Shown: positions 1 through 64,000 of the stretch, in pieces | How positions within the stretch are numbered: position 1 is the stretch's first letter | Layout of the letters: every line of letters starts with the position of its first letter | NCBI RefSeq assembly: GCF_029889745.1 | Contig: NZ_CP123639.1 | Span: 872,501-936,500, forward strand | Source: Ligilactobacillus faecis | GTDB lineage: Bacteria; Bacillota; Bacilli; Lactobacillales; Lactobacillaceae | DNA length: 64,000 nt | Direction of reading: 5' to 3' | Position numbers and translations under genes: made by a program | The notes under the pieces: model-generated | The model's input: the letters and a program-made list of their open reading frames with translations, nothing else | Told to the model about the DNA's origin: nothing | Database searches by the model: none

Positions 1-37
1 AGCGGACCATTACTAATCGGTCGAGGACTTAACCAAG
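1..37 (+). rRNA. 23S ribosomal RNA, 3' end (partial)
   Basis: The first bases match the conserved 3' terminus of bacterial 23S rRNA (AGCGGACCA..TACTAATCG.TCGAGGACTTAACCA). The rest of the gene lies upstream of the window. It is followed after about 70 bases by 5S rRNA, the usual 23S-5S order. The exact mature 3' end is uncertain by a few bases. Confidence 0.9.
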
Positions 38-106
38 TCAAAAACGCAGTTTTCGAGAAGAGAAGATATTGTCTAGTTTTGAGAGAACAAGGTTCTCAAA
101 AATAAG

Positions 107-223
<117 letters not shown>

Positions 224-230
224 GACCAAA

Positions 231-262
231 GTCGTTAGTCGATTGACTAGCGGCTTTTTTTG
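231..262 (+). terminator. rRNA operon terminator
   Basis: A 10-bp stem (GTCGTTAGTC / GACTAGCGGC) with a GATT loop is followed by eight T residues, directly after 5S rRNA. Confidence 0.85.
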
Positions 263-307
263 TATTAATTTTTAAAGATATAAAGTAGTTTTTGCAACTT
301 AATAACA

Positions 308-346
308 GCTCTAGTGTAGTAGTTTATTTCTATGCTAGAGCTATTT
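308..346 (+). terminator. second downstream terminator
   Basis: Arms AGCTCTAG and CTAGAGCT enclose a partly paired loop and are followed by ATTTTT. It is probably a back-up terminator of the rRNA operon. Between it and 432 only a promoter-like TTCGTTGTGCTATACT stretch is visible. Confidence 0.55.
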
Positions 347-432
347 TTCGTTGAAATAGTAACACGCAATAATTTCGTTGTGCTATACTCGCGTTAAGGT
401 AAGGGCCTTTTGAGAAAGAAGGAATTGATATT

Positions 433-555
433 ATGATGTCACTTGGGGAAAGAATACGTGCAGAACGCGAGAAAATGGGGCTTTCAAGAGAACAATTTTG
501 CAAATTAGAAAATGAATTGACAGTTCGTCAGCTTAGTACTAATGTAGTATCGTGA
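433..555 (+). pseudogene. truncated Rgg/MutR-type HTH regulator remnant
   Basis: A 40-codon frame starts MMSLGERIRAEREKMGLSRE and stops at 553-555. The first 30 residues look like the start of an Rgg/PlcR-type XRE helix-turn-helix (GERIRAERE.MGLSREQFC) but the frame ends within the domain, where a complete protein would have 250-290 residues. It has a usable ribosome site (AGAAGGAA). I infer a decayed regulator that once sat beside the following CPBP protease, a common pairing. Nothing else of the gene is recognisable between 556 and 584. Confidence 0.55.
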
Positions 556-584
556 TTTTTACATAAAAGAAATGAGGGGAACTT

Positions 585-1325
585 ATGGAAAATGAATGGA
601 CAGCAAGTAGGAGAATTTATTGGGGGCTTGTTTTTTTCGTAGGCTATTTCTTTTTCAGCATGTTTTTTTATGATGAAACTTTATATTTCAAGACAGGGTT
701 CACTTTAATAATGGCACTTTTTGCTTTGATTGTAGCAATAAAAGCTGATAGAAATGAGAGATACTTAGATAATTCAGTCGAAAAATTCAATAAAAGGGTA
801 TTTATCTGCTATATTACACTTTGGGGATTCTTAAGTATTTTTATCATTTTAAATATCATAGCCGTTTCGCAAACGAAATATGCTCTTATTAGTGCTTTAA
901 TGAGTTTGGCATCGAGTATTTTTGAAGAATCCATAGGTCGTGGCCTTTTTTTGAGTGGTTTTATAAAGTTTTTTGATTATCGAGATTCAGCATACGTTTT
1001 GACGAAAGCTACGACCTTTTCAACCTTACTTTACAGTGGAATCTATTTACTTAACATTATTTTTGTCGCCCCCCAGATCATTTTTCAACAAGCCATTTGT
1101 TTGATACTAATTGGTATCATTTTGGGTGTGTTTAGAATTAGAACGAATAGTTTATGGGTCCCAATAGTCATTCATTTTATTTTGAGCTGGGGTTCACTTG
1201 GATTGATCGTTGATCAGAGTCTACTCAATTGGCTTTTACTCGCATTACTTTACTTACCGCTGGCATTGTTTAGTTTATTTTATCTACGAAGACTTGATCA
1301 AAAAAATACTGCAGTTTCGAGATGA
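585..1325 (+). CDS. CPBP family intramembrane metalloprotease
   Basis: A 246-residue, very hydrophobic protein with about seven predicted membrane segments. It has the CPBP/Abi (CAAX protease and bacteriocin-processing) signature: EESIGR matches the EExxxR motif (motif 1), and a later VIHFILSWG segment supplies the conserved histidine of the third motif. Family members cleave within the membrane and often serve as bacteriocin self-immunity or peptide-maturation proteins; which one applies here cannot be read from the sequence. The start follows GAGGGGA with good spacing. It is AT-rich with many ATA/AGA/TTT codons, unlike the following gene, which suggests acquisition together with the broken Rgg upstream. 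Confidence 0.8.
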   Translation: MENEWTASRRIYWGLVFFVGYFFFSMFFYDETLYFKTGFTLIMALFALIVAIKADRNERYLDNSVEKFNKRVFICYITLWGFLSIFIILNIIAVSQTKYALISALMSLASSIFEESIGRGLFLSGFIKFFDYRDSAYVLTKATTFSTLLYSGIYLLNIIFVAPQIIFQQAICLILIGIILGVFRIRTNSLWVPIVIHFILSWGSLGLIVDQSLLNWLLLALLYLPLALFSLFYLRRLDQKNTAVSR

Positions 1326-1346
1326 GGGTCTTTTTTTTTGCCCTAG

Positions 1347-1402
1347 TTGCAATTTATAAAAAAGCATGTTATATTTTACTTATAAAAAGTAAGTAAAATA
1401 TA
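1347..1402 (+). promoter_or_regulatory. promoter overlapped by a perfect inverted repeat
   Basis: TTGCAA (1347-1352), a 17-base spacer and TATATT (1370-1375) form a sigma-70-type promoter for the oxidoreductase at 1419. A perfect 13-bp inverted repeat (TATATTTTACTTA at 1370-1382 and its complement at 1390-1402, 7-base spacer) begins exactly on the -10 box. The position fits a repressor operator. No cognate regulator gene is adjacent. Confidence 0.6.
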
Positions 1403-1418
1403 AGAGAGGTAACGTAAT

Positions 1419-2465
1419 ATGAAAATCGAACTTGGAATCTCAACTTTTGGCGAAACGACACCACTTCGAAAAACAGGTCGCCCGATCTCACATGCTGAGC
1501 GTCTTCAAAACTTAGTTGAAGAGATCGAATTAGCAGACAAAGTTGGACTTGATGTGTATGCGATCGGAGAACACCACCGCGAAGACTTTGCCGTTTCAGC
1601 ACCAGAGATCGTTTTAGCAGCTGGGGCCGCCAAGACAAAAAATATTCGCCTTTCAAGTGCAGTGACGATCTTATCTTCCCTTGATCCGATCCGAGTTTAT
1701 CAACAGTATGCGACGATCGATGCGCTCTCAAATGGCCGCGCCGAGATCATGACTGGTCGTGGTTCGTTTACGGAATCTTTTCCACTTTTTGGTTATGATC
1801 TAAAAGACTACGACGCACTTTTTGATGAGAAAATGGAAATGTTGCTAAAAATCAACGAACAAACGAAGCTAAATTGGCAAGGAAAATATACCCAAAATGT
1901 AGATAATTTACCAGTTTACCCCCGAGCAGTGCAACCTAAATTGCCACTCGAAGTTGCGACTGGTGGAAATATCGAATCAACGATCAAAGTTGCTGAATGG
2001 GGCTTGCCGATCGTTTATGCGATCATTGGCGGTGACCCTAAAAACTTTGCACCGTTGATCAAATTATACCGCGAAGTTTGGGATAAGTTAGGTCATGACA
2101 AAGCCAAACAAAAAGTTTCAGCGCATTCTTGGGGCTGGCTGGCTGAAGATCAGACTAAAGCTGAACGTGATTATTTTTACCCGACTAAAGTTTTGATCGA
2201 CACGATCAGTCAAGAACGCCCCCACTGGGAACCATTGACTTTTAACGCTTATCAAACGATGATCGGTGAAAATGGAGCGATGTTTGTCGGTGATCCAGAA
2301 ACAGTTGCTACAAAGTTGATCAAAGTGATCGAAACGCTCGGGCTAGATCGCTTTATGCTCCATCTACCAGTTGGTTCGATGCCGCATGAAGAAACGCTAA
2401 AAGCGATCGAACTCTTTGGCAAAGAAGTTGCCCCTAAAGTCCGTGCACATTTTGCTAAAAAATAA
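1419..2465 (+). CDS. LLM class flavin-dependent oxidoreductase (luciferase-like)
   Basis: A 348-residue soluble protein of the bacterial luciferase-like monooxygenase superfamily, a TIM barrel using reduced flavin. The N-terminal GISTFGETTPL strand, the VGLDVYAIGEHHREDFAVSA segment (the EHH signature of this group) and the SSAVTILSSLDPIRVYQQYATID and GRAEIMTGRGS segments are typical. Length is normal for the short, single-component members (330-350). The substrate is unknown. It is a single-gene unit with its own promoter and a possible repressor site overlapping the -10 box. It ends at a hairpin at 2472. Confidence 0.9.
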   Translation: MKIELGISTFGETTPLRKTGRPISHAERLQNLVEEIELADKVGLDVYAIGEHHREDFAVSAPEIVLAAGAAKTKNIRLSSAVTILSSLDPIRVYQQYATIDALSNGRAEIMTGRGSFTESFPLFGYDLKDYDALFDEKMEMLLKINEQTKLNWQGKYTQNVDNLPVYPRAVQPKLPLEVATGGNIESTIKVAEWGLPIVYAIIGGDPKNFAPLIKLYREVWDKLGHDKAKQKVSAHSWGWLAEDQTKAERDYFYPTKVLIDTISQERPHWEPLTFNAYQTMIGENGAMFVGDPETVATKLIKVIETLGLDRFMLHLPVGSMPHEETLKAIELFGKEVAPKVRAHFAKK

Positions 2466-2471
2466 TTCAGT

Positions 2472-2503
2472 CAGACCCAGGTACTGTTAGGGCCTGGGTC
2501 TTA
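2472..2503 (+). terminator. likely terminator after the oxidoreductase
   Basis: AGACCCAGG / CCTGGGTCT form a 9-bp stem with an 11-base loop, followed by only a weak T run (TTATTA). Confidence 0.6.
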
Positions 2504-2684
2504 TTAGTAGCTCGTGTAAAAGAAAAGGTTTACAATTAAAATATTAAATATTTAAACTGAATTGGCAAGTCTCAAAGAGAAAGTTACAAGCGATGTGTCT
2601 GAGACGAGGCTAGTATTCAAAATCAAGGAAGAAAGGAAAAGCTATAAAACTTTCTCGTGAACATCGTTATAGTAGGATGTAAAA

Positions 2685-5363
2685 GTGCGGAAAAAAGATA
2701 CGATCTTACGCGAGTTACAGCAGGCTAAACAGGCGCTCACTGCGAAAGAGATGGCGCAAAAACTCAAGATGGATCGCACCAATGTCAGTCGTCATTTAAA
2801 TGAGTTAGTCAAAGAAGAAAAAGTTAAAAAACTCGCTGGGCGTCCAGTCAAGTTCAAAGCAGTGAGCTTTTTGACTGAAAAATATATCACGTTTGAAAAT
2901 TTGATCGGCAAAGACGGTTCTTTAAAAAATCAGATCCAAAAAGCTAAAGCAGCGATCTTATATCCGCCTTTAGGGTTACACACTTTGATCTTTGGCAAAA
3001 CTGGAACAGGGAAAACGATGTTTGCTGAATGCATGTATCGTTTTGCGCTTACTTCAAAAACTTTAGCCAGTGATGCGCCGTTTATCACCTTCAACTGTGC
3101 TGACTATGCGCAAAATCCTCAGTTATTATATGGACATATTTTTGGGGTCAAAAAAGGCGCCTTTACTGGGGCAGAAACTTCGCGCAAAGGTCTGTTAGAA
3201 CAAGCCGATGGGGGGATCTTATTTTTAGACGAGATCCATCGCTTGCCGCCAGAAGGTCAAGAGATGCTCTTTACTTTCATTGATAAAGGAACGTTTCGGC
3301 CGTTAGGAGCTGAGCAAGAAGAACAAGCCAAAGTTTTGATCATTGGTGCTACGACGGAAACGAGTCAGACTTTTTTGACGACGTTCAACCGGCGGATCCC
3401 GATGCAGATCGAGTTGCCTGCTTTGAGCGAGCGCTCTTTAGATGAGCGCTTAGCGATCATTGAAGAATTTTTACAACAAGAAGCAAATCGCTTAGAAAGT
3501 ACTATTAGCCTTGATCGCCGAAGCCTCTTAGCTTTTCTAGCCTATCAGCCTGAAGGAAATATCGGTCAGTTAAAGCGCGACCTCAAATTAGTTTGTGCGA
3601 AGGCCTTTTTGCATTATCAAACAGCTAAAACCGCCACTAAGATCGCGATCACCGAAGAAGATCTGCCGTTAGTCGTGCAAAAAGGTCTGCTGCGTAGCCA
3701 AACGTTGCAGGCTAAATTACCGCACTTTTTAGATAAAAATGAGCTTTGCCTTGTTTTAGATCCCGGCGAAGATAACGTGATCTGGCGTAAAGATCCAAAT
3801 AACGACATGGAGGTTTATGATTCGATCACGACTAAATTAGATGAACTTGGGAATTTAGAGCTCTCCACGATCGACCTTGAAAAATTGATCGCCGCCGATG
3901 TCGACCGTTATTTTTCGACTTATGTGGAAAAACTGTCGCATACAAATACGTACCGCGAGATCATCTCAGATAAACTTTGGCATTTAGTTGAGCAGATGTA
4001 TGCTAAAGCAAAAGAACGTCTAGGTCGCCACTATGACGAAAAAGTCCGCTTTGCTTTTGCGTTACATCTCAATGCGACGATCGAACGCATCAAAAATGAT
4101 CGGTTCGTTGCCCATCCAGATCTCAATGATATTCGTCGCCAAAATACAAAAGAATTTCAGTTAGCGCTAGAATTTTCAGCCCAACTCGAACAAGCGTATA
4201 ATATCGTTTTACCATTAGATGAGATCGGCTTTATCACGATGTTTTTGACGATGGACGAGACAAGTGAAAATGCCAGCTTAGCAAACGAACAAGTCGAAGT
4301 GCTTGTCGTGATGCACGGAGAGCAAACAGCAACAAGCATGTTAAAGACAGCTCAAGATCTCTTGCAGACAAAGTGGGGGCAAGCGTTTGACATGCCCCTT
4401 TCACTTTCGACTGAGGCGATGTATCAACAAGTTCGCACTTATATCGCTAAACATCAAGCCAGTTTAGGACAAGGCGTGATCATCTTGACCGATATGGGTT
4501 CCCCGAATAATTTTGGCAAACTTTTGACGCATGAGTTTGGGATCAAGACGCGGGTGATCTCACTTGCAAGTACGATGCTCGTCTTAGAGAGCTTACGCTT
4601 AGCCACACTAGGTCGGACTTTAGCCGAGATCTATCAAAGTGTGTCGTTGATCTTTGAAAAACAATGTTTAAATGATGAACCAAAAGAAAAGCCTAAAGCT
4701 AAAGCCCTCGTCGTAGCTTGCTTTACTGGGGAAGGTGTTTCGGCTTATCTTTATCAACTTGTAAGTCGTTTAGTCGATCCAGCTGAGATCGAGATCGTGC
4801 AGATGCAGTCACTTGAAAAGGCGAAATTTTTAAAGCAGCTCGAACAGCTGAGCTTAGAAAAAGAGCTCGTGGCGATCGTGGGCACGGTTGAATTAAATTA
4901 CCAAAAGATCCCCTTTGTTCCGGCCTTTGATCTCTTTCAACGAAAAAAAGTTTTAGCTTTCCAAGAGCTTTTAGGTCCGTTGACGACGAGTGCTGAAGTC
5001 AGCCACGCCTTAGCGAAAGAATTTGCTAGTTCATTAGATGTCACGCAACTCTTTGCCCAGATCGATACTTGTTTACAAACGTTTCGAAACGAGCAAGAGG
5101 TGCTCTTGGAAAATTCAGTCTGGCAAGCCCTTAGTGTACACTTAGGTTTTTTGATCGATAAGCTGACTAAAAAGCAGTTGCCTCCGCTCTTTCCTAATTT
5201 GCAACATTTTAAAGCACAAAATAGCCTGCTCTTTACCCAACTCAAAAATTATTTGGCGCCGTTAGAAGAAGAATTTGGCGTCACATTTAGTTTTGATGAT
5301 CTAGCATATGTCGCAAAGATCATCTGCAATAATCAAATCAAGCTAGAATTACACAGTGTGTGA
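2685..5363 (+). CDS. LevR/CelR-type sigma-54 activator with PTS regulation domains
   Basis: An 892-residue transcription activator. The order is: N-terminal winged-helix (about 1-65, DRTNVSRHLNELVKE); AAA+ domain with Walker A GKTGTGKT at 104 and GAFTGA at 158-163, the loop that contacts sigma-54; GGILFLDEIHRL as Walker B; PRD1 (about 400-520); an EIIA-mannose-like domain with VVMHGEQ (His544); an EIIB-like segment; and a C-terminal PRD2. This is the LevR/ManR/CelR plan and length. PRD phosphorylation by HPr or PTS proteins would set its activity (family knowledge). The start is GTG, weakly preceded by AGTAGGATG. It lies directly upstream of an exact sigma-54 promoter and a lactose-family PTS operon, its probable target. 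The sigma-54 gene itself is not in the window. Confidence 0.93.
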   Translation: MRKKDTILRELQQAKQALTAKEMAQKLKMDRTNVSRHLNELVKEEKVKKLAGRPVKFKAVSFLTEKYITFENLIGKDGSLKNQIQKAKAAILYPPLGLHTLIFGKTGTGKTMFAECMYRFALTSKTLASDAPFITFNCADYAQNPQLLYGHIFGVKKGAFTGAETSRKGLLEQADGGILFLDEIHRLPPEGQEMLFTFIDKGTFRPLGAEQEEQAKVLIIGATTETSQTFLTTFNRRIPMQIELPALSERSLDERLAIIEEFLQQEANRLESTISLDRRSLLAFLAYQPEGNIGQLKRDLKLVCAKAFLHYQTAKTATKIAITEEDLPLVVQKGLLRSQTLQAKLPHFLDKNELCLVLDPGEDNVIWRKDPNNDMEVYDSITTKLDELGNLELSTIDLEKLIAADVDRYFSTYVEKLSHTNTYREIISDKLWHLVEQMYAKAKERLGRHYDEKVRFAFALHLNATIERIKNDRFVAHPDLNDIRRQNTKEFQLALEFSAQLEQAYNIVLPLDEIGFITMFLTMDETSENASLANEQVEVLVVMHGEQTATSMLKTAQDLLQTKWGQAFDMPLSLSTEAMYQQVRTYIAKHQASLGQGVIILTDMGSPNNFGKLLTHEFGIKTRVISLASTMLVLESLRLATLGRTLAEIYQSVSLIFEKQCLNDEPKEKPKAKALVVACFTGEGVSAYLYQLVSRLVDPAEIEIVQMQSLEKAKFLKQLEQLSLEKELVAIVGTVELNYQKIPFVPAFDLFQRKKVLAFQELLGPLTTSAEVSHALAKEFASSLDVTQLFAQIDTCLQTFRNEQEVLLENSVWQALSVHLGFLIDKLTKKQLPPLFPNLQHFKAQNSLLFTQLKNYLAPLEEEFGVTFSFDDLAYVAKIICNNQIKLELHSV

Positions 5364-5377
5364 TCCTAGCTTTTTTG
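5341..5377 (+). terminator. terminator overlapping the stop codon of the activator
   Basis: A 15-bp stem with two G-U pairs (AGCTAGAATTACACA / TGTGTGATCCTAGCT) is followed by TTTTTT. It includes the TGA of the upstream gene and isolates the activator from the sigma-54 operon. Confidence 0.8.
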
Positions 5378-5424
5378 TGTGTAAAATAAAAACCTTGATA
5401 TTTCGCGGTTTTTTAGCAAAAAAG

Positions 5425-5441
5425 TTGGCACGGATCTTGCT
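5425..5441 (+). promoter_or_regulatory. sigma-54 (-24/-12) promoter
   Basis: TTGGCACGGATCTTGCT matches the sigma-54 consensus TTGGCACG-N4-TTGCT at every conserved base with the correct GG-to-GC spacing. It lies 39 bases upstream of the IIB start and right after the gene for the matching activator, so it is the promoter of the PTS operon 5480-9657. No upstream activator site could be identified by eye; it may lie inside the activator gene. Confidence 0.95.
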
Positions 5442-5479
5442 ATAAGTAAAGTGAAAAGAAAAATGAAAGGGTGTTCAAA

Positions 5480-5803
5480 ATGGAAAGGATCATGTTAGTT
5501 TGCTCAGCTGGAATGAGCACGAGTTTATTAGTGACGAAAATGGAGGAAGTTGCGCAAGCTCGCGGATTGGAGACTGATATTTTTGCAGTCTCGGCCACTG
5601 AAGCTGAGAGTCGTTTGCAAGATGCAGAGCATCCAGTCGATGTTTTATTGCTAGGACCACAAGTTCGTTATATGAAGCCACAGTTTGAAGGAAAATTAGC
5701 CGGTCAGATCCCAGTCGATGTGATCGACATGAAAGATTACGGCATGATGAATGGCGAAGCAGTATTAGATAATGCTTTGACGTTGATCGCCCAAACAAAG
5801 TAG
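5480..5803 (+). CDS. PTS lactose/cellobiose-family EIIB component
   Basis: A 107-residue cytoplasmic protein of the IIB Lac/Cel family. The N-terminal [21 protein letters not shown] holds the phosphocysteine Cys8 in the CSAGMSTS P-loop. I chose ATG 5480 rather than the GTG at 5471, because GAAAGGG at 5465-5471 gives normal spacing to 5480 and the family starts within a few residues of the first strand. It passes phosphate from IIA to the sugar carried by IIC at 7297. It is the first gene of the sigma-54 operon. Confidence 0.93.
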
Positions 5804-5812
5804 GGGGCTAAA

Positions 5813-6130
5813 ATGATGGAACAAGGACAATTAGAAAAAGTGATGGGCTTGATCATCAATGCTGGGAACGCTAAAAGTGATGCGATGGAAGCGATCCAAG
5901 CGGCTAAAAAAGGTGATTTTTCCTTAGCGAAAGAAAAATTACAAGCAGCCGATCAAGCTTTATTAGAAGCCCATCATGCGCAAACCGAGCTTTTGACGGC
6001 TGAAGCCCAAGGTGAAGCGTTGGAATTGACGTTGTTAGTCGTTCACAGTCAAGATCACTTGATGACAAGTATTACTTTTAATGATTTAGCTAAAGAAATG
6101 GTCGAACTCTATCAAAGAATGGCAGCTTAG
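5813..6130 (+). CDS. PTS lactose/cellobiose-family EIIA component
   Basis: A 105-residue all-helical IIA of the Lac/Cel family. The LVVHSQDHLMTSI segment holds the phosphorylated histidine in the usual VHxQDHLM context. Starts at ATG 5813 (a second ATG follows at 5816) behind GTAGGGGG. Nine bases separate it from IIB. HPr-phosphate is the donor (family knowledge). Confidence 0.93.
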   Translation: MMEQGQLEKVMGLIINAGNAKSDAMEAIQAAKKGDFSLAKEKLQAADQALLEAHHAQTELLTAEAQGEALELTLLVVHSQDHLMTSITFNDLAKEMVELYQRMAA

Positions 6131-6141
6131 GAAGTGAGCTA

Positions 6142-7278
6142 ATGAAACTGACACATGATGCCCAAACGACAAAAGCAGTCGCACAGTTAGTTGGATATGC
6201 GTTCAACAAGCAACAAGCGCTAGACCAAGATGAAATTTTTTTATCACGTTATAAGCATGCAGACTTGTACGGTGAGACAAATGAGCAAGAAGTGACGAGT
6301 TTTATTTTAGTCGATCGTTTTAAAGTACAACTCTTTGAAAAGGTCGTCAGCTCAGCTGGGATCGGGTATGTTGCGAGTTATCCCGAACATCGTGGAAATG
6401 GGGCGATCAAACGCTTGATGCAAGAGATTCTGCAAGATCTTTTTGCAAAACAAGTCGCACTTTCGCAACTAGCGCCGTTCTCAGAAAGTTTTTACCGCCA
6501 GTTTGGTTATGCCGTTACAAGTTTGCAAAAATGCTATCGGATCAAAGAGCAAGCTTTTTTAGGCTTTAAAAACGAACAAAAAGGAACGATCAAACGCGGT
6601 GACTGGCAAACTTTAGCGCCGCTTATCAAAGCGTTATATGCTAAGCAACTCAAAAATAAACAAGTTGGGACACTTGTCCGTAGTTCATGGTGGTGGGAGC
6701 GTCTTGATAAGTATTATGGCGGTCGCTTTTATGCAGTGATCTTTGACCAAGCGGGGCAAGCGTGTGGTTATCTGAGCTATCGCGTAAAAGGGCCCCAGCT
6801 ATACGTTGACGAGTTAGTTTATGAAAATGCCTTTGCTTTACGGAAATCATTGACATATTTAAAAGCGCATCTAGCTTCATTTCAAGAGATCATTTATAAT
6901 GCTCCGTTGCATGAACAGCTTGAAAGGTATTTTCCCGAACAACGTCTATTAGAGATCACGCAAAAACCATATATGATGAGTCGGATCATCGATGTAAAAC
7001 AAGTTCTCCCGTTGTTCTTTCCTAAAGAAGTCGTCGTTGAAGTGACAAACGATGATTTTTGTCCACAAAATGTCGGACGTTGGAAAGTAAAGGGTGGAAC
7101 GTGTCAGCCAAGTAAAAAGCGCCCAGATCTTGCAGGCTCGATCACAGCCTTAAGTGAATTGTTGTGTAGCGATCTGACGCTTGACCAAGCTAGTCTTTTA
7201 GAAAAGCTCAAGCTTGAGCCCCACAAAAAAGACTTGCAGTTACGTAAAGGGCAACAGAGTTTTTATGATTATTTCTAA
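6142..7278 (+). CDS. Eis-like GNAT N-acetyltransferase with C-terminal SCP2-like domain
   Basis: A 378-residue protein with an N-terminal acetyltransferase fold; VSSAGIGYVASYPEHRGNGAIKRLM, where the R/Q-x-x-G-x-A-like RGNGAI turn binds acetyl-CoA, is followed by the AQLAPFSESFYRQFGY segment typical of Eis-type enzymes. A second GNAT-like half (about 150-290) and a C-terminal SCP2-like domain (about 300-378) complete the architecture and length. Eis-type enzymes acetylate amines. Its position between the IIA and IIC genes of a PTS operon is unusual and suggests action on an amino sugar or other imported compound (inference only). Translationally close to its neighbours: 11-base and 18-base gaps. 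Confidence 0.85.
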   Translation: MKLTHDAQTTKAVAQLVGYAFNKQQALDQDEIFLSRYKHADLYGETNEQEVTSFILVDRFKVQLFEKVVSSAGIGYVASYPEHRGNGAIKRLMQEILQDLFAKQVALSQLAPFSESFYRQFGYAVTSLQKCYRIKEQAFLGFKNEQKGTIKRGDWQTLAPLIKALYAKQLKNKQVGTLVRSSWWWERLDKYYGGRFYAVIFDQAGQACGYLSYRVKGPQLYVDELVYENAFALRKSLTYLKAHLASFQEIIYNAPLHEQLERYFPEQRLLEITQKPYMMSRIIDVKQVLPLFFPKEVVVEVTNDDFCPQNVGRWKVKGGTCQPSKKRPDLAGSITALSELLCSDLTLDQASLLEKLKLEPHKKDLQLRKGQQSFYDYF

Positions 7279-7296
7279 TATAAGGAGGAAAACACG

Positions 7297-8556
7297 ATGG
7301 ATAAATTTGTAAATTTTATGGAAAAACATTTCATTCCGATCGCATCCAAGATCGGGAACCAACGACATCTGATCGCTATCCGTGATGCTTTCATGGTCAC
7401 GATGCCATTGATGATCTTAGGGGCTTTAGCCGTAATGATCAATAACTTGTCGCTTTCGATCCCAGCCTTTGGGAAATTTATGGACATGATCTTTGGCGGT
7501 GAGTCTTGGAAAGGTTTCGGAGCAGCTGTTTGGAACGGAACCTTTGGTGTCTTATCTGTTTTTATCGCCTTTTTAGTCGCATATAACCTAGGAAAACATT
7601 ACGGTAAAGATCCACTTGGAACTGGGATCGTTTCTGTTGCTTCCTTCTTTACTTTAGGAGCAGCGACAAGTGGGATGAACTCATCTGGTCTCTTTGTGGC
7701 TTTGATCGTAGCGATCGTTGTGGCTGAACTCTTTACCCGTTTAGTAGGTAATCCAAAATTAGTTATCAAAATGCCCGATGGTGTTCCGCCAGCAGTTGCG
7801 CGCTCATTTGCCTCGCTTTTCCCAGCAATGATCGTGATCTCGCTCTTTGGGGTCGTGGCTGCGATCTTTACGGCTTTTGGGGTCAAAGATATGTTTGCCG
7901 CCTTCTACGGCGCTGTGCAAGAACCGTTTATGGGCTTAGCTAATTCATACGGGTCAGCCCTCTTGATCGCCTTTATCACTCCATTCTTATGGTTCTTTGG
8001 ACTACACGGAGCTAATATGATCGATCCGTTCATGCAAGCGATCAATGCGCCAGCGATCGAAGCTAACGCCAATGCACTAGCAGCTGGCAAAGCGATCCCA
8101 TATATCGTTAACAAACCGTTCATCGATTCCTTTGTCAACTTAGGTGGGACCGGGGCGACTCTTGGGTTAGTCATTGCGATCTATATCGTAGGGCGTCGTA
8201 ATAAGCCGTACATGGTCGTAAATAACTTAGCGGCTGCGCCAGGACTCTTTAACATCAACGAACCTTTGATGTTTGGCTTGCCAATGGTCTTGAACCCACT
8301 GATGTTTATTCCATTTATCTTGACTCCGATGGTCTGTGTTACGACGGCTTATTTTGCAACGAAATTCGGACTTGTCCCACCGGCAACAGTTATGCCACCG
8401 TGGGTCACACCACCGATCATTGGCGGCTTTTTAGCCACACAAAGTTTTGCCGGGGCTTTATTAGCAGCGGTCAACTTAGGGATCTCGATCTTGATGTACA
8501 TTCCGTTTGTTTCCTTAGCAACACGGCAAGAATTGAAAAAAGAAAAAGCTGCATAG
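7297..8556 (+). CDS. PTS lactose/cellobiose-family EIIC permease
   Basis: A 419-residue membrane permease with about ten transmembrane segments and the IIC Lac/Cel hallmarks: N-terminal MDKFVNFMEKHFIPIASKIGNQRHLIAIRDAF, GLHGANMIDPF in the middle, and NNLAAAPGLFNINEPLMFGLPMVLNP, the conserved NEPxxFGxPxVLNP signature of the substrate site. RBS AAGGAGG at 7283. It forms the transporter with the IIB and IIA encoded upstream. The imported sugar is not known; the downstream MupG-like hydrolase points to a phosphorylated beta-linked amino-sugar disaccharide. Confidence 0.95.
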   Translation: MDKFVNFMEKHFIPIASKIGNQRHLIAIRDAFMVTMPLMILGALAVMINNLSLSIPAFGKFMDMIFGGESWKGFGAAVWNGTFGVLSVFIAFLVAYNLGKHYGKDPLGTGIVSVASFFTLGAATSGMNSSGLFVALIVAIVVAELFTRLVGNPKLVIKMPDGVPPAVARSFASLFPAMIVISLFGVVAAIFTAFGVKDMFAAFYGAVQEPFMGLANSYGSALLIAFITPFLWFFGLHGANMIDPFMQAINAPAIEANANALAAGKAIPYIVNKPFIDSFVNLGGTGATLGLVIAIYIVGRRNKPYMVVNNLAAAPGLFNINEPLMFGLPMVLNPLMFIPFILTPMVCVTTAYFATKFGLVPPATVMPPWVTPPIIGGFLATQSFAGALLAAVNLGISILMYIPFVSLATRQELKKEKAA

Positions 8557-8568
8557 TGGGGTGAGAAG

Positions 8569-9657
8569 ATGAAACGTGAATTAGGGATCTCACTTTATCC
8601 TGACCATAGTGATCCTAAAAAAGATCGAGTTTATTTAGAACAAGCGGCCAAACTTGGCTATACCCGCCTTTTTATGAGTATGTTAGAAGTCAAAGAAGGT
8701 AAACAAAAAGTCAAAGAAAAATTCAAAAGTATCATCGAACATGCTAATGAACTAGGATTCGAGACGATTTTAGATATTGCGCCGGCGATCTTTGATGAGC
8801 TTGAGATCTCATATGATGATCTGAGCTTTTTTAAAGAATTAGGGGCCGCTGGGATCCGCCTTGACGAAGGCTTTGACGGCAGTAAAGAGGCACTTTTGAG
8901 TTACAATCCAGAAAAATTAGCACTTGAGCTCAACATGAGCAATGATGTGATGTATTTAGATAATATCTTATCGTACCAAGCTAATCAGCCTTTCATCTAC
9001 GGGTGTCATAACTTTTATCCCCAAGCCGGTACAGGCTTGCCGTATGCTTTCTTTGTCAGATGTAGCCAGCGCTTTAAAAAATATGGACTCAAAACAGCAG
9101 CTTTTATCACTAGCCAAACGGCCACAGGCGGACCGTGGGATGTCAACGATGGCTTGCCGACGCTTGAGATGCACCGTAAGTTACCACTTGAATTACAGGC
9201 AAGACACCTCTTTGCGACGAATTTGATTGATGTCGTGATCATCGGAAATGCGTACGCTTCGCCCGAAGAGTTAGCGGCAGTTGCTAAAGTCGACCGCTAT
9301 AAGTTGAGTTTAGGGATCGAGTTCAACGCAAATGCTACTGAGCTTGAGCGAAAGATCGTCCTTTATCCTAAACATTTTCGCCGGGGTGATATTACAGAAA
9401 ATGTCGTGCGCTCAACGCAAGTTCGGGTCAAATACGCTGACAAACCTAATCCAGCCCACGATGAACAGCAAGAGTTTCAAGTTGGTGATGTTGTGATCGG
9501 AAACGATGCTTTTGGTAAATATAAAAACGAGCTCCAGATCGTCTTAAAACCGCACCGCGATCCGCGAAAAAACCGAGTCGGCCAACTTCCTGCTAACGAA
9601 CACTTTTTGCTAGACTATATCAAACCGTGGACGAAGTTTGAATTTGTAGCTAAATAA
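8569..9657 (+). CDS. MupG-like 6-phospho-glycosidase (DUF871 family)
   Basis: A 362-residue protein with an N-terminal TIM barrel starting MKRELGISLYPDHSDPKKD and a small C-terminal beta domain (from about 260) typical of DUF871. The segment GIRLDEGFDG and the CHNFYPQAGTGLPYAFF stretch are characteristic. The best-studied member, MupG of Staphylococcus aureus, cleaves MurNAc-6-phosphate-GlcNAc after PTS uptake (family knowledge). By analogy this enzyme would split the disaccharide phosphate imported by the preceding PTS. No MurQ etherase or N-acetylglucosamine kinase is in the operon, so the exact substrate stays open. Last gene of the sigma-54 operon, 12 bases after IIC. Confidence 0.85.
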   Translation: MKRELGISLYPDHSDPKKDRVYLEQAAKLGYTRLFMSMLEVKEGKQKVKEKFKSIIEHANELGFETILDIAPAIFDELEISYDDLSFFKELGAAGIRLDEGFDGSKEALLSYNPEKLALELNMSNDVMYLDNILSYQANQPFIYGCHNFYPQAGTGLPYAFFVRCSQRFKKYGLKTAAFITSQTATGGPWDVNDGLPTLEMHRKLPLELQARHLFATNLIDVVIIGNAYASPEELAAVAKVDRYKLSLGIEFNANATELERKIVLYPKHFRRGDITENVVRSTQVRVKYADKPNPAHDEQQEFQVGDVVIGNDAFGKYKNELQIVLKPHRDPRKNRVGQLPANEHFLLDYIKPWTKFEFVAK

Positions 9658-9675
9658 AAGGGCAGTTTGCACCTT

Positions 9676-9708
9676 AAAAAGAAGCACTAGGGCTTAGTGC
9701 TTCTTTTT
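9676..9708 (+). terminator. terminator of the sigma-54 PTS operon
   Basis: AAGAAGCACTA / TAGTGCTTCTT, with a GGGCT-type loop, forms a stem flanked by A5 and T5. The symmetry makes it potentially bidirectional. Confidence 0.9.
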
Positions 9709-9798
9709 GTATGAGTAGCAGAGCGTGTGGAAGAAATGGGTGCAAAAGGTAATAAAAGTATCTTTAAAAAAATAATGTTAAAAAAATGAGCGAAAAGG

Positions 9799-9866
9799 TT
9801 TACATTTTTAATGACCCTATGTATAATAAAAATTGTAATGAAACCGGTTGCGTAAACCGGTTGCAT
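9799..9866 (+). promoter_or_regulatory. promoter with tandem cre/LacI-family operators
   Basis: TTTACA (9799-9804), 17-base spacer and TATAAT (9822-9827) make a strong promoter. Immediately downstream are two direct copies of AAACCGGTTGC (9841-9851 and 9854-9864), 13 bases apart. TGAAACCGGTTGCG differs at one position from the cre core TGNAANCGNWWNCA. Both repeats have the AACCGGTT palindromic centre of MalR/LacI-family operators. Location after the start site suggests roadblock repression by CcpA or a maltose regulator. Confidence 0.75.
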
Positions 9867-9910
9867 AAAAAGAAATCATTCAAGGGAAATTTATTAAGGA
9901 GTTGAGATAG

Positions 9911-12109
9911 TTGAAAGCGCAGTTCAAGAAATTTTTCAGTTTTGAATTTTGGCAAAAATTCGGAAAATGTTTGATGGTCGTGATCGCTGTTATGCCGGCT
10001 GCTGGTTTGATGATCAGTATCGGTAAGACGTTAGCGATGATCGATCCAAATATGACAGCACTAGTAACGACCGGGGGCGTTATCGAACAGCTCGGTTGGG
10101 GCGTTATCAATAACTTAAACTTACTGTTCGCTTTAGCGATCGGTGGTAGTTGGGCAAAGGAACGTGCTGGTGGTGCATTTGCAGCCGGTTTAGCATTTAT
10201 TTTGATCAACATCGTTACTGGGACAGTCTTTGGGGTCACAGCTGAAATGCTTACTAGCAGCAAAGCTTACGTCCACACGATCTTTGGTAGCAAGATCTTA
10301 GTCAGTGACTATTTCGTAAACGTTTTAGGTGCACCAGCGCTTAACATGGGTGTCTTTGTCGGTATCATCGCTGGTTTTGTTGGGGCAACAGCTTACAACA
10401 AATACTACAACTACCGGAAATTACCAGATGCTTTATCATTCTTTAATGGTAAGCGCTTCGTTCCGTTCGTTGTTATCTGGCGTTCAACAGTCGTTGCGTT
10501 AGTTTTAGCAATTATTTGGCCAGTTGTACAATACGGTATCAACAGCTTTGGGATGTGGATCGCTAACTCACAAGAAACAGCTCGTTTCTTAGCTCCATTC
10601 CTTTACGGTACGTTAGAACGTCTCTTACTTCCATTTGGTTTGCACCATATGTTGACGATCCCGATCAACTACACTTCTCTTGGTGGAACATACGAGATCT
10701 TAACAGGTGCACAAGCAGGACACCACGTCTTTGGGCAAGATCCATTGTGGTTGGCTTGGACAACTGACTTAGTTAACTTAAAAGGTGCCGGTGACATGGC
10801 TAAATACAACTACGTCTTGACACACTGGACACCAGCTCGTTTCAAAGTTGGGCAAATGATCGGTTCAACAGGTATCTTGATGGGCTTGACTCTTGCAATG
10901 TACCGCAATGTTGATCCAGACAAGAAGAAACAATACAGTTCAATGTTTATCTCCGCTGCTTTAGCCGTATTCTTGACAGGTGTTACAGAACCACTTGAAT
11001 ACATGTTTATGTTCGTTGCAGTACCACTTTACATCGTATATGCGATCATGCAAGGTCTTGCTTTCGCTTCGGCCGATCTGATCAACTTACGTGTTCACTC
11101 ATTTGGTAACATCGAATTATTGACCCGCTCACCTATGGCTTTCAAAGCTGGCTTAGGTCAAGATATCTTCAACTTCATTTGGGTATCCTTGCTCTTTGCT
11201 GTAGTCATGTACTTTGTAGCTAACTTTATGATCAAACGCTTCAACTTAGCTACACCAGGGCGTAACGGTAACTATGATGGCGTCGATAATGGTGGCGACA
11301 GTGGTGCTAGTGGCACAACAACTGCTGACGGTAAAGCAGATCCTAATTCACAAGTCGTTAAAATCATTAACTTGCTTGGTGGTCGTGAAAATATCTCTGA
11401 TGTTGATGCCTGCATGACACGTTTACGTGTTACAGTGCGGGATAGCAGTAAAGTTGGTTCTGAAGAAGCTTGGAAACAAGTAGGTGCGATGGGCTTGATC
11501 GTAAAAGGCGAAGGTGTCCAAGCCGTTTACGGACCAAAAGCTGATGTTTTGAAATCTGATGTGCAAGACTTACTCGACTCGGGCGTTGAGATCCCTAAAG
11601 TTGACGTTGTGAGCGGTACAGTTACAGAAGAAAAGACGATCCAATATAAAGGGGTCAAAGAAGATGTTGCCACAGTTGCTAACGGGGAAGTTGTCAAGAT
11701 CGAAGATGTCAATGATCCAGTCTTCTCACAAAAAATGATGGGTGATGGTTTTGGTGTCAAACCAACAGACCAAAATGTTTACGCCCCAGTTTCTGGTAAA
11801 GTGACAAGCGTCTTCCCAACAAAACATGCGATCGGTCTTTTGACAGACGCAGGTTTAGAAGTTTTAGTTCACATGGGCTTAGATACAGTTGGCTTGAATG
11901 GGGAACCATTTGACGTCAAAGTCAAAGAAGGCGACCAAGTCAAGTTAGGTGACTTACTTGCCTTAGCTGATCTAGATAAGATCAAACAAGCTGGTAAAGA
12001 TGACACGATCGTTGTGGCCTTTACTAACGTTCAAGATATCAAAGAAGTATCGATCGATAAACTTGGACTACAAAAGGCTAAGACTGTGATCGGTTCAGTC
12101 GAACTTTAA
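9911..12109 (+). CDS. ptsG: PTS glucose/maltose-type EIICBA transporter
   Basis: A 732-residue fused PTS transporter. EIIC spans about 1-440 with ten membrane segments and the GLHHMLTIPINYT and TGVTEPLEYMFMF signatures. A Gly/Ser/Asp-rich linker (about 450-475) leads to EIIB with DACMTRLRV, phosphocysteine Cys501. EIIA follows (about 590-732), with LVHMGLDTVGL holding His654. Domain order and length match the streptococcal glucose/maltose IICBA proteins. The start is TTG at 9911 behind AAGGAG (9896-9901). Glucose versus maltose cannot be settled here; similar cre-type control of the maltodextrin genes at 30476 is compatible with either. Monocistronic, bounded by its own promoter and terminator. 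Confidence 0.88.
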   Translation: MKAQFKKFFSFEFWQKFGKCLMVVIAVMPAAGLMISIGKTLAMIDPNMTALVTTGGVIEQLGWGVINNLNLLFALAIGGSWAKERAGGAFAAGLAFILINIVTGTVFGVTAEMLTSSKAYVHTIFGSKILVSDYFVNVLGAPALNMGVFVGIIAGFVGATAYNKYYNYRKLPDALSFFNGKRFVPFVVIWRSTVVALVLAIIWPVVQYGINSFGMWIANSQETARFLAPFLYGTLERLLLPFGLHHMLTIPINYTSLGGTYEILTGAQAGHHVFGQDPLWLAWTTDLVNLKGAGDMAKYNYVLTHWTPARFKVGQMIGSTGILMGLTLAMYRNVDPDKKKQYSSMFISAALAVFLTGVTEPLEYMFMFVAVPLYIVYAIMQGLAFASADLINLRVHSFGNIELLTRSPMAFKAGLGQDIFNFIWVSLLFAVVMYFVANFMIKRFNLATPGRNGNYDGVDNGGDSGASGTTTADGKADPNSQVVKIINLLGGRENISDVDACMTRLRVTVRDSSKVGSEEAWKQVGAMGLIVKGEGVQAVYGPKADVLKSDVQDLLDSGVEIPKVDVVSGTVTEEKTIQYKGVKEDVATVANGEVVKIEDVNDPVFSQKMMGDGFGVKPTDQNVYAPVSGKVTSVFPTKHAIGLLTDAGLEVLVHMGLDTVGLNGEPFDVKVKEGDQVKLGDLLALADLDKIKQAGKDDTIVVAFTNVQDIKEVSIDKLGLQKAKTVIGSVEL

Positions 12110-12113
12110 AATC

Positions 12114-12152
12114 AAACGACGCATAGTGAACGCTCATTATGCGTCGTTTTTA
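12114..12152 (+). terminator. terminator after the EIICBA gene
   Basis: A 14-bp stem, ACGACGCATAGTGA / TCATTATGCGTCGT, with a short loop and a TTTTT tail directly after the stop codon. Confidence 0.9.
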
Positions 12153-12191
12153 TGTGATAAAATAGTGGCAAAGAAGAAAGGTTCAAGAGAA

Positions 12192-13007
12192 ATGGCAAAA
12201 TTTTTAACGTTGAATACCCATAGTTGGTTAGATGAAGATGCTTTGACACGCTTAAAAATCTTAGGCGATAAGATCATTACTGAAGGTTATGATGTGATCG
12301 CCTTGCAAGAAGTCAATCAACTGATCACAGAAAAAGAAGCAAAGTGCTCCAAAACGTATGTAGCAGTTGCTAACAAGCATGCGTTACATGCTGACAATTA
12401 TGCTTTGAAATTAGTTGAGTATTTAAAGACTAAAGGTGTGACATATTACTTTACGTGGGTCTATAACCATATCGGCTATGATAAATATCATGAAGGCGTA
12501 GCACTTTTATCGAAAGAACCATTTACGAAAGTGCAAAAAGTTTTGACGTCGAATGTTGATGACGAGCACGACTACCATACACGCTATGCCTTGATCGGTC
12601 AAACAAGGATCGCTGGTCAGTCTGTGACTGCCGTCAGTGGACATTTTTCTTGGTGGGAGAATGGTTTTTTAGCTGAGTGGGAAAGACTTGAAGAAAGGCT
12701 CGGCGAACTTGACGCGCCTTATGTGATCATGGGAGATTTCAATAATCCCGTCGCTTCGAAAGGACATGAACGGGTTTTAGTCAGTCCTTTAGGTTTAGTT
12801 GATAGTCACGAAGTAGCTAAAACCGTCCTAGGACAAGCAACGATCGAAAAAGGGATCGATGGCTGGGAAGAAAATCAGTCTGAATTAAAGATCGACTTTA
12901 TCTTCTTATCAAAAAGCTTTGACGTTTTAGAAAGTCAAATCATCTTTGACGGCCAAAATGAAGCTAAGATCAGCGACCACTTTGGCGTGGCATGCGTGAC
13001 AAAATGA
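12192..13007 (+). CDS. endonuclease/exonuclease/phosphatase family protein
   Basis: A 271-residue protein of the EEP superfamily (exonuclease III, DNase I, sphingomyelinase fold). FLTLNTHSWLDED carries the first Asn, IALQEVNQL the metal-binding Glu, SGHFSWWENGFLAEWERL the middle His region, YVIMGDFNNPV the Asp/Asn pair and ISDHFGVACV the final Asp-His. All catalytic positions are present. No signal peptide. ATG 12192 is chosen behind GAAAGGTTCAAGAG; an upstream ATG at 12126 falls inside the terminator of the previous gene. Substrate (DNA, phospholipid or sugar phosphate) is not determinable. Confidence 0.88.
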   Translation: MAKFLTLNTHSWLDEDALTRLKILGDKIITEGYDVIALQEVNQLITEKEAKCSKTYVAVANKHALHADNYALKLVEYLKTKGVTYYFTWVYNHIGYDKYHEGVALLSKEPFTKVQKVLTSNVDDEHDYHTRYALIGQTRIAGQSVTAVSGHFSWWENGFLAEWERLEERLGELDAPYVIMGDFNNPVASKGHERVLVSPLGLVDSHEVAKTVLGQATIEKGIDGWEENQSELKIDFIFLSKSFDVLESQIIFDGQNEAKISDHFGVACVTK

Positions 13008-13027
13008 TAAAAAACTATTACTAGACA

Positions 13028-13061
13028 AGATGACTTCAGTTTTGGATGAAGTCGTCTTTTT
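13028..13061 (+). terminator. terminator after the EEP gene
   Basis: AGATGACTTCA / TGAAGTCGTCT, an 11-bp stem with one G-U pair, 9-base loop and TTTTT tail. Confidence 0.85.
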
Positions 13062-13117
13062 GGTTGAATGATATTTATATATTAAAAAATGATGTTGATT
13101 AAATTTGTTTTGTGTGA

Positions 13118-13145
13118 TGATATACTAATCAAAATTAAAGGAGGA
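13118..13145 (+). promoter_or_regulatory. extended -10 promoter and strong RBS of the lanthipeptide operon
   Basis: TGATATACT at 13118-13126 is an extended -10 element without a clear -35 box; the AT-rich leader is short. AAAGGAGG at 13138-13145 is an optimal ribosome site 10 bases before the precursor ATG, consistent with high expression of a small peptide. Confidence 0.6.
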
Positions 13146-13155
13146 GGGAGATATC

Positions 13156-13278
13156 ATGAATGCTATTTTGGAATTACAGACTCTAGGATTTGAGAATGTA
13201 CGTGATGCTCGTGTTCCAAACGGTTCAGGATCATCATCATCTAGTCTTTCACATAGTTCGATCAGCATTTTTTGTTGA
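13156..13278 (+). CDS. class III lanthipeptide precursor
   Basis: A 40-codon gene. The leader begins MNAILELQTLGFENVRDAR; ILELQ matches the (I/L)LxLQ motif that class III synthetases recognise. The C-terminal part is serine-rich: PNGSGSSSSS then LSHSSISIFC. Ser32 and Ser35 with Cys40 fit the labionin pattern Ser-x2-Ser-x(3-5)-Cys; Ser37-x2-Cys40 could instead form a lanthionine. The single cysteine is the last residue. It has an optimal RBS and lies directly before a LanKC gene. The leader cleavage site is unknown (family members use housekeeping or dedicated peptidases; none is encoded here). Confidence rests on the motif, composition and neighbour; the gene is short enough to be missed by standard callers. 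Confidence 0.88.
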   Translation: MNAILELQTLGFENVRDARVPNGSGSSSSSLSHSSISIFC

Positions 13279-13286
13279 TAAAGTTG

Positions 13287-13314
13287 GGCTGGTAATTAAT
13301 TACTGGCCTTTTTT
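13287..13314 (+). terminator. attenuator between precursor and synthetase
   Basis: GGCTGGTAATT / AATTACTGGCC form an inverted repeat with two G-U pairs, followed by TTTTTT. It lies between the precursor stop and the LanKC start. A leaky terminator here would give more precursor than enzyme mRNA, a usual arrangement in lanthipeptide operons. Confidence 0.8.
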
Positions 13315-13339
13315 ATTAACTAGATATCGATTAGAAAAT

Positions 13340-15970
13340 ATGGAGTTATTTGATTATACCAATTATGTAGCAGAAAATAATTTTTTCTATAGAAAAGATG
13401 ACAATGTTCGTCTAGATAATCTAGACCTATTTGAAATAAGACAGCCACTAGGAAAGGATTGGGTAGTATATGTCGACAAGTATTGGCATAATGTTATAAA
13501 TAAGAAAAATTTTTCAATAAAACAAGGATGGAAGATTCATATCACAGCAGATATAGATGATGCACAAAAGATGCTAGAGGAAATATCTGAATTTTTAATA
13601 AAAAAAGAGATATCTTTTAAATTTGTAACCTCTAAACAAGAGTTATGGCGGAAAAATAGCAAGCAGGGAGATAAATCTGCTGTGGGAAAATTTATCACGG
13701 TTTATCCTCAGAATGAAGAAAGCTTTTGCATTCTTTTAAATGAATTAAAAAGTATAACAGATTCATATAAAAAAGGTACCTATATTTTAAATGATTGTTG
13801 TTGGCAAGAGAGTAATGTATTTTTTAGGTATGGTGGGTTTATTAGGAATGAACAAATCATCAATGGTAAAAATGTACTTGTAATTGAAGATGATGAGGGA
13901 AATTATATAGAAGATAAGCGAACCCCATATTATTCAGTACCAAGTTTTATATCTGAACCTAACTATGTTAAAAAATTTAATACATTTCCTGATTCGAAAG
14001 AATTTGAAAAAATAAAAAATCTTAATATAAATGAAGTTATACATTTTAGTAATTCTGGTGGTGTATATAAATTTGAAGATCGTAAAAAATCATATATTTT
14101 AAAAGAGGGTAGATTTAAATCAGGGTTAGATGGATTGGGAAAAGATGGATTTAAAAGAAATAAAAATGAGTATAGAAATCTATTGTTATTGAAAAAAGTA
14201 CCTAATGTAATTGATGTATATAGTTACTTTGAATCTTGGAGAAATAGCTACTTTATAGAGGAGTATTTTGCTGGAGAAACTTTGAGAAAATTTGTGGCAT
14301 CCAATTACCCACTGCTAATTGAAGATGATGCTAGTGATTACTTATATTTAGTGGAGATTGTCGCTAAAAAATTGTTCTCTACATTAGAAGATATTCATAG
14401 TAATGGTATAGGTATTGGGGATTTGAGCATTAATAATATTATGATTTCTAAAGAAGACGAAGATATTGTTATAAAAATTATTGATTTAGAAAATTCTCAA
14501 TTGATATCTACAAAGTATGAACATACATTGGTTACACCAGGCTTTTTTGCAAAAAATATCTCTAGTATAGTTGAAGCTGATTGGTTTAGTTATATTAGAA
14601 TTATAAGGTATATGTTATTACCTATAAATTTTGTTCAAGATTTTGTAAAAGATATAGTTACAGTTCAAAATGAAATTATTGAAGAAAAATTTGGCAGAAA
14701 TGTAAAGGATATTTTACAGATTTTGGATAATGTACAGCTAAAGAAGATTCATTCTGATTATAAATTACCATATCAAGTTGAAGGTTTATCAGTTGTGCAA
14801 GAAAAAATAGATTTTCAAGATATAGGAAAGTATATCTCTAGTTTAGAATTGGGATTAAATAACACTATGCTCAGGAATAATACTTTAGATATTAATGGAG
14901 ATATTCCTCAATTACATAACGAATGGGATAGGTATAATGTATCCAACGGACTTTTTGGGGCATTGTTAGTAATAAATAGGGTAAGTAAGTTAAATAAAGG
15001 GGCATTGAACAGCAAGATTGAAGTGATAATTGAGAATCTTTATACAATTAGAGATACTCGTTTGGGATTATTAGATGGAGTAGCCGGAGTTGTAACAGCG
15101 TTGCTTGAAATGGGATATTGTGATTATGCTGAGAATTTATTGAACTTATATACAGTTGATAGTGTGCGGACGTATAAAGAAGATATATCTTTGGAAACTG
15201 GTCTAGCTGGAATTGGATTGTTCTTATTAGGCCTATACAGAGTTAATAAGGATACAAAAGATTATACACTTTGTTTAGAGATTCAAAAACTTATCATAGA
15301 TAAAATAAAGAACATGTCTAAGAGTGATGAAGTTGATGTTAGCTTATTTCAGGGATTGAGTGGACCGCTACTGTTCTTGGTATTACTTAGAAATGAATTG
15401 CATCCAACAGATAGACAAGATATTTTTTTGGAAAAATTACTGGTTATGATACTTGATCAGATTCAGTTTGATGATACTATGAGATCAGCCTTTATTCTGA
15501 ATAAAGAGAAGAAGTATGATCGAATAGTACCATATCTAAAAAATGGTGTGATAGGTTTAGGACTAGTCCTTCTAAAAATAGATGAACAAAAAATTTTTTC
15601 TAGAAGTATATCCCAAAGATTAAAAGATATATTAAACCATATGCTAAAAATAATAAGAGTTACATTTTCATTTGATGCAGGCCTATATGAGGGACAATTA
15701 GGAATTATATTGTTTGAATACTGTTATAACCATAGATATAACGTTGATAGTAACTATACGGTGAAATTATTGCAAAATTTGAAATTGCATCTTCTTTATA
15801 AAAATAATGAATTACATGTTACTGGCAAGTATGGCTTACGCTGTTCGCAAGATATTGCTACTGGGGCGGCTGGAGCTCTATCAGTTTTAGAGGGGATCAG
15901 GCGTTCTAATTGGGGGTATTGGTTACCTATTTTGGATTTTGAAGAACTATTTAAATTTAAAGATAAGTAA
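13340..15970 (+). CDS. class III lanthipeptide synthetase LanKC
   Basis: An 876-residue three-domain enzyme. Residues 1 to about 220 form the OspF-like phospho-Ser/Thr lyase region. A protein-kinase domain spans about 235-480: glycine loop SGGVYKF, lysine in YILKEGR, catalytic loop IGDLSINNIM and metal site IIDLENS in place of DFG. A LanC-like cyclase follows (about 515-876) with GLFGAL and DIATGAAGAL repeats; it lacks the Cys/Cys-His zinc ligands of class I, II and IV cyclases, which defines class III. It would phosphorylate, dehydrate and cyclise the peptide encoded upstream. I chose ATG 13340 because an upstream in-frame start at 13190 would overlap the precursor. RBS is weak (TTAGAAAAT). 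The gene is markedly AT-rich (ATA, AGA, AAT codons), unlike the surrounding genome. Confidence 0.93.
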   Translation: MELFDYTNYVAENNFFYRKDDNVRLDNLDLFEIRQPLGKDWVVYVDKYWHNVINKKNFSIKQGWKIHITADIDDAQKMLEEISEFLIKKEISFKFVTSKQELWRKNSKQGDKSAVGKFITVYPQNEESFCILLNELKSITDSYKKGTYILNDCCWQESNVFFRYGGFIRNEQIINGKNVLVIEDDEGNYIEDKRTPYYSVPSFISEPNYVKKFNTFPDSKEFEKIKNLNINEVIHFSNSGGVYKFEDRKKSYILKEGRFKSGLDGLGKDGFKRNKNEYRNLLLLKKVPNVIDVYSYFESWRNSYFIEEYFAGETLRKFVASNYPLLIEDDASDYLYLVEIVAKKLFSTLEDIHSNGIGIGDLSINNIMISKEDEDIVIKIIDLENSQLISTKYEHTLVTPGFFAKNISSIVEADWFSYIRIIRYMLLPINFVQDFVKDIVTVQNEIIEEKFGRNVKDILQILDNVQLKKIHSDYKLPYQVEGLSVVQEKIDFQDIGKYISSLELGLNNTMLRNNTLDINGDIPQLHNEWDRYNVSNGLFGALLVINRVSKLNKGALNSKIEVIIENLYTIRDTRLGLLDGVAGVVTALLEMGYCDYAENLLNLYTVDSVRTYKEDISLETGLAGIGLFLLGLYRVNKDTKDYTLCLEIQKLIIDKIKNMSKSDEVDVSLFQGLSGPLLFLVLLRNELHPTDRQDIFLEKLLVMILDQIQFDDTMRSAFILNKEKKYDRIVPYLKNGVIGLGLVLLKIDEQKIFSRSISQRLKDILNHMLKIIRVTFSFDAGLYEGQLGIILFEYCYNHRYNVDSNYTVKLLQNLKLHLLYKNNELHVTGKYGLRCSQDIATGAAGALSVLEGIRRSNWGYWLPILDFEELFKFKDK

Positions 15971-16044
15971 TTTGAGTAGAGAAAAATAAAGATCTATCGG
16001 AAAACGTAAAACATGAAGTAGATCTTTATGAACGGTGATAGGTA

Positions 16045-16119
16045 ATGAAGAAAAGAAATATTTGTTTTCCTAAATGTAGGTCGATAAACTACATTGTTCA
16101 TGTTTTATATCGAGGGTAA
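16045..16119 (+). CDS. possible 24-residue peptide gene
   Basis: A short frame, MKKRNICFPKCRSINYIVHV plus four residues, sits between the synthetase and the ABC genes with GGTGATAGG in front. It is basic and has two cysteines but no class III leader motif. An inverted repeat (AAAGATCTA at 15988-15996 and TAGATCTTT at 16019-16027) precedes it without a T run. It may be a chance frame or a translational lead-in to the permease, whose ATG is three bases downstream. Confidence 0.25.
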   Translation: MKKRNICFPKCRSINYIVHVLYRG

Positions 16120-16122
16120 ATT

Positions 16123-16824
16123 ATGAAACAAATATGCGCATTAAGTCGGATTTTTTTTCTTGAGGCTCTGAGTAATAAATTTGTTTTGATTTTTAATCTT
16201 ATTCTGCCAGTCGGGATCTTTCTTGCAAATAATACACAAGGACTGCCACGTAATTTAAATGAAGCTCTTCTTATAGAGCAACTTAGCCTTTATTGGGGCT
16301 ATATTATCCTTGTGACGATCTTCAATTCAATTATTCTAAATGTGGTAGCGCAAAAAGAAAGAGGGATATATTTAGAATATACGTTGATTTCAAGATCTAA
16401 ATATCAAGTATTTATAGCACTAGTATTAGTTCAACTAGGTACGATTTTTACTGAGTTACTACTTTTTAACAGCATAGCTTTATTCATCTTTCCGACGTTG
16501 AGGTATTTGAAGTTACTCGAAATTACATTTCTAGGAACTTTTTTAGCAGTGCCTGTGATCGGAATATTGAGTCTGTTGTTGCTCTTAAAAACAAATGAGC
16601 GTACTTTTTCAGTCATTGAAATTATCTTGATCTTTACTTTATTTTTGCTAGATGATGTCAAAGGACGATCTGAATTTATTTCTTTGCTGAATCCATTGAA
16701 TTATTTACGCCAGATATTGATCTTACATGGGAGTTGGAGCGATTTTTTACTAGTGACGTTCATATATTTAATAACAGGCTGGATGAGTCTTGTAAAATTT
16801 GATGTTAGACCACAGTATAAGTAG
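16123..16824 (+). CDS. ABC-2-type permease of the lanthipeptide locus
   Basis: A 233-residue membrane protein with six predicted hydrophobic segments and the layout of ABC-2/CcmB-like permeases (NIILNVVAQKERGIYLEYTLISRSKYQVF loop after the second segment). It pairs with the ATPase nine bases downstream. In class III loci such a pair exports the peptide or protects the producer; sequence alone does not say which. Codon use is closer to the host than that of the synthetase. The sequence is not similar to any family I can name more precisely. Confidence 0.75.
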   Translation: MKQICALSRIFFLEALSNKFVLIFNLILPVGIFLANNTQGLPRNLNEALLIEQLSLYWGYIILVTIFNSIILNVVAQKERGIYLEYTLISRSKYQVFIALVLVQLGTIFTELLLFNSIALFIFPTLRYLKLLEITFLGTFLAVPVIGILSLLLLLKTNERTFSVIEIILIFTLFLLDDVKGRSEFISLLNPLNYLRQILILHGSWSDFLLVTFIYLITGWMSLVKFDVRPQYK

Positions 16825-16833
16825 GGGATCGAT

Positions 16834-17376
16834 ATGCAAATAAGTAATTTAGATAATTTAGTGTCGCTGTTTGAAGAAGATAAATTGAATATTTTGACTG
16901 GGAAAAATGGAAGTGGGAAAAGTACTCTCTTGGATCAGCTTGCTGGGCTCGGGGGACAAACAAGTATTTTTAGCTCTAAGAGTATTGCTTATAAATTACA
17001 AAAGAACTATTTTTTTCCAGATCTAACGGTAGCGCAGACCTTAGCATTATATGACAAAATGACTATTGATCAACAGCATAAAAAGTGGTTAGCGCAATTT
17101 TACCAAGATAATATCCAGGATAATTTAAGGGTCAAGATGGGAAATCTGTCAGGTGGACAACAACAACTTGTTTTAGATTATGGCATACTCCTTTTGAAAC
17201 GAGATGTTTATTTGTTGGACGAACCATTAACGGGAATAGACGAAAAAAATGCCAGATCGTTATATGAAATTTTTGTAGACATAGCCCAGTCTAAAGATAA
17301 AATGGTCATCGTCGTTGAGCACGATCGAAACATCATTGATACTTATAAGTCTGTGGCTAATATTATCACGCTATGA
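16834..17376 (+). CDS. ABC transporter ATP-binding protein of the lanthipeptide locus
   Basis: A compact 180-residue ATPase: Walker A GKNGSGKST, Q-loop region (YKLQKNYFFPDLTV), signature NLSGGQQQLVLDY, Walker B DVYLLDEPLTG and the switch His in VIVVEHDRN. All ATP-site motifs are present, but it is about 20-50 residues shorter than usual at the N-terminus, where the first beta strands are reduced. RBS GTAGGGGATC. Last gene of the lanthipeptide operon; probably exports the product or gives immunity with the permease before it. Confidence 0.88.
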   Translation: MQISNLDNLVSLFEEDKLNILTGKNGSGKSTLLDQLAGLGGQTSIFSSKSIAYKLQKNYFFPDLTVAQTLALYDKMTIDQQHKKWLAQFYQDNIQDNLRVKMGNLSGGQQQLVLDYGILLLKRDVYLLDEPLTGIDEKNARSLYEIFVDIAQSKDKMVIVVEHDRNIIDTYKSVANIITL

Positions 17377-17401
17377 AGCAATAGTGGTAGGTGTGTAGAT
17401 T

Positions 17402-18289
17402 TTGATATATTTAAAAAACAAAAACGATCTTTCTTGGGAACAGATCCTTATCGCATTACAGAAAAATAACAAGGAGATCTTATACACTGTTTGGGCTGAT
17501 CAAACGTTAATATTTGCTTTAGATACGGGGAAAGTCCACTTGTTTAAAATGGACTATGATGCAAAGGGAAATAAATTTAGGGTCCGTCTTATTGAAGGGT
17601 CAAAAATGTCTACTGAAGAGTGGGATCTAGTAGCGGAATATGTCCGCCATTGGTTTGATCTAGAATATTCGCTCGTTGATTTTTACGCTTATTTCCAAAA
17701 CGACCCTTTATTACGTCCGCTTTTGGAAAAATATCGTGGTCTGCCTTTGATCGGAACTCCAAGGTTGTATGAGGCATTGACTTGGGGGATCATTGGACAA
17801 CAGATCTCTTTACCTGTTGCGTATCAGATAAAAGCAAGGTTTGTCCAAAAATATGGTCAAAAGATCAGCTATAAGGGTAAGGAATATTGGACTTATCCGC
17901 ATCCTGGATCTGTGCAAAACGCTACGCTCGATGAATTAGCAAGTCTGGGGTTACCAAAAACAAGAGCGCAATATCTTGCAAATGTTACGGAAGCGTTCTT
18001 AACAGGAAAGTTAGATGAGAGAGTTATTTCTCGACTCGAATTTTCTGAGGCACAGCAATTATTGCTCTCACTAAAGGGAGTCGGACCTTGGACTGCTGGC
18101 GTGGCACTCATGAGCTCACTGCGTTTCCCTAATGTTTTTCTCACCACCGATGCCAAATTGCTCAATGGCTTAAAGAAGCTTTTTCAAACAGCTAAACGCC
18201 CAGAGCAAGCTCAACTTACTAAGTTAAAAGAAGTATGGGGGGCTCATGCTTCACATGTGATCTTTTATATTTGGCAAGATGCTTGTTGA
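17402..18289 (+). CDS. DNA-3-methyladenine glycosylase II (AlkA-like)
   Basis: A 295-residue base-excision repair enzyme of the HhH-GPD superfamily. The helix-hairpin-helix LKGVGPWTAGVALM and the following VFLTTDAKLLNGLKKLF, which carries the catalytic Asp, are clear. IPLPLIGTPRLYEALTWGIIGQQIS-like sequence (LIGTPRLYEALTWGIIGQQI) marks the start of the catalytic domain near residue 120; about 110 N-terminal residues form the AlkA beta domain. It removes alkylated bases from DNA. Start is TTG 17402 with GGTAGGTG ahead. Ends at a shared bidirectional terminator. Confidence 0.9.
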   Translation: MIYLKNKNDLSWEQILIALQKNNKEILYTVWADQTLIFALDTGKVHLFKMDYDAKGNKFRVRLIEGSKMSTEEWDLVAEYVRHWFDLEYSLVDFYAYFQNDPLLRPLLEKYRGLPLIGTPRLYEALTWGIIGQQISLPVAYQIKARFVQKYGQKISYKGKEYWTYPHPGSVQNATLDELASLGLPKTRAQYLANVTEAFLTGKLDERVISRLEFSEAQQLLLSLKGVGPWTAGVALMSSLRFPNVFLTTDAKLLNGLKKLFQTAKRPEQAQLTKLKEVWGAHASHVIFYIWQDAC

Positions 18290-18301
18290 CCTTCTAGATG
18301 A

Positions 18302-18345
18302 AAAAACAAGTCCTTCCTCATTTTTTGGAAGGACTTGTTTTTTTA
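18302..18345. terminator. bidirectional terminator
   Basis: AAAAACAAGTCCTTCC / GGAAGGACTTGTTTTT, a 16-bp stem with A and T tracts on the two sides, lies between the convergent AlkA gene and the ABC exporter fragment. Confidence 0.9.
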
Positions 18346-18840
18346 TTTTCCAAGTTTATCTAAAGCCAGTGTCTTATCAAAGAGGGCTTGTTCGGCAGAA
18401 CTCAATTTATGTGCGATCTCGATCACAGTTCCATTGAAAGTTGCGATCGCATTTTTATGGATCATCTCAGATAACTGTGGATCTAAAGCCGATGTTCCTT
18501 CGTCTACAAGTAACAATGGACGTTCTTGCAACAAAGCACGGGCTAATTCGATCCGTTGCTTTTGCCCGCCAGAAAGATCAGCCCCAGCAGGTCGTAACTG
18601 TGCGTCGAGCCCGCGTTTAGCAACGAGTTCTTCTAGACCAGTCAAAGCGATGACTTGTGCTAACTTTTCCTGGGAAATATCTTTACCTAAGCAGAGATTG
18701 AAACGTAAAGTATCGGCAAAGATCCGAGGTTCTTGGGCGACATGAGCGAAGTAGGCATGGGTCGTTTTAGGATCAACAGTTTGACAGTTGAGCTCATATG
18801 TACCTTTATCTGGTGTCAACTCACCTAATAAGACTGTCAA
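18343..18840 (-). pseudogene. ABC exporter, C-terminal ATPase part (split by IS605-type element)
   Basis: The minus strand encodes LTVLLGELTPDKGTYEL, the signature DLSGGQKQRIELARALLQE, Walker B PLLLVDEGTSALD and the switch HKLSS: the ATPase domain after Walker A of a type IV ABC exporter. Walker A itself lies on the other side of the insertion at 20840. Joining ..GFGKTTL to LTVLLGEL restores a continuous frame of 519 residues. A frame continues into the IS end with an in-frame ATG, but translation of this half alone would not give a working transporter. Confidence 0.9.
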
Positions 18841-19010
18841 CCACCACTGACTAAAGTCAATGGCTTGTGAGCCGAAAATCCTCGTGGATTTCAGACCACA
18901 ATTTGCGTAGATAGGGACAACTTGCTTGACCAACCAAGGTTGCAATCAAGTAGCGGTCGTCTAATTACCAACGCCTTTTATGTCCCCAGGTTGCCATAGG
19001 GACAGATAAG
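18841..19010 (-). ncRNA. probable omega-RNA region of TnpB
   Basis: In IS200/IS605 elements the RNA guide scaffold overlaps the 3' end of tnpB and runs to the right end (family knowledge). Here that is the minus-strand stretch after the tnpB stop, ending in the subterminal hairpin. The guide would be the next bases outside the element, GACAGTCTTATTAGGTGAGT of the ABC exporter gene. Position is inferred from the family, not from a structure I could compute. Confidence 0.4.
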
Positions 19011-20261
19011 CTAGGATAATTTAGCAATTCCCTTATCCAGAATATTTTTAGCTGCATTCCAATCACGAATATGATGAATACCACAGTTCGGACACGTCCA
19101 TTTTCGATCAGCTAACGTTAGTTTGTTCGTGCCATTAGTACCCATCACAAAGCCACAATTGTGACATGTTTGTGTAGTATTTCTTGGGCTGATTGTGATA
19201 AATTGTCGACCATATAGATCTGCTTTATAAGCCAACATGCCGAGAAAGGAACGCCAGCCAACGTCAGAAATACTAAGCGCTAAAGCATGATTCTTGAGCA
19301 TATTCTTACTACGCAACTCCTCAGCTACTACTAAATCGTGGTTCTTGATTAGTGCAGTAGAGATTTGTTGGAGAAAATTATGTCTTTGGTTCATTACTTT
19401 GGCATGGAGTTTAGCAACTAACAAGCGTTGCTTTTGATAATTTTTACTATCGCGTAAAGAACGATGTTCTTTTTTGACACGCCGTTGTCGTCTAGATAGA
19501 ATACGCTGTTCTTTAGCTAATTTACCTTTAATAGTGCGATAATATCGTGGATTAGGAACTGTGTTACCTTCATTATCGGTTAAGAAATTATCAGTATTAA
19601 GATCAATTCCAATATGTCCGTGATTAGCCTTGGACACTTTAACAAAAGGTTCATCTGAAGCTAGTTGCATTGATAGAAAGAAGTGATCCGCTGGATCTTT
19701 AGTCAATGTCACAGTACCAATTCTAGTCTCACACATTCTCCTCAAGAGACGTGCTTGGGAACCGGCAACACGTAACAATCCTATTTTAGGTACTTTGATA
19801 TGGCTATTATCTAGAAAACATACTGTACCGTTAGTTAGCAACGCAGTCTTTTGCCCTGGGTATTGACAATTGGTTTGATAACGCCAGCGATAACTCTTTC
19901 GATGAAATTTAGGAACACCAGCAGTGTGAACCTTCCGAAAGGCATTCCAAGCTTTTCGGTAGTTCTGAATGGCATTAGCTTTCGCCAAACTGTCAATTCG
20001 TTTATCTTCTAAAAATTGATAGTGATTAGACATTTGTTTAGCGTTTTGACGCATAGTTAGTTGCTTAATACGCTCCTGGACTGTGTCAATCGGTAACTTA
20101 ACTCTGCGAAGTTGCATCAGTTCCTTACCGATCGCAACCATTTCGTTATAGATAAAGCGACTAGCGTCACTGTTAATTTTAATCAACTGCTTTTGTTGGT
20201 CACTAGGGTAGCAACGCATTTTCAGGCCATAATGATATTGCATTTTCGCCATTGACTTCAT
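19011..20261 (-). CDS. tnpB: TnpB RNA-guided endonuclease (IS605 OrfB)
   Basis: A 416-residue TnpB. N-terminal YGLKMRCYPSDQQKQLI is the OrfB helix-turn-helix. RuvC-like residues are GIDLNTDNF (Asp), VVAEELRSKNM (Glu) and IRDWNAAKNIL (Asp); the zinc ribbon is CHNCGFV..WTCPNCG. All appear intact. ATG 20261 has AAGGAGGTGG in front; a longer frame to 20309 lacks an RBS. TnpB is a guide-RNA-directed DNA nuclease that helps retain the element after excision. It is divergent from tnpA with a 74-base gap. Confidence 0.95.
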   Translation of the reverse strand: MKSMAKMQYHYGLKMRCYPSDQQKQLIKINSDASRFIYNEMVAIGKELMQLRRVKLPIDTVQERIKQLTMRQNAKQMSNHYQFLEDKRIDSLAKANAIQNYRKAWNAFRKVHTAGVPKFHRKSYRWRYQTNCQYPGQKTALLTNGTVCFLDNSHIKVPKIGLLRVAGSQARLLRRMCETRIGTVTLTKDPADHFFLSMQLASDEPFVKVSKANHGHIGIDLNTDNFLTDNEGNTVPNPRYYRTIKGKLAKEQRILSRRQRRVKKEHRSLRDSKNYQKQRLLVAKLHAKVMNQRHNFLQQISTALIKNHDLVVAEELRSKNMLKNHALALSISDVGWRSFLGMLAYKADLYGRQFITISPRNTTQTCHNCGFVMGTNGTNKLTLADRKWTCPNCGIHHIRDWNAAKNILDKGIAKLS

Positions 20262-20335
20262 TTGATTCCACCTCCTTAATTGATATAATGATATTGTATC
20301 ATATGTCAATGATAATAAATATAGGGGTAAATAAA

Positions 20336-20809
20336 ATGAGTAAAGATAAAATCAAAGACGCAGTATATACCAGACGATATATCTATAACTTCCATTTCCA
20401 TCTAATTTGGGTTACTAAATATCGTCATAAAACTTTTACTACTGATGAGTTATCAAACGAAATGAAGGATATCCTATGGCAAGTAGCCGAGGATAACGAA
20501 ATCTTAATCGAGAAAATGGAAGTTATGCCTGACCATGTTCATGTCTTAATTAGCTTTCCGCCTAGCAAGGCACCGACTAGCGCCATCAAAGCGCTCAAAG
20601 GCAGAAGTGCCTTTATTTTCTTACGTCGACACCCGGAAATTCGGCAGTCCCGATACTGGGGTGGTCATTTATGGTCGCCTAGTTACTACATGAGCACATT
20701 AGGTAATATGAGTAAAGAAGTAGTTGAGAAATATATAAACGATCAAAAATACAATGAGATGAAAAAGCTCCTTACGGAGCTTGATAGGGCCTATCCATCC
20801 CATGACTAA
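20336..20809 (+). CDS. tnpA: IS200/IS605-family Y1 transposase TnpA
   Basis: A 157-residue HUH transposase. MPDHVHVLISFPP holds the His-hydrophobic-His pair and the tyrosine nucleophile lies in VEKYINDQKY. Length is normal. ATG 20336 follows ATAGGGG; an earlier in-frame ATG at 20252 would overlap the tnpB start region. The stop codon lies inside the end hairpin of the element. It appears functional. Confidence 0.95.
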   Translation: MSKDKIKDAVYTRRYIYNFHFHLIWVTKYRHKTFTTDELSNEMKDILWQVAEDNEILIEKMEVMPDHVHVLISFPPSKAPTSAIKALKGRSAFIFLRRHPEIRQSRYWGGHLWSPSYYMSTLGNMSKEVVEKYINDQKYNEMKKLLTELDRAYPSHD

Positions 20810-20839
20810 AGTCACGGGATTTCCGGCTGAATCTCATCA

Positions 20840-21903
20840 AAGAGCGTTGTCTTTCCAAAGCCAGATGGGGCAGTCCACAAGATTTTTTCGTTTTTAGCAA
20901 CTTGCAGATCAAGACCATGATAAAGATCTTTGTAGCTCACTTGTTTTAAGGCAAGTGAATCAAAGTTTGGAGCAGTAGGCAGATCAGGCGTTTGGAGCGT
21001 ATCTTTGGCAGTCAAATACTTTTGATAGATCGGGTCGGTCGTTTTGAGTGTATTGAGTGTCGACAAGATCGACATCAAAGGATTCGTAAAACTATTTGAA
21101 AGCTGTGTGATCATCAAGAAAACCCCTAGTGTGATCTGGTGTTGCATCGTTAAATAAACGCCCAACAAAAAAGGAATTATGATCGTTGTGATCAAAGCTG
21201 TTCCAACGACGATCTCATTTGTATAACCAATATAGGCTTTCATTTTGCGAAGTGCTTCTTCGAGACCAACGATTGGCTTTTCCATCTTAGTTGAAAAGAG
21301 TTTACGGACATCATAGAGTTTGACGACTGTGATGTTTTTAAGCAGTTCATCGATTTTAGCTGTATATGTACTGTTGCTTTCTTGCCAAGCAACGGAATTA
21401 GCTTTGATCTTTTTTTGGAAAAGTCGTTGTAATGCTACTGGTAGAAGCGAAGTCAAAAAGTAGACGAGCGTTAGCAAAAAATTTCCTACAAGAGCGGCGA
21501 TCAAAGCTGTCAAAAATTCAAGTGCATATATCGTGATGTTTAGTTGACCTTCGATCCGAGCTGTTTCGAGTTGTTTGAGATCATTGGTCAAATAAGATAC
21601 ATCAAGCTGAAGTTCGTTATCCGTTCCTAGTAGATAAGCAACTAGATCATTTTTAAATGTAACATTGACTTCTTTTAATAGTGCAGCGCGCACTTTTTGG
21701 TAACCAAAATTCAGTAGGGTAAAGACTAAGATCCCCCCGACAGATAGTAAGGATAAGGAAAAGAGTCCTTGGTAACTTTTTGTTTGGGCTAAGTTGATAT
21801 AACGCCCGACGATATATGCGACAAAAACAGACTCTAAAGCTTTCGTAAAAGCTAAAACAAAGAATAAAAAGCTATTGCTTTTGGAACAGTATTTATAAAA
21901 CAT
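20840..21903 (-). pseudogene. ABC exporter, N-terminal membrane part (split by IS605-type element)
   Basis: The minus strand encodes about 300 residues of a six-helix exporter membrane domain beginning MFYKYCSKSNSFLFFVLAFT, then the start of the ATPase with KILWTAPSGFGKTTL (Walker A). At 20839 the frame enters the IS and stops after nine foreign residues (stop at 20812-20814). The rest of the ATPase is at 18343-18840. The parent protein would have 519 residues, slightly short for the CydC/MsbA-like group. RBS is a GGGGGG tract. It is divergent from the three small paralogues at 22057, so it may have belonged to the same Rgg-linked unit. Confidence 0.9.
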
Positions 21904-21966
21904 AAATTTTTTCCCCCCCTTTTAAATATAGATGTTATAGTAACACTAAAAATGCCGTTGCCCACA

Positions 21967-22017
21967 TTTTTGGCAAATTTGCCAAAAAGTAATTTTTCTG
22001 CTTTTCTCTGCTATACT
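21967..22017 (+). promoter_or_regulatory. palindromic operator next to an extended -10 promoter
   Basis: A perfect 22-bp palindrome (core TTGGCAAATTTGCCAA extended by three A/T on each side, 21967-21988) lies just upstream of where a -35 box would be for the extended -10 TGCTATACT (22009-22017). That is the position of activator sites such as Rgg boxes. The divergent ABC exporter gene starts on the other side. The Rgg-like regulator at 23207 is the obvious candidate to bind. Confidence 0.65.
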
Positions 22018-22056
22018 AGAGACACCAAATATCTTTATAAGAAAGCGTTGATTTAG

Positions 22057-22404
22057 ATGACAGTAGATAAAGACGTTTTACAAAAAGTAGAAAAGCAATT
22101 CCTGTTAGAAGCAGCCCTCTCAGAATTGGCTGCCTTGTTAGGGCACACACTATGTGATCCGCTCTCTTCTGAATTATTTTGCTTAGAGAGTGGTCTGTCT
22201 CTAGCAAAGCGTGACAAAGTGGTGCATTATTTACAAAGTCTAGTTCCGACGACTTCAGAGATCAAATTGGTCACATTGAAAAGAAGCGTACTGAAATTAG
22301 TGCCTGAACTTTCAAATTATGCTGATCCTGTCTTTAACGGCTTACTCAAAATCTTAATAAAAGAATTTGCAATAGAGTTAAATATCTTAGGGCTAAAAAG
22401 TTAA
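22057..22404 (+). CDS. unknown small protein, paralogue 1 of 3
   Basis: I do not recognise the family. It is a 115-residue protein without signal peptide or membrane segment. It shares with the next two genes the pattern L..aL.ELA...GHT..xPLSs.lFCL(E/D)..L...(R/H)D.. in the first half and LVP......pvFn.mlKi(l/f)iKeF.(i/l)eL.iLgL at the C-terminus. Helical content is probably high. The RBS is poor (AAGAAAG at an unfavourable distance). It is the first gene after the palindrome and promoter at 21967-22017 and may be controlled by the Rgg regulator downstream. Functions such as immunity or signalling are guesses. Confidence 0.7.
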   Translation: MTVDKDVLQKVEKQFLLEAALSELAALLGHTLCDPLSSELFCLESGLSLAKRDKVVHYLQSLVPTTSEIKLVTLKRSVLKLVPELSNYADPVFNGLLKILIKEFAIELNILGLKS

Positions 22405-22428
22405 ATGCTTTAAAAAGGGGGGAAAACG

Positions 22429-22773
22429 ATGGACATAAATGAATGTATTTTAGCCAAATTAGCCACTCAAGATCGTCTGGAAAAAGCGCTTCGAGATCTA
22501 GCGCACGTAATGGGGCATACTAAAGCAACACCTCTTTCAACGAGCTTATTTTGTTTAGATTTTGACTTGGGGATCGAAGAACATGATCAGATCATGTGCT
22601 ACTTGAGTCGAATAGCAGAAAAACGCCAAGTGCGCTCACTGTTTGCAGTAAAAGCAGAGCTAAATACGTTAGTTCCTAAAACAAAAAATTTTTCTGAGCC
22701 AACGTTTAAAGCGATGCTCAAGATCTTTATAAAGCAATTTGAGCTTAAATTGCACATTCTAGGACTCGAATAG
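22429..22773 (+). CDS. unknown small protein, paralogue 2 of 3
   Basis: A 114-residue protein homologous along its length to its two neighbours: LEKALRDLAHVMGHTKATPL, STSLFCLDFDLGIEEHD, and the C-terminal PTFKAMLKIFIKQFELKLHI block. The conserved GHTK.TPLS..FCLD motif, with an invariant His and Cys, is the best family marker. It has a much better ribosome site (AAAGGGGGGAAAACG) than paralogue 1. It lies 24 bases after paralogue 1 and 8 before paralogue 3, so the three form one operon. No family assignment. Confidence 0.75.
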   Translation: MDINECILAKLATQDRLEKALRDLAHVMGHTKATPLSTSLFCLDFDLGIEEHDQIMCYLSRIAEKRQVRSLFAVKAELNTLVPKTKNFSEPTFKAMLKIFIKQFELKLHILGLE

Positions 22774-22781
22774 GTGAAATT

Positions 22782-23144
22782 ATGACAACAGTTGATGAAT
22801 ATATCCTTTCAAGGGTGTCTTCAAGTGAACTACTAGAAGTAAGTCTCTTAGAACTGGCTCGCCTCAAAGGACATACAAAAGAAACGCCACTTTCTAGCGC
22901 TATCTTTTGTTTGGATGTGGGACTAACACTTACTGAGCGGGACAAATTATTTGAAAAATTACGCTCCTTAGCTAAAAGGCCAACAGTGCTAGCTGAAGCT
23001 ACGTTAAAAAAAGAGTTGGGGACAGTCGTGCCTAAAGTTTTGACATTGCCAACAGCTGTTTTTTACGGAATGGTCAAGGTCTTTGTAAAAGAAGCCAAAC
23101 TTGAATTGGATGTTGTAGTATCTGATGGATCAACTCAGAGTTGA
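22782..23144 (+). CDS. unknown small protein, paralogue 3 of 3
   Basis: A 120-residue member of the same family: VSLLELARLKGHTKETPLSS, then AIFCLDVGLTLTERDKLFEK and a C-terminal TAVFYGMVKVFVKEAKLELD. It diverges at the very end (VVVSDGSTQS). Tandem triplication with divergence, but retention of GHT, PLSS and FCLD, implies selection on each copy. Last gene before the Rgg-like regulator, which starts 62 bases downstream. Confidence 0.75.
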   Translation: MTTVDEYILSRVSSSELLEVSLLELARLKGHTKETPLSSAIFCLDVGLTLTERDKLFEKLRSLAKRPTVLAEATLKKELGTVVPKVLTLPTAVFYGMVKVFVKEAKLELDVVVSDGSTQS

Positions 23145-23206
23145 ATTCGGGCATTTTTTGTTATAACCTGAGCAGTGAGAATAAAAGAAAGGTTTGGGGA
23201 AAATGA

Positions 23207-24004
23207 ATGAGTTGTGGGGCATTAGTACGTAAAATTCGCTGTTCGAAGCGGATGACTTTACAAAAAACAGCTAAAAATGTCATCTCGCCTTCTACTTTAG
23301 CCAAATTTGAACGTGGGGAATCAAGTTTGTCAGTCGAGAGTTTTTTAGCGATCTTACAAAATCTACATATTTCGTTACATCAGTTTGCATTTTTTTATGA
23401 AAATGAGCAGATCAAGCGCTCTGAAGAATTTTGGCGTTGTTATCGCGAACACACTTTACCGAAAGCTCAGGTCGAGATCTTAAAAGCTAGCGAAAATAGG
23501 CGGGGATTTAAATATCAACTAAAAACTGCTTACAATGCTGAGCGAACTGAGGCAGACGTCATGTGCTTCAATGAGTATTTTTTTGAAGTTGAAGTTTGGT
23601 CTTTGGATGAATTAAAATTGCTCGCTTTTAAAGCCGACCTCTTGCATATCCAAAGTTTAGAGCGCTGTCGTTTCGTACTAGAAGAACAAGTGCTAAAAGG
23701 GACATATGATGGCGCTTATTTAGCCGAAGTATATGAGGCGCTCTTAAGTTTATACGGGGCGTTATTAGTCAAAAAACAGCACTTTAGACCGCGAAAAGAA
23801 GTCTATGAGTATATCCAAGCGCTAGATCTAAAATATTTATGGTATCAACACTGGCTGAGTCTATTGTTGTTATTGAATGATTCGATCTGTGAAAAAGAAA
23901 TGCTTGGTTTGAAACCGATAGTCGAGTCGTTTTTATGCTCGCCTTTTCAAAAAGCGCCTAGCTGTGTCGAACGTGTCCTCGAATGTTTAGGTTTTAGCAA
24001 GTGA
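23207..24004 (+). CDS. Rgg/GadR/MutR-family transcriptional regulator
   Basis: A 265-residue regulator. The N-terminal helix-turn-helix reads LVRKIRCSKRMTLQKTAKNV then ISPSTLAKFERGESSLSVES; the rest is a helical repeat domain typical of Rgg proteins (usual length 270-300), which bind short hydrophobic peptides. ATG 23207 follows AAAGGTTTGGGGA; an out-of-frame ATG at 23203 ends after nine codons. No pheromone gene is evident beside it. It probably acts on the palindrome upstream of the three paralogues (inference from position and symmetry). Confidence 0.85.
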   Translation: MSCGALVRKIRCSKRMTLQKTAKNVISPSTLAKFERGESSLSVESFLAILQNLHISLHQFAFFYENEQIKRSEEFWRCYREHTLPKAQVEILKASENRRGFKYQLKTAYNAERTEADVMCFNEYFFEVEVWSLDELKLLAFKADLLHIQSLERCRFVLEEQVLKGTYDGAYLAEVYEALLSLYGALLVKKQHFRPRKEVYEYIQALDLKYLWYQHWLSLLLLLNDSICEKEMLGLKPIVESFLCSPFQKAPSCVERVLECLGFSK

Positions 24005-24009
24005 GATAA

Positions 24010-24052
24010 TAAAATACGCCTCGCTAGTTTGACTAGCCAGGCGTATTTTTTA
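24010..24052. terminator. bidirectional terminator between rgg and scrR
   Basis: AAAATACGCCT / AGGCGTATTTT flank an inner GCTAG/CTAGC stem; A-rich and T-rich sides serve both convergent genes. Confidence 0.9.
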
Positions 24053-25045
24053 GTTCAATTTAAAAGTCGAATTGCGACGTAAGAAAGTGACTGGTAAAGT
24101 GTATTGCATTTGTTTGAGCGGTTCTTTTGGTTGGGCGATCCGCTCTTTTAAAACATTTACAAGCAACAAAGCGATATCTTCGATCGGTTGCACGATCGTT
24201 GAAAGTTCAGGGTGGTAGATCTGAACGAGTTTTGTTCCATCAAAACCAGTGACTTTGAGTTGCTCGGGGATCTTGATCTGTAGCTCTTTAGCTGCTTGTA
24301 AGACTAAGATCGCCGTCAGATCATCGGTACAAACGATCCCGTCAGCCACACTTTCACTTAAAAGTTTTTTGATCGAAAAGAGCTTAAGTGAAGGTGATTC
24401 AGAAAAACTAACAGTGTGGATGTGATGCGTCAGTCCAAAGCGATCGAGCGTATCGCAATAGCCAGCTAGTCGTTGATCAGTCGGATTGCCACTTTGATGT
24501 GGGTTTCCTAGGAAATAAATGTGGCGCGCGCCGGCTGCATACAGTTCTTCGACGGCTAATTTGCCTCCAGTGTAGTTGTCACATGAAATGATCGGGATCT
24601 GATCTGAGAGTTTTCGATCAAACGAAACGATCGGCAAACCAACTTGATTGTACTCTTCGATCCCCAAGTTATGTGCTCCCGCAATGATCCCATCGACTTG
24701 GTTAGCGCTCAACATACGTAAGTATTCGCGTTCTTTATCTTTATCATTTCCGGCATTGCAAAGGATCACTTTATAGCCTTCAGCAAAGAGCTTTTGCTCG
24801 ATCATTTCAACTAGTTCTGCAAAAAATGGGTTGTTGATGCTAGGAAAGATCAAACCAACTAAGTTAGTGCTTTTTCCGTGTAACGAACGAGCTAAAGAAT
24901 TTGGTTGGTAATTGAGCTCTTTCATCGCATTCATCACATTTTCCCGCGTTTTTTGGCTGATATAACCGTAATCGTTGATCACACGTGAGACAGTTGTCAC
25001 AGAGACGCCAGCTTTTTTAGCGACATCGGTCAGTTTTGGACGCAT
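24050..25045 (-). CDS. scrR: sucrose operon repressor, LacI family
   Basis: A 331-residue LacI-family repressor. MRPKLTDVAKKAGVSVTTVS is the DNA-binding helix-turn-helix; YQPNSLARSLHGKSTNLVG is the hinge helix; the periplasmic-binding-like core follows. I chose ATG 25045, which has AGAGGTGG at good distance, over GTG 25054, which overlaps that site. It lies 14 bases after scrB, the ScrR position in Lactobacillales. It would bind the ACGTT-centred operators at 26586 and 26751 and respond to sucrose-6-phosphate or fructose (family knowledge). Confidence 0.88.
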   Translation of the reverse strand: MRPKLTDVAKKAGVSVTTVSRVINDYGYISQKTRENVMNAMKELNYQPNSLARSLHGKSTNLVGLIFPSINNPFFAELVEMIEQKLFAEGYKVILCNAGNDKDKEREYLRMLSANQVDGIIAGAHNLGIEEYNQVGLPIVSFDRKLSDQIPIISCDNYTGGKLAVEELYAAGARHIYFLGNPHQSGNPTDQRLAGYCDTLDRFGLTHHIHTVSFSESPSLKLFSIKKLLSESVADGIVCTDDLTAILVLQAAKELQIKIPEQLKVTGFDGTKLVQIYHPELSTIVQPIEDIALLLVNVLKERIAQPKEPLKQMQYTLPVTFLRRNSTFKLN

Positions 25046-25059
25046 TTTTGCCACCTCTT

Positions 25060-26556
25060 TTAGATGTTTTTTAGCTTCCAGAAAGTCCCGCGATAGTTGA
25101 GCTTAGCTTGGGCTGCTGTCAGTGCGATCTGTTTTGGTCCTACGTCTGCAAAGAAACGTAAAGTCATAACGTGTTCGCCACCGTTGACAAAGATCTCACA
25201 AAGCGAATGGTCGACAAAAATATCTAGTTCCAATTTCTGATCCGCCAAAAGTTTCAAAGTGCGCGTCGTTTTGAATTCAGTTGCAAATTGTGCTCCGGCG
25301 TTAGCGCGTGAAACAGTTAAATGAGCATCTGCTCCAGTTGAAAATTCAAGGTCTAAACTTTGAGAAAGATCAGCATTTCCAGCTAAGTGGAGGGTCCCTT
25401 TCTGGTCAGGGTCTAAAGTTAATTTTAACTCATATTGCTCACCACTTTCAGCAACTAATTGCTGTTTTGCAAGATTATTTTTGGGATCAGGTGAAATGAG
25501 CTGGCCTGTTTCTCTGAGATCAGCCATTGCCTTGACTGGACGTTGGATCAATTTGCCATCTTTTAAGCTCAATTCTTTGACTTGACTCAAGCAGTTAGCC
25601 CATTCTTCTTGGTCAGTTGGATAGGAAATATCAGGGAGCCCGACCCAACTGATCGCGTAAGCTTTGCCATCTGGTGCATTAAAAGCTTGGGTCGCATACA
25701 CATCAAAACCGTCATCTAAGTTTTGGATCGTATTTTCCCCAGCCACAAAACGCGCTTCATCTAAAACGACATCTGAACCGACCAGATACATATTAGGATA
25801 GATATTATCGTAAGCGACTGTTTCTTTGGCTAAGCCTTGTGGACAAAAGATCAAAACAGGCTTTTCATCGACAAAGATCAAGTTGGGACATTCGATCATA
25901 TAACCCATTTCAGCTTGCGTAAAATCAAGATAGCCAAGATCAGTAAATTCAGTTAGATCTTTAGAACGGAAAAGGGAGATCTTTCCTGTCTTAGTTGCCT
26001 TATCTTGTGCTCCTAAGATCACATAATAGTGATCGTTATGTTGAAAGACTTGGGGATCGCGGAAGTGATCTGTTGTATGTTCTGGTTGAGTGATCAAAGG
26101 TTCAGGGAGTTTTTCGATCTGATCGTTTTTGTCCATCCACGCTCCAAGTTGGTAAGGATGGCGGATCCAATCTTTGTCGCGAACATTCCCAGTGTACATT
26201 AAAAAGAGCTTGTCACCTAAAGGTAGCGCTGAACCAGAGTAAGCTCCGTGACTATCGAGCGGTGTATCTGGTGTGAGCGCCAGTCCGAGCTCTTGCCAGT
26301 GCACTAAGTCATCTGAGATGAGATGCATCCAGGATTTTAACCCATGAGCTGCTCCAAACGGAAATGATTGATAAAATACATGCCATTTGCCATTAAAATA
26401 AGAAAAACCATTTGGGTCATTCAAAAGACCAGAGGAAGGTCGGATGTGATATTTGAGTTGGTAAGGGGACTTAGCCGCCTTAGCTTGAAGCTCTAACAAT
26501 GTTTTAGCGTCCCATTGAGCATAAGGACGGTAACGTGATTCACGTGTCCATTCCAT
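25060..26556 (-). CDS. scrB: sucrose-6-phosphate hydrolase (GH32)
   Basis: A 498-residue GH32 enzyme. NDPNG with nucleophile Asp47, FRDPQVF with the transition-state Asp, and MIECPNLI with the acid/base Glu are all present. A C-terminal beta-sandwich ending in LELDIFVDHSLCEIFVNGGE completes the fold. No signal peptide, as expected for an intracellular enzyme splitting sucrose-6-phosphate from ScrA into glucose-6-phosphate and fructose. Own promoter faces away from scrA. RBS AAGGGAAA. Confidence 0.95.
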   Translation of the reverse strand: MEWTRESRYRPYAQWDAKTLLELQAKAAKSPYQLKYHIRPSSGLLNDPNGFSYFNGKWHVFYQSFPFGAAHGLKSWMHLISDDLVHWQELGLALTPDTPLDSHGAYSGSALPLGDKLFLMYTGNVRDKDWIRHPYQLGAWMDKNDQIEKLPEPLITQPEHTTDHFRDPQVFQHNDHYYVILGAQDKATKTGKISLFRSKDLTEFTDLGYLDFTQAEMGYMIECPNLIFVDEKPVLIFCPQGLAKETVAYDNIYPNMYLVGSDVVLDEARFVAGENTIQNLDDGFDVYATQAFNAPDGKAYAISWVGLPDISYPTDQEEWANCLSQVKELSLKDGKLIQRPVKAMADLRETGQLISPDPKNNLAKQQLVAESGEQYELKLTLDPDQKGTLHLAGNADLSQSLDLEFSTGADAHLTVSRANAGAQFATEFKTTRTLKLLADQKLELDIFVDHSLCEIFVNGGEHVMTLRFFADVGPKQIALTAAQAKLNYRGTFWKLKNI

Positions 26557-26585
26557 AATATATTTTCCCTTCTAAATGTTTTTTT

Positions 26586-26636
26586 GAAAACGTTGTCTCT
26601 ATATTGAATTTTAACTGTAATCAGAATATGTGTCAA
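26586..26636 (-). promoter_or_regulatory. scrBR promoter and operator
   Basis: On the minus strand TTGACA (26636-26631), 17-base spacer and TAAAAT (26613-26608). Downstream lies GAAAACGTTGTC (plus-strand 26586-26597), a LacI-family operator core, in a position to block initiation. Confidence 0.75.
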
Positions 26637-26705
26637 ACGTATATCATTCTATATCCATATATATTGCTAGAGTGAAAAATAATCGAAATATTTTATGACA
26701 AACGA

Positions 26706-26762
26706 TTGACATATTTAAAAAATGCGCTATCATTATAAATATAGAAAATATAAAACGTTTAC
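26706..26762 (+). promoter_or_regulatory. scrA promoter and operator
   Basis: TTGACA (26706-26711), 16-base spacer and TATCAT (26728-26733), followed by TAAAACGTTTACA (26751-26763 region), an ACGT-centred LacI-family operator similar to the one before scrB and to cre. Divergent promoters with paired operators fit ScrR control plus catabolite repression. Confidence 0.75.
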
Positions 26763-26781
26763 AAAAAGGAGAGTGCTGACG

Positions 26782-28719
26782 ATGGATCACAAAAAAGTGG
26801 CAAAAGAAGTCATCGAAGCGGTCGGGCGCGATAACATGGTGGGCGCGGCTCACTGTGCGACCCGCTTGCGTTTAGTTTTAAAAGATGATGATAAGATCGA
26901 TCAAGCTGCGTTGGATAACAACCCAGACGTGAAGGGGACATTCAAAACAAATGGTCAATATCAGATCATTATCGGGCCTGGGGATGTCAACTTTGTTTAT
27001 GATGAAATTATTAAGGAAACTGGCTTAAAAGAAGCTTCGACCGAAGACCTGAAGAAGATCGCTGAACAAGGACAAAAGTTCAATCCGATCATGGCATTTA
27101 TCAAATTACTTTCTGATATTTTTGTTCCGATCATTCCAGCGTTAGTTGCCGGTGGTCTTTTGATGGCGTTAAACAACTTCTTGACTTCTAAAGGATTGTT
27201 TGGCCCACAAGCGATCGTTGAGATGTACCCTGCGATCGGTGGTTTCTCAAGCATCATCCAAGTGATGTCGGCGGCACCATTTATCTTTATGCCGATCTTA
27301 GTCGGGATGTCAGCTGCTAAGCGCTTTGGGGCTAACCAATTCTTAGGGGCTTCGATCGGGATGATCATGACGACACCTGATCTAATTGCTGGAAAATCGT
27401 GGGATATCTTTGGGCTTCAAGTTGCCCAAAGCAATTACTACTACCAAGTTATCCCTGTTTTAGCAGCAGTTTGGATCTTATCGATCTTAGAAAAATGGTT
27501 GCATAAACGCTTACCAGCTGCGGTCGACTTTACGTTTACACCGTTACTTTCTGTAATGATCACCGGGTTCTTGACGTTCACAGTTGTTGGACCAGTGATG
27601 AAGACATTATCTGACTGGATCACAAATGGGATCGTTTGGTTATACGATGCAACTGGCTTTATCGGGATGGGGATCTTTGGTCTTGGCTACTCAGCGATCG
27701 TGTTGACTGGTTTACACCAAAGTTTCCCAGCGATCGAAACACAGTTGATCTCAGCCTTTAGTAAAGGGACTGGGGCTGGCGACTTTATCTTTGTTGTGGC
27801 TTCGATGGCTAACGTAGCTCAAGGGGCAGCTACATTTGCGATCTGGTCTTTGACAAAAGATAAGAAGATGAAAGGTCTTGCTTCTTCTGCTGGGATCTCA
27901 GCTTTACTTGGGATCACTGAACCAGCTCTTTTTGGGGTCAACTTGAAGTATAAATTCCCATTCTTCTGTGCTTTGATCGGTTCTGGGGTCGCAGCTGCCT
28001 TTGCAGGTTTGATGAAAGTTGTCGCTGTCTCTTTAGGTTCAGCTGGATTCTTAGGTTTCTTATCGATCAACGCAACTTCGATCCCGATGTATATCGTAGC
28101 TGAGTTGCTCTCCTTTGCAGTCGCTTTTGCTTTGACATACATTTACGGCAAGAGCCACAGCGAGCTCTTAGCTCCAGCTCCAGTTGCTGCTCCATCAGAA
28201 CCAAAAGCAGTGACAGAAGCTAAAAATGAAGCAAAACGCGTTTCAGATAAGCAAGATCAGATCGTCTTTGCTCCGATCGATGGACGTTCGCTTGATCTTA
28301 GTGAAGTAAATGACCAAGTTTTCTCAACGAAAATGATGGGTGATGGGGCTGCGATCGTTCCAACAGACGGCACGATCTACGCACCAGTTGACGGTGAGAT
28401 CACAGTTGCTTACGAAACAAAACATGCCTATGGGATCAAGAGTGATGATGGGGCTGAAGTTTTGATCCATGTCGGGATCAATACAGTCAACTTAAAAGGT
28501 GAACACTTTACATCAAACGTGACTCAAGGTCAAAAGATCAAAAAAGGTGACATTTTAGGAACAGCGGACTTGAAGGCGATCCAAGCAGCTGGTTATGATA
28601 CAACGGTTATGGTCATCATAACAAATACGATGAATTATGAAAGTGTCGCTCGGATCGAACAGACTGATGTCAAACATGGTGATGATCTGATCGCGATCAC
28701 GGCAGTTACGGAAAATTAA
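26782..28719 (+). CDS. scrA: PTS sucrose-specific EIIBCA
   Basis: A 645-residue fused transporter. EIIB starts [20 protein letters not shown] with phosphocysteine Cys25 in [15 protein letters not shown] spans about 100-470 with the [13 protein letters not shown] and [18 protein letters not shown] signatures of sucrose-class permeases. An Ala/Pro linker leads to EIIA with [14 protein letters not shown] holding the active His. ATG 26782 follows AAAAGGAGAG; the upstream in-frame ATG at 26722 overlaps the promoter. It imports sucrose as sucrose-6-phosphate for ScrB. Confidence 0.95.
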
Positions 28720-28780
28720 AGACTCCACAAACTAATATGGATAGCAGTCTTAAGATGACTCCACGAGTAGCTAATGCAAT

Positions 28781-28909
28781 GCTCCTGCAAAACAAGAATT
28801 ACTACAGATTGGTGATGCAGATACACAAAAAGCTTCTATCCTTGGGGTAGCATTAGCAACGCTCGCAGGCTTACTTGGCTTAGATGTCGTTTCTGATAAA
28901 AAACGTTAA
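28781..28909 (+). pseudogene. remnant of a sortase-anchored protein C-terminus
   Basis: The frame APAKQELLQIGDADTQKAS then ILGVALATLAGLLGLDVVSDKKR and stop has the whole layout of an LPxTG anchor: degraded motif LLQIG (from LPQTG), hydrophobic span and basic tail. A preceding MTPRVANAM stretch in another frame looks like the same gene broken by an indel. There is no start or signal peptide. Next to the sucrose genes, the parent may have been a cell-wall levan- or inulosucrase, but this cannot be shown. Confidence 0.65.
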
Positions 28910-28949
28910 CTGACCAAAAGGAGCTGGAAAAAGCTACTAGCCTAAACTG

Positions 28950-28995
28950 AAAATACCTGATCAAATTTTGAAGTGAAATGATCAGGTATTTTTCT
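28950..28995 (+). terminator. terminator after the anchor remnant
   Basis: AAATACCTGATCA / TGATCAGGTATTT, a 13-bp stem with a 15-base loop and T tract. Confidence 0.85.
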
Positions 28996-29028
28996 TTTAT
29001 GCTTATTTTCGAATCGTTTTTCAAAAAA

Positions 29029-29390
29029 TTAGAGCCCTATTTCTTTGGATAGGTGCCATGATTTTGATATGTTGACCGTCAAAAGTAACAGCTCGATCTC
29101 ATTTTGAACTGCTTTCTCTCCTCTAACATGTACCTGGCGGACAATCAAATTCCCTTTATATCTCCGAAAATGTTTTCATATCTGTCCGTCTTCTCGCATA
29201 TATCTTTAGGCCCTTTTCACTTGAAACAATATTTATCTACACTTGAATTGTATCTTTGAAACTTAAATACTATATCATCAGGATCTGTATAGTAATTATT
29301 TTCTGCATTTACGACTCTGTTCTTTTTGAGACACTGGATATTGATCTGAGCCTCTTTCCTTATTAGAACTGAATTTTTCCCAGCCCCTTT
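29029..29390 (-). pseudogene. decayed IS1182-family transposase C-terminus
   Basis: Minus-strand translation gives DPDDIVFKFQRYNSSVDKYC, an in-frame TGA, then KGPKDICEKTDRYENIFGDI followed by KGNLIVRQVHVRGEKAVQNE and a stop at 29029. The FG-IKGN..R..HVRG..KV block is the C-terminal catalytic region of IS1182-family transposases, and the complete copy at 39807 has the matching layout. No start, no terminal repeats. The rest of 28996-29617 holds nothing else I can support apart from AT-rich leader sequence before the next gene. Confidence 0.65.
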
Positions 29391-29617
29391 TTGGTGTGCA
29401 GAGATATTAGAGAAATAGGCTTATTTCTGTTATAATAAGATATAAATATCATTAAGAATAACTAACGGTTATCTTAATGGTCAGAGTATATATAGAAGAG
29501 TTCAAAGATACGAACTAAATATACTTCTGGATCGATTTAGAGCCATTATGCAGATATAATAGAGAAGGGATAAACTACAGAACTCTTACATTATTCGTAT
29601 CGTGTAGAGGAGAGCTT

Positions 29618-30355
29618 ATGAAAACGAGAGCAGAACTTAAAGCCGAAGCGCGTGAGCTTTTGGCTGGTAATTGGGGTAAAGCGATCTTGCTGAATGTTAT
29701 TTCGATCTTAGCGTATCTTTTGATCGGAGTGGTTTTTCTAGGTGTGATCGGACTAGGAATTTGGTTAGCACAGCAAAGTGTTAAAAACGGTGGTGTTAAT
29801 TTCAATATAAGTGAGGCAACGACACGAGGCGCAGCAGGAGCTAATAATGGTGGCAATCTGATCGGAGGATTGATCGGAGCCTTTATTTCAGTTGGTGTTG
29901 CCTACACGACGCTTAACTGGTTGCGAACAAAGAACGCGGATTTTAGTCCAGTTCGCGGGATGTTTTCTGCCTTTTCTAGAAAATATTTTGTTTCGACACT
30001 TGTTTTATATTTATTACAAGCGATCTTTACATTTTTATGGGGCTTATTGTTCATTATTCCAGGGATCATCAAAGGATTTTCTTATTCGCAGACATATCTG
30101 ATATATAAGGATGTAAATGAAGCTAATGAAGATAACAATTTGAATTATCTTGATTACATTACTTTAAGTCGTGAGTTGATGGATGGCCATAAGATGGATC
30201 TCTTTATTTTACAACTGAGCTTTATTGGCTGGTTTATTTTAGGTTTTGTAACGTTTGGCATCGCCTTTATTTGGATCATTCCATACTATGAGACAACAAT
30301 GGTCGCTTTTTACAAAGATCTTGCGGGTGACCGTTTCCTCAACTATCGAGGCTAA
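29618..30355 (+). CDS. DUF975 family membrane protein
   Basis: A 245-residue membrane protein. MKTRAELKAEARELLAGNWG is the typical DUF975 opening; four to five hydrophobic segments follow, with SYSQTYLIYKDVNEANEDNN, LNYLDYITLSRELMDGHKMD and a final IWIIPYYETTMVAFYKDL. Function is not established for the family. RBS AGAGGAGAG. Single gene with a hairpin terminator. Confidence 0.9.
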   Translation: MKTRAELKAEARELLAGNWGKAILLNVISILAYLLIGVVFLGVIGLGIWLAQQSVKNGGVNFNISEATTRGAAGANNGGNLIGGLIGAFISVGVAYTTLNWLRTKNADFSPVRGMFSAFSRKYFVSTLVLYLLQAIFTFLWGLLFIIPGIIKGFSYSQTYLIYKDVNEANEDNNLNYLDYITLSRELMDGHKMDLFILQLSFIGWFILGFVTFGIAFIWIIPYYETTMVAFYKDLAGDRFLNYRG

Positions 30356-30361
30356 GTTCGA

Positions 30362-30392
30362 GTTCCTCTTGTTCAACAAGAGGAGCTTTTTA
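30362..30392 (+). terminator. terminator after the DUF975 gene
   Basis: CCTCTTGTT / AACAAGAGG, a 9-bp near-loopless inverted repeat, followed by AGCTTTTTAG. Confidence 0.8.
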
Positions 30393-30405
30393 GTATACAA
30401 ATCTC

Positions 30406-30419
30406 TGCAAACGGTTGCA
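30406..30419 (+). promoter_or_regulatory. cre (CcpA) site before the maltodextrin genes
   Basis: TGCAAACGGTTGCA fits TGNAANCGNWWNCA at every position and is a near-palindrome. It lies 57 bases before the start of the alpha-glucosidase gene. It may also serve a MalR-type repressor. Confidence 0.75.
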
Positions 30420-30475
30420 ACGAGAAGGGCAGTAGTATAAAATTAATTTAAAAGTAAAAGAAAGGTGGTCATCTC

Positions 30476-32140
30476 GTGGGGGGATCAGCGGCAAAAAGGC
30501 GGATCGTTTATCAAATATATCCCAAAAGTTTTTATGATAGTGATCAAGATGGGATCGGTGATCTCAAAGGGATCACAGCTAAATTAGATTATTTAAAAGC
30601 GCTAGGTGTCAATACTTTATGGCTCAACCCGATCTATGCTTCACCTCAGATCGATAACGGTTACGATGTTTCGGATTACTATCAATTAGACCCGACTTTT
30701 GGAACGGGGGACGATTTTGCTGAATTGGTAAAACAAGTCCACGCTAAGGGGATGGAGCTTATTTTAGATCTTGTTTTGAATCATACTTCTGATCAACATC
30801 CATGGTTCAAAGAAGCTCTCAAAGATAAGCAAAGTAAATATCGTGACTACTATATTTGGCAAGAAGCTCCAGCTGGAAAACTGCCTAATAATTGGGGTTC
30901 GTTTTTTGGCGGGAGCGTATGGCAAGCAGATCCAACGACTAAAAATAACTATTATTTCCATCTCTTTGCTAAAGAAATGCCAGATCTGAACTGGAAAAAT
31001 CCCGCAGTCCGAGAAGAGATGTATCAAGTGGCTAAATTTTGGCTTGCTCAAGGGATCGACGGCTTTCGGCTAGATGCCTTTATCCATATCGCTAAGGCTG
31101 ATCTAGCGCAAAATGTTTTGGCAGATAGCGATAGTCCCCAGATCGCCGAGATGTTTTATGCTAATTTACCAGCAGTTAAAACGTATTTAGCCGAATTTAT
31201 CGGACGTTTACGCCAAGAAAAGCCAGATATTTTTATTTTGGGCGAAGCAGCTAGTGCAGATATCGATCTAGCAGTCACTTATACGACACCAGAAAAAAAA
31301 GCATGTGATACAGTTGTGACTTTTAGGTATTTTACCGACGATGAAAGTTATTTGGATCAAGAACTTCCACGGATCGGGCAACTTTTGCCACTTGATCTCA
31401 AAGCATTTCGAACTAATATGCTCGAATGGCAAAAGCGCTTAGAAGGAGTAAGTTATCCGACTCTTTATTGGAGCAACCATGATCTTCCACGGATCGTGAC
31501 GCGATTTGCGCCTAAAAAAGCACCTGAAAAAGCTGCTAAGATGTTAGCGACTTTGATGTATCTGCAACGGGGGATCCCGTGTATCTATTACGGTGAAGAG
31601 CTAGGGATGAGGTCTGCTTTCTTGCCAGATCTAGCTAGTTTTGAAGATGAGCAGATCATTGATTTTGCTACCAAAGCGCAAGCTAAAGGAAAAACGCCAG
31701 AAGAGATCTTAAAAATGGCAAGTCAAGCGCATAAGATGGCAGCGCGCACACCACTGCGTTGGGATGACAGTGATTTTGGTGGTTTTTCTTCTGTTTTACC
31801 GTGGAAATGGGGGCAAGAAACAAGTGCAAGCATCAAAGCGCAAATTGCAGATGAGAAGAGTGTTTTGAGCTTTTATCAACAAGTTTTAGCTTTGAAACAA
31901 ACCGACTTATTTATTGACGGGCGCTTTATTTTAGAAAATACTGAGCCTGAACTCTATGTTTACCGGCGGATCTTAGCTGGAAAAGAAGCGCTTGTGCTCT
32001 GTAATCTAAGTGAGCACCCGCAAACAGTAGCTTTGAGTGCTCCAGGTAAAGTTTGTTTGAGTTCGAATGCTAAAGTCCATGAAAAAAGTGTTACGCTCAA
32101 AGAATATGGTTGTCTAGTTTTAATGAGAGAAGGGATTTAA
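30476..32140 (+). CDS. GH13 alpha-glucosidase (oligo-1,6-glucosidase-like)
   Basis: A 554-residue intracellular GH13_31-type enzyme. RRIVYQIYPKSFYDSDQDGI then GDLKGITAKLDYLKALGVNT is the family opening. Nucleophile Asp200 in DGFRLDAF, acid/base Glu257 in LGEAAS and the SNHDLPR site are all present. It hydrolyses alpha-1,6 and/or alpha-1,4 linked oligosaccharides to glucose. Starts at GTG 30476 with AAAGGTGG ahead. It is one base from the next gene, so the two act together on maltodextrins. Exact linkage (MalL versus DexB) is unresolved. Confidence 0.92.
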   Translation: MGGSAAKRRIVYQIYPKSFYDSDQDGIGDLKGITAKLDYLKALGVNTLWLNPIYASPQIDNGYDVSDYYQLDPTFGTGDDFAELVKQVHAKGMELILDLVLNHTSDQHPWFKEALKDKQSKYRDYYIWQEAPAGKLPNNWGSFFGGSVWQADPTTKNNYYFHLFAKEMPDLNWKNPAVREEMYQVAKFWLAQGIDGFRLDAFIHIAKADLAQNVLADSDSPQIAEMFYANLPAVKTYLAEFIGRLRQEKPDIFILGEAASADIDLAVTYTTPEKKACDTVVTFRYFTDDESYLDQELPRIGQLLPLDLKAFRTNMLEWQKRLEGVSYPTLYWSNHDLPRIVTRFAPKKAPEKAAKMLATLMYLQRGIPCIYYGEELGMRSAFLPDLASFEDEQIIDFATKAQAKGKTPEEILKMASQAHKMAARTPLRWDDSDFGGFSSVLPWKWGQETSASIKAQIADEKSVLSFYQQVLALKQTDLFIDGRFILENTEPELYVYRRILAGKEALVLCNLSEHPQTVALSAPGKVCLSSNAKVHEKSVTLKEYGCLVLMREGI

Positions 32141-32141
32141 T

Positions 32142-33905
32142 TTGGATATTGCAGCGATCTATCATCGACCAGATAGTGAGATGGCTTATTTACGTGAAGA
32201 AGATAAATTTGAGATCCGTTTGAAAGTAAAACATGCTGATATCGCCCAAGTCGAATTACTTTACGGCGATCCGTACGGACAAAAAGTCAATGAAAAAGAT
32301 GAAGGTGTCTGGGAGCACGAGACTGTTTTGATGAAAAGAGCCTTTGTGACAAAAGCACATGATTATTTTAGCGCAGACGTCAAAACACCGACGAATCGGC
32401 TTCAGTATGCCTTTATCATCACTGATACTGCAGGCGAAAAGATGCTTTATGACGATCGGAAACTTGTTCCTTATACTAAAGAGGCATTAAACGAGTTGAC
32501 GTGTTTTCGGATGCCTTATTTGCATCAGATCGATCGGATCGATCCGCCAGAATGGGTCAAAGAAACAGTTTGGTATCAGATCTTTCCAGAAAGATTTGCC
32601 AATGGCGACCAGACTAATGACCCTAAAGGAACATTGCCGTGGGGCAGTGCCGAGCCAACGCCTGAAAATTTCTTTGGGGGCGACTTACAAGGGATTATCG
32701 ACCATCTCGATTATTTGCAAGAATTAGGGATAAACGGGCTCTATCTATGTCCGATCTTTACAGCGCATTCCAATCATAAATACGATACGATCGACTACTT
32801 TACGATCGATCCGGCCTTTGGTGATAAAAAGACATTCAAACAGCTCGTTGATAAAGCCCATGCGCGGGGAATGAAAGTGATGCTCGATGCAGTTTTCAAC
32901 CACTTAGGCGATTTCTCGATGCAGTGGCAAGATGTGATCACTCACGGTAGAGATTCACGTTTTGCCTCGTGGTTTCATATCAATGAATTTCCAGTGAGCT
33001 ATACTAAGACAGAAAATGATGAATTTGCGACTGATCTGACCTATGAAGTTTTTGCCAATACGCCTCATATGCCTAAGCTAAATACGGCTTCGCGTGAAGT
33101 TCAAAATTATTTGCATGAGATCGCTTCATATTGGATCAAGCAGTTTGATATCGATGCGTGGCGTCTTGATGTGGCAAATGAAGTTGACCATCATTTTTGG
33201 CGCCATTTTTATTCGCTGACGCATTTTTTGAAAAAAGATTTTTATGTTGTTGGAGAAGTTTGGCATAATGCGCAAAGTTGGCTCAATCAACATGAATTTG
33301 ACGCAGCGATGAACTATCCTTTTACCGAAACATTGATGGATGGACTCGTCTCTCAAAAGATCAGCTTGACGGAAATGGCTTCGCGCCTTAATGAGCAGTT
33401 GATGTGGTATCGACTCCCGACTGACCAAGTGATGTTAAATTCGCTTGATACACACGATACAGCGCGCTTATTGACACAATGCCAAGGTGAGTCAGAATTG
33501 GCAAAACTTGCTTTGACAGCACTGTTTTTACAGATCGGCTCACCATGTATCTATTATGGAACTGAAGTTGGTCTTGATGGAGGTAACGATCCGCTTTGTC
33601 GCAAATGTATGCTATGGGAAAAAGAAGAACAAGATCAAACGATGTTAGTTTTCATGCAAAAATTGATCGCTTTACGCAAAAAATATCACCGGCTCTTTAG
33701 TTACGGAAGCTATACGTTTGAAGCGATCGATGATGTGCACAAGACATTTTGTTTGAAGCGAACTTTAGCGGATAAAACGTTGCGCGCTTATTTCAATTTA
33801 GGTGCTACGCCACAAAAACTTGAACTTACTAAGGAACCACTTTTAGCCAATAACTGGGAACAAGGTCATTTACAAAAAAATGGGCTTGCCTTAGTTTTAG
33901 AATAA
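32142..33905 (+). CDS. neopullulanase / maltogenic amylase-like glycosidase (GH13_20)
   Basis: A 587-residue enzyme with an N-terminal GH13_20 beta domain (about 1-125; MDIAAIYHRPDSEMAYLREE) and a TIM barrel opening WVKETVWYQIFPERFANGD. Catalytic residues are Asp343 (DAWRLD), Glu372 (VVGEVW) and the His438-Asp439 pair (DTHDTAR). No signal peptide, so it acts on imported maltodextrins or cyclodextrins. TTG start at 32142, one base after the previous stop, with AGAGAAGGG as RBS. A catalytically dead paralogue lies at 37963. Confidence 0.92.
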   Translation: MDIAAIYHRPDSEMAYLREEDKFEIRLKVKHADIAQVELLYGDPYGQKVNEKDEGVWEHETVLMKRAFVTKAHDYFSADVKTPTNRLQYAFIITDTAGEKMLYDDRKLVPYTKEALNELTCFRMPYLHQIDRIDPPEWVKETVWYQIFPERFANGDQTNDPKGTLPWGSAEPTPENFFGGDLQGIIDHLDYLQELGINGLYLCPIFTAHSNHKYDTIDYFTIDPAFGDKKTFKQLVDKAHARGMKVMLDAVFNHLGDFSMQWQDVITHGRDSRFASWFHINEFPVSYTKTENDEFATDLTYEVFANTPHMPKLNTASREVQNYLHEIASYWIKQFDIDAWRLDVANEVDHHFWRHFYSLTHFLKKDFYVVGEVWHNAQSWLNQHEFDAAMNYPFTETLMDGLVSQKISLTEMASRLNEQLMWYRLPTDQVMLNSLDTHDTARLLTQCQGESELAKLALTALFLQIGSPCIYYGTEVGLDGGNDPLCRKCMLWEKEEQDQTMLVFMQKLIALRKKYHRLFSYGSYTFEAIDDVHKTFCLKRTLADKTLRAYFNLGATPQKLELTKEPLLANNWEQGHLQKNGLALVLE

Positions 33906-33909
33906 TGAT

Positions 33910-33948
33910 GCTAAAAAAGATACGCCACCACAGCGTATCTTTTTTAGC
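33910..33948 (+). terminator. terminator of the maltodextrin operon
   Basis: GCTAAAAAAGATACGC / GCGTATCTTTTTTAGC, a 16-bp stem with a 7-base loop and internal T tract. Confidence 0.9.
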
Positions 33949-34009
33949 GCCATTATTTGTGTTCATCGGAGTAACTGCTGACGCCCATGATAAAAATAGG
34001 ATTATATCA

Positions 34010-34318
34010 TTAATTTCCGGGCCAAGTGTTAGTCGTCATCAAGTCGTTCATCTTTTCAAAGAGACTACCACTGTTAGCTAACTCGGCTAGTTGTTTGAGC
34101 AGTGCTTTAGTTTTTTTAGAAAAAACGACTTTTTCGCCTAACTGCATAGTGGCTAGATTTTGCTGGATGACGCGCAATTCAGTGCGCAGTGGCTGACCTT
34201 GTTTGATCTTAGTAACTGCTATATCAATGATGTTTAGACTGTAGTTGGCCCCGTCAGAAGCTAACGCCAAGCGCAACTCAGCTAAAAAAGCTAGGATCTC
34301 AGTTTTTGTTTTCTGCAT
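34010..34318 (-). CDS. small helical protein of unknown function
   Basis: A 102-residue, apparently all-helical cytoplasmic protein: MQKTKTEILAFLAELRLALA followed by amphipathic helices (TELRVIQQNLATMQL, KKTKALLKQLAELANSG). Size and helix pattern recall pediocin-like bacteriocin immunity proteins, but I see no diagnostic motif and make no claim. RBS GAGGGGG just upstream on the minus strand. It is divergent from the circular-bacteriocin locus with an AT-rich 327-base gap, but its codon use is host-like, so the two may be unrelated. Confidence 0.65.
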   Translation of the reverse strand: MQKTKTEILAFLAELRLALASDGANYSLNIIDIAVTKIKQGQPLRTELRVIQQNLATMQLGEKVVFSKKTKALLKQLAELANSGSLFEKMNDLMTTNTWPGN

Positions 34319-34645
34319 AGTAGTTTCCCCCTCGTAAATATAGAAATATCAAAAACATTATAGCATGATTCAATCTAATTGTTTTTTAATTTTAAAATAG
34401 TGTTTGATTATATATAATGTAAGTATTTTGATTTTTATAAGATATAACAAATGTATTTGGAAGCTAGAAATACATATAACTTATCTTTAAAAAGTTATTG
34501 TAATGATTTTTTTCGCTAAGTAAAAATGTAATATAAATATAAAAAATAAATTTACATATAGTTATATTTTAATTAAAAAAATAATTAATAATACCATTTA
34601 CTTTTATAGTGAAATGAATTATCTTTATTTCAGGAGGTAATAACT
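34319..34645 (+). other. AT-rich leader of the circular-bacteriocin locus
   Basis: Very AT-rich, without coding frames of note. It ends with CAGGAGGT before 34646. I could not fix a convincing promoter by eye; several TATAAT-like stretches occur. The drop in GC marks the left edge of a probably acquired segment that ends near 36175. Confidence 0.5.
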
Positions 34646-34792
34646 ATGTTGATTGCCATTTTGTCATTACCGCTATTGTATTTGTTGCTAAAGGATAGAT
34701 TGAAGGGATTTGATTTATTTGAAGCTCTTCATATCGGTTTTTATGTTGTACTTGTTCTGTATCTTTTATGGAAAGGTGGATTTTTGTTATGA
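34646..34792 (+). CDS. small cationic membrane protein, likely circular-bacteriocin immunity
   Basis: A 48-residue protein with two hydrophobic helices around a basic turn: MLIAILSLPLLYLLLKDRLK then GFDLFEALHIGFYVVLVLYL and LWKGGFLL. Strong RBS (AGGAGG). Its stop overlaps the start of the bacteriocin gene (ATGA). Circular-bacteriocin loci encode hydrophobic, basic immunity peptides of about 50 residues next to the structural gene, and this fits in size, charge and place. The role is inferred from that. Confidence 0.7.
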   Translation: MLIAILSLPLLYLLLKDRLKGFDLFEALHIGFYVVLVLYLLWKGGFLL

Positions 34793-35070
34793 TGAAAATT
34801 TTTAAAAGATTGATCGTTGTTGCAATGCTTAATATGTTATTATTTTCAACATTTAGTTCTATGAGTGCTACAACAGTATCGATGTTAACTGGTCAAATGG
34901 GAATTAACGCTACTGTTGCCACTCAAATTACATCAATGCTGAATGCAGGGGCTACTGTATGGGGAATTATCGCAATATTAGGTTCGTTAAATGTTGTAGG
35001 TGCTGGAGTTCTATTTACTGCAAAGGCGATGTTAAAAAAATTAGGAACTAAAGCTGTCGTGTCTTGGTGA
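34789..35070 (+). CDS. circular bacteriocin precursor (class I circular, uberolysin/AS-48 superfamily)
   Basis: A 93-residue precursor. A hydrophobic leader of about 32 residues (MMKIFKRLIVVAMLNMLLFS..) precedes a 61-residue core starting LTGQMGINATVATQITSMLN and ending AKAMLKKLGTKAVVSW. The core has the hallmarks of circular bacteriocins: first residue Leu and last residue aromatic Trp for head-to-tail ligation, small-residue-rich hydrophobic helices, no cysteines, and a basic patch near the C-terminus (KAMLKKLGTK). By eye it resembles leucocyclicin Q and carnocyclin A in length and pattern (for example L..QLGIS at the start). ATG 34789 or 34792 follows AAAGGTGG. The cleavage site M32/L33 is my inference from those alignments. 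Confidence 0.85.
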   Translation: MMKIFKRLIVVAMLNMLLFSTFSSMSATTVSMLTGQMGINATVATQITSMLNAGATVWGIIAILGSLNVVGAGVLFTAKAMLKKLGTKAVVSW

Positions 35071-35137
35071 CGAATAATATCTTCGTATAGAAATGTAAGA
35101 AATTCTTGCATTTCTATTTATTTTAGGAGAGATAAAA

Positions 35138-35653
35138 ATGTTAAAGAAGATAAGTTTACTTTACTGTATAACTTTGTTAGTGATGGGATGTTTGATTATA
35201 TTTTCTCTGTACTTTAAGTGGTATGATAGTAGCTTTGAACTAGTGATTTCCAAATCTATATTAGAGATTTTCCTGAATAATATAGGAGTATTTGGCAAAA
35301 TTGTTATGTTGTCGATAATATCATTTGGTTTTTTGGGTTCTATACTGATCATGAGTAATTTGTTGATATTAGCAGTAAATGTATCAGGCATTCTAGCTAT
35401 TTATGGTTTGAAAAAATTTTTATTGGTAATGTGCTATGGGCTTTTTGAGCTGTCGTATCTACCAGTATCAATGTATTTAATAATTCAAATTGTTGATATT
35501 TTTTTAGATATCTATAAAAACAAAAGTCTATCGATAAAGTACTTTTTCAAATTTAGCGGGCAAGTAAAGAATTTTATAAGAGTGTTGATTATAGAAATGT
35601 TCATACTTATGTTTGCAAGTGTTTTAGAATTTTACATAGGTGAGTGGTTATAA
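35138..35653 (+). CDS. SpoIIM/DUF95-like membrane protein of the bacteriocin locus
   Basis: A 171-residue protein with four to five membrane segments; LLYCITLLVMGCLIIFSLYF opens it and GVFGKIVMLSIISFGFLGSI follows, the arrangement of SpoIIM/DUF95 proteins. All circular-bacteriocin loci known to me carry a DUF95 membrane protein required for maturation, secretion or immunity, so context supports the call. RBS TAGGAGAG. Very AT-rich. It overlaps its downstream neighbour's RBS. Confidence 0.7.
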   Translation: MLKKISLLYCITLLVMGCLIIFSLYFKWYDSSFELVISKSILEIFLNNIGVFGKIVMLSIISFGFLGSILIMSNLLILAVNVSGILAIYGLKKFLLVMCYGLFELSYLPVSMYLIIQIVDIFLDIYKNKSLSIKYFFKFSGQVKNFIRVLIIEMFILMFASVLEFYIGEWL

Positions 35654-35655
35654 TT

Positions 35656-36171
35656 ATGAATTTTGAAAGTATGAAGCTAAGATACTATATATTGTTATTT
35701 TTTCTGCTACAGTTTTGTATTACAGTAATGTCGTATATGTTATTTGGAAAATTTGAAGTGATTTTGCGTAAATTCGATGTTAGCCAAATAGCGGTGATTC
35801 TATTAGTTGTTGCAGTTGCAAATTTTTGTGTAACGCTAATTGGGTTTACATTATTATCCATTTTTTTGGATATTATATTAGTGTATATTGCTGAATATAA
35901 AGATGGATATAAAAAAATTTTAAAATTATTATTATTGGTAAGCTTAATTCAAATATTGAAAATAATTTTAGAATATCTATTTAGCATAAATATTAATATA
36001 CATTCATTTGATCAAATAATATTTGATATATTTTTCAAAATAATTGAATTAATACTTTTGAGCGTTTTAGCTTATAGTAACTTTGAAAAATATGTGGCAA
36101 ATATATTAGTAATATCACTATTTATATTACAAATTATTAGTTATATAGGAATGCATTTTATTTTAGGATAA
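35656..36171 (+). CDS. membrane protein of the circular-bacteriocin locus
   Basis: A 171-residue protein with four or five hydrophobic helices (YYILLFFLLQFCITVMSYML; AVILLVVAVANFCVTLIGFT) and charged loops. I do not recognise it beyond resemblance in size and topology to the accessory membrane proteins (CclC/UblC-like) of circular-bacteriocin clusters. I chose ATG 35656 with AGGTGAG ahead instead of the overlapping GTG at 35644. Last gene of the AT-rich segment; no ATPase follows. Confidence 0.65.
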   Translation: MNFESMKLRYYILLFFLLQFCITVMSYMLFGKFEVILRKFDVSQIAVILLVVAVANFCVTLIGFTLLSIFLDIILVYIAEYKDGYKKILKLLLLVSLIQILKIILEYLFSININIHSFDQIIFDIFFKIIELILLSVLAYSNFEKYVANILVISLFILQIISYIGMHFILG

Positions 36172-36204
36172 AAACCATTCGTTGTATAGCCATTAATTAA
36201 AAGC

Positions 36205-36648
36205 TTACTTCAACTTTTGGGCTCGTTTTACTAAGACAAGGTGTTGGGTCGTAAGAGTCAAGGCTAAATATAAAAAGAGCGTTGAAGAACCGACGCCAGT
36301 CAAATGGTCAACTGCACCATGCATGATGATCATGAGGATCCATAAGAGTAACGTGACCCACGTTGCTTGGCGGTAGTAAATGCCGTTTTCTTGCCAGACC
36401 TTGCACGTTAAAGCGCGCAAAATACCAAAGCCGATCGCTAAAACAAGTAAGGAAAAGGCGAGACTTGCTCCTGTTTTTAGATTTAAAACAAGTTGATGTT
36501 GATCGAGCGCATTTAATGTAAAATAGACGCCTAAGAGCACAAGGATCAACAGCTTTTTAGGCGAATATTTAAGTTGTTTTGGCTGGAGTTGACGATAGAT
36601 CACATAGATCACGATCAAAACATAAAGAAAAATCGAAGTAAGTTGCAT
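36205..36648 (-). CDS. CcdC/DUF1453-like membrane protein
   Basis: A 147-residue membrane protein with four or five helices. VIYRQLQPKQLKYSPKKLLI after the first helix and DHLTGVGSSTLFLYLALTLT near the end resemble the CcdC/DUF1453 family, whose role is unknown. RBS AGGTG before the ATG at 36648. Convergent with the bacteriocin genes and divergent from the LytTR gene. Codon use is host-like, which marks the right edge of the AT-rich segment. Confidence 0.65.
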   Translation of the reverse strand: MQLTSIFLYVLIVIYVIYRQLQPKQLKYSPKKLLILVLLGVYFTLNALDQHQLVLNLKTGASLAFSLLVLAIGFGILRALTCKVWQENGIYYRQATWVTLLLWILMIIMHGAVDHLTGVGSSTLFLYLALTLTTQHLVLVKRAQKLK

Positions 36649-36694
36649 GATTTGACACCTCAGTAATAATTTATCATCAGCATAGCTGAGATCG

Positions 36695-36740
36695 GACCTT
36701 AAAGAAACCTGTTTGACCTTAAGTGGTAATTTTTTATACT
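36695..36740 (+). promoter_or_regulatory. promoter with direct repeats before the LytTR gene
   Basis: GACCTTAA occurs at 36695-36702 and again at 36715-36722, spaced 20 bases (two helical turns), a pattern used by LytTR DNA-binding domains. The second copy overlaps TTGACC (36713-36718), which with a 16-base spacer and TATACT (36735-36740) forms a promoter. It suggests autoregulation by the downstream LytTR protein. Confidence 0.55.
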
Positions 36741-36840
36741 TAGGTGGTCAAGATCTAACCTTGAGTTACGCAAGCAGATTTTACAGCGTTCACCGGCTTT
36801 GTTAAAATCATAACGTAACTAATTTGGTAGGGGATAAAAA

Positions 36841-37283
36841 ATGAAAGTCACTTATCGGCAAGTAAGAGCGGCGTTAGATGAGCTCAATGTCATCGTTGAG
36901 AGCCAAAAACAAACGCCTAAAGTCGACCGCAGTATATCAAAGGTTTTGAGCAAACCTCAGATAAACTCCCACTCAAAACAAAGACTGGTGTTGTTTTAGT
37001 GAAAAGAGCAGAGCTTATTTTGCTTGAAGTCGAAGGTAAAGAGCTGACATTTTATACGCTGACGCAAAAATTTACCGTCAAAGGAAGCTTGAAACAGATC
37101 AAAGAACGCCTACCTGAGCCAAATTTCATTCAAGTCTCTCGTTATTCACTGATCAATATCGAATATTTGTTGGCGATCGAAAATAGCTTTTCTGGGACGA
37201 TGGTCGCTAAGTTGACGAATGATCTAAAAACTTCGGTCAGTCGAAAGTATGTCCCAGCGATCAAAGAATACTTAGGACTTTAG
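36841..37283 (+). pseudogene. LytTR-family DNA-binding protein, frameshifted
   Basis: The first frame reads MKVTYRQVRAALDELNVIVE then SQKQTPKVDR and soon stops at 36997. The continuation is in another frame: QYIKGFEQTSDKLPLKTKTG then VVLVKRAELILLEVEGKELT and the full LytTR domain to 37283 (NFIQVSRYSLINIEYLL). The switch lies near 36925-36935. Together the pieces make a normal-length (about 147 residue) LytTR protein of the type paired with DUF3021. A GTG at 36999 could start a 94-residue LytTR-only product. Either a true frameshift mutation or a sequencing error at the junction. Confidence 0.8.
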
Positions 37284-37294
37284 GAGGGAGCAAA

Positions 37295-37666
37295 ATGCGG
37301 ATCTTTGGACGACGTTTTTTTGCAGGTATCGGTTTTGCGGCTACGATCTATCTCGTGAGTTTAGCGCTTGGGCATGCCACGAAAGCCCCGACGCTTTTAG
37401 AAGTCTTTTTAGTCTTGTTCACAGGCGGTCTGATCGGACTATGTAGTTTAGTTTTTGAGCTCGAGCTAAGCTATCTCGCCGCTTTAGGACTCCACTTTTG
37501 TTTGACCGTGCTACTTGTAAGTGGTTTGATCTGGAGCGCTGGGTGGTCTTTTAGTTATCAGACGTTTAGGATGATCGGCGCGATCTATTTAGGTGTGTGG
37601 CTCTTTTTGCGACTGACGCAAAGAAAAGAGCTAGCACAGATCAATCAAAAATTGAAGGAAAAATGA
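37295..37666 (+). CDS. DUF3021 family membrane protein
   Basis: A 123-residue protein with four membrane helices (FFAGIGFAATIYLVSLALGH; GGLIGLCSLVFELELSYLAA) and the size of DUF3021. DUF3021 proteins sit next to LytTR regulators and are thought to control them, as here (11-base gap). RBS TAGGAGGG. With the partner frameshifted the module is probably inactive, though this gene is intact. Confidence 0.85.
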   Translation: MRIFGRRFFAGIGFAATIYLVSLALGHATKAPTLLEVFLVLFTGGLIGLCSLVFELELSYLAALGLHFCLTVLLVSGLIWSAGWSFSYQTFRMIGAIYLGVWLFLRLTQRKELAQINQKLKEK

Positions 37667-37706
37667 ACTACTGGATCGTGATCAGATCCAGTAGTTCATT
37701 TTTTAG
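37661..37706. terminator. terminator after the DUF3021 gene
   Basis: AATGAACTACTGGATC / GATCCAGTAGTTCATT, a 16-bp stem overlapping the stop codon and followed by T6. Confidence 0.9.
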
Positions 37707-37962
37707 ATGATAATGCTAGCAAACAAGGCAAATAGCTAAAATTGACAAGCTATCTTACATTTTCTACAATCGAAGTATAATAGATATGGTTTGCTCAAAT
37801 ATGATCAGCTGAGAGATAAAAATGTGAGCTCTATTATAGCGAGCAAAAATAGATACCGATATTTGATATATTTAAAAGGATGATCTTACTGTAAGATCAA
37901 GAAAGGAAACACTATATTTTTCTCAGGAATGCCCACATTTTATATAGTACTTGGTTTGGAAA

Positions 37963-39732
37963 ATGGATAAAGCAGCTATCTATCACCGTCCTGCTAGTGA
38001 GATGGCGTATATGACAGATAATGACCACTATCAACTCCAATTAAAGACAAAACACCAAGATATCGCACGTGTTAGGGTGATCTACGGACCGCCCCAAACG
38101 CTGATGACGCATGAAGGAAAACTCGTTTCATGGGAATATGAGACAAGTGAGATGCATTTACGCTTACAAAATGGAGTTTATGATGTTTGGAGCATCGAGT
38201 TGCCGATCCCTAAGATGCGTAAGTTGAAGTATGCTTTTCATCTGCTAGATAAAAATGGGGATGAGGTCTTGTATGATGCTAATTTGAGCCAAAAATATAC
38301 ACCTAAAGCGCTTGAACGAGTAACTGGGTTTGTGACCGCTTATCTTGGATATGATGAGAATGCGACTGTGCCAAAATGGGTCCAAAAGATGGTCTGGTAT
38401 CGTTTGATGCCTGATAGATTTGCCAATAACGATAAAAAACGCGACCCAAAAGATATTTTAGAGTGGGGCGCAGAAGCCGATAAGGCGAAGTTCTTTGGCG
38501 GCGATCTGCAAGGGATCATTGACAACTTAGATTATATCCAAAGTTTAGGGATCAATGGGCTTTATTTGACGCCGATCTTTGATGCTTATTCAAATCACAA
38601 ATTTGATACGATCGATTATTATGAGATCGATCCTGAATTTGGGACAAAAGAAAAGTTCAAAGAATTAGTCGAAGCTTTACATCAACGTGGCATGAAGTTG
38701 ATGCTTGATGTCACGTGTGATCATTTGAGCGATTTTTCTTTACAATGGCAAGATGTTCGCAAGTATGGCGCCCGCTCGAGTTTTGCAAAATGGTTTTTGA
38801 TCGAGCAATTTCCAGTGCGTTATGTTCCGACAGAATCGCCTGATTATGCAGAACGTTTAACATATGAAGCGTTGAACAATAATCCCCATATGCCAAAAGT
38901 TGACTTAGAAAATCCAGAAGTCCAAGAGTATTTTGGAAATATTTTGACTTATTGGACGCGAAATTTTGGGATCGATGCATGGAGCATCGCAGATTCAAAT
39001 GAGATCCCGACTTCATTTAAACTCTATTTGAGTGAACGTTTGAAAAAAGTTGCCCCTGAGATCTATTTGTTAGGAAATACTGTCGCCAATAAGGCTGAAC
39101 AAGATCAAGTTTTTGCGGGAACAAATGCGATCAATGTACGGGATCTGATCGAACAAACTTTTATTGAGAGAACGATCGCGCCTACAGAGTTAGCGTATGC
39201 TTTGAATGAACATCAATTGCGAGCACGGCCAACAGAACTCTTTGCTTCGCTTCTAGCGGCTGATAGTCCAAAGACGGCGCGGATATTAGCTAAATGCGAT
39301 GACAACGTCCAACTCTTGCGGGCGGTGATCGCTTTTATGTTCATGCAACCTGAGACGCCAAGTATCTTATATGGAACGGAAAAAGGATTACTGGCAGGAA
39401 CAGAAGCAGCTTTACAGCCTTGTATGGATTGGAAAGAGACTGAAAAGAGCAGTGAGATGCAACGTTTCATCAAGAAACTGATCGCTGCTCGAGCTAAGTA
39501 TGGTGATGTTTTGACGGTCGGCTCTTTTGAATGGGGACCTTGCAGTAACCAACATGCGTATTTGAGTTTTTCACGTAATTTAGGTGAGAAGAAGATCTTT
39601 GCGATCTTTAATCTTGGCTATGGAAGTATTAAGATCGTTTTACCTAAAAATAGTAAATTGCTACTCGGACAAAATCTAGTTGAACAAGATCAGCGTCTTG
39701 GTCAATATGGTTTTGCGATCATTGCATTATAA
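37963..39732 (+). CDS. catalytically inactive GH13_20 paralogue (pseudoenzyme)
   Basis: A 589-residue protein homologous along its length to the neopullulanase-like enzyme at 32142: MDKAAIYHRPASEMAYMTDN, WVQKMVWYRLMPDRFANND and FGGDLQGIIDNLDYIQSLGI correspond directly. All catalytic positions are changed. Asp343 (DAWRLD) is Ala343 (DAWSIAD), the preceding Arg341 is Ser, Glu372 (VVGEVW) is Asn372 (LLGNTV), and the HD pair (DTHDTAR) is PK (DSPKTAR). Region I AVFNH reads VTCDH. The fold-defining segments (substrate entry, DTIDYYEIDPEFGTKEKFKE) are intact and there is no stop or frameshift, so it seems maintained as a non-enzyme, perhaps for sugar binding or regulation (inference). ATG 37963 is chosen by alignment; its RBS is weak. 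Confidence 0.88.
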   Translation: MDKAAIYHRPASEMAYMTDNDHYQLQLKTKHQDIARVRVIYGPPQTLMTHEGKLVSWEYETSEMHLRLQNGVYDVWSIELPIPKMRKLKYAFHLLDKNGDEVLYDANLSQKYTPKALERVTGFVTAYLGYDENATVPKWVQKMVWYRLMPDRFANNDKKRDPKDILEWGAEADKAKFFGGDLQGIIDNLDYIQSLGINGLYLTPIFDAYSNHKFDTIDYYEIDPEFGTKEKFKELVEALHQRGMKLMLDVTCDHLSDFSLQWQDVRKYGARSSFAKWFLIEQFPVRYVPTESPDYAERLTYEALNNNPHMPKVDLENPEVQEYFGNILTYWTRNFGIDAWSIADSNEIPTSFKLYLSERLKKVAPEIYLLGNTVANKAEQDQVFAGTNAINVRDLIEQTFIERTIAPTELAYALNEHQLRARPTELFASLLAADSPKTARILAKCDDNVQLLRAVIAFMFMQPETPSILYGTEKGLLAGTEAALQPCMDWKETEKSSEMQRFIKKLIAARAKYGDVLTVGSFEWGPCSNQHAYLSFSRNLGEKKIFAIFNLGYGSIKIVLPKNSKLLLGQNLVEQDQRLGQYGFAIIAL

Positions 39733-39740
39733 ATAATAGT

Positions 39741-39790
39741 AATAGCCGGTCTAAAAGAGCTTGTTTAGCTCCCTAGACCGGCTATTTTTT
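39741..39790 (+). terminator. terminator after the GH13 pseudoenzyme
   Basis: AATAGCCGGTCTA / TAGACCGGCTATT, a 13-bp stem with an imperfect hairpin loop and T6. Confidence 0.9.
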
Positions 39791-39806
39791 GATCAAGACA
39801 ATAAAA

Positions 39807-41368
39807 AAAGACGTCGACTGACGTCTTTCAGAATGTAGACTAAGTCATCAGAGTATGTGCTCTGGTGACTTTTTTTTGTATAATTAAAGAAAACGGTTAC
39901 GGAGGTGCTCATTATGCTTCACAAAAGTGATCCCAATCTCAAACGCTGTGAATATGCTCGTACTTCTCTAGATGATTTGGTCCCAAAAGATCATTTACTC
40001 CGTAAAATTGATCAAATTATTGATTTCTCTTTTATTTATGATCTTGTCGAAGATTCCTATTGTAAAAATAATGGTCGTCCTAGTCTTGACCCTGTACTAC
40101 TCATAAAGATTCCTTTGATCCAAAATCTATTTGGTATTCGTTCTATGCGTCAAACGATCAAAGAAATTCAAGTTAATGTCGCTTATCGATGGTTTCTAGG
40201 ACTAGGTTTAAATGATCCTGTTCCTCATTTCTCTACCTACGGTAAAAATTATAAAAGAAGATTTGCTGAAAGCCATGTAATAGAAGCTATTTTTGCTCAT
40301 ATTTTGAAACTCTGTTTAGAAAATGATCTTATCGACACAACTGATATCTTTATTGATGGAACTCATTTGAAAGCTGCTGCTAACAGCCGTAAATATACTA
40401 CTGAAGTTATTGAAACTAAGTCAAAATTTATGAGTGAAGATCTCGAAAAAGAAATAAATGTAGATAGAGCTAAACATCAAAAGAAACCCTTAAAAGAAGA
40501 AAAACCTAAAAAAAAACTAGACAAGTAAAAATATCTAAAACTGATCCTGATAGTGGATGGTTTCATAAGGGTGAACACAAACAGGTTTTTGCCTATAACG
40601 TTCAAGCTGCCTGTGATAAAAATGGGTGGCTCTTAGCTTATGTGGTCGGTGCGGGAAATATCCATGATACGCAACTTTTTCCTGAAATATTTGAAAAAGT
40701 ACGGAAGTACGACCCACAATATATTATCGCTGATTCTGGCTATAAAACACCCACGATCGCACACTTTTTACTATCTCAAGGCATAATTCCCATTCTTCCT
40801 TATAAACGCCCAAGGGGCAAAGTTGGTACGCTTAGACCCAAAGATTTTGTTTATGATGAATATTATGATTGTTATTTATGTCCTGGCGATCAAATCTTAA
40901 TGTACTCCACAACTAATCGAAGTGGTTATCGTGAATATAAAAGTGATCCTACAATCTGTGAAAAATGTCCTTTACTGCACAAATGTACACAAAGTAAAAA
41001 TCATCAAAGAGTTATCGCTCGTCATGTTTGGCAAGATAGTATGGAAAAATGTGAGGATATCAGGCATCAAACTGGCTCAAAATTAAAGTATGAAGCGCGA
41101 AAGGAGACGATCGAAAGAAATTTTGGTTCGGCAAAAGAATATCACAACTTGAGATACGCCCGAGAAGTAGGAATTGATAAAATTCTAGCTAAAGTTGGGT
41201 TGATATTTGCGTGCCTAAATCTAAAAAAATTGGTAAAAATACTGGGGAAAAACCCTGTTATATTCGTATATTTCAAAGTATATAGTTATAAAAATACATA
41301 AAAAAACAAACTCTATCCGATTTGAATAGAGTTTGTCTACGTTCTGAAAGACGTCGACTGACGTCTTT
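39807..41368 (+). mobile_element. IS1182-family insertion sequence
   Basis: About 1.56 kb bounded by 34-bp near-perfect inverted repeats at 39807-39840 (starting AAAGACGTCGACTGACGTCT) and 41335-41368. The repeats differ only in the central GACT/AGTC and one base near the inner end. It carries one transposase gene. The right end lies 8 bases from the stop codon of the LysM-NlpC gene, whose own terminator it probably displaced. A clear target duplication could not be seen. Confidence 0.85.
39914..41301 (+). pseudogene. IS1182-family transposase, frameshifted at an A9 run
   Basis: The first part (39914-40528) begins MLHKSDPNLKRCEYARTSLD and has the DNA-binding and first catalytic segments (NLFGIRSMRQTIKEIQVNVA; DIFIDGTHLKAAANS with Asp). 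The second part, in the -1 frame, continues TRQVKISKTDPDSGWFHKG then ADSGYKTPTIAHFLL (Asp) and ETIERNFGSAKEYHNLRYAR (Glu). They join at AAAAAAAAA (40508-40516). Together they make a full DDE transposase of about 460 residues. Either the element is inactive or slippage at the A9 run restores a full product. RBS ACGGAGGTG. Confidence 0.85.
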
Positions 41369-41376
41369 TTGAATAA

Positions 41377-42753
41377 TTAGTTCACGTGAACTGCAAATGA
41401 TGGCATGAAGTAAGCCATGTTACCAACTTTAACGCTTTGGCCTGGTTCTGGAGCAGCAACGTAGCTACCGCCACCTAAGTAGATCGCAACGTGGTAAGTA
41501 GAACCTGGTGTACCCCAGAATAATAAGTCACCAACTTGTGCTTGGCTCACAGGGATGTGAGCACCAGCAGATTCTTGGGCGATCGTGTTGCGACCGATCT
41601 GTTTGCCAAAGTGAGCATAAACGTATTGTGTCAAACCAGAGCAGTCAAAGCCAGAAGGTGTTGAACCACCCCAAACGTAAGGAACACCGATAAATGATTG
41701 AGCGTAAGCAGCGATCGCACTACCATCAGCAGAAGCAGAAACTTGTGGTTGAGCTTGTTGTTGTGTTTGTGCAGGAGCTGCTTGTGTTTGTTGTTGCACA
41801 GGTGCCTGTGTTTGTGTTTCCTGAGCTGGAGATTGTTGTACAGGTGCTTGTTGTTGCACTTGTGGTTGAGCTTGCGTCTGTGTTTGAGTAGCTACTTCAG
41901 TTTGTTGTTGAACTGGTTGTTGTTCTTGTTGTGTTTCTTGAGCAGGTTGAGCAACTTCTTGTGTAGCTTGTGTTTCTTGTTGTGTTTGTGTTTCAGGTGT
42001 CTTAGCTGGATCGTTGATCGTCAAAGTTTGGCCAACTTGTAATGTTGCGCCTAAGTTGTTAGCTTGACGTAAAGAATCAACTGTAACACCGTAAGCTTGT
42101 GCGATCGAGTAAAGTGATTCGCCGGCTTGGACTGTGTGTGTTGTGTGGTTAGCTGAAACAACGATCTCAGGTGTTGCTGTTTGTTGTGTTTCTTGAGCAG
42201 GTTGTTCTTGAGTTGGTTGAGCAACTTCTTGTGTAGCTTCTGGTTGAGCTTGTGTGTCAACTTGAGGAGCTTGTGCTTGAGTAGGTTGTTGTGCTGGAGT
42301 TGCTTGAACAGTTCCATTAACTTTAAGAACTTTACCTGGGTGGATCAAGTAAGCATCTGCTTCAAGGCCGTTCAATTCACGTAATTTGTCAACTGTTGTG
42401 CCGTAAGTATTAGCAAGATCCCAAAGTGTATCACCGTGTTTAACAGTTACTTCGGATGTGTTTTCATCTGTAGTTGTCTTTGTTGTGTCAGCTTTAGGTG
42501 CTGTTGTCTTATCAGCATCTTTAGCTGGAACTTTTAATGTTTGACCAGTAACGATCAAGTGTGAGTTTTGATCGATATTGTTCAAAGCTTCGATAGCTTG
42601 GATCGAAACGCCGTATTTTTGGGAGAGATCCCAAACAGTGTCGTTAGCAACGACTTTATGTGTTGTATCAGCATTTGCTGTTGCTGTTGTTGTTAAGAAC
42701 AGACCTGCTGCTCCAAGTGTACCGACTAAGATATTTTTTGCTGTAGATTTCAA
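41377..42753 (-). CDS. LysM-repeat NlpC/P60 peptidoglycan endopeptidase
   Basis: A 458-residue secreted wall hydrolase. A signal peptide (about 1-28, cleavage after ANA) is followed by three LysM domains (about 31-76, 101-146, 205-247), a Gln/Thr/Ala/Pro-rich linker (about 248-345) and an NlpC/P60 domain with catalytic Cys371 (FDCSG) and His421 (YHVAIYLGG). Such enzymes cut D-gamma-glutamyl-lysine-type bonds in peptidoglycan stems and act in daughter-cell separation (family knowledge). RBS AGGAGTG. An IS1182 end lies 8 bases after its stop. A WalR-like box is at 43026, about 270 bases upstream of the ATG, and fits WalRK control of wall hydrolases. Confidence 0.93.
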   Translation of the reverse strand: MKSTAKNILVGTLGAAGLFLTTTATANADTTHKVVANDTVWDLSQKYGVSIQAIEALNNIDQNSHLIVTGQTLKVPAKDADKTTAPKADTTKTTTDENTSEVTVKHGDTLWDLANTYGTTVDKLRELNGLEADAYLIHPGKVLKVNGTVQATPAQQPTQAQAPQVDTQAQPEATQEVAQPTQEQPAQETQQTATPEIVVSANHTTHTVQAGESLYSIAQAYGVTVDSLRQANNLGATLQVGQTLTINDPAKTPETQTQQETQATQEVAQPAQETQQEQQPVQQQTEVATQTQTQAQPQVQQQAPVQQSPAQETQTQAPVQQQTQAAPAQTQQQAQPQVSASADGSAIAAYAQSFIGVPYVWGGSTPSGFDCSGLTQYVYAHFGKQIGRNTIAQESAGAHIPVSQAQVGDLLFWGTPGSTYHVAIYLGGGSYVAAPEPGQSVKVGNMAYFMPSFAVHVN

Positions 42754-43303
42754 AATTATTATTCACTCCTATAAAGATAATGTTCAGATACCGACTAACA
42801 TCAATTTGACTGATAAGTCTATTTTATTCTTTTTATATTGCAACGTAATGCAAAAAAGATTACATTTTATATGCATTTTGTAATAAAGTTGCGCAAAGCC
42901 TTATACATAGTGCTTTTCAGAAAAACATTAAATTTTTTTAAAGTATGTAAAAAATAGTTGAAGCTTGATAAATTAACTTTTTTAAAATTAGAAAATGAAT
43001 TTAGGAAGTAAATTATCAGGTGTAATGTTACAGTAATGTTACAAAAAATAGAAAGTTATCTATAAGCGAGTTAATCGAGTAAATAAAGATAAAAACCACT
43101 AAAATTATTTTAAAGTTCTGCGTAAATGTTACAAAAAAGTTAAATAAATGTGACTTAATTTTTTTACCATGAAGTGCTCATTAAACTGGCTGGTACTAAA
43201 ATCGATTTATGGATAAAATAGGCAGTTTTATTGACTTTTGAATAATATTAAAATATTTTTAGTATTATCGAATCTTAATTTTAAACAGAAAGAAGGTCGT
43301 TGT
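42754..43303. promoter_or_regulatory. long intergenic region with a WalR-like box
   Basis: About 550 bases, AT-rich, between the divergent wall-hydrolase and serC genes. At 43026-43042 TGTTAC-N5-TGTTAC matches the WalR consensus TGTWAH-N5-TGTWAH in both directions; another AATGTTAC occurs near 43127. Nothing else identifiable; a long untranslated leader for the hydrolase is likely. Confidence 0.5.
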
Positions 43304-44404
43304 GTGGTAGTTTACAATTTTTCAGCTGGACCGGCGATGATGCCAAGTGAAGTCGTTGAACAGATCAAAGCGGAGCTGACATCATATAAAGCAAGCCAAA
43401 TGAGTGTGATGGAGATCAGCCATCGTTCTGATCTTTATGCGCAAATGTTTCAAGAAGCAAAAGCTGATCTGCGTGAACTTTTAGCAGTGCCAAAGACGCA
43501 TCGGATCTTGTTTTTACAAGGTGGAGCTTCGATGCAATTTACAACAGTACCGCTCAATTTAGCGTATAAAACAAAGCGGATCGCTTTTGTCGATACCGGT
43601 CACTGGTCGCAAACAGCGATCGCCGATGCAAAATTATTGCCTGATAAAGAAGTCGATGTGATCGCCTCAGGAAGTGAGAACGGCTATACAGCTCTTCCGA
43701 CCAAGATCAAAGCACAAAAAGATTATGACTATGTCCACTTGACGATCAATAATACGATCGAAGGCACGATGTTTCAAAAGTTACCAGAACTGGCAGGACA
43801 AACTTTAGTGGGCGATATCTCATCTAACATTTTAGGTTATCAGCATAACGTTGATAAATATGGTCTGTTATATGCAAGCGCGCAAAAAAATATCGGACCA
43901 GCGGGCTTGACGCTTGTGATCGTAAAAGAAGACTTGTTAGATCAAGAGCAAGATCTTCCTTCAATGCTTGATTATGTCAAACTGATCAAAGAAGACTCGA
44001 ATTTGAATACTCCACCGGTCTTTCCGATCTATGCTGCCGGACTTGTCTTTAAGTGGTTGAAAAAACAAGGTGGCGTCGTGCAGATGCAACGCCAAAATGA
44101 AGAAAAGTCTAACTTATTATACGAACAACTCGATAATTCGAAATTGTTTAAAGCCACAGCTGCTAAAGCGGATCGTTCTTTGACAAATATCCCGTTTACA
44201 ACTGGCGATAAAGCGTTGGACGAGCGTTTTGTGACCGAAGCGACGCAAGCTGGCCTGTGCAACTTGAAAGGGCATGCGTTAGTCGGTGGGATGCGGGCAA
44301 GTATGTATAATGCCTTTCCTTATGCTGGGGCTAAAGCACTAGTTGAGTTTATGCAAAAATTCGAACAACAACTCCACCCGAGTTTTGCCGTCTCAGCTTT
44401 GTGA
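43304..44404 (+). CDS. serC: phosphoserine aminotransferase
   Basis: A 366-residue PLP enzyme of serine biosynthesis: 3-phosphohydroxypyruvate plus glutamate to phosphoserine. VYNFSAGPAMMPSEVVEQIK opens it, HRILFLQGGASMQFTTVPLN follows and the PLP lysine is Lys195 in SAQKNIGPAG. VGGMRASMYNAFP near the C-terminus is diagnostic. I chose GTG 43304 (AGAAGG at 43291-43296) because the family starts just before YNFSAGP; an ATG 66 bases upstream lacks an RBS. serA and serB are not adjacent. Confidence 0.93.
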   Translation: MVVYNFSAGPAMMPSEVVEQIKAELTSYKASQMSVMEISHRSDLYAQMFQEAKADLRELLAVPKTHRILFLQGGASMQFTTVPLNLAYKTKRIAFVDTGHWSQTAIADAKLLPDKEVDVIASGSENGYTALPTKIKAQKDYDYVHLTINNTIEGTMFQKLPELAGQTLVGDISSNILGYQHNVDKYGLLYASAQKNIGPAGLTLVIVKEDLLDQEQDLPSMLDYVKLIKEDSNLNTPPVFPIYAAGLVFKWLKKQGGVVQMQRQNEEKSNLLYEQLDNSKLFKATAAKADRSLTNIPFTTGDKALDERFVTEATQAGLCNLKGHALVGGMRASMYNAFPYAGAKALVEFMQKFEQQLHPSFAVSAL

Positions 44405-44429
44405 TATAATGAAGTTCCTTGGCAGGGGC

Positions 44430-44460
44430 AAGCGATCAGTTGGCGGACTGATCGCTTTTT
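44430..44460 (+). terminator. terminator after serC
   Basis: AAGCGATCAG / CTGATCGCTT, a 10-bp stem with an 11-base loop and TTTTT. Confidence 0.9.
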
Positions 44461-44495
44461 CTAATTGGTTATGTTACGCTTGAAAATGAAAGAAG

Positions 44496-45098
44496 ATGAA
44501 CAAGATGTCAACTAAAGAAGAGCTACAAAAAATATTTGAAGAGATCAAAGCTGATCCTGAAAATGCTAAATATACTGAGCAAGGGATCGATCCTTTATAT
44601 GAGATCACCCCAGAAGCTAAGATCTTGATCGTCGGGCAAGCACCGGGGAAAAGAGCGCAAGATACGCGGATCTTTTGGAATGATCCAAGTGGCGATAATC
44701 TTCGCCAATGGATGGGCGTTGACCGCGCTACTTTTTATAATTCTAAAAAATTTGCGATCTTGCCGATGGATTTTTATTATCCTGGTAAAGGGCGTTCAGG
44801 TGATCTGCCTCCGCGAAAAGATTTTGCCGCTAAGTGGCATAAGCGTTTATTGCAATATGCACCAAAGATCGAATTGACGTTACTAGTCGGCAGTTATGCA
44901 ACGAAGCACTATTTAGGTCTCAAGAGCCAAACGAAGTTGACAGATATCGTGCGTGACTATAAAGGCTATCTCCCAGAATACTTTCCTCTCGTGCACCCTT
45001 CGCCCCGAAATAAGATCTGGCAAAGTAAAAACCCGTGGTTTCAAGCTGAAGTTTTGCCTGATCTCAAAGAACGTGTCCACAAGATCTTAGAAGACTGA
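44496..45098 (+). CDS. uracil-DNA glycosylase family protein
   Basis: A 200-residue member of the UDG superfamily. ILIVGQAPGKRAQDTRIFWND (read as IVGQAPGKRA then QDTRIFWND) contains the GQAPG active-site motif and VHPSPRN the leucine-loop region of the small-UDG families. No iron-sulfur cysteines are evident. It may remove uracil from DNA or be a diverged member; activity cannot be judged. ATG 44496 follows GAAAGAAGATG. It stands alone with its own terminator. Confidence 0.85.
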   Translation: MNKMSTKEELQKIFEEIKADPENAKYTEQGIDPLYEITPEAKILIVGQAPGKRAQDTRIFWNDPSGDNLRQWMGVDRATFYNSKKFAILPMDFYYPGKGRSGDLPPRKDFAAKWHKRLLQYAPKIELTLLVGSYATKHYLGLKSQTKLTDIVRDYKGYLPEYFPLVHPSPRNKIWQSKNPWFQAEVLPDLKERVHKILED

Positions 45099-45102
45099 TA
45101 CC

Positions 45103-45131
45103 AAGACCTGGCGTTACTGTCAGGTCTTTTA
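45103..45131 (+). terminator. terminator after the UDG-family gene
   Basis: AGACCTG / CAGGTCT, 7-bp stem with 10-base loop and TTTTATTTT. Confidence 0.8.
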
Positions 45132-45208
45132 TTTTGGAAAAATTTTGATATATATGTTTGCGAAAATTTAGGGTATAGTTTTGGAAAAACTACTCAGGGG
45201 GGCTCTAT

Positions 45209-46390
45209 TTGAAAAATTATTTTACGATCGTGCGTAAGCATGCCGGAGTTTACCAGTTTATTGCACTTTTCTATTTGGCAATGGGGACATCAAAATATAC
45301 ACAGATTTTATTTTTTCAAAAAGCAGCTTTATTGAATTACTCATTTTCGTATTCAGCGATGGCGCTCGCTGGGTCTTGTGCTTTTTTGATCGCTAATAAT
45401 TTAAAGGGCTGGTCTTTACAAAAGATCGTCCGCAAGACACTGCCGTTATATGCGTTGGGGATGCTCTTACGGGTGTTTCCTCAAAGTACTTTGCTCGCCA
45501 TTTTGTCGGGGACGCTCAGTGGTTTAGGGGCATCTTTGACACTGTTAGTCATTCGAACGTGGCTGTATGCTCTTTCTGATCGCGATCCAACTGAAAAAGA
45601 ACAATTGATCTCAGCGCGTTATACGCTAGTCCAAGTCTGTTCGTTAGGCGCCACGGTGCTTTCTGGTGGGATACTTGCGAGTATTGGGAAAGGTGACGTT
45701 GGTTATCTTTTTTTACTTAGCGTATCTGCGGGGGTGATGGCATTCCTTGGAAATACCAAGATCGATACGACCGAGCGGATCACGCCCCAGAAAAAAGGTT
45801 TTGTCTATTTACCAGAGGATAAATTACAAGGCTTAGCACTTTACCTCAGTGTTTTATTTTTAGGTTTAGCAAATGCTCTGGTGGGGCCGATCGTTGCTGC
45901 GATCTTGCGCGATCTGGGTCTGACAGTCTTTATGACGACGTTAGTGACGAGCGCTTTTAGTTTGATAACTTTAGGTGCAGCTTTCTTCTATCAGTCACCT
46001 CGGTCGACAAAACATGCGGCCCGAAATTTTTGCTTGAATCAAAGTGTGCTGATAGTCGGACTTCTCAGTTATTTGCTCTTTTTTCCAAATAAGTTTGGTG
46101 CACTGCTGGTATTTACTGTGGGTTCATTTACGTTAGCAGGCTTTTATATTTTGAGAGAACTCATGGAATATGCGATGTTTCCTAAAAATGAGACGTTGAT
46201 CTATCTTGGCTTGGTGCAATCAGCTTTTTTAGTCGGCGATGCCTTAGGTAGTCCGCTTGGAACAAGTATATATACGTCATATGGGTTAAAAGTTCTGTTT
46301 AGCTTTTACGCAGTGATGCTAGGTGGCAGTACACTTGCTTATAGCGGGGTCTATCATTATTTGAAAAAGAAAAACGTTGCGAAAATGTGA
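45209..46390 (+). CDS. MFS transporter
   Basis: A 393-residue protein with about eleven or twelve hydrophobic segments in two halves and a central charged loop (TERITPQKKGFVYLPEDKLQ), the layout of the major facilitator superfamily. KNYFTIVRKHAGVYQFIALF opens it; LLRVFPQSTLLAILSGTLSG is the fourth-helix region. No substrate-specific motif recognised. Start is TTG 45209 behind CAGGGGGG. It is monocistronic and related transporters of this shape often export drugs or sugars. Confidence 0.8.
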   Translation: MKNYFTIVRKHAGVYQFIALFYLAMGTSKYTQILFFQKAALLNYSFSYSAMALAGSCAFLIANNLKGWSLQKIVRKTLPLYALGMLLRVFPQSTLLAILSGTLSGLGASLTLLVIRTWLYALSDRDPTEKEQLISARYTLVQVCSLGATVLSGGILASIGKGDVGYLFLLSVSAGVMAFLGNTKIDTTERITPQKKGFVYLPEDKLQGLALYLSVLFLGLANALVGPIVAAILRDLGLTVFMTTLVTSAFSLITLGAAFFYQSPRSTKHAARNFCLNQSVLIVGLLSYLLFFPNKFGALLVFTVGSFTLAGFYILRELMEYAMFPKNETLIYLGLVQSAFLVGDALGSPLGTSIYTSYGLKVLFSFYAVMLGGSTLAYSGVYHYLKKKNVAKM

Positions 46391-46532
46391 GGCTCAAAAA
46401 TTTTAGCATTGATTGTCTTCAACTTAATGTTTACAATCAAATATATCTAATTCTTATAGAAAGAAGATACTTAGGTCACTTTTAGACAAAGCGTGCTTTA
46501 ATAAGTGATCAGCTAAGAAAAAAGGAAAAATA

Positions 46533-47954
46533 ATGAAGCATTTTTTAAAACGTTTGATGAAAAAGCAAGATCCGGCCTTTTATAAGGCTAAAGATCTGCA
46601 CTTAACTCCGTCACTCACGACTAAAGATCTCTTAGGCTTAGGGATCGGAATGGTCGTAGGCACAGCGATCTTTACTTTACCGGGGATCGTAGCGGCCGCG
46701 CACACCGGTCCGGCTGTCTCGCTTGCCTTTTTATTTGGGGCGATCGGTGCTGGGATGGCAGCTTTTGCTTACGCTGAAACATCCTCGGTCTTGCCGTTTG
46801 CTGGTTCAGCTTTTTCGTGGGTCAATGTCTTATTTGGTGAATTCTTTGGATGGTTGACGGGCTGGGCTTTACTGGCAGAATATTTTATCTCAGTTGCTTT
46901 TGTGGCCTCGGGATGGTCGGCTTATATGCAAGGCTTTTTAAGCAGTTATGGTTGGAAGCTTCCGCAAAGTGTTGCTGGTGGTTTCGATCTAAAACAAGGA
47001 ACTTATATTGATCTCTTAGCCGTTATTGCGATCATAGCGGTCGGCTTTTTACTGACAAAAGGCACGCAGATCGTCAGTCGGATCGAAAATGCGATCGTTG
47101 TTATCAAAGTGGTCGTCGTGCTTTTATTTATCGTCGTGGGTCTGACTTCGATCCATCCAGAAAATTACACGCTGTTTCTCCCTGCGCACCGTCCTAACAG
47201 CAGTTTTGGAGGTTGGCAAGGGCTCTTGGCTGGGACGGCACAAGTCTTTATCGCGTATGTTGGTTTTGATGCGATCGCAGCTAATACGGCTGAGACGAAA
47301 GATCCCGCTAAAACGATGCCTCGAGGGCTCATTGGCACGCTTGTCTTAGGAACAGTCTTGTTTTTCTTAGTTTCGACAGTCTTAGTCGGGATGTTTCGAT
47401 ATGACTTGTATGCTAATAATGCCGAACCAGCTGCCTGGGCTTTACGCCGTTCCGGTCATTATTTGACAGCTAATCTCCTTTCGCTCGTAGCGATCATCGG
47501 GATGTTTGCGTCGTTGATCGGGATCCACATGGCCAGTTCGCGTTTGATCTACTCGTTTGGACGCGATGGTCTCCTTCCCGCACGCTTAGGTAAAACTGAT
47601 CAACATAATTTGCCTAAATATGCGCTCAACTTAGTGACCGTGGCAGCGGTCATCGTGGCTGGTTTCTTACCGTTTACCTTTCTCTCAAATTTAGTTTCGG
47701 CAGGGACACTGATCGCATTTATCATGGTCTCTTTAGGGATCTACGCGTTGCGCAAACGCGAAGGCAAAGATCTCCCTAAACCAAGTTTTAAGATGCCACT
47801 ATATCCGGTGTTACCAGCAGTTTCAGCTCTTTTCTCAGCCGGGATCTTTATCGGTTTGAGTAATGCTTCGAAACTTTTGATGTTAGTTTGGTTTATCATC
47901 GGGATCATCGTCTATTTTGTTTATGGGATGCACCATTCTAAATTACAAAACTAA
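46533..47954 (+). CDS. APC family amino acid permease (CAT/YfnA-like)
   Basis: A 473-residue permease with about twelve helices. LGIGMVVGTAIFTLPGIVAA is the conserved first helix of the amino acid-polyamine-cation superfamily, and the segment AYVGFDAIAANTAETKDPAK with TMPRGLIGTLVLGT is diagnostic of the cationic amino acid transporter (CAT) group, here closest in pattern to YfnA-type proteins. It probably imports a neutral or basic amino acid. RBS AAAAAGGA. The leader 46391-46532 is AT-rich, with no T-box features I can recognise. Confidence 0.9.
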   Translation: MKHFLKRLMKKQDPAFYKAKDLHLTPSLTTKDLLGLGIGMVVGTAIFTLPGIVAAAHTGPAVSLAFLFGAIGAGMAAFAYAETSSVLPFAGSAFSWVNVLFGEFFGWLTGWALLAEYFISVAFVASGWSAYMQGFLSSYGWKLPQSVAGGFDLKQGTYIDLLAVIAIIAVGFLLTKGTQIVSRIENAIVVIKVVVVLLFIVVGLTSIHPENYTLFLPAHRPNSSFGGWQGLLAGTAQVFIAYVGFDAIAANTAETKDPAKTMPRGLIGTLVLGTVLFFLVSTVLVGMFRYDLYANNAEPAAWALRRSGHYLTANLLSLVAIIGMFASLIGIHMASSRLIYSFGRDGLLPARLGKTDQHNLPKYALNLVTVAAVIVAGFLPFTFLSNLVSAGTLIAFIMVSLGIYALRKREGKDLPKPSFKMPLYPVLPAVSALFSAGIFIGLSNASKLLMLVWFIIGIIVYFVYGMHHSKLQN

Positions 47955-47958
47955 TGAA

Positions 47959-47991
47959 AAACGCCTGACTGTTTTATTGGTCAGGCGTTTG
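47959..47991. terminator. bidirectional terminator between permease and folT
   Basis: AAACGCCTGAC / GTCAGGCGTTT, with a short T-rich loop, lies between convergent genes. Note one G-U position in the stem as written. Confidence 0.85.
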
Positions 47992-47994
47992 TTA

Positions 47995-48534
47995 TTATTT
48001 ATGTGGAAGTCGTCTTTTTTCTAAACGGGCTATTGCGCGCAAGAGAAGCAAAGTGATCACAGCTTCGATCGGCCAAGTGATCAAATTTTTAGGGACCCGT
48101 ACGCTCAACAAAGCCATAACTGGGGCTTGATACATCAAGTGGATCCACAACGTATTAAAGACGATATTTGAAATAAAGATCTGGACAAATTGGTAAGTGA
48201 AGACTCGTTGCCACGAGATCTGTTGCTGGTACAAGAAAGCGCCGGCGATGATCCCAGTAATAAAAGCACTAAACGTAAAACCGATAAAAAAGGTGCTCCC
48301 AGTCGAAAAAACAGTACTTTTGAGCAGATCGACCAAAACGAGGACTAGACCACCAAGCCATGGTCCTAAGTAATACCCGATCAAAGTCGTACCGATAAAG
48401 CCCAGCCCGAATTTGACTAAAGTGTCTGCCCCAAAAGATAACTTGCTCAAAACGAGCTGTAAAGCTATCAACATCGCGGCTAAAGTAAGCGTCTGTGTAG
48501 TCAATTTGGGACTACGCCAAGATAATTTTGTCAT
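47995..48534 (-). CDS. folT: ECF transporter substrate-binding component, folate-specific FolT
   Basis: A 179-residue S component with six membrane helices. ALQLVLSKLSFGADTLVKFG and GFIGTTLIGYYLGPWLGGLV, plus KSTVFSTGSTFFIGFTFSAF and PKNLITWPIEAVITLLLLR, follow the FolT pattern; the cognate ECF energizing module is shared and encoded elsewhere. ATG 48534 follows AGGGAG; a longer frame to 48570 would start inside the hairpin. The leader is a tetrahydrofolate riboswitch, which supports folate as substrate. Confidence 0.9.
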   Translation of the reverse strand: MTKLSWRSPKLTTQTLTLAAMLIALQLVLSKLSFGADTLVKFGLGFIGTTLIGYYLGPWLGGLVLVLVDLLKSTVFSTGSTFFIGFTFSAFITGIIAGAFLYQQQISWQRVFTYQFVQIFISNIVFNTLWIHLMYQAPVMALLSVRVPKNLITWPIEAVITLLLLRAIARLEKRRLPHK

Positions 48535-48542
48535 AAAAAACA

Positions 48543-48566
48543 TCTCCCTAAAGTTTTTGGGGGGAG
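48543..48566 (-). promoter_or_regulatory. Shine-Dalgarno-sequestering hairpin of folT
   Basis: On the minus strand TCTCCC (48566-48561) pairs with GGGAGA (48548-48543), which is the folT ribosome site, around an ACUUU-type loop. This is a translation-blocking expression platform for the riboswitch just upstream. Confidence 0.6.
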
Positions 48567-48589
48567 ACAAGCACCAGCAATTGGTAAAT

Positions 48590-48700
48590 TATTGGTGAAT
48601 GCGGAAGATACACGCGACTAAAATGACGGTTCAGCCTTCTGCCCCCGTTCACATTCCGTTCCGTGGGCCCGTAACGCATAAATTCCTACCCCTACAAGCG
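48590..48700 (-). ncRNA. tetrahydrofolate (THF) riboswitch
   Basis: The minus-strand leader reads GTAGGGGTAGGAATTTATGC, then GTTACGGGCCCACGGAACGG and AATGTGAACGGGGGCAGAAG. The GCGTTA element, the GGAACGGAATGTGAAC core, the AGAAGG..GAACCG hairpin and the closing pair GGAA..TAT..GCG / CGCGTGTATCTTCC reproduce the order of the THF riboswitch. Its place before folT agrees. Limits are approximate; a covariance search would settle it. Confidence 0.75.
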
Positions 48701-48856
48701 TTGATTTTAGCATTTATTAATAAATAAATCTACTAGTAAAAACCGAACGATAAAACTTTTTTTAAGTTAAATGTAATTAATTAGGTGAATGATAGTGGGG
48801 ATATTAAGCGTGAACAACAATTAAAAGCGAATCTAGCTATACTTGATTAAAACCAA

Positions 48857-48909
48857 ATAAATAAGGGTAAGTAGCTCACCATTATTAGTGAGACTACTTA
48901 CCCTTATTT
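48857..48909 (-). terminator. terminator of the metal ABC operon
   Basis: AATAAGGGTAAGTAG.CTCAC / GTGAG.CTACTTACCCTTATT form a 20-bp stem with an unpaired base on one side. It overlaps the stop codon at 48904 and is followed on the minus strand by TTATTTGGTTTT. Confidence 0.8.
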
Positions 48910-49704
48910 TTGATGATTAGCGATATGATCTTTTAAGATCGCAGCACCGTAGATCAAAGCTTCGATCACAGTGATGAAAAAGCTGACCGGCCAATCGGTC
49001 AAATAACTCAAATATAAACCGAACCAGACGCCAAATAAAATGAAAAAGAAATTCAAAATGATCATCTGGTAGAGGCGGTGGACAAAATATTTTGTCGCAG
49101 ACGCAGGGATCGTCAATAAAACAAAGATCAACAGCGCTCCGACGATCTGAGCAGTGATACTGATCGTCAAAGCTAACATGACTAAGAAAATGATCGAGAT
49201 CGTTTTATTGAAGCGTTGGTTATATTGAGCACCTTGCGAGTCAAACGAATTATACGCAAGACGTTTGAACAAGCAGATGATGACGAGCAAAAGACAAATA
49301 CTCAAAGTGCTCAAAACTTGGATATCAGAGCGATCGATCCCGACGATGCTCCCAAATAAAATACTTGTCGCATAGTTAGCTTGTTTATCAGATAGCGATA
49401 AAAATAAGATCCCAAGTCCTAAAAAGATCCCTGAAAAAACACTGATCGAAGCTTCGCGGCGCCCTAAACGTTCGCCTGACATCCCGATCAACAGCGCACT
49501 CGCACTTGTGAAAAGAAGCATTCCCGCTAACGGTGAGATCCCGATAAAGATCCCAAAGGAAGCCCCGGAAAAGCCGATCTCAGAAAGCGTGTGGGTGAAA
49601 AATGACGTTTGGCGTGCGACGACAAAGGTCCCCATCACACTACAGATCAAAGCGATAAAGATCCCGGCGATAAAAGCGTAGCGCATAAAATCATAATCAA
49701 ACAT
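48904..49704 (-). CDS. zinc/manganese ABC transporter permease (ZnuB/AdcB-like)
   Basis: A 266-residue ABC-3-type permease with about eight helices: FDYDFMRYAFIAGIFIALIC at the start, GTFVVARQTSFFTHTLSEIG, the coupling segment FSGASFG and the later IVGALLIFVLLTIPASATKY are family signatures. It carries Zn(II) or Mn(II) delivered by the binding protein at 50381, powered by the ATPase with which it overlaps by eight bases. The Zur-like box upstream favours zinc. Confidence 0.93.
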   Translation of the reverse strand: MFDYDFMRYAFIAGIFIALICSVMGTFVVARQTSFFTHTLSEIGFSGASFGIFIGISPLAGMLLFTSASALLIGMSGERLGRREASISVFSGIFLGLGILFLSLSDKQANYATSILFGSIVGIDRSDIQVLSTLSICLLLVIICLFKRLAYNSFDSQGAQYNQRFNKTISIIFLVMLALTISITAQIVGALLIFVLLTIPASATKYFVHRLYQMIILNFFFILFGVWFGLYLSYLTDWPVSFFITVIEALIYGAAILKDHIANHQK

Positions 49705-50362
49705 CGGTGTTCCCCCCTCGCTTGATCAAAGTGCCTGTTTGATCGGCTAAATGCAACTCGTAGTCGGCATAGCGCTCGATCAATTCAGGATCGTGGGTGA
49801 TAAATAAGATCGTCAGCTCGTGTTTTTGCATGACTTGTTTTAACATCTGCAAGAGCTCGTGTTTGTTAGTCGTATCAAGACTTGCAGTCGCTTCATCTAA
49901 GATCAAAAGTTTAGGATCGGCACAAAGCGCTTGCGCTAAATAAGCCCGTTGCTTTTCGCCCCCCGAAGCTCGCCCTAGAGGTTGATCTTTGATCCGCGTC
50001 AATTTTGTTTCGGCTAAGATCTGGGCTAGCTTTTGGTCGCGCGCTTTCCGGTTCCAAAAAAAGGCGCGTTTTTTTAAGCCAAAAGCTACAAAATCGCGGA
50101 TACAAAGTGGATAATCGTCATCGATGTTGCGCAATTGTGGTACATATTGGACTTCGTCACGGGCGACATTAAAGACGGTGTGCACCGTGTAGTTATGGGC
50201 GAGATCTTGTAATAAGTGTTTGACTAACGTTGTCTTTCCGACGCCATTTTCACCCGTGATACAAGTCAAAGCACCTTGAGGGATCTCAAAGGATAAGTTG
50301 GAAAATAATTTGCGATCGGGAATGGCAAGGTCTAAGTTATGCACAGATATGATCGGCTTCAT
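49697..50362 (-). CDS. zinc/manganese ABC transporter ATPase (ZnuC/AdcC-like)
   Basis: A 221-residue ATPase. Walker A GENGVGKTT, Q-loop QVPQLRNI (read as YVPQLR), signature RASGGEKQRAYLAQAL, Walker B KLLILDEATASLD, switch His in LFITHDPE. Standard size for metal ABC ATPases. Second gene of the operon; 18-base gap after the binding protein gene, overlapping the permease gene. Confidence 0.93.
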   Translation of the reverse strand: MKPIISVHNLDLAIPDRKLFSNLSFEIPQGALTCITGENGVGKTTLVKHLLQDLAHNYTVHTVFNVARDEVQYVPQLRNIDDDYPLCIRDFVAFGLKKRAFFWNRKARDQKLAQILAETKLTRIKDQPLGRASGGEKQRAYLAQALCADPKLLILDEATASLDTTNKHELLQMLKQVMQKHELTILFITHDPELIERYADYELHLADQTGTLIKRGGNTDV

Positions 50363-50380
50363 AACAATTCTTCTCTCTAA

Positions 50381-51262
50381 TTACTTCTTTTGTTGGATAT
50401 CTAAAATAGCTTGGTATTCAGAACTGAGCCAAGAAACATAGTTTTTGTCCTTTGGTAAAGTTTCAGTAACTTTCACGACTGGGATCTTGTTTTTATGGCA
50501 AAGTTCGACGATGTTTTTGATGACTGAGCTATCGCTTTGTGTGTTTTGCACAAAGAAGGCGATCTTTTTATTTTTGATATCATCTTGAAGTTTTTTAATA
50601 TCAGAATAAGAAGGATCGCTCCCTTCTTCTGTTGCTTTAGCAAAATGCTTATTTGCGATCTGATAGCCCATCTTGTTCAAAGAGTAGTCAAAAACGGGTT
50701 CTGAAACAGCTACCTTTTGATTATTGCTGTTTTGTTTGATCTTGTCTAGCATCTTTGTCAATTTAGCTAATGATTTTTTATATTTAGTCGCGTTTTGTTT
50801 GAAGCTGGCTTTATTTTGTGGTTGCATCTTGCCAAATTCAGTTGCTAAACGATCAGCTAATTTAGCCATTGTTTGTGGATCATACCAGAGATGTTCATTA
50901 GCGCCATCTTTTGTTTTCATCACTGAAGCTGCAGAGAGATATTGTTTACCATTCAATTTTTTGACCCAGTTATCATAACCAGCGCCGTTATAGACGACTA
51001 AGTCAGCTTTGGCAACTGTTTTAGCCGTTTTAGTCGTTGGTTCAAAATCATGGGGGTCAACATTTGGACTTGTGATCAAAGAGGTGACAGTTCCGTGATC
51101 ACCTAAAACAGCTTTGGCAGTTTCGCCGTAAAAGTCAAGCGTCGTCACGACGTTTATTTGCGAAGAACTTGCTTTGAGCGGTGTTTGGAAAGCTCCAAGA
51201 AAAATAACAGTTAAGAGCAGTGAACTGACAGTCAACAATAACTGACGAAATTTTTTAGACAT
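50381..51262 (-). CDS. zinc/manganese ABC transporter substrate-binding protein (ZnuA/AdcA-like)
   Basis: A 293-residue cluster A-I solute-binding protein. VVTTLDFYGETAKAVLGDHG opens the mature part; the metal histidines are in SPNVDPHDFEPT and NEHLWYDP; KVAVSEPVFDYSLNKMGY and the later VQNTQSDSSVIKNIVEL follow the family. There is no lipobox cysteine in the export signal (..LGAFQTPLKASSSQ), unlike most Gram-positive members, so it may be anchored by an uncleaved signal helix. No His-rich loop, which is more usual in Zn-specific proteins. First gene of the operon. Confidence 0.92.
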   Translation of the reverse strand: MSKKFRQLLLTVSSLLLTVIFLGAFQTPLKASSSQINVVTTLDFYGETAKAVLGDHGTVTSLITSPNVDPHDFEPTTKTAKTVAKADLVVYNGAGYDNWVKKLNGKQYLSAASVMKTKDGANEHLWYDPQTMAKLADRLATEFGKMQPQNKASFKQNATKYKKSLAKLTKMLDKIKQNSNNQKVAVSEPVFDYSLNKMGYQIANKHFAKATEEGSDPSYSDIKKLQDDIKNKKIAFFVQNTQSDSSVIKNIVELCHKNKIPVVKVTETLPKDKNYVSWLSSEYQAILDIQQKK

Positions 51263-51286
51263 AATAAAGATGATCCTTTCTTGAAT

Positions 51287-51301
51287 TAGTAATGATTACT
51301 A
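51287..51301 (-). promoter_or_regulatory. Zur-like operator of the metal ABC operon
   Basis: TAGTAATGATTACTA is a perfect palindrome about 25 bases before the first gene; its core GTAATNATTAC equals that of the Zur box TCGTAATNATTACGA. Further half-sites (TGATTACGA near 51349, TTGATTACGAT near 51402) occur upstream. It supports zinc-responsive control. Confidence 0.7.
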
Positions 51302-51423
51302 TTAAGATAGTAAACTTTACCCAAAAGGCTGTCAAGGCGTAAAAAACGTGATTACGATTAAGCTTTACGCTAGAAAAGACGAGATAAGGGCTTAGGAGAA
51401 TTGATTACGATTTAAAAAATATA

Positions 51424-51545
51424 AAAAAACCTCCGTATGGGGAATACGGAGGAAAAAAGGAGTATGCTCAACTGCAAGCAAGGGGGGCTTGCAGTGATTT
51501 CAGCTATAGGACTACACCTTGTATGATGGTTTGCTTTAGCTTATG
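51424..51545 (-). ncRNA. putative small RNA with C-rich loop
   Basis: On the minus strand a TATACT box (near 51550) is followed by about 110 bases that fold into a stem CTGCAAGC..GCTTGCAG with a CCCCCTT loop and end in a strong terminator (CCTCCGTAT / ATACGGAGG plus T7, 51425-51452). No gene follows. C-rich loops are common in Firmicute RNAs that pair with ribosome sites. On the plus strand the same stretch has AAGGAG and a 20-codon frame (51463-51525, MLNCKQGGLAVISAIGLHLV), so a micropeptide is the competing reading. Confidence 0.4.
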
Positions 51546-51626
51546 ACTATAGTATAGGGGGAAGGGTTAAAGAAAAAGTAATCGTTTTCTTAAATAATAG
51601 ATACGAATTACTTAAATAAATTTAAA

Positions 51627-52268
51627 TTACCACTCAGCTTTGAAAGCCGCTAAAAAATCAAGCATGATCTGTTGACGGGGACGCGCTAAAACTTTAGCTT
51701 CTGGCGTATTTAAAAGCTCGGGCAGTTTTAAGAGTTTTTCGTAAAAATGATTGATGATCGTCTCGTTAGCCAAGTTTCGATATTCAGTTTTATCTAATGC
51801 TTTGCGTGGTAAAATCTTTGGATCATAGATCTTTTCTTGGTGAACGGCTCCGTAATAGATCGCGCGGGTGATCCCGATCGCTCCAAGTGCATCGAGCCAA
51901 TCAGCATCTTGGACGATCTGTCCAGCAAGTGAGAGCTGATATTTACCATTTAATGAACTGGCATATGACATATGGGTGATGATCTCTAAGATCTCTGCTT
52001 GCTTTTCTTGCGTGATCTTTAGGGCGGTCATCTTAGCTACGACTTCTTTTTGTGCTTGTTTAGGATCAGCAAAAAGTTTGTCGTCGACCACATCGTGTAA
52101 CGTTGCGGCAGCTAGAACGACAAAGCGATCGACTTGATAATTTTTGGCGAGCTCTTTAGCAAGTTTGAGCACACGATCGATATGTGCTAAGTCATGTCCT
52201 GTCTTATCTGAAGCGAGTTTTTCTTTTGTATAAGCGTATAATGCGTCAAGTTGTGCTTTAGTATCCAT
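51627..52268 (-). CDS. HD domain phosphohydrolase
   Basis: A 213-residue HD-superfamily protein of the YedJ/YpgQ type: GHDLAHIDRVLKLAKEL gives the first metal His, AATLHDVVDDKLF the HD pair and QDADWLDALGAIGITR the last Asp. Such enzymes hydrolyse nucleotides or phosphate esters; the substrate is unknown. RBS AAAGGATA. It follows the alpha/beta-hydrolase gene by two bases, so the two are co-transcribed. Confidence 0.9.
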   Translation of the reverse strand: MDTKAQLDALYAYTKEKLASDKTGHDLAHIDRVLKLAKELAKNYQVDRFVVLAAATLHDVVDDKLFADPKQAQKEVVAKMTALKITQEKQAEILEIITHMSYASSLNGKYQLSLAGQIVQDADWLDALGAIGITRAIYYGAVHQEKIYDPKILPRKALDKTEYRNLANETIINHFYEKLLKLPELLNTPEAKVLARPRQQIMLDFLAAFKAEW

Positions 52269-52270
52269 AG

Positions 52271-53074
52271 TTATCCTTTCTTTTTCAAACTGTTATCGAT
52301 GAAATCGACCATCAGATCGATGCTATACGGGGTGAAAAAAGCATCTGAACCACGGGGAGCATCGGTGAAATTATAAAGTTGGGCGTTACTTTGGGCGTTG
52401 ATAAAGGCATTTAAGAGCATCGTCGCTTCTTTTGGCGGTAAAAATGGTTCTTTTGTACCATTTAAAAGTAAGACTGGTGGTAGCTTACCCGAAACTTTTT
52501 GCAAAACTTCCAGTAAAGTTGGGGCCGTTTTTTGATAACGTTTATAAGAAGCTGGTAAGGGCACAAAAAAATCTGGCGCAGAAAGCATCAAACAGCATTG
52601 GTAGCGTAAAGGTGAACGGTGGATATCTTCGTCATGTAAAGCTTGATCACGTTGTTTGAGTAAACAAAGTGCACTCAAATACGCACCAAGACCTTCACCA
52701 AACAAAACGTAGCGGTAAGGATCAAAGTGGTATTTATAAGTCTTACTAAGTAAAAAGCGGACAGCAGAGTTGATATCTTTGACCATCAAAGAAACATCGC
52801 TTTTCGAGCGATAAGAGAGCAAAGCCACTGCATATCCATAACGCGCAAAGCTAAACATTTGACTCAAGCGCTCGTCGCGTTTGACGATGTTATCGTCTGC
52901 GATATCAGGCACATAGATGAGCAAAGGAAAATGAGGCTTTGTACCTGGGCGAACAGGGGGAACGATCAAGTTCAAAGTTAAAGCTTGACCATCTTTGAAA
53001 GCATAAACTAAGTTAGTAAAGATCTGTGGGTATTTAGGGGTAGTTGCTTCATGGAGATTTAAAATGTTTTGCAT
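52271..53074 (-). CDS. alpha/beta-fold hydrolase
   Basis: A 267-residue alpha/beta hydrolase of the BD-FAE/esterase-lipase type. FPLLIYVPDIADDNIVKRDE is the strand and loop that form the oxyanion region, LFGEGLGAYLSALCLL the nucleophile-elbow position. The usual G-x-S-x-G serine is replaced here: the elbow reads GEGLG, so the nucleophile may be missing or shifted. The C-terminal SDAFFTPYS replaces the expected catalytic His region. Probably a degenerate or non-classical member; co-transcribed with the HD gene. Confidence 0.75.
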   Translation of the reverse strand: MQNILNLHEATTPKYPQIFTNLVYAFKDGQALTLNLIVPPVRPGTKPHFPLLIYVPDIADDNIVKRDERLSQMFSFARYGYAVALLSYRSKSDVSLMVKDINSAVRFLLSKTYKYHFDPYRYVLFGEGLGAYLSALCLLKQRDQALHDEDIHRSPLRYQCCLMLSAPDFFVPLPASYKRYQKTAPTLLEVLQKVSGKLPPVLLLNGTKEPFLPPKEATMLLNAFINAQSNAQLYNFTDAPRGSDAFFTPYSIDLMVDFIDNSLKKKG

Positions 53075-53185
53075 CGGGATCGACTATTTTTGTCCTTTCT
53101 TAAAGAATTACAGGCGCAAACGTTAGTCTTTTCAACGTCTTAACTTGTATTTTAGTACTAAATAAATTACTATTATAATAGCACG

Positions 53186-53215
53186 TGAAACATAGAAATT
53201 AAATATTGTTTCACA
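53186..53215. promoter_or_regulatory. inverted repeat before rsmG
   Basis: GTGAAACA (53186-53193) and TGTTTCAC (53208-53215) form a perfect 8-bp inverted repeat with 14 bases between, just downstream of a TATAAT at 53175. GCACGTGAAACA also resembles half of a parS site (TGTTTCACGTGAAACA), which would be sensible so close to parAB. Confidence 0.4.
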
Positions 53216-53243
53216 ATTCAGAAATAAGATCTAAGGGGACCAA

Positions 53244-53987
53244 ATGACACCAGAAGAATTTAAAGAAGCTTTAGCGCAAAAAGGGATCGAGCTTAGCCCA
53301 AAACAGCTCGAACAATTTGAGATGTACTATGAATTTTTAGTTGCTACAAATGAGCATGTCAATTTGACGGCGATCACAGCTAAAGATGAAGTTTATCTTA
53401 AACATTTTTATGATTCGCTCTTACCCGCGTTAGAGATCCCAGATTTAAGCCAAAATGCTTGGACGCTCTGTGATGTCGGGGCGGGGGCTGGTTTTCCTTC
53501 ACTCCCGTTAAAGATCGTCTTTCCCCAATTAAAAGTGACGATCGTTGATTCGCTCAACAAACGCATCAAGTTTTTGCATGAGCTAGCAGCTAAACTTGAG
53601 CTAGACGAGGTCTCTGTTTATCATGCGCGTGCTGAAGAATTTGCAAGTAAAAAAAGTGCGTTTCGGGAGAGCTTTGACATTGTGACCGCACGTGCCGTTG
53701 CGCGTTTGAGCGTTTTGAGCGAATTTTGTTTACCATTGACTAAAGTCGGGGGCCGTTTTATCGCTTTGAAAGCGCAAAAAGCAGGCGAAGAATTAGCTGA
53801 AGGACGCTATGCGATCAAGACTTTAGGGGGTAAATTACAAGCCGATATCGAGACGACTTTACCAAAAAGTGACGAAAAACGGCATCTGCTCGTGATCGAT
53901 AAAGTCAAAGAAACGCCTAAAAAATATCCAAGAAAACCAGGAACACCGGCAAAACAACCTTTAGAAGCGCCCCAAGGGAGGAAATAA
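53244..53987 (+). CDS. rsmG: 16S rRNA (guanine527-N7)-methyltransferase
   Basis: A 247-residue methyltransferase. [10 protein letters not shown] precedes the SAM-binding [30 protein letters not shown] and [14 protein letters not shown] are family segments. It modifies G527 in the 530 loop of 16S rRNA. RBS TAAGGGG. First gene of the origin-proximal block and two bases from noc. The C-terminus is basic ([19 protein letters not shown]). Confidence 0.95.
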
Positions 53988-53989
53988 AA

Positions 53990-54826
53990 ATGGCATTTTC
54001 ATTTTTTAAAAAAAATAAGGACGAAGATGTTACTAATAAAAATCGCGTCCAAGAGATCGAGTTAGCTAAGATCGTGCCTAACCAAAATCAGCCACGAACA
54101 GTTTTTAGTGAGGAAAGCATCGCGGAATTAGCCGATACGATCTACGAACATGGTTTATTGCAACCGATCGTTTTACGAAAACTAGCGGAAGATCAATATG
54201 AGATCATTGCTGGGGAGCGGCGCTTTCGTGCAGTCACTAAACTTGGCTATGAAAAAGTTCCCGCGATCGTGCGAGAGATGAGTGATTCTGAGTCAGCTTC
54301 GCTTGCGATCATCGAAAACTTGCATCGCGAAGGTTTGACGGCAGTTGAAGAAGCTAAAGCCTATGCGCATTTAATGGAACTAAATGACTTGACCCAAAAG
54401 CAATTAGCAAAAGAAATGGGTAAGAGCCAAGGATTTGTCGCTAATAAATTGCGTTTGTTGAAATTAGAGCCAACTGTGCAAACGGCGATCTTAGACCGCA
54501 AGATCACAGAACGCCACGGAAGAAGCTTATTAGCCCTTGAACCGGCAAAGCAAGTCGAGATGTTACAAACGATCGAGACTGAGGGTCTTTCTGTCAAAGA
54601 GACTGAAGAAAAGGTCAAAGAAAGTTTAGCTCCAAAAGAAGAAGCTAAACCAAAGAAGAAACGTGCCGTTACAAAAAATGTTGCACCTAATCAAAAAGTA
54701 GCGATCAATACAGTTAAAAAAGCTGTCCAAATGGTCGAAAAATCAGGGCTCAAAGTTAATATGAGCGAAGAAAATACTACTGAATTCCATCGGATCATTA
54801 TTGATATTCCAGTCGCTAGAGACTAG
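53990..54826 (+). CDS. noc: nucleoid occlusion protein Noc (ParB family)
   Basis: A 278-residue ParB-like protein. Short amphipathic N-terminus (MAFSFFKKNKDEDVT), which in Noc contacts the membrane, then the ParB core: PNQNQPRTVFSEESIAELAD, IIAGERRFRAVTKLGYEKVP, ENLHREGLTAVEEAKAYAHL and HTH KQLAKEMGKSQGFVANKLRL. Clustered with rsmG as in Bacillus and lactobacilli, it blocks division over the nucleoid. RBS GGGAGGAA. Confidence 0.93.
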   Translation: MAFSFFKKNKDEDVTNKNRVQEIELAKIVPNQNQPRTVFSEESIAELADTIYEHGLLQPIVLRKLAEDQYEIIAGERRFRAVTKLGYEKVPAIVREMSDSESASLAIIENLHREGLTAVEEAKAYAHLMELNDLTQKQLAKEMGKSQGFVANKLRLLKLEPTVQTAILDRKITERHGRSLLALEPAKQVEMLQTIETEGLSVKETEEKVKESLAPKEEAKPKKKRAVTKNVAPNQKVAINTVKKAVQMVEKSGLKVNMSEENTTEFHRIIIDIPVARD

Positions 54827-54837
54827 GGGGGATATTT

Positions 54838-55614
54838 TTGGGAAAAGTTATTGCACTAGCCAACCAAAAAGGTGGCGTTGGGAAGACGACCACAAGTGTC
54901 AATTTAGCTGCTTGTTTAGCCGATCAAGGCAAACGCGTTTTGTTGATCGATATGGACGCCCAAGGTAATGCGACAAGTGGGATCGGGATCGACAAAGCCC
55001 AGATCAAGCAAGATATCTATGACGTTTTGGTTAATGAAGTCTTTTTAGAAGACGTGATCTTAACGACTAAACGCAAAAATCTAGATGTCGTGCCCGCAAC
55101 GATCCGTTTGTCTGGGGCTGAGATCGAACTGGCATCACAGTTTGCGCGCGAAAAGCGCTTAGCCGATGCGCTTCTTTTAGTTCAAGATGAATATGATTAT
55201 CTTTTGCTCGACTGTCCGCCTTCATTAGGGATCTTGACAGTCAATGCCTTTACGGCTTGTGATTCGATCTTGATCCCTGTCCAAAGCGAATACTATGCGC
55301 TAGAAGGACTTAACCAGTTGATCAATACGTATCAATTAGTGCAAAAACACTTTAATCCTACATTAAAGATCGAAGGTGTCTTATTGACGATGTTTGATGC
55401 GCGGACTAACTTAGGCAATCAAGTCGTAAGTGAAGTCAAAGATTACTTCAAAGAAGCTGTTTATGAAACGATCATTCCGCGCAATGTCAAACTTTCTGAA
55501 GCACCGAGTTATGGTGAACCGATCGTCGATTACGATGCCAATTCAAAAGGTGCCAAAGCATACGAAGCTTTAGCAAAGGAGGTTTTGGCAGCTAATGCCA
55601 CAGAAGAAAAATAA
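54838..55614 (+). CDS. parA: chromosome partitioning ATPase ParA (Soj)
   Basis: A 258-residue Walker ATPase. GKVIALANQKGGVGKTTTSV holds the deviant Walker A KGGVGKTT, IDMDAQGNATSGIG the A' motif and LLDCPPSLGIL the Walker B. Start is TTG 54838 behind GGGGGGATAT. It overlaps parB. With ParB and parS it segregates the origin and influences DnaA. Confidence 0.95.
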   Translation: MGKVIALANQKGGVGKTTTSVNLAACLADQGKRVLLIDMDAQGNATSGIGIDKAQIKQDIYDVLVNEVFLEDVILTTKRKNLDVVPATIRLSGAEIELASQFAREKRLADALLLVQDEYDYLLLDCPPSLGILTVNAFTACDSILIPVQSEYYALEGLNQLINTYQLVQKHFNPTLKIEGVLLTMFDARTNLGNQVVSEVKDYFKEAVYETIIPRNVKLSEAPSYGEPIVDYDANSKGAKAYEALAKEVLAANATEEK

Positions 55615-56473
55615 AGCCTTAGGCCGGGGACTTGAAGCCTTATTTTCCGCGGTCGAAAGCCCAAAAACAGATAAAGATGCGGTCGTGATGCTCAAGCTCG
55701 ATGAGATCCGGACCAACCCATACCAACCGCGCCGAACTTTTGATGAAGAGTCTTTACAAGAGTTAGCAGCTTCGATCAAAAAGCAAGGTGTTTTCCAACC
55801 CGTGATCGTTCGTCCGTCTGCTGTGATGGGGTATGAGCTGATCGCTGGGGAGCGCCGTTTTCGGGCTTCAAAATTAGCCAAAGAAGAAACGATCCCGGCT
55901 ATCATCCGTGAATTCGATGAAGAAAAGATGATGGAGATCGCCGTTTTAGAAAATCTTCAAAGAGAAGATCTGACGCCGTTAGAAGAAGCACAAGCGTATA
56001 ATACTTTGATGGAAAAGCTTGATCTGACGCAAGCCCAAGTCTCAGAACGCTTAGGCAAATCACGTCCATATATCGCTAATTATTTGCGGTTATTGAGTTT
56101 ACCCAAAGAAGTCAAAGACTTATTACAAGCAGGGAAACTTTCGATGGGCCAAGCGCGGACTTTACTTTCACTAAAAGATAAAAAGCTTTTAGGCAAAGTT
56201 GCGCAAAAAACAGTCAAAGAAAGTTTGACTGTGCGTCAACTTGAACAGCTCGTGAGCTCTTTGAACGGTGAGACAAAAGCTAAAAAGCCAAAGAAAACAG
56301 CTAAAAAAGATCCGCATCTTCATCACAGTGAAGAATTATTGCGGGAACGGTTGGGAACGAGCGTGTCGATCAAAGAAAATAAGAAGACTAAAAAAGGTAA
56401 GATCGAGATCGAATATCTTTCGTTAGATGATCTTAATCGGATCTTAGAGCTCTTAGAAATAAATTTAGACTAA
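55595..56473 (+). CDS. parB: chromosome partitioning protein ParB (Spo0J)
   Basis: A 292-residue ParB CTPase. N-terminal KNKALGRGLEALFS (ParA-interacting), then IRTNPYQPRRTFDEESLQEL, ELIAGERRFRASKLAKEETI with the CTP-binding GERRFR box, ENLQREDLTPLEEAQAYNTL and the HTH VSERLGKSRPYIANYLRLL. Starts inside parA, with AAAGGAGG. It binds parS sites near the origin; none with full identity is in the window. Confidence 0.95.
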   Translation: MPQKKNKALGRGLEALFSAVESPKTDKDAVVMLKLDEIRTNPYQPRRTFDEESLQELAASIKKQGVFQPVIVRPSAVMGYELIAGERRFRASKLAKEETIPAIIREFDEEKMMEIAVLENLQREDLTPLEEAQAYNTLMEKLDLTQAQVSERLGKSRPYIANYLRLLSLPKEVKDLLQAGKLSMGQARTLLSLKDKKLLGKVAQKTVKESLTVRQLEQLVSSLNGETKAKKPKKTAKKDPHLHHSEELLRERLGTSVSIKENKKTKKGKIEIEYLSLDDLNRILELLEINLD

Positions 56474-56487
56474 GTGGGGGGAAAACT

Positions 56488-56676
56488 ATGTACGAATTGC
56501 ATGATATCGTTGAGATGAAAAAACCACATCCATGTGGGGTCAACCGGTGGGAGATCATCCGGATGGGGATGGACATCAAGATCGAATGTACTGGCTGCGG
56601 TCGGTTGATCATGTTGCCCCGTCGCGAATTTGATAAAAAGATGAAAAAGGTCTTAGAAAAAGCAACTAAAGAATAG
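56488..56676 (+). CDS. DUF951 family protein
   Basis: A 62-residue protein, MYELHDIVEMKKPHPCGVNR then WEIIRMGMDIKIECTGCGRL, of the DUF951 family. Three cysteines (PHPCG, CTGCGR) suggest a zinc-binding OB-like fold. It is conserved between parB and ychF in lactobacilli. Function unknown. RBS GGGGGGAAAA. Confidence 0.93.
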   Translation: MYELHDIVEMKKPHPCGVNRWEIIRMGMDIKIECTGCGRLIMLPRREFDKKMKKVLEKATKE

Positions 56677-56694
56677 GAAAGAGAGAAAGTAATC

Positions 56695-57795
56695 ATGGCA
56701 TTAACAGCAGGTATCGTTGGTTTACCAAATGTCGGCAAGTCAACATTATTTAACGCGATCACAAAGGCAGGCGCTGAAATGGCAAACTACCCCTTTGCGA
56801 CGATCGAACCAAATGTCGGGATGGTCGAAGTTCCAGACGCACGGTTAGCCCGGATCGATGAGATCATTCCCGCTAAAAAGATCGTGCATACAACATTTGA
56901 ATTTACTGATATCGCCGGGATCGTTAAAGGCGCAAGCAAAGGTGAAGGTCTTGGAAATAAATTCTTAGAAAATATTCGTCAAGTCGATGCGATCGTCCAT
57001 GTCGTGCGCGCTTTTGATGATGAAAATATCACGCATGTGGCCAATAAAGTTGCCCCATTAGAAGATATCCAAACGATCAATTTAGAATTGATCTTAGCGG
57101 ATCTTGATTCAGTCAATAAGCGTTATGCGCGGGTCGAAAAAGTGGCACGGACAAAAGATAAAGCCGCTGTCGCTGAATTTGAAGTCTTAAAGAAGATCAA
57201 ACCAGCTTTAGAAGCAGAAAAACCAGTGCGTTCGCTCGAATTCAACGAAGAAGAACAAAAGATCGTTAAAGGTCTATTCTTATTGACTTCTAAACCAGTC
57301 CTTTACGTTGCTAACATCGCCGAAGAAGATATGGCTGATCCAGAAAGTTCCAAATACTACCAAGAGATCAAAGAATTTGCTGAAGCTGAAGGTTCGAAAG
57401 CTTTAGCTGTTTGTGCTCGGACTGAAGAAGAGATCGCAGAAATGGATGAAGATGAAAAACAAGAATTCCTTGAAATGGAAGGTGTGGAAGAATCAGGGCT
57501 CGATCGCTTGATCAAAGCGTCTTACAAACTTTTAGGCCTAGCGACCTTCTTTACAGCTGGAGGTAAAGAGACCCGAGCTTGGACATTCAAACAAGGAATG
57601 AAAGCTCCGCAAGTTGCAGGTGTGATCCATTCGGATTTTGAAAGAGGCTTTATTCGAGCTGAAACAGTGTCCTTTGCTGATCTAGATAAATACGGTAGCA
57701 TGCAAGCTGTTAAAGAAGCTGGACGCTTACGTTCAGAAGGTAAAGCGTACGAAGTTCAAGATGGTGACATCATCGAATTTAGATTCAACGTTTAA
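56695..57795 (+). CDS. ychF: redox-regulated ATPase YchF
   Basis: A 366-residue Obg-family ATPase. GIVGLPNVGKSTLFNAITKA is the P-loop, FTDIAGIVKGASKGEGLGNK the switch II region, and the altered G4 motif (YVANIAEED, read as NxxE) gives ATP specificity. The C-terminal TGS-like part ends SEGKAYEVQDGDIIEFRFNV. It binds ribosomes and affects stress tolerance. RBS AAAGAGAGA. Typical last member of the origin-proximal block. Confidence 0.95.
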   Translation: MALTAGIVGLPNVGKSTLFNAITKAGAEMANYPFATIEPNVGMVEVPDARLARIDEIIPAKKIVHTTFEFTDIAGIVKGASKGEGLGNKFLENIRQVDAIVHVVRAFDDENITHVANKVAPLEDIQTINLELILADLDSVNKRYARVEKVARTKDKAAVAEFEVLKKIKPALEAEKPVRSLEFNEEEQKIVKGLFLLTSKPVLYVANIAEEDMADPESSKYYQEIKEFAEAEGSKALAVCARTEEEIAEMDEDEKQEFLEMEGVEESGLDRLIKASYKLLGLATFFTAGGKETRAWTFKQGMKAPQVAGVIHSDFERGFIRAETVSFADLDKYGSMQAVKEAGRLRSEGKAYEVQDGDIIEFRFNV

Positions 57796-57831
57796 AAATT
57801 TAACTAAAAGATCCAGCTAGGAGGGATTTGC

Positions 57832-58557
57832 GTGGCAGAAGAAAGTAGACGTAACGAACAAGCAGCCAAGCGCCAACAAGAACGGGCCAAAGAAGTTCAA
57901 GTGACTGTGCGCGATGGTAAATTTTCAGGGTTAACAAAGCGCAATGAAGATTATTTGTTCCATTTAGATAAAGCTTTAACAGAAAGAAACTATGATCCTG
58001 AGAAAAAAGAACAAGTTTTGACTTTGATGTATGAAGAATTAAAAGATAAACAACGTCAAGGGATCGTCGCAACTAAGCTTTACGGGACAGTCACAGAGAA
58101 AGCAGAAGAGATCGTCAATGGACCAAAAAAAGAAGATGAGCCAACAGAGCTACCTAAGTTTTGGGTCTTAGCACTTGATAATGGTTTGATCATGTTTATC
58201 ATGTTTTGTATCATGTATACTTTGCTAGGACTCTTCTCACCAAAACAAGCCGATGTTAGTGGTGGCTGGATCACACTTTTAGCAACTTCAACGATCGCTG
58301 GGATCGGGCTTGCCTTCTTCTACCGTAGCATGCTGTCTGCCCGGAAAGAAAAAGGACGGAGACGTTGGATCAGGACGCTTTTAGTAACACTTGAGTTGAT
58401 CTTGATCTGGATCGTGGCTTTTGGCGTGATCGCCTTTATCCCAGTCTCGATCAATAAGACGATGGAACCGATCGTTTATGCGATCTTAGCTGGTCTAGGT
58501 TACTTAGCACGACGCTATTTGAAGAAAAAATTCAACTTTAGAAGTGTAATGTTTTAA
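57832..58557 (+). CDS. DUF1129 family membrane protein
   Basis: A 241-residue protein. A charged N-terminal part (about 1-100; GLTKRNEDYLFHLDKALTER) precedes four hydrophobic segments (LALDNGLIMFIMFCIMYTLL; WIVAFGVIAFIPVSINKTME) and a basic tail. The layout is that of DUF1129 proteins, common behind ychF in lactobacilli; role unknown. Start is GTG 57832 with TAGGAGGG. Confidence 0.9.
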   Translation: MAEESRRNEQAAKRQQERAKEVQVTVRDGKFSGLTKRNEDYLFHLDKALTERNYDPEKKEQVLTLMYEELKDKQRQGIVATKLYGTVTEKAEEIVNGPKKEDEPTELPKFWVLALDNGLIMFIMFCIMYTLLGLFSPKQADVSGGWITLLATSTIAGIGLAFFYRSMLSARKEKGRRRWIRTLLVTLELILIWIVAFGVIAFIPVSINKTMEPIVYAILAGLGYLARRYLKKKFNFRSVMF

Positions 58558-58595
58558 CGAACTTTAGACCTGCGAGATAAACAGATAGCTTATTA

Positions 58596-58645
58596 AAAGA
58601 CCACTGCAAGCCTCAGTCATTTTGGCGCTTAAAGTGGTCTTTTTG
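58596..58645 (+). terminator. terminator after the DUF1129 gene
   Basis: AAAGACCACT / AGTGGTCTTT, a 10-bp stem with a 26-base loop containing a smaller hairpin, followed by TTTT. Confidence 0.8.
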
Positions 58646-58749
58646 TTTAGAAAAGGTGTGCTCTTGAGCAAATGCGCAAATTATTAGTTGCTAGAGAGAT
58701 ATAGGTATTGCTAAAGTTGCGTTTTTATTAAATTTTAGATAAACTTTAC

Positions 58750-58828
58750 GTTAGAGAGCGTGCTAAGACCGCTTTCCTTTCCGCAAGATCTCTGCAAAGT
58801 TCCCAAGGCTTTGTAGAGATCTTGTTTT
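58750..58828 (+). ncRNA. possible small RNA with own terminator
   Basis: Between 58646 and 58912 no coding frame is supportable. TTGCGT-N18-TAAACT-type promoter elements near 58725-58745 precede about 80 bases that contain a C/U-rich stretch (CCGCTTTCCTTTCCGC) and end in a strong stem CAAGATCTCTGCAAAG / CTTTGTAGAGATCTTG (58784-58824) with TTTT. Confidence 0.35.
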
Positions 58829-58861
58829 AATGAGATTATGCTATTAAGCAGTCTCTGCCAA

Positions 58862-58912
58862 ATAAGAGTAATTTAGAAAAGTAAATTTTCTAAATTACTC
58901 TTATTTTTTTTT
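58862..58912. terminator. long hairpin with T8 tract
   Basis: AATAAGAGTAATTTAGAAAA pairs with its near-perfect complement ending in TTATTTTTTTT at 58912. It is a strong intrinsic terminator placed after the small-RNA candidate and before the adhesin leader. 58913-59255 is AT-rich with nothing else recognised except the RBS TAGGAGGGG at 59243. Confidence 0.75.
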
Positions 58913-59255
58913 AGGTGTTTTTGTTAATAATGATGAGCAAGCCCCCTACAACAAATGAATAAATCGATTTTATTTGAATAAAAGTATCGAAGGAATAAAA
59001 AGGATGAAAAAATTTTAATACGTCAAATTATATATATAATAGCAATTTATAAAAGAAAATAAGTTTTTTTAAGTAGTGACGAGGTCAAAAACTAGTTTAC
59101 GTGATACTACTATTAGTATACCCTTAAATTGTGATGATAACTGAAGTGAAGAATGGAGTTTATTACGGAAAAGTTATCTTAATTAAAAAATGGTGTAAAA
59201 CTATTCAATATCACATATTTTTAATGATTAACACACGATCATAGGAGGGGTGTGC

Positions 59256-62200
59256 ATGCTTAGGTATAATGTCAATTCGCGGTTGTTTAAATATACGACT
59301 GAGGAAAAGAAGCGGTATAAGCTATATAAAAGGAAGAAAATGTGGGTCGTAGCTGGGATGTCGCTCTTTAGCACCGCTACGCTCGTACAACAAGTTTCTG
59401 CTGATGAGGCGCCACTAACAAGTACGACTGCGCAAAATGATGTTAAAGATGAAACTACTCAGCCAGTTGTAAATATTAGTGAAACAAAAGAAAGTGATCC
59501 AGCTAGCCAAACTAGCGCTTCTGTAGTGGCTGAAAAAGAACAGGCTGATGGATCAAGTGAGCAAACTGCTACAGACAAGCCCCAAATGATATCAGAGCAA
59601 ACGCAAGACACTGAGGAAAGTGATGCTGTAAATAAAGCAGATCAACCTCAAGTAGGGACTGTTAGTCAAGGAGAAGTCACTGCAAAAGAAACTGAAACAT
59701 CCAATGGACAAGATGCTCCAAAAGACCAAGATGAGAGTGTTAAGGGGCAAGCAACGACTGTTGATAAGCAAGAAAGTACGCCTACTGAAAAGGATGCTCC
59801 TGTTGAGGTGGCTAAGGATGATCAGGTAGGAGAGCAAATTTCCGATAACAAAATTCAAGCAACAGCAAAAGAAGAAAACGTAGTTGATAAAGTCAATAAA
59901 GATGTGACTGAAACAAAAACAGCCACTTCAGTAGTATCTAGTGAGCAAAAACAAGCCGATGAACCAGCAAAAGTTCAAGGTCAAGTAAATGGTCTACATA
60001 CAAAAGCAAATATTGACTTTTTAGAGCGTGAAAAAGATCTAACGCCTTTGAAAAGAACAGCACGTTCAGTCGCAACAAACAAATTAGAAACTTCATTATT
60101 AGCAACTACTGCAAGCGTAGAACCTAAAGCAGCAGATGTGACTGACGGTAGATCAGTTGGTTTGACCTCTTTGACCCAAGGAGATAGCTATGGAACTTTG
60201 TCTGCTCCTAAAGTATTAGAAGATGGCTCTAAAATGTACGTATATGATGCTCAAGGGCATGCCAACTACAGTAGCCAGTATCAAGGTAAACTAGGTATGA
60301 CAGTGTCATATACAGGGAAAAAAGGTGATAAATTTAGTCTGGTTTTTAGTCCTCTTAAAAATTATCCTTATACTTATTATTACGTAAGCCCAGTAGAGCA
60401 GATGCGCCCAACGGGAAATCCTGTGAAGAAGCGTGAGAAAAACGGTAGCTGGACTATGACTTGGACGATCGAGGACGCACCTGATAATGTTACTGTCACC
60501 CGAACCCAGATCATCCCCGCTGTTGATTTCTTTAACCATGGGCATGCTGCTACTAGTGGTTCTGACGAATACCTACCATACAAGAGTGGCACAGGAAGTG
60601 ATATAAAAAAATATCATGGTGGGGAAAGTTATGAGATCAGCTTTTTAATAAATGGTGAAGCTGCCCCCGCTAATACACGCAATGAGATCGTGTATAAGCT
60701 GGGAGAAGAGGTTATTCCTAATATTAATATAAAAAGCATTGGGCCTGTCGAGAATAGCAAAGTACTACGAACTGTTGATGAAAACTATCTGTATGTTGTT
60801 ACGGTAGATTCTGATAAATATGCAGGGAATGGTATTTTAAGACTGAGTATCCCTGTTCCTGAACACTTTCTTTTAGATGAACAAGCAACTAAAGATTATA
60901 TAAAGAAGAGTGCATACGAGGGATCTTATGGCGAGGGGCTTTTCTCAGTAACACAACCTCAAGGCGAGGGAACACCCATAGTTGTTGATTATTTAAGAGT
61001 AAGCAGTATGGCTAGTCTTAACAAAGTGCCATTTGTTGGACGGTATACTAGTGAACAGACGACAGGTGAGAGTGGACAGGCCTCAGGCTGGTATGATGTA
61101 GGTGATGGCGAAAAACATTACTTTGGTCAAACAAATATTGATACTGGTGAAGCGTTAGATGCTAGCAGAGCTGTCAAAAATCTTAAATCTTTTGCCGAAA
61201 AAGTTTTACCTAGAGATGGTGCTAAAGTTTATGAAGATTTTAGCATTAATCTGCAATATCCAATTTTTAATCAAAGAAACAGTGGTATTGATGAGTATGA
61301 GTCGAACACGAATTTTGGTTCTATGCCATATTATTATGGGTATGATAATCTCCCAACGACGCATCGAATGACAATAAATGTACCAATATTAGAAAATGGT
61401 GCACCTTACGCCCCAGTATTGTATTCAGTAGGGCTAAAAGGGAAGGGGCTTACTAGTTTTACGCCTACGTATCATTTTGATTTTCCAGCTGAGGTCACAA
61501 CTACTGGGATCGTCATGCCCCTAAACAATGTAAGTGGTGACTATGCCGATTTTAGGTCATATAATCCAGCGCAGACAGGTTACATAGTCGTCGTTACTGG
61601 AGCAGATGGAAGTAAAATAACACAACGATTACAAGCTGGGGAAAGCTATAACCCGACTACTGGCGTTATAGATCACTTTGGTAAGTTTAGCAATGGGGAA
61701 AAGTTAGCTGAAGGCGTAAAAATTTCGGCTTATGATGTTACCCCAGATGTTCCTTATTATGCTAACGCCATTATGGAAAGGAGTTATAACTCAACTTACT
61801 ATGACGGCTATCATGATATCGGTACTGGATACATCAATATATTGGGGTATCTAAATACTCTTGCACAGTACGGTAAAGATAATGTGTATACTACAAATAT
61901 ATCTGTTACATCTAAAAATAGAAAACGGAGTATACAGTTAGACCTTAGACCATTTCGAGCAGAAGATACAGTGCTTAATTTACCTATTAGGACGGTATTA
62001 CCTTCATCGGCTGGATCTGGAAATAATCAAAGTGTGTATAATTTAGGCGATAGCTTATCGTTGTATTTAGAAGCAGGTGGAAGTCTAACAAAACCGACTT
62101 CTGTTTATAAACCTGGGGTAAACCTAGATGCAGGTGGGATCTTAGAAGGAAAGCCCAATAATACAGCTACCGATCTTTCAGGTGGTTACTGGGTAGAAGA

Positions 62201-64000
62201 ACCTAAAACAATATATAAAAAAGTTAAAGAGCCGATCGTGTACTTTACTATTCCAGATCAAATGGAAGTCACTAAAATTGCGGGCTCAAATAGGTTCTAT
62301 GCTGTTAGGTCAGCTCAAGGGGAGGTCCCAGAGCCTAAAATATCTAGGAAGTACAATAGTGATAATCAGGAAGTTATTATTCTTGATTGGACTGGGACAG
62401 GCTTTGAACTTGGACCTACTGACAGAGTGGGCATTAATGTACAGGTCCGTAGTGATGCGTTAAATGGTTTTGATACGAACAGAACGACTGAGACCTTATA
62501 CGCTTACGAAGACAAAGCCAATAATAAGACTTTAGATCTATATACTGTAGCACAACTACAAGCGATGGGAGTTTCAACTGAAGGTTTACGTGCTTATGCT
62601 CCTAACTTCTATAGTGATAGAAATACTAGCTGGGTTCAAGTTGGTGGTGATTTTAGTAACTCTGATCTATCTGATTCATCTAAGACAAAGATCGTGTTTA
62701 ATGATGGCACGAGCGCTGATACTATACCGCTACTCTCAGGAACTAATAATGGCTATTTGCGGATCATTGCGCCTGTTGAAGTTAGACCAGTACCTTTGAT
62801 CAAGGGGACTGCTGATGTTGGTTTATCTTCTAGTGGTTTGAGTTATCCAGCTCAAGATTTTATTGATGTTAATGGTAAGAAGACTGGTCTTCAAACACTT
62901 CAAATGGGGATGGTCAATAATACCGCTGACCCATTAAAAGGTGTTATTTCAGTTATGAATCTCCCCCAAGTTGGAGTAGTTGATGGCAATAATCCTAATG
63001 CGACCCAAGATTTTACGCTAAATGTTAGTGGACCAGGGTCATTGGCAATTGATCCAACCAATAACTATGTCAATGACGCACATACAATGTATTATTCGAC
63101 GCAGTTAGCTACACTGAGTTCAGACGGTACAACGTTAACCTTTGAGGATGGATCGACATGGTCGCGTGGTCAAGCGCTCCCAAGTCAATTAAAGACTGCC
63201 GACCAAGTAACTGATTGGTCAACAGTCAAATCATTAGTATTATATGTGCCAGCATTGAGTGCAAGTAACAAGATCGTTTATCAATTTAACGCATATTCAC
63301 CGACAAGTGAGCATAATATGTCGAAGAAAGTTACTTTACGACAAGTCATGGGTTATGAAAATCAGCTCTCTTTAATCCCAGGGACAGTTACTGATACTTA
63401 TGCGACTTATGCTACTTTGAAGATCGTTGATCAAGATGGAAATCAGATCAACGGTTACAAAGATGTACAAGGTAAAGCTGCTTTAGATCCAAGCACTGGC
63501 GAGTATGTCATTGAAAATGGTGATCTTTTTGGTGAAGCGGGGAAAGCTTTAGTGCTTGATCCTCCCGAAACTATTACTGGATATAAATTCACACGAAACA
63601 CTTTCTCCCCAAGTACTCTTTTACAAGCCGATGGTTCTACTGTGGTGACAAGGGTCTATCAAGTCGATAAAGCGCGGTTACTTGAAGGATCGCTTAGTGG
63701 GACTGAGTTGGCGACTGCGACTGGTGATCCGCAAGCAAATACTGGAAGTAACTTCCAAGAAGATCCAACAGGGGTCAGCGCTATCAGCTTTAGTGTAACG
63801 GATGCACAATTAGCTCGTAAAGGATATCACTATACGATCACAGTAGTCGATCGTACGGGTAAACTACTGACAGATAAAGATGGACGTAGTGAATATGATA
63901 CTTTAGCTGATGCTTTAGTAGCTCAAGGAACATTTGATAGTACCAGTGATATCTCTGGTGCCACGCAAAACTTTATCGTTAATTATGTTGGTGATTTCCA
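59256..64000 (+). CDS. giant surface adhesin with KxYKxxKxW signal (3' truncated by the window)
   Basis: The frame opens at ATG 59256 with MLRYNVNSRLFKYTTEEKKR and stays open to the window end, at least 1581 residues. KLYKRKKMW at 22-30 fits the KxYKxGKxW signal used for accessory or serine-rich-protein export. Residues about 50-270 are low-complexity and rich in Thr, Ser, Glu, Lys and Gln, so probably a glycosylated or flexible spacer. The remainder is built of beta-rich domains; near 63800-64000 the segment GYHYTITVVDRTGKLLTDKD ending TQNFIVNYVGDF has the look of a mucin-binding (MucBP/Mub B2-like) repeat. The wall anchor would be beyond the window. Strong RBS TAGGAGGGG. Likely mediates host attachment or aggregation. 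Confidence 0.88.
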   Translation, partial: MLRYNVNSRLFKYTTEEKKRYKLYKRKKMWVVAGMSLFSTATLVQQVSADEAPLTSTTAQNDVKDETTQPVVNISETKESDPASQTSASVVAEKEQADGSSEQTATDKPQMISEQTQDTEESDAVNKADQPQVGTVSQGEVTAKETETSNGQDAPKDQDESVKGQATTVDKQESTPTEKDAPVEVAKDDQVGEQISDNKIQATAKEENVVDKVNKDVTETKTATSVVSSEQKQADEPAKVQGQVNGLHTKANIDFLEREKDLTPLKRTARSVATNKLETSLLATTASVEPKAADVTDGRSVGLTSLTQGDSYGTLSAPKVLEDGSKMYVYDAQGHANYSSQYQGKLGMTVSYTGKKGDKFSLVFSPLKNYPYTYYYVSPVEQMRPTGNPVKKREKNGSWTMTWTIEDAPDNVTVTRTQIIPAVDFFNHGHAATSGSDEYLPYKSGTGSDIKKYHGGESYEISFLINGEAAPANTRNEIVYKLGEEVIPNINIKSIGPVENSKVLRTVDENYLYVVTVDSDKYAGNGILRLSIPVPEHFLLDEQATKDYIKKSAYEGSYGEGLFSVTQPQGEGTPIVVDYLRVSSMASLNKVPFVGRYTSEQTTGESGQASGWYDVGDGEKHYFGQTNIDTGEALDASRAVKNLKSFAEKVLPRDGAKVYEDFSINLQYPIFNQRNSGIDEYESNTNFGSMPYYYGYDNLPTTHRMTINVPILENGAPYAPVLYSVGLKGKGLTSFTPTYHFDFPAEVTTTGIVMPLNNVSGDYADFRSYNPAQTGYIVVVTGADGSKITQRLQAGESYNPTTGVIDHFGKFSNGEKLAEGVKISAYDVTPDVPYYANAIMERSYNSTYYDGYHDIGTGYINILGYLNTLAQYGKDNVYTTNISVTSKNRKRSIQLDLRPFRAEDTVLNLPIRTVLPSSAGSGNNQSVYNLGDSLSLYLEAGGSLTKPTSVYKPGVNLDAGGILEGKPNNTATDLSGGYWVEEPKTIYKKVKEPIVYFTIPDQMEVTKIAGSNRFYAVRSAQGEVPEPKISRKYNSDNQEVIILDWTGTGFELGPTDRVGINVQVRSDALNGFDTNRTTETLYAYEDKANNKTLDLYTVAQLQAMGVSTEGLRAYAPNFYSDRNTSWVQVGGDFSNSDLSDSSKTKIVFNDGTSADTIPLLSGTNNGYLRIIAPVEVRPVPLIKGTADVGLSSSGLSYPAQDFIDVNGKKTGLQTLQMGMVNNTADPLKGVISVMNLPQVGVVDGNNPNATQDFTLNVSGPGSLAIDPTNNYVNDAHTMYYSTQLATLSSDGTTLTFEDGSTWSRGQALPSQLKTADQVTDWSTVKSLVLYVPALSASNKIVYQFNAYSPTSEHNMSKKVTLRQVMGYENQLSLIPGTVTDTYATYATLKIVDQDGNQINGYKDVQGKAALDPSTGEYVIENGDLFGEAGKALVLDPPETITGYKFTRNTFSPSTLLQADGSTVVTRVYQVDKARLLEGSLSGTELATATGDPQANTGSNFQEDPTGVSAISFSVTDAQLARKGYHYTITVVDRTGKLLTDKDGRSEYDTLADALVAQGTFDSTSDISGATQNFIVNYVGDF

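Follow-up and report, generated by a model that had tools for sequence, protein, structure and literature searches.

Five to seven genes have been given as the minimum for a circular bacteriocin cluster, and direct evidence for the gene product that closes the ring is said to be lacking (passages of PMC6131525). ABC genes were reported in every confirmed circular cluster and in 95 of 99 putative ones; the four ABC-less clusters were considered to be either vestigial remnants or systems exported by another transporter, and translational coupling was taken as a sign of function (passages of PMC7132975). A genome-mining study demanded an ATP-binding gene for inclusion, and ATPase-less loci would therefore have been excluded by design (excerpt of PMC8534725). 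An ABC immunity transporter has also been described as common to different bacteriocins (excerpt of PMC10598978). In the excerpted text of a 2026 review covering Ligilactobacillus, no passage was found on a locus such as the one described here (PMC13415356), and no title or abstract opening in the literature searched describes it.

Organization of the locus

The locus was found in the 2.38 Mb genome of Ligilactobacillus faecis, which is assembled in two contigs. It occupies positions 34646-36171 of the window, the whole stretch of 64,000 nucleotides that was analysed. Four intact, closely spaced frames on the plus strand, named I, A, C and X, lie in an AT-rich island whose GC content is 0.31 (34-35 kb) and 0.26 (35-36 kb), compared with 0.36-0.43 in the adjoining kilobases. 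I (34646-34792) encodes a 48-aa peptide with two transmembrane (TM) stretches, and A (34789-35070) a 93-aa precursor with a predicted 32-aa leader and 61-aa core. C (35138-35653) and X (35656-36171, with its ATG at 35656) each encode a 171-aa membrane protein. The I stop codon and the A start codon share bases in the motif ATGATGA, and two bases separate the stop of C from the start of X. Directly 3' of A is a 14-bp, attenuator-like hairpin (35087-35117, plus strand), and the A-C spacer (35068-35140) folds at -19.6 kcal/mol (z -4.48). Translational coupling and the hairpin after A show that this is an organised operon. Two stop-free stretches of at least 171 codons (184 and 175) are present in the island; even one of that length arose in just 0.1% of 2000 Markov resamplings of the island's plus strand. 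An earlier note, made by reading the letters alone, had described an AT-rich segment with a 48-residue basic membrane peptide overlapping a precursor, followed by two membrane proteins. The frames, their positions and the overlap agree with this description, and the word basic holds weakly at a pI of 8.1.

By eye, the island sits between two long glycosidase-like genes. A matching glycosidase gene was recognized by eye in stretches from five congeners, where it is followed by different genes: in G003, G017 and L. apodemi (G004) apparently by a single gene of 315-330 aa, in G023 and G021 by transporter-like genes. Therefore the interval is a variable site. An Rfam search of 33.85-38.0 kb gave a single match, to a microRNA and under threshold; it fell on a terminator-like hairpin and was taken as chance. 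Further downstream, a LytTR regulator, its frame apparently in two parts (36841-36999 and 36999-37283), is followed by a DUF3021 membrane protein (both within 36841-37666) and a perfect 19-bp inverted repeat with a 7-nt loop (37659-37703). An IS1182-type transposase lies in two pieces at 39905-41301.

A second AT-rich island (13156-17376) is likely a class III lanthipeptide locus. Its genes encode a precursor-like peptide of 40 aa, with a Ser-rich stretch and a Cys at its end, a synthetase with RamC_N, kinase and LANC_like domains, a 180-aa ABC ATPase and a 233-aa protein that looks like a permease and has no match in Pfam. Circular bacteriocins and a class III lanthipeptide have been noted in other genera (excerpt of PMC11594732).

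The precursor

The precursor matches PF09221 over residues 35-93 at 24.7 bits, a narrow pass against a cut-off of 23.6, and at 23.6 bits when scored from the genome. TIGR03651 matches residues 33-93 at 25.9 bits, under its cut-off of 30.7, so that the profile search suggested in the earlier note was positive with the first model and fell short with the second. In a phmmer search of PDB sequences the best matches were carnocyclin A (4.2e-5) and enterocin NKR-5-3B (8e-5). The 61-residue core aligns with the family from end to end, its terminal residues L33 and W93 lining up with the ends of NKR-5-3B. It is cationic and hydrophobic, contains no Cys, has a pI of 10.5 and carries Leu and Trp at its ends. 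Its calculated average mass is 6159.3 Da in linear form and 6141.3 Da if cyclic (6137.40 Da monoisotopic). Based on this family match, A is predicted to be a circular-bacteriocin precursor, as the earlier note had proposed.

Among the loci fetched for comparison, the nearest precursor is that of L068 (36% over 61 aa, E 6e-5), and precursors from Enterococcus faecium plasmids are almost as near (E 9e-5). At E 0.001, family precursor matches were found in 7 of 397 genomes of the family and 9 of 395 of the order, the genome itself being included in both counts. Of 26 genomes from the genus, A was seen in its own alone: the 25 others gave no close relative, and none was confirmed in genome_contigs or viral_contigs. 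All plasmid relatives share less than 60% identity with A, and 108 of the 109 plasmid records matching the precursor belong to Enterococcus. A lone PF09221-type precursor was observed in another genome (G437, L069 7888-8169), with no cluster genes in its stretch and no terminal Trp of the usual kind.

The coupled peptide

The size of I, its two TM stretches, its pI and its coupling to A fit a putative immunity protein. No family was assigned to it in Pfam, NCBIfam or PHROG, and Pfam, NCBIfam and plasmid searches gave no likeness to a tested immunity protein. It had no match among plasmids or in viral_contigs, and in genome_contigs it matched L. apodemi alone. There, two relatives were found 38 kb apart (L098 8195-8308 and L050 6644-6799), one intact and one apparently decayed, and neither adjoins a precursor. 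Identity between I and the intact relative is 67% across the alignment, rising to 74% in its best 42 residues. The second is 63% identical over 38 aa; it looks decayed and lacks an in-frame start within the sequence read. Comparison of I with the intact relative over 42 codons gave dN of 0.16-0.18 and dS of 1.0-2.2, thus a dN/dS of about 0.08-0.15, which points to purifying selection on the I-type protein. No PF09221 match was found in the L. apodemi genome at E 0.001, and a search of the two stretches with parts of known clusters revealed no convincing A, B or C. When a two-member immunity profile was run against the 397 family genomes, the genome itself and the two places in L. apodemi were the only convincing matches; two further matches at E 0.002 were taken as chance. 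The L. apodemi relatives, in a genome with no PF09221 match, are also testable as immunity genes.

The two membrane proteins

C is identified as a divergent DUF95/SpoIIM protein, on evidence that is graded. An 11-member C profile spanning several subgroups and built without this protein scored it at 22.3 bits (E 1.8e-6). In that search the top score was 3.1 bits among 300 shuffles and 2.8 bits among unrelated membrane frames, from a library of 69 membrane frames that included C itself and four proteins used for the profile. The Pfam SpoIIM model gave 17.7 bits, under its cut-off; four C proteins from other clusters scored 12.8, 20.6, 25.0 and 34.6. With hhalign, C matched two groups of C proteins at E 6e-4 (probability 29%) and 1.7e-4 (49%). 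By comparison, the E-value was 0.27 when C was aligned with a profile of E proteins and 0.29-0.34 when X was aligned with those of C and E. An 8-member profile from a single C subgroup misses the protein. Its nearest counterpart is the C protein of L051, a cluster that by eye is AS-48-like. Searches for close relatives of C gave no plasmid match and, in the 294 other genomes searched from the order, one weak match.

X, with about six hydrophobic stretches, has no family in Pfam, NCBIfam or PHROG and no plasmid match, and a close relative was not found in the searches made. It scored -10 to -16 bits against the E, B and C profiles. Its assignment as a second C, an E or a half-size B was rejected because these scores were below the best shuffle, and its assignment as a copy of C because no convincing similarity was seen. 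X could replace the large membrane protein B, and is perhaps a new component.

Absence of the ATPase and of the large membrane protein

The locus was compared with 18 other precursor loci, of which 6 came from the family search, 9 from the order search and 3 from the 109 plasmid records. The ATPase D is present in 13 of them (L011, L013-L017, L051, L062, L063 and L065-L068). In two more, L012 and L064, the stretch is ended by contig ends. The remaining three (L009, L010 and L069) have no D: the first two are IS-flanked E. faecium plasmid loci with just a B stub, and the third is the lone precursor mentioned above. L009 (CP063580.1) and L010 (NZ_OR095733.1), the two Enterococcus plasmid records that were read, each carry an NKR-5-3B-like precursor and the B stub beside IS elements.

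A D profile built from 11 of the 13 D-bearing loci, with the D proteins of L068 and L017 left out, had no match in window 26.5-43.5 kb, where its best score was 3.7 bits. This bears out the observation in the earlier note that the locus is devoid of an ABC ATPase. Three other ABC matches in the window, at about 16.9, 18.5 and 49.9 kb, scored 77, 26 and 86 bits with this profile. The B profile likewise found no match in 26.5-43.5 kb; of the 13 D-bearing loci, it recognizes B in nine and misses L015, L051, L066 and L067, which carry other large membrane frames. A membrane frame of at least 364 aa is present in each of the 13, and the longest frame in the island is at most 175 aa.

A remote locus with D, E and a broken B

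The earlier note had suggested searching the genome for a matching ATPase, and such a search yielded one of the D type. Among 64 matches to the D profile in the whole genome, which has 67 ABC_tran matches, one outlier (G000:C1:225898-226470) scored 170 bits and the next 123. The genuine D proteins of L068 and L017, which had been withheld from the profile, scored 172 and 202 bits. The outlier lies about 680 kb from A. The ATPase of the lanthipeptide locus (window 16834-17376) was rejected as a partner, with 77 bits against these 170.

This second locus (L088, minus strand) contains intact frames for D (9471-8875) and E (8882-8394, 59 bits). Its B is broken into a piece at 10622-10329 and, in another frame, two pieces at 10332-9958 and 9921-9493 with an in-frame stop between them; the pieces scored 14-20 bits against B profiles. 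The lesions in B come from the one genome of the species examined and could be strain-specific or assembly errors. B leads straight into D. No match to the precursor family and no C were found at this locus; the C profile used there does find C in the related L016 (217 bits) and L068 (104 bits). The window locus, with A and C and no B or D, and the second locus, with D, E and a broken B and no A or C detected, are thus complementary. The D protein has its nearest relatives in L016 (48% identity), L068 (43%) and L017, the range being 43-48%. C, in contrast, is nearest to that of L051, which argues against an origin of the two loci by the splitting of a single ancestral cluster.

Whole-genome searches with the B profile and the 8-member C profile gave no match, and they missed the B remnants of the second locus and the C of the window, respectively. 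Another divergent B may therefore exist elsewhere in the genome. The best upstream motif shared by the two loci scored 21, a value also reached in 94 of 300 shuffles; because this likeness is no better than chance, joint regulation of the loci is unsupported. A lone E-type gene was seen in congener G017 (L091 9246-9755), with no D in the stretch, adjoining what by eye is apparently a pyruvate-formate-lyase-activating gene.

Interpretation

The reading that we hold to be somewhat probable is that I-A-C-X is a genuine but incomplete circular-bacteriocin operon which, with neither D nor a large membrane protein, is no longer self-sufficient. It draws on what is directly seen: the genes and their family ties (A in the PF09221 family, C of the DUF95 type), the lack of D and of any large membrane frame in the window locus, and a single remote D-type ATPase next to a B that lies in two frames with an in-frame stop. 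It also draws on L068, which among the loci fetched has the precursor nearest to A, and a D related to the remote one. B and D would once have been present in the window locus. A decaying second locus would retain D and E, and if the operon is expressed, ring formation and export of A would fail or proceed weakly via the remote D. Production would thus have been lost, and I, perhaps with D and E, may still protect the cell, immunity being the part under selection. Against a remnant, the four window frames are intact and coupled, which is unusual. In addition, X could stand in for B, and a B profile that misses 4 of 13 D-bearing loci leaves room for a divergent B elsewhere. The earlier note had proposed that the cluster either borrows an ATPase or serves immunity only. 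Both options are now concrete candidates, through the remote ATPase and the L. apodemi relatives of I.

The main rival is use of the remote ATPase in trans. Precursor, DUF95 protein and immunity would come from the window operon, D and E from the remote locus. The complementary gene sets, the intact D and E frames and the closeness of this D to that of L068, whose precursor is among the most A-like, speak for such a split, and genes elsewhere in the genome have been raised as a possibility (passages of PMC7132975). However, B is broken, the upstream regions share no common motif, C is nearest to that of L051, outside the L016/L068 group in which D falls, and the genes of tested clusters were called indispensable (passages of PMC6131525). 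We therefore regard a working split system as possible but rather unlikely. The fuller proposal, with biosynthesis divided over two loci 680 kb apart and X as a new membrane protein in place of B, is tentative to the same degree.

A self-sufficient minimal cluster, in which C and X would serve as membrane machinery either alone or with some housekeeping ABC ATPase, appears improbable. The four intact, coupled genes with a hairpin after A fit it, as do an X without known relatives, possibly a new component, and the 67 ABC_tran matches in the genome. However, an ABC gene was present in 20 of 20 confirmed clusters (passages of PMC7132975), and among the other precursor loci D is present in all but the two at contig ends, the two IS-flanked plasmid loci and the lone precursor. 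Least probable of all is a linear peptide exported via Sec and never circularised, for although the hydrophobic leader (MMKIFKRLIVVAMLNMLLFSTFSSMSA...) looks like a signal peptide by eye, precursors of complete circular clusters also have hydrophobic leaders, including that of L062, whose core equals the solved NKR-5-3B, and here a DUF95 gene is present and both core ends align with those of NKR-5-3B.

Comparison with known systems

The reduced operon that we favour is most similar to the uberolysin/carnocyclin-type systems (PF09221; carnocyclin A, enterocin NKR-5-3B). It shares with them the Cys-free 61-aa core with its high pI and Leu/Trp ends, the end-to-end match, a DUF95 gene downstream and a small two-TM peptide coupled to the precursor. 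It differs in that the identity of A to the compared members is just 21-41% in the alignments made, that D and the large membrane protein are lacking at the window locus, and that X is unassigned. The clusters with the D proteins nearest to the remote one come from the same family (L016 in G095; L017 in G063, whose precursor scores 22.6 bits with PF09221, under the cut-off) and the same order (L068 in G600). Unlike the window locus, they carry all of B, C, D and E next to the precursor. A natural operon with a precursor, a DUF95 protein, X and I only provides a ready-made subtraction test of ring closure. Like the ABC-less clusters (4 of 99 putative ones, in passages of PMC7132975), the window locus has a precursor without a local ATPase; in contrast to them as described in those passages, a decayed locus with B, D and E was traced here that offers a candidate remote ATPase. 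Clusters without an ATPase were thus already on record as an oddity; the present analysis adds the I-A-C-X gene set and the candidate partner locus.
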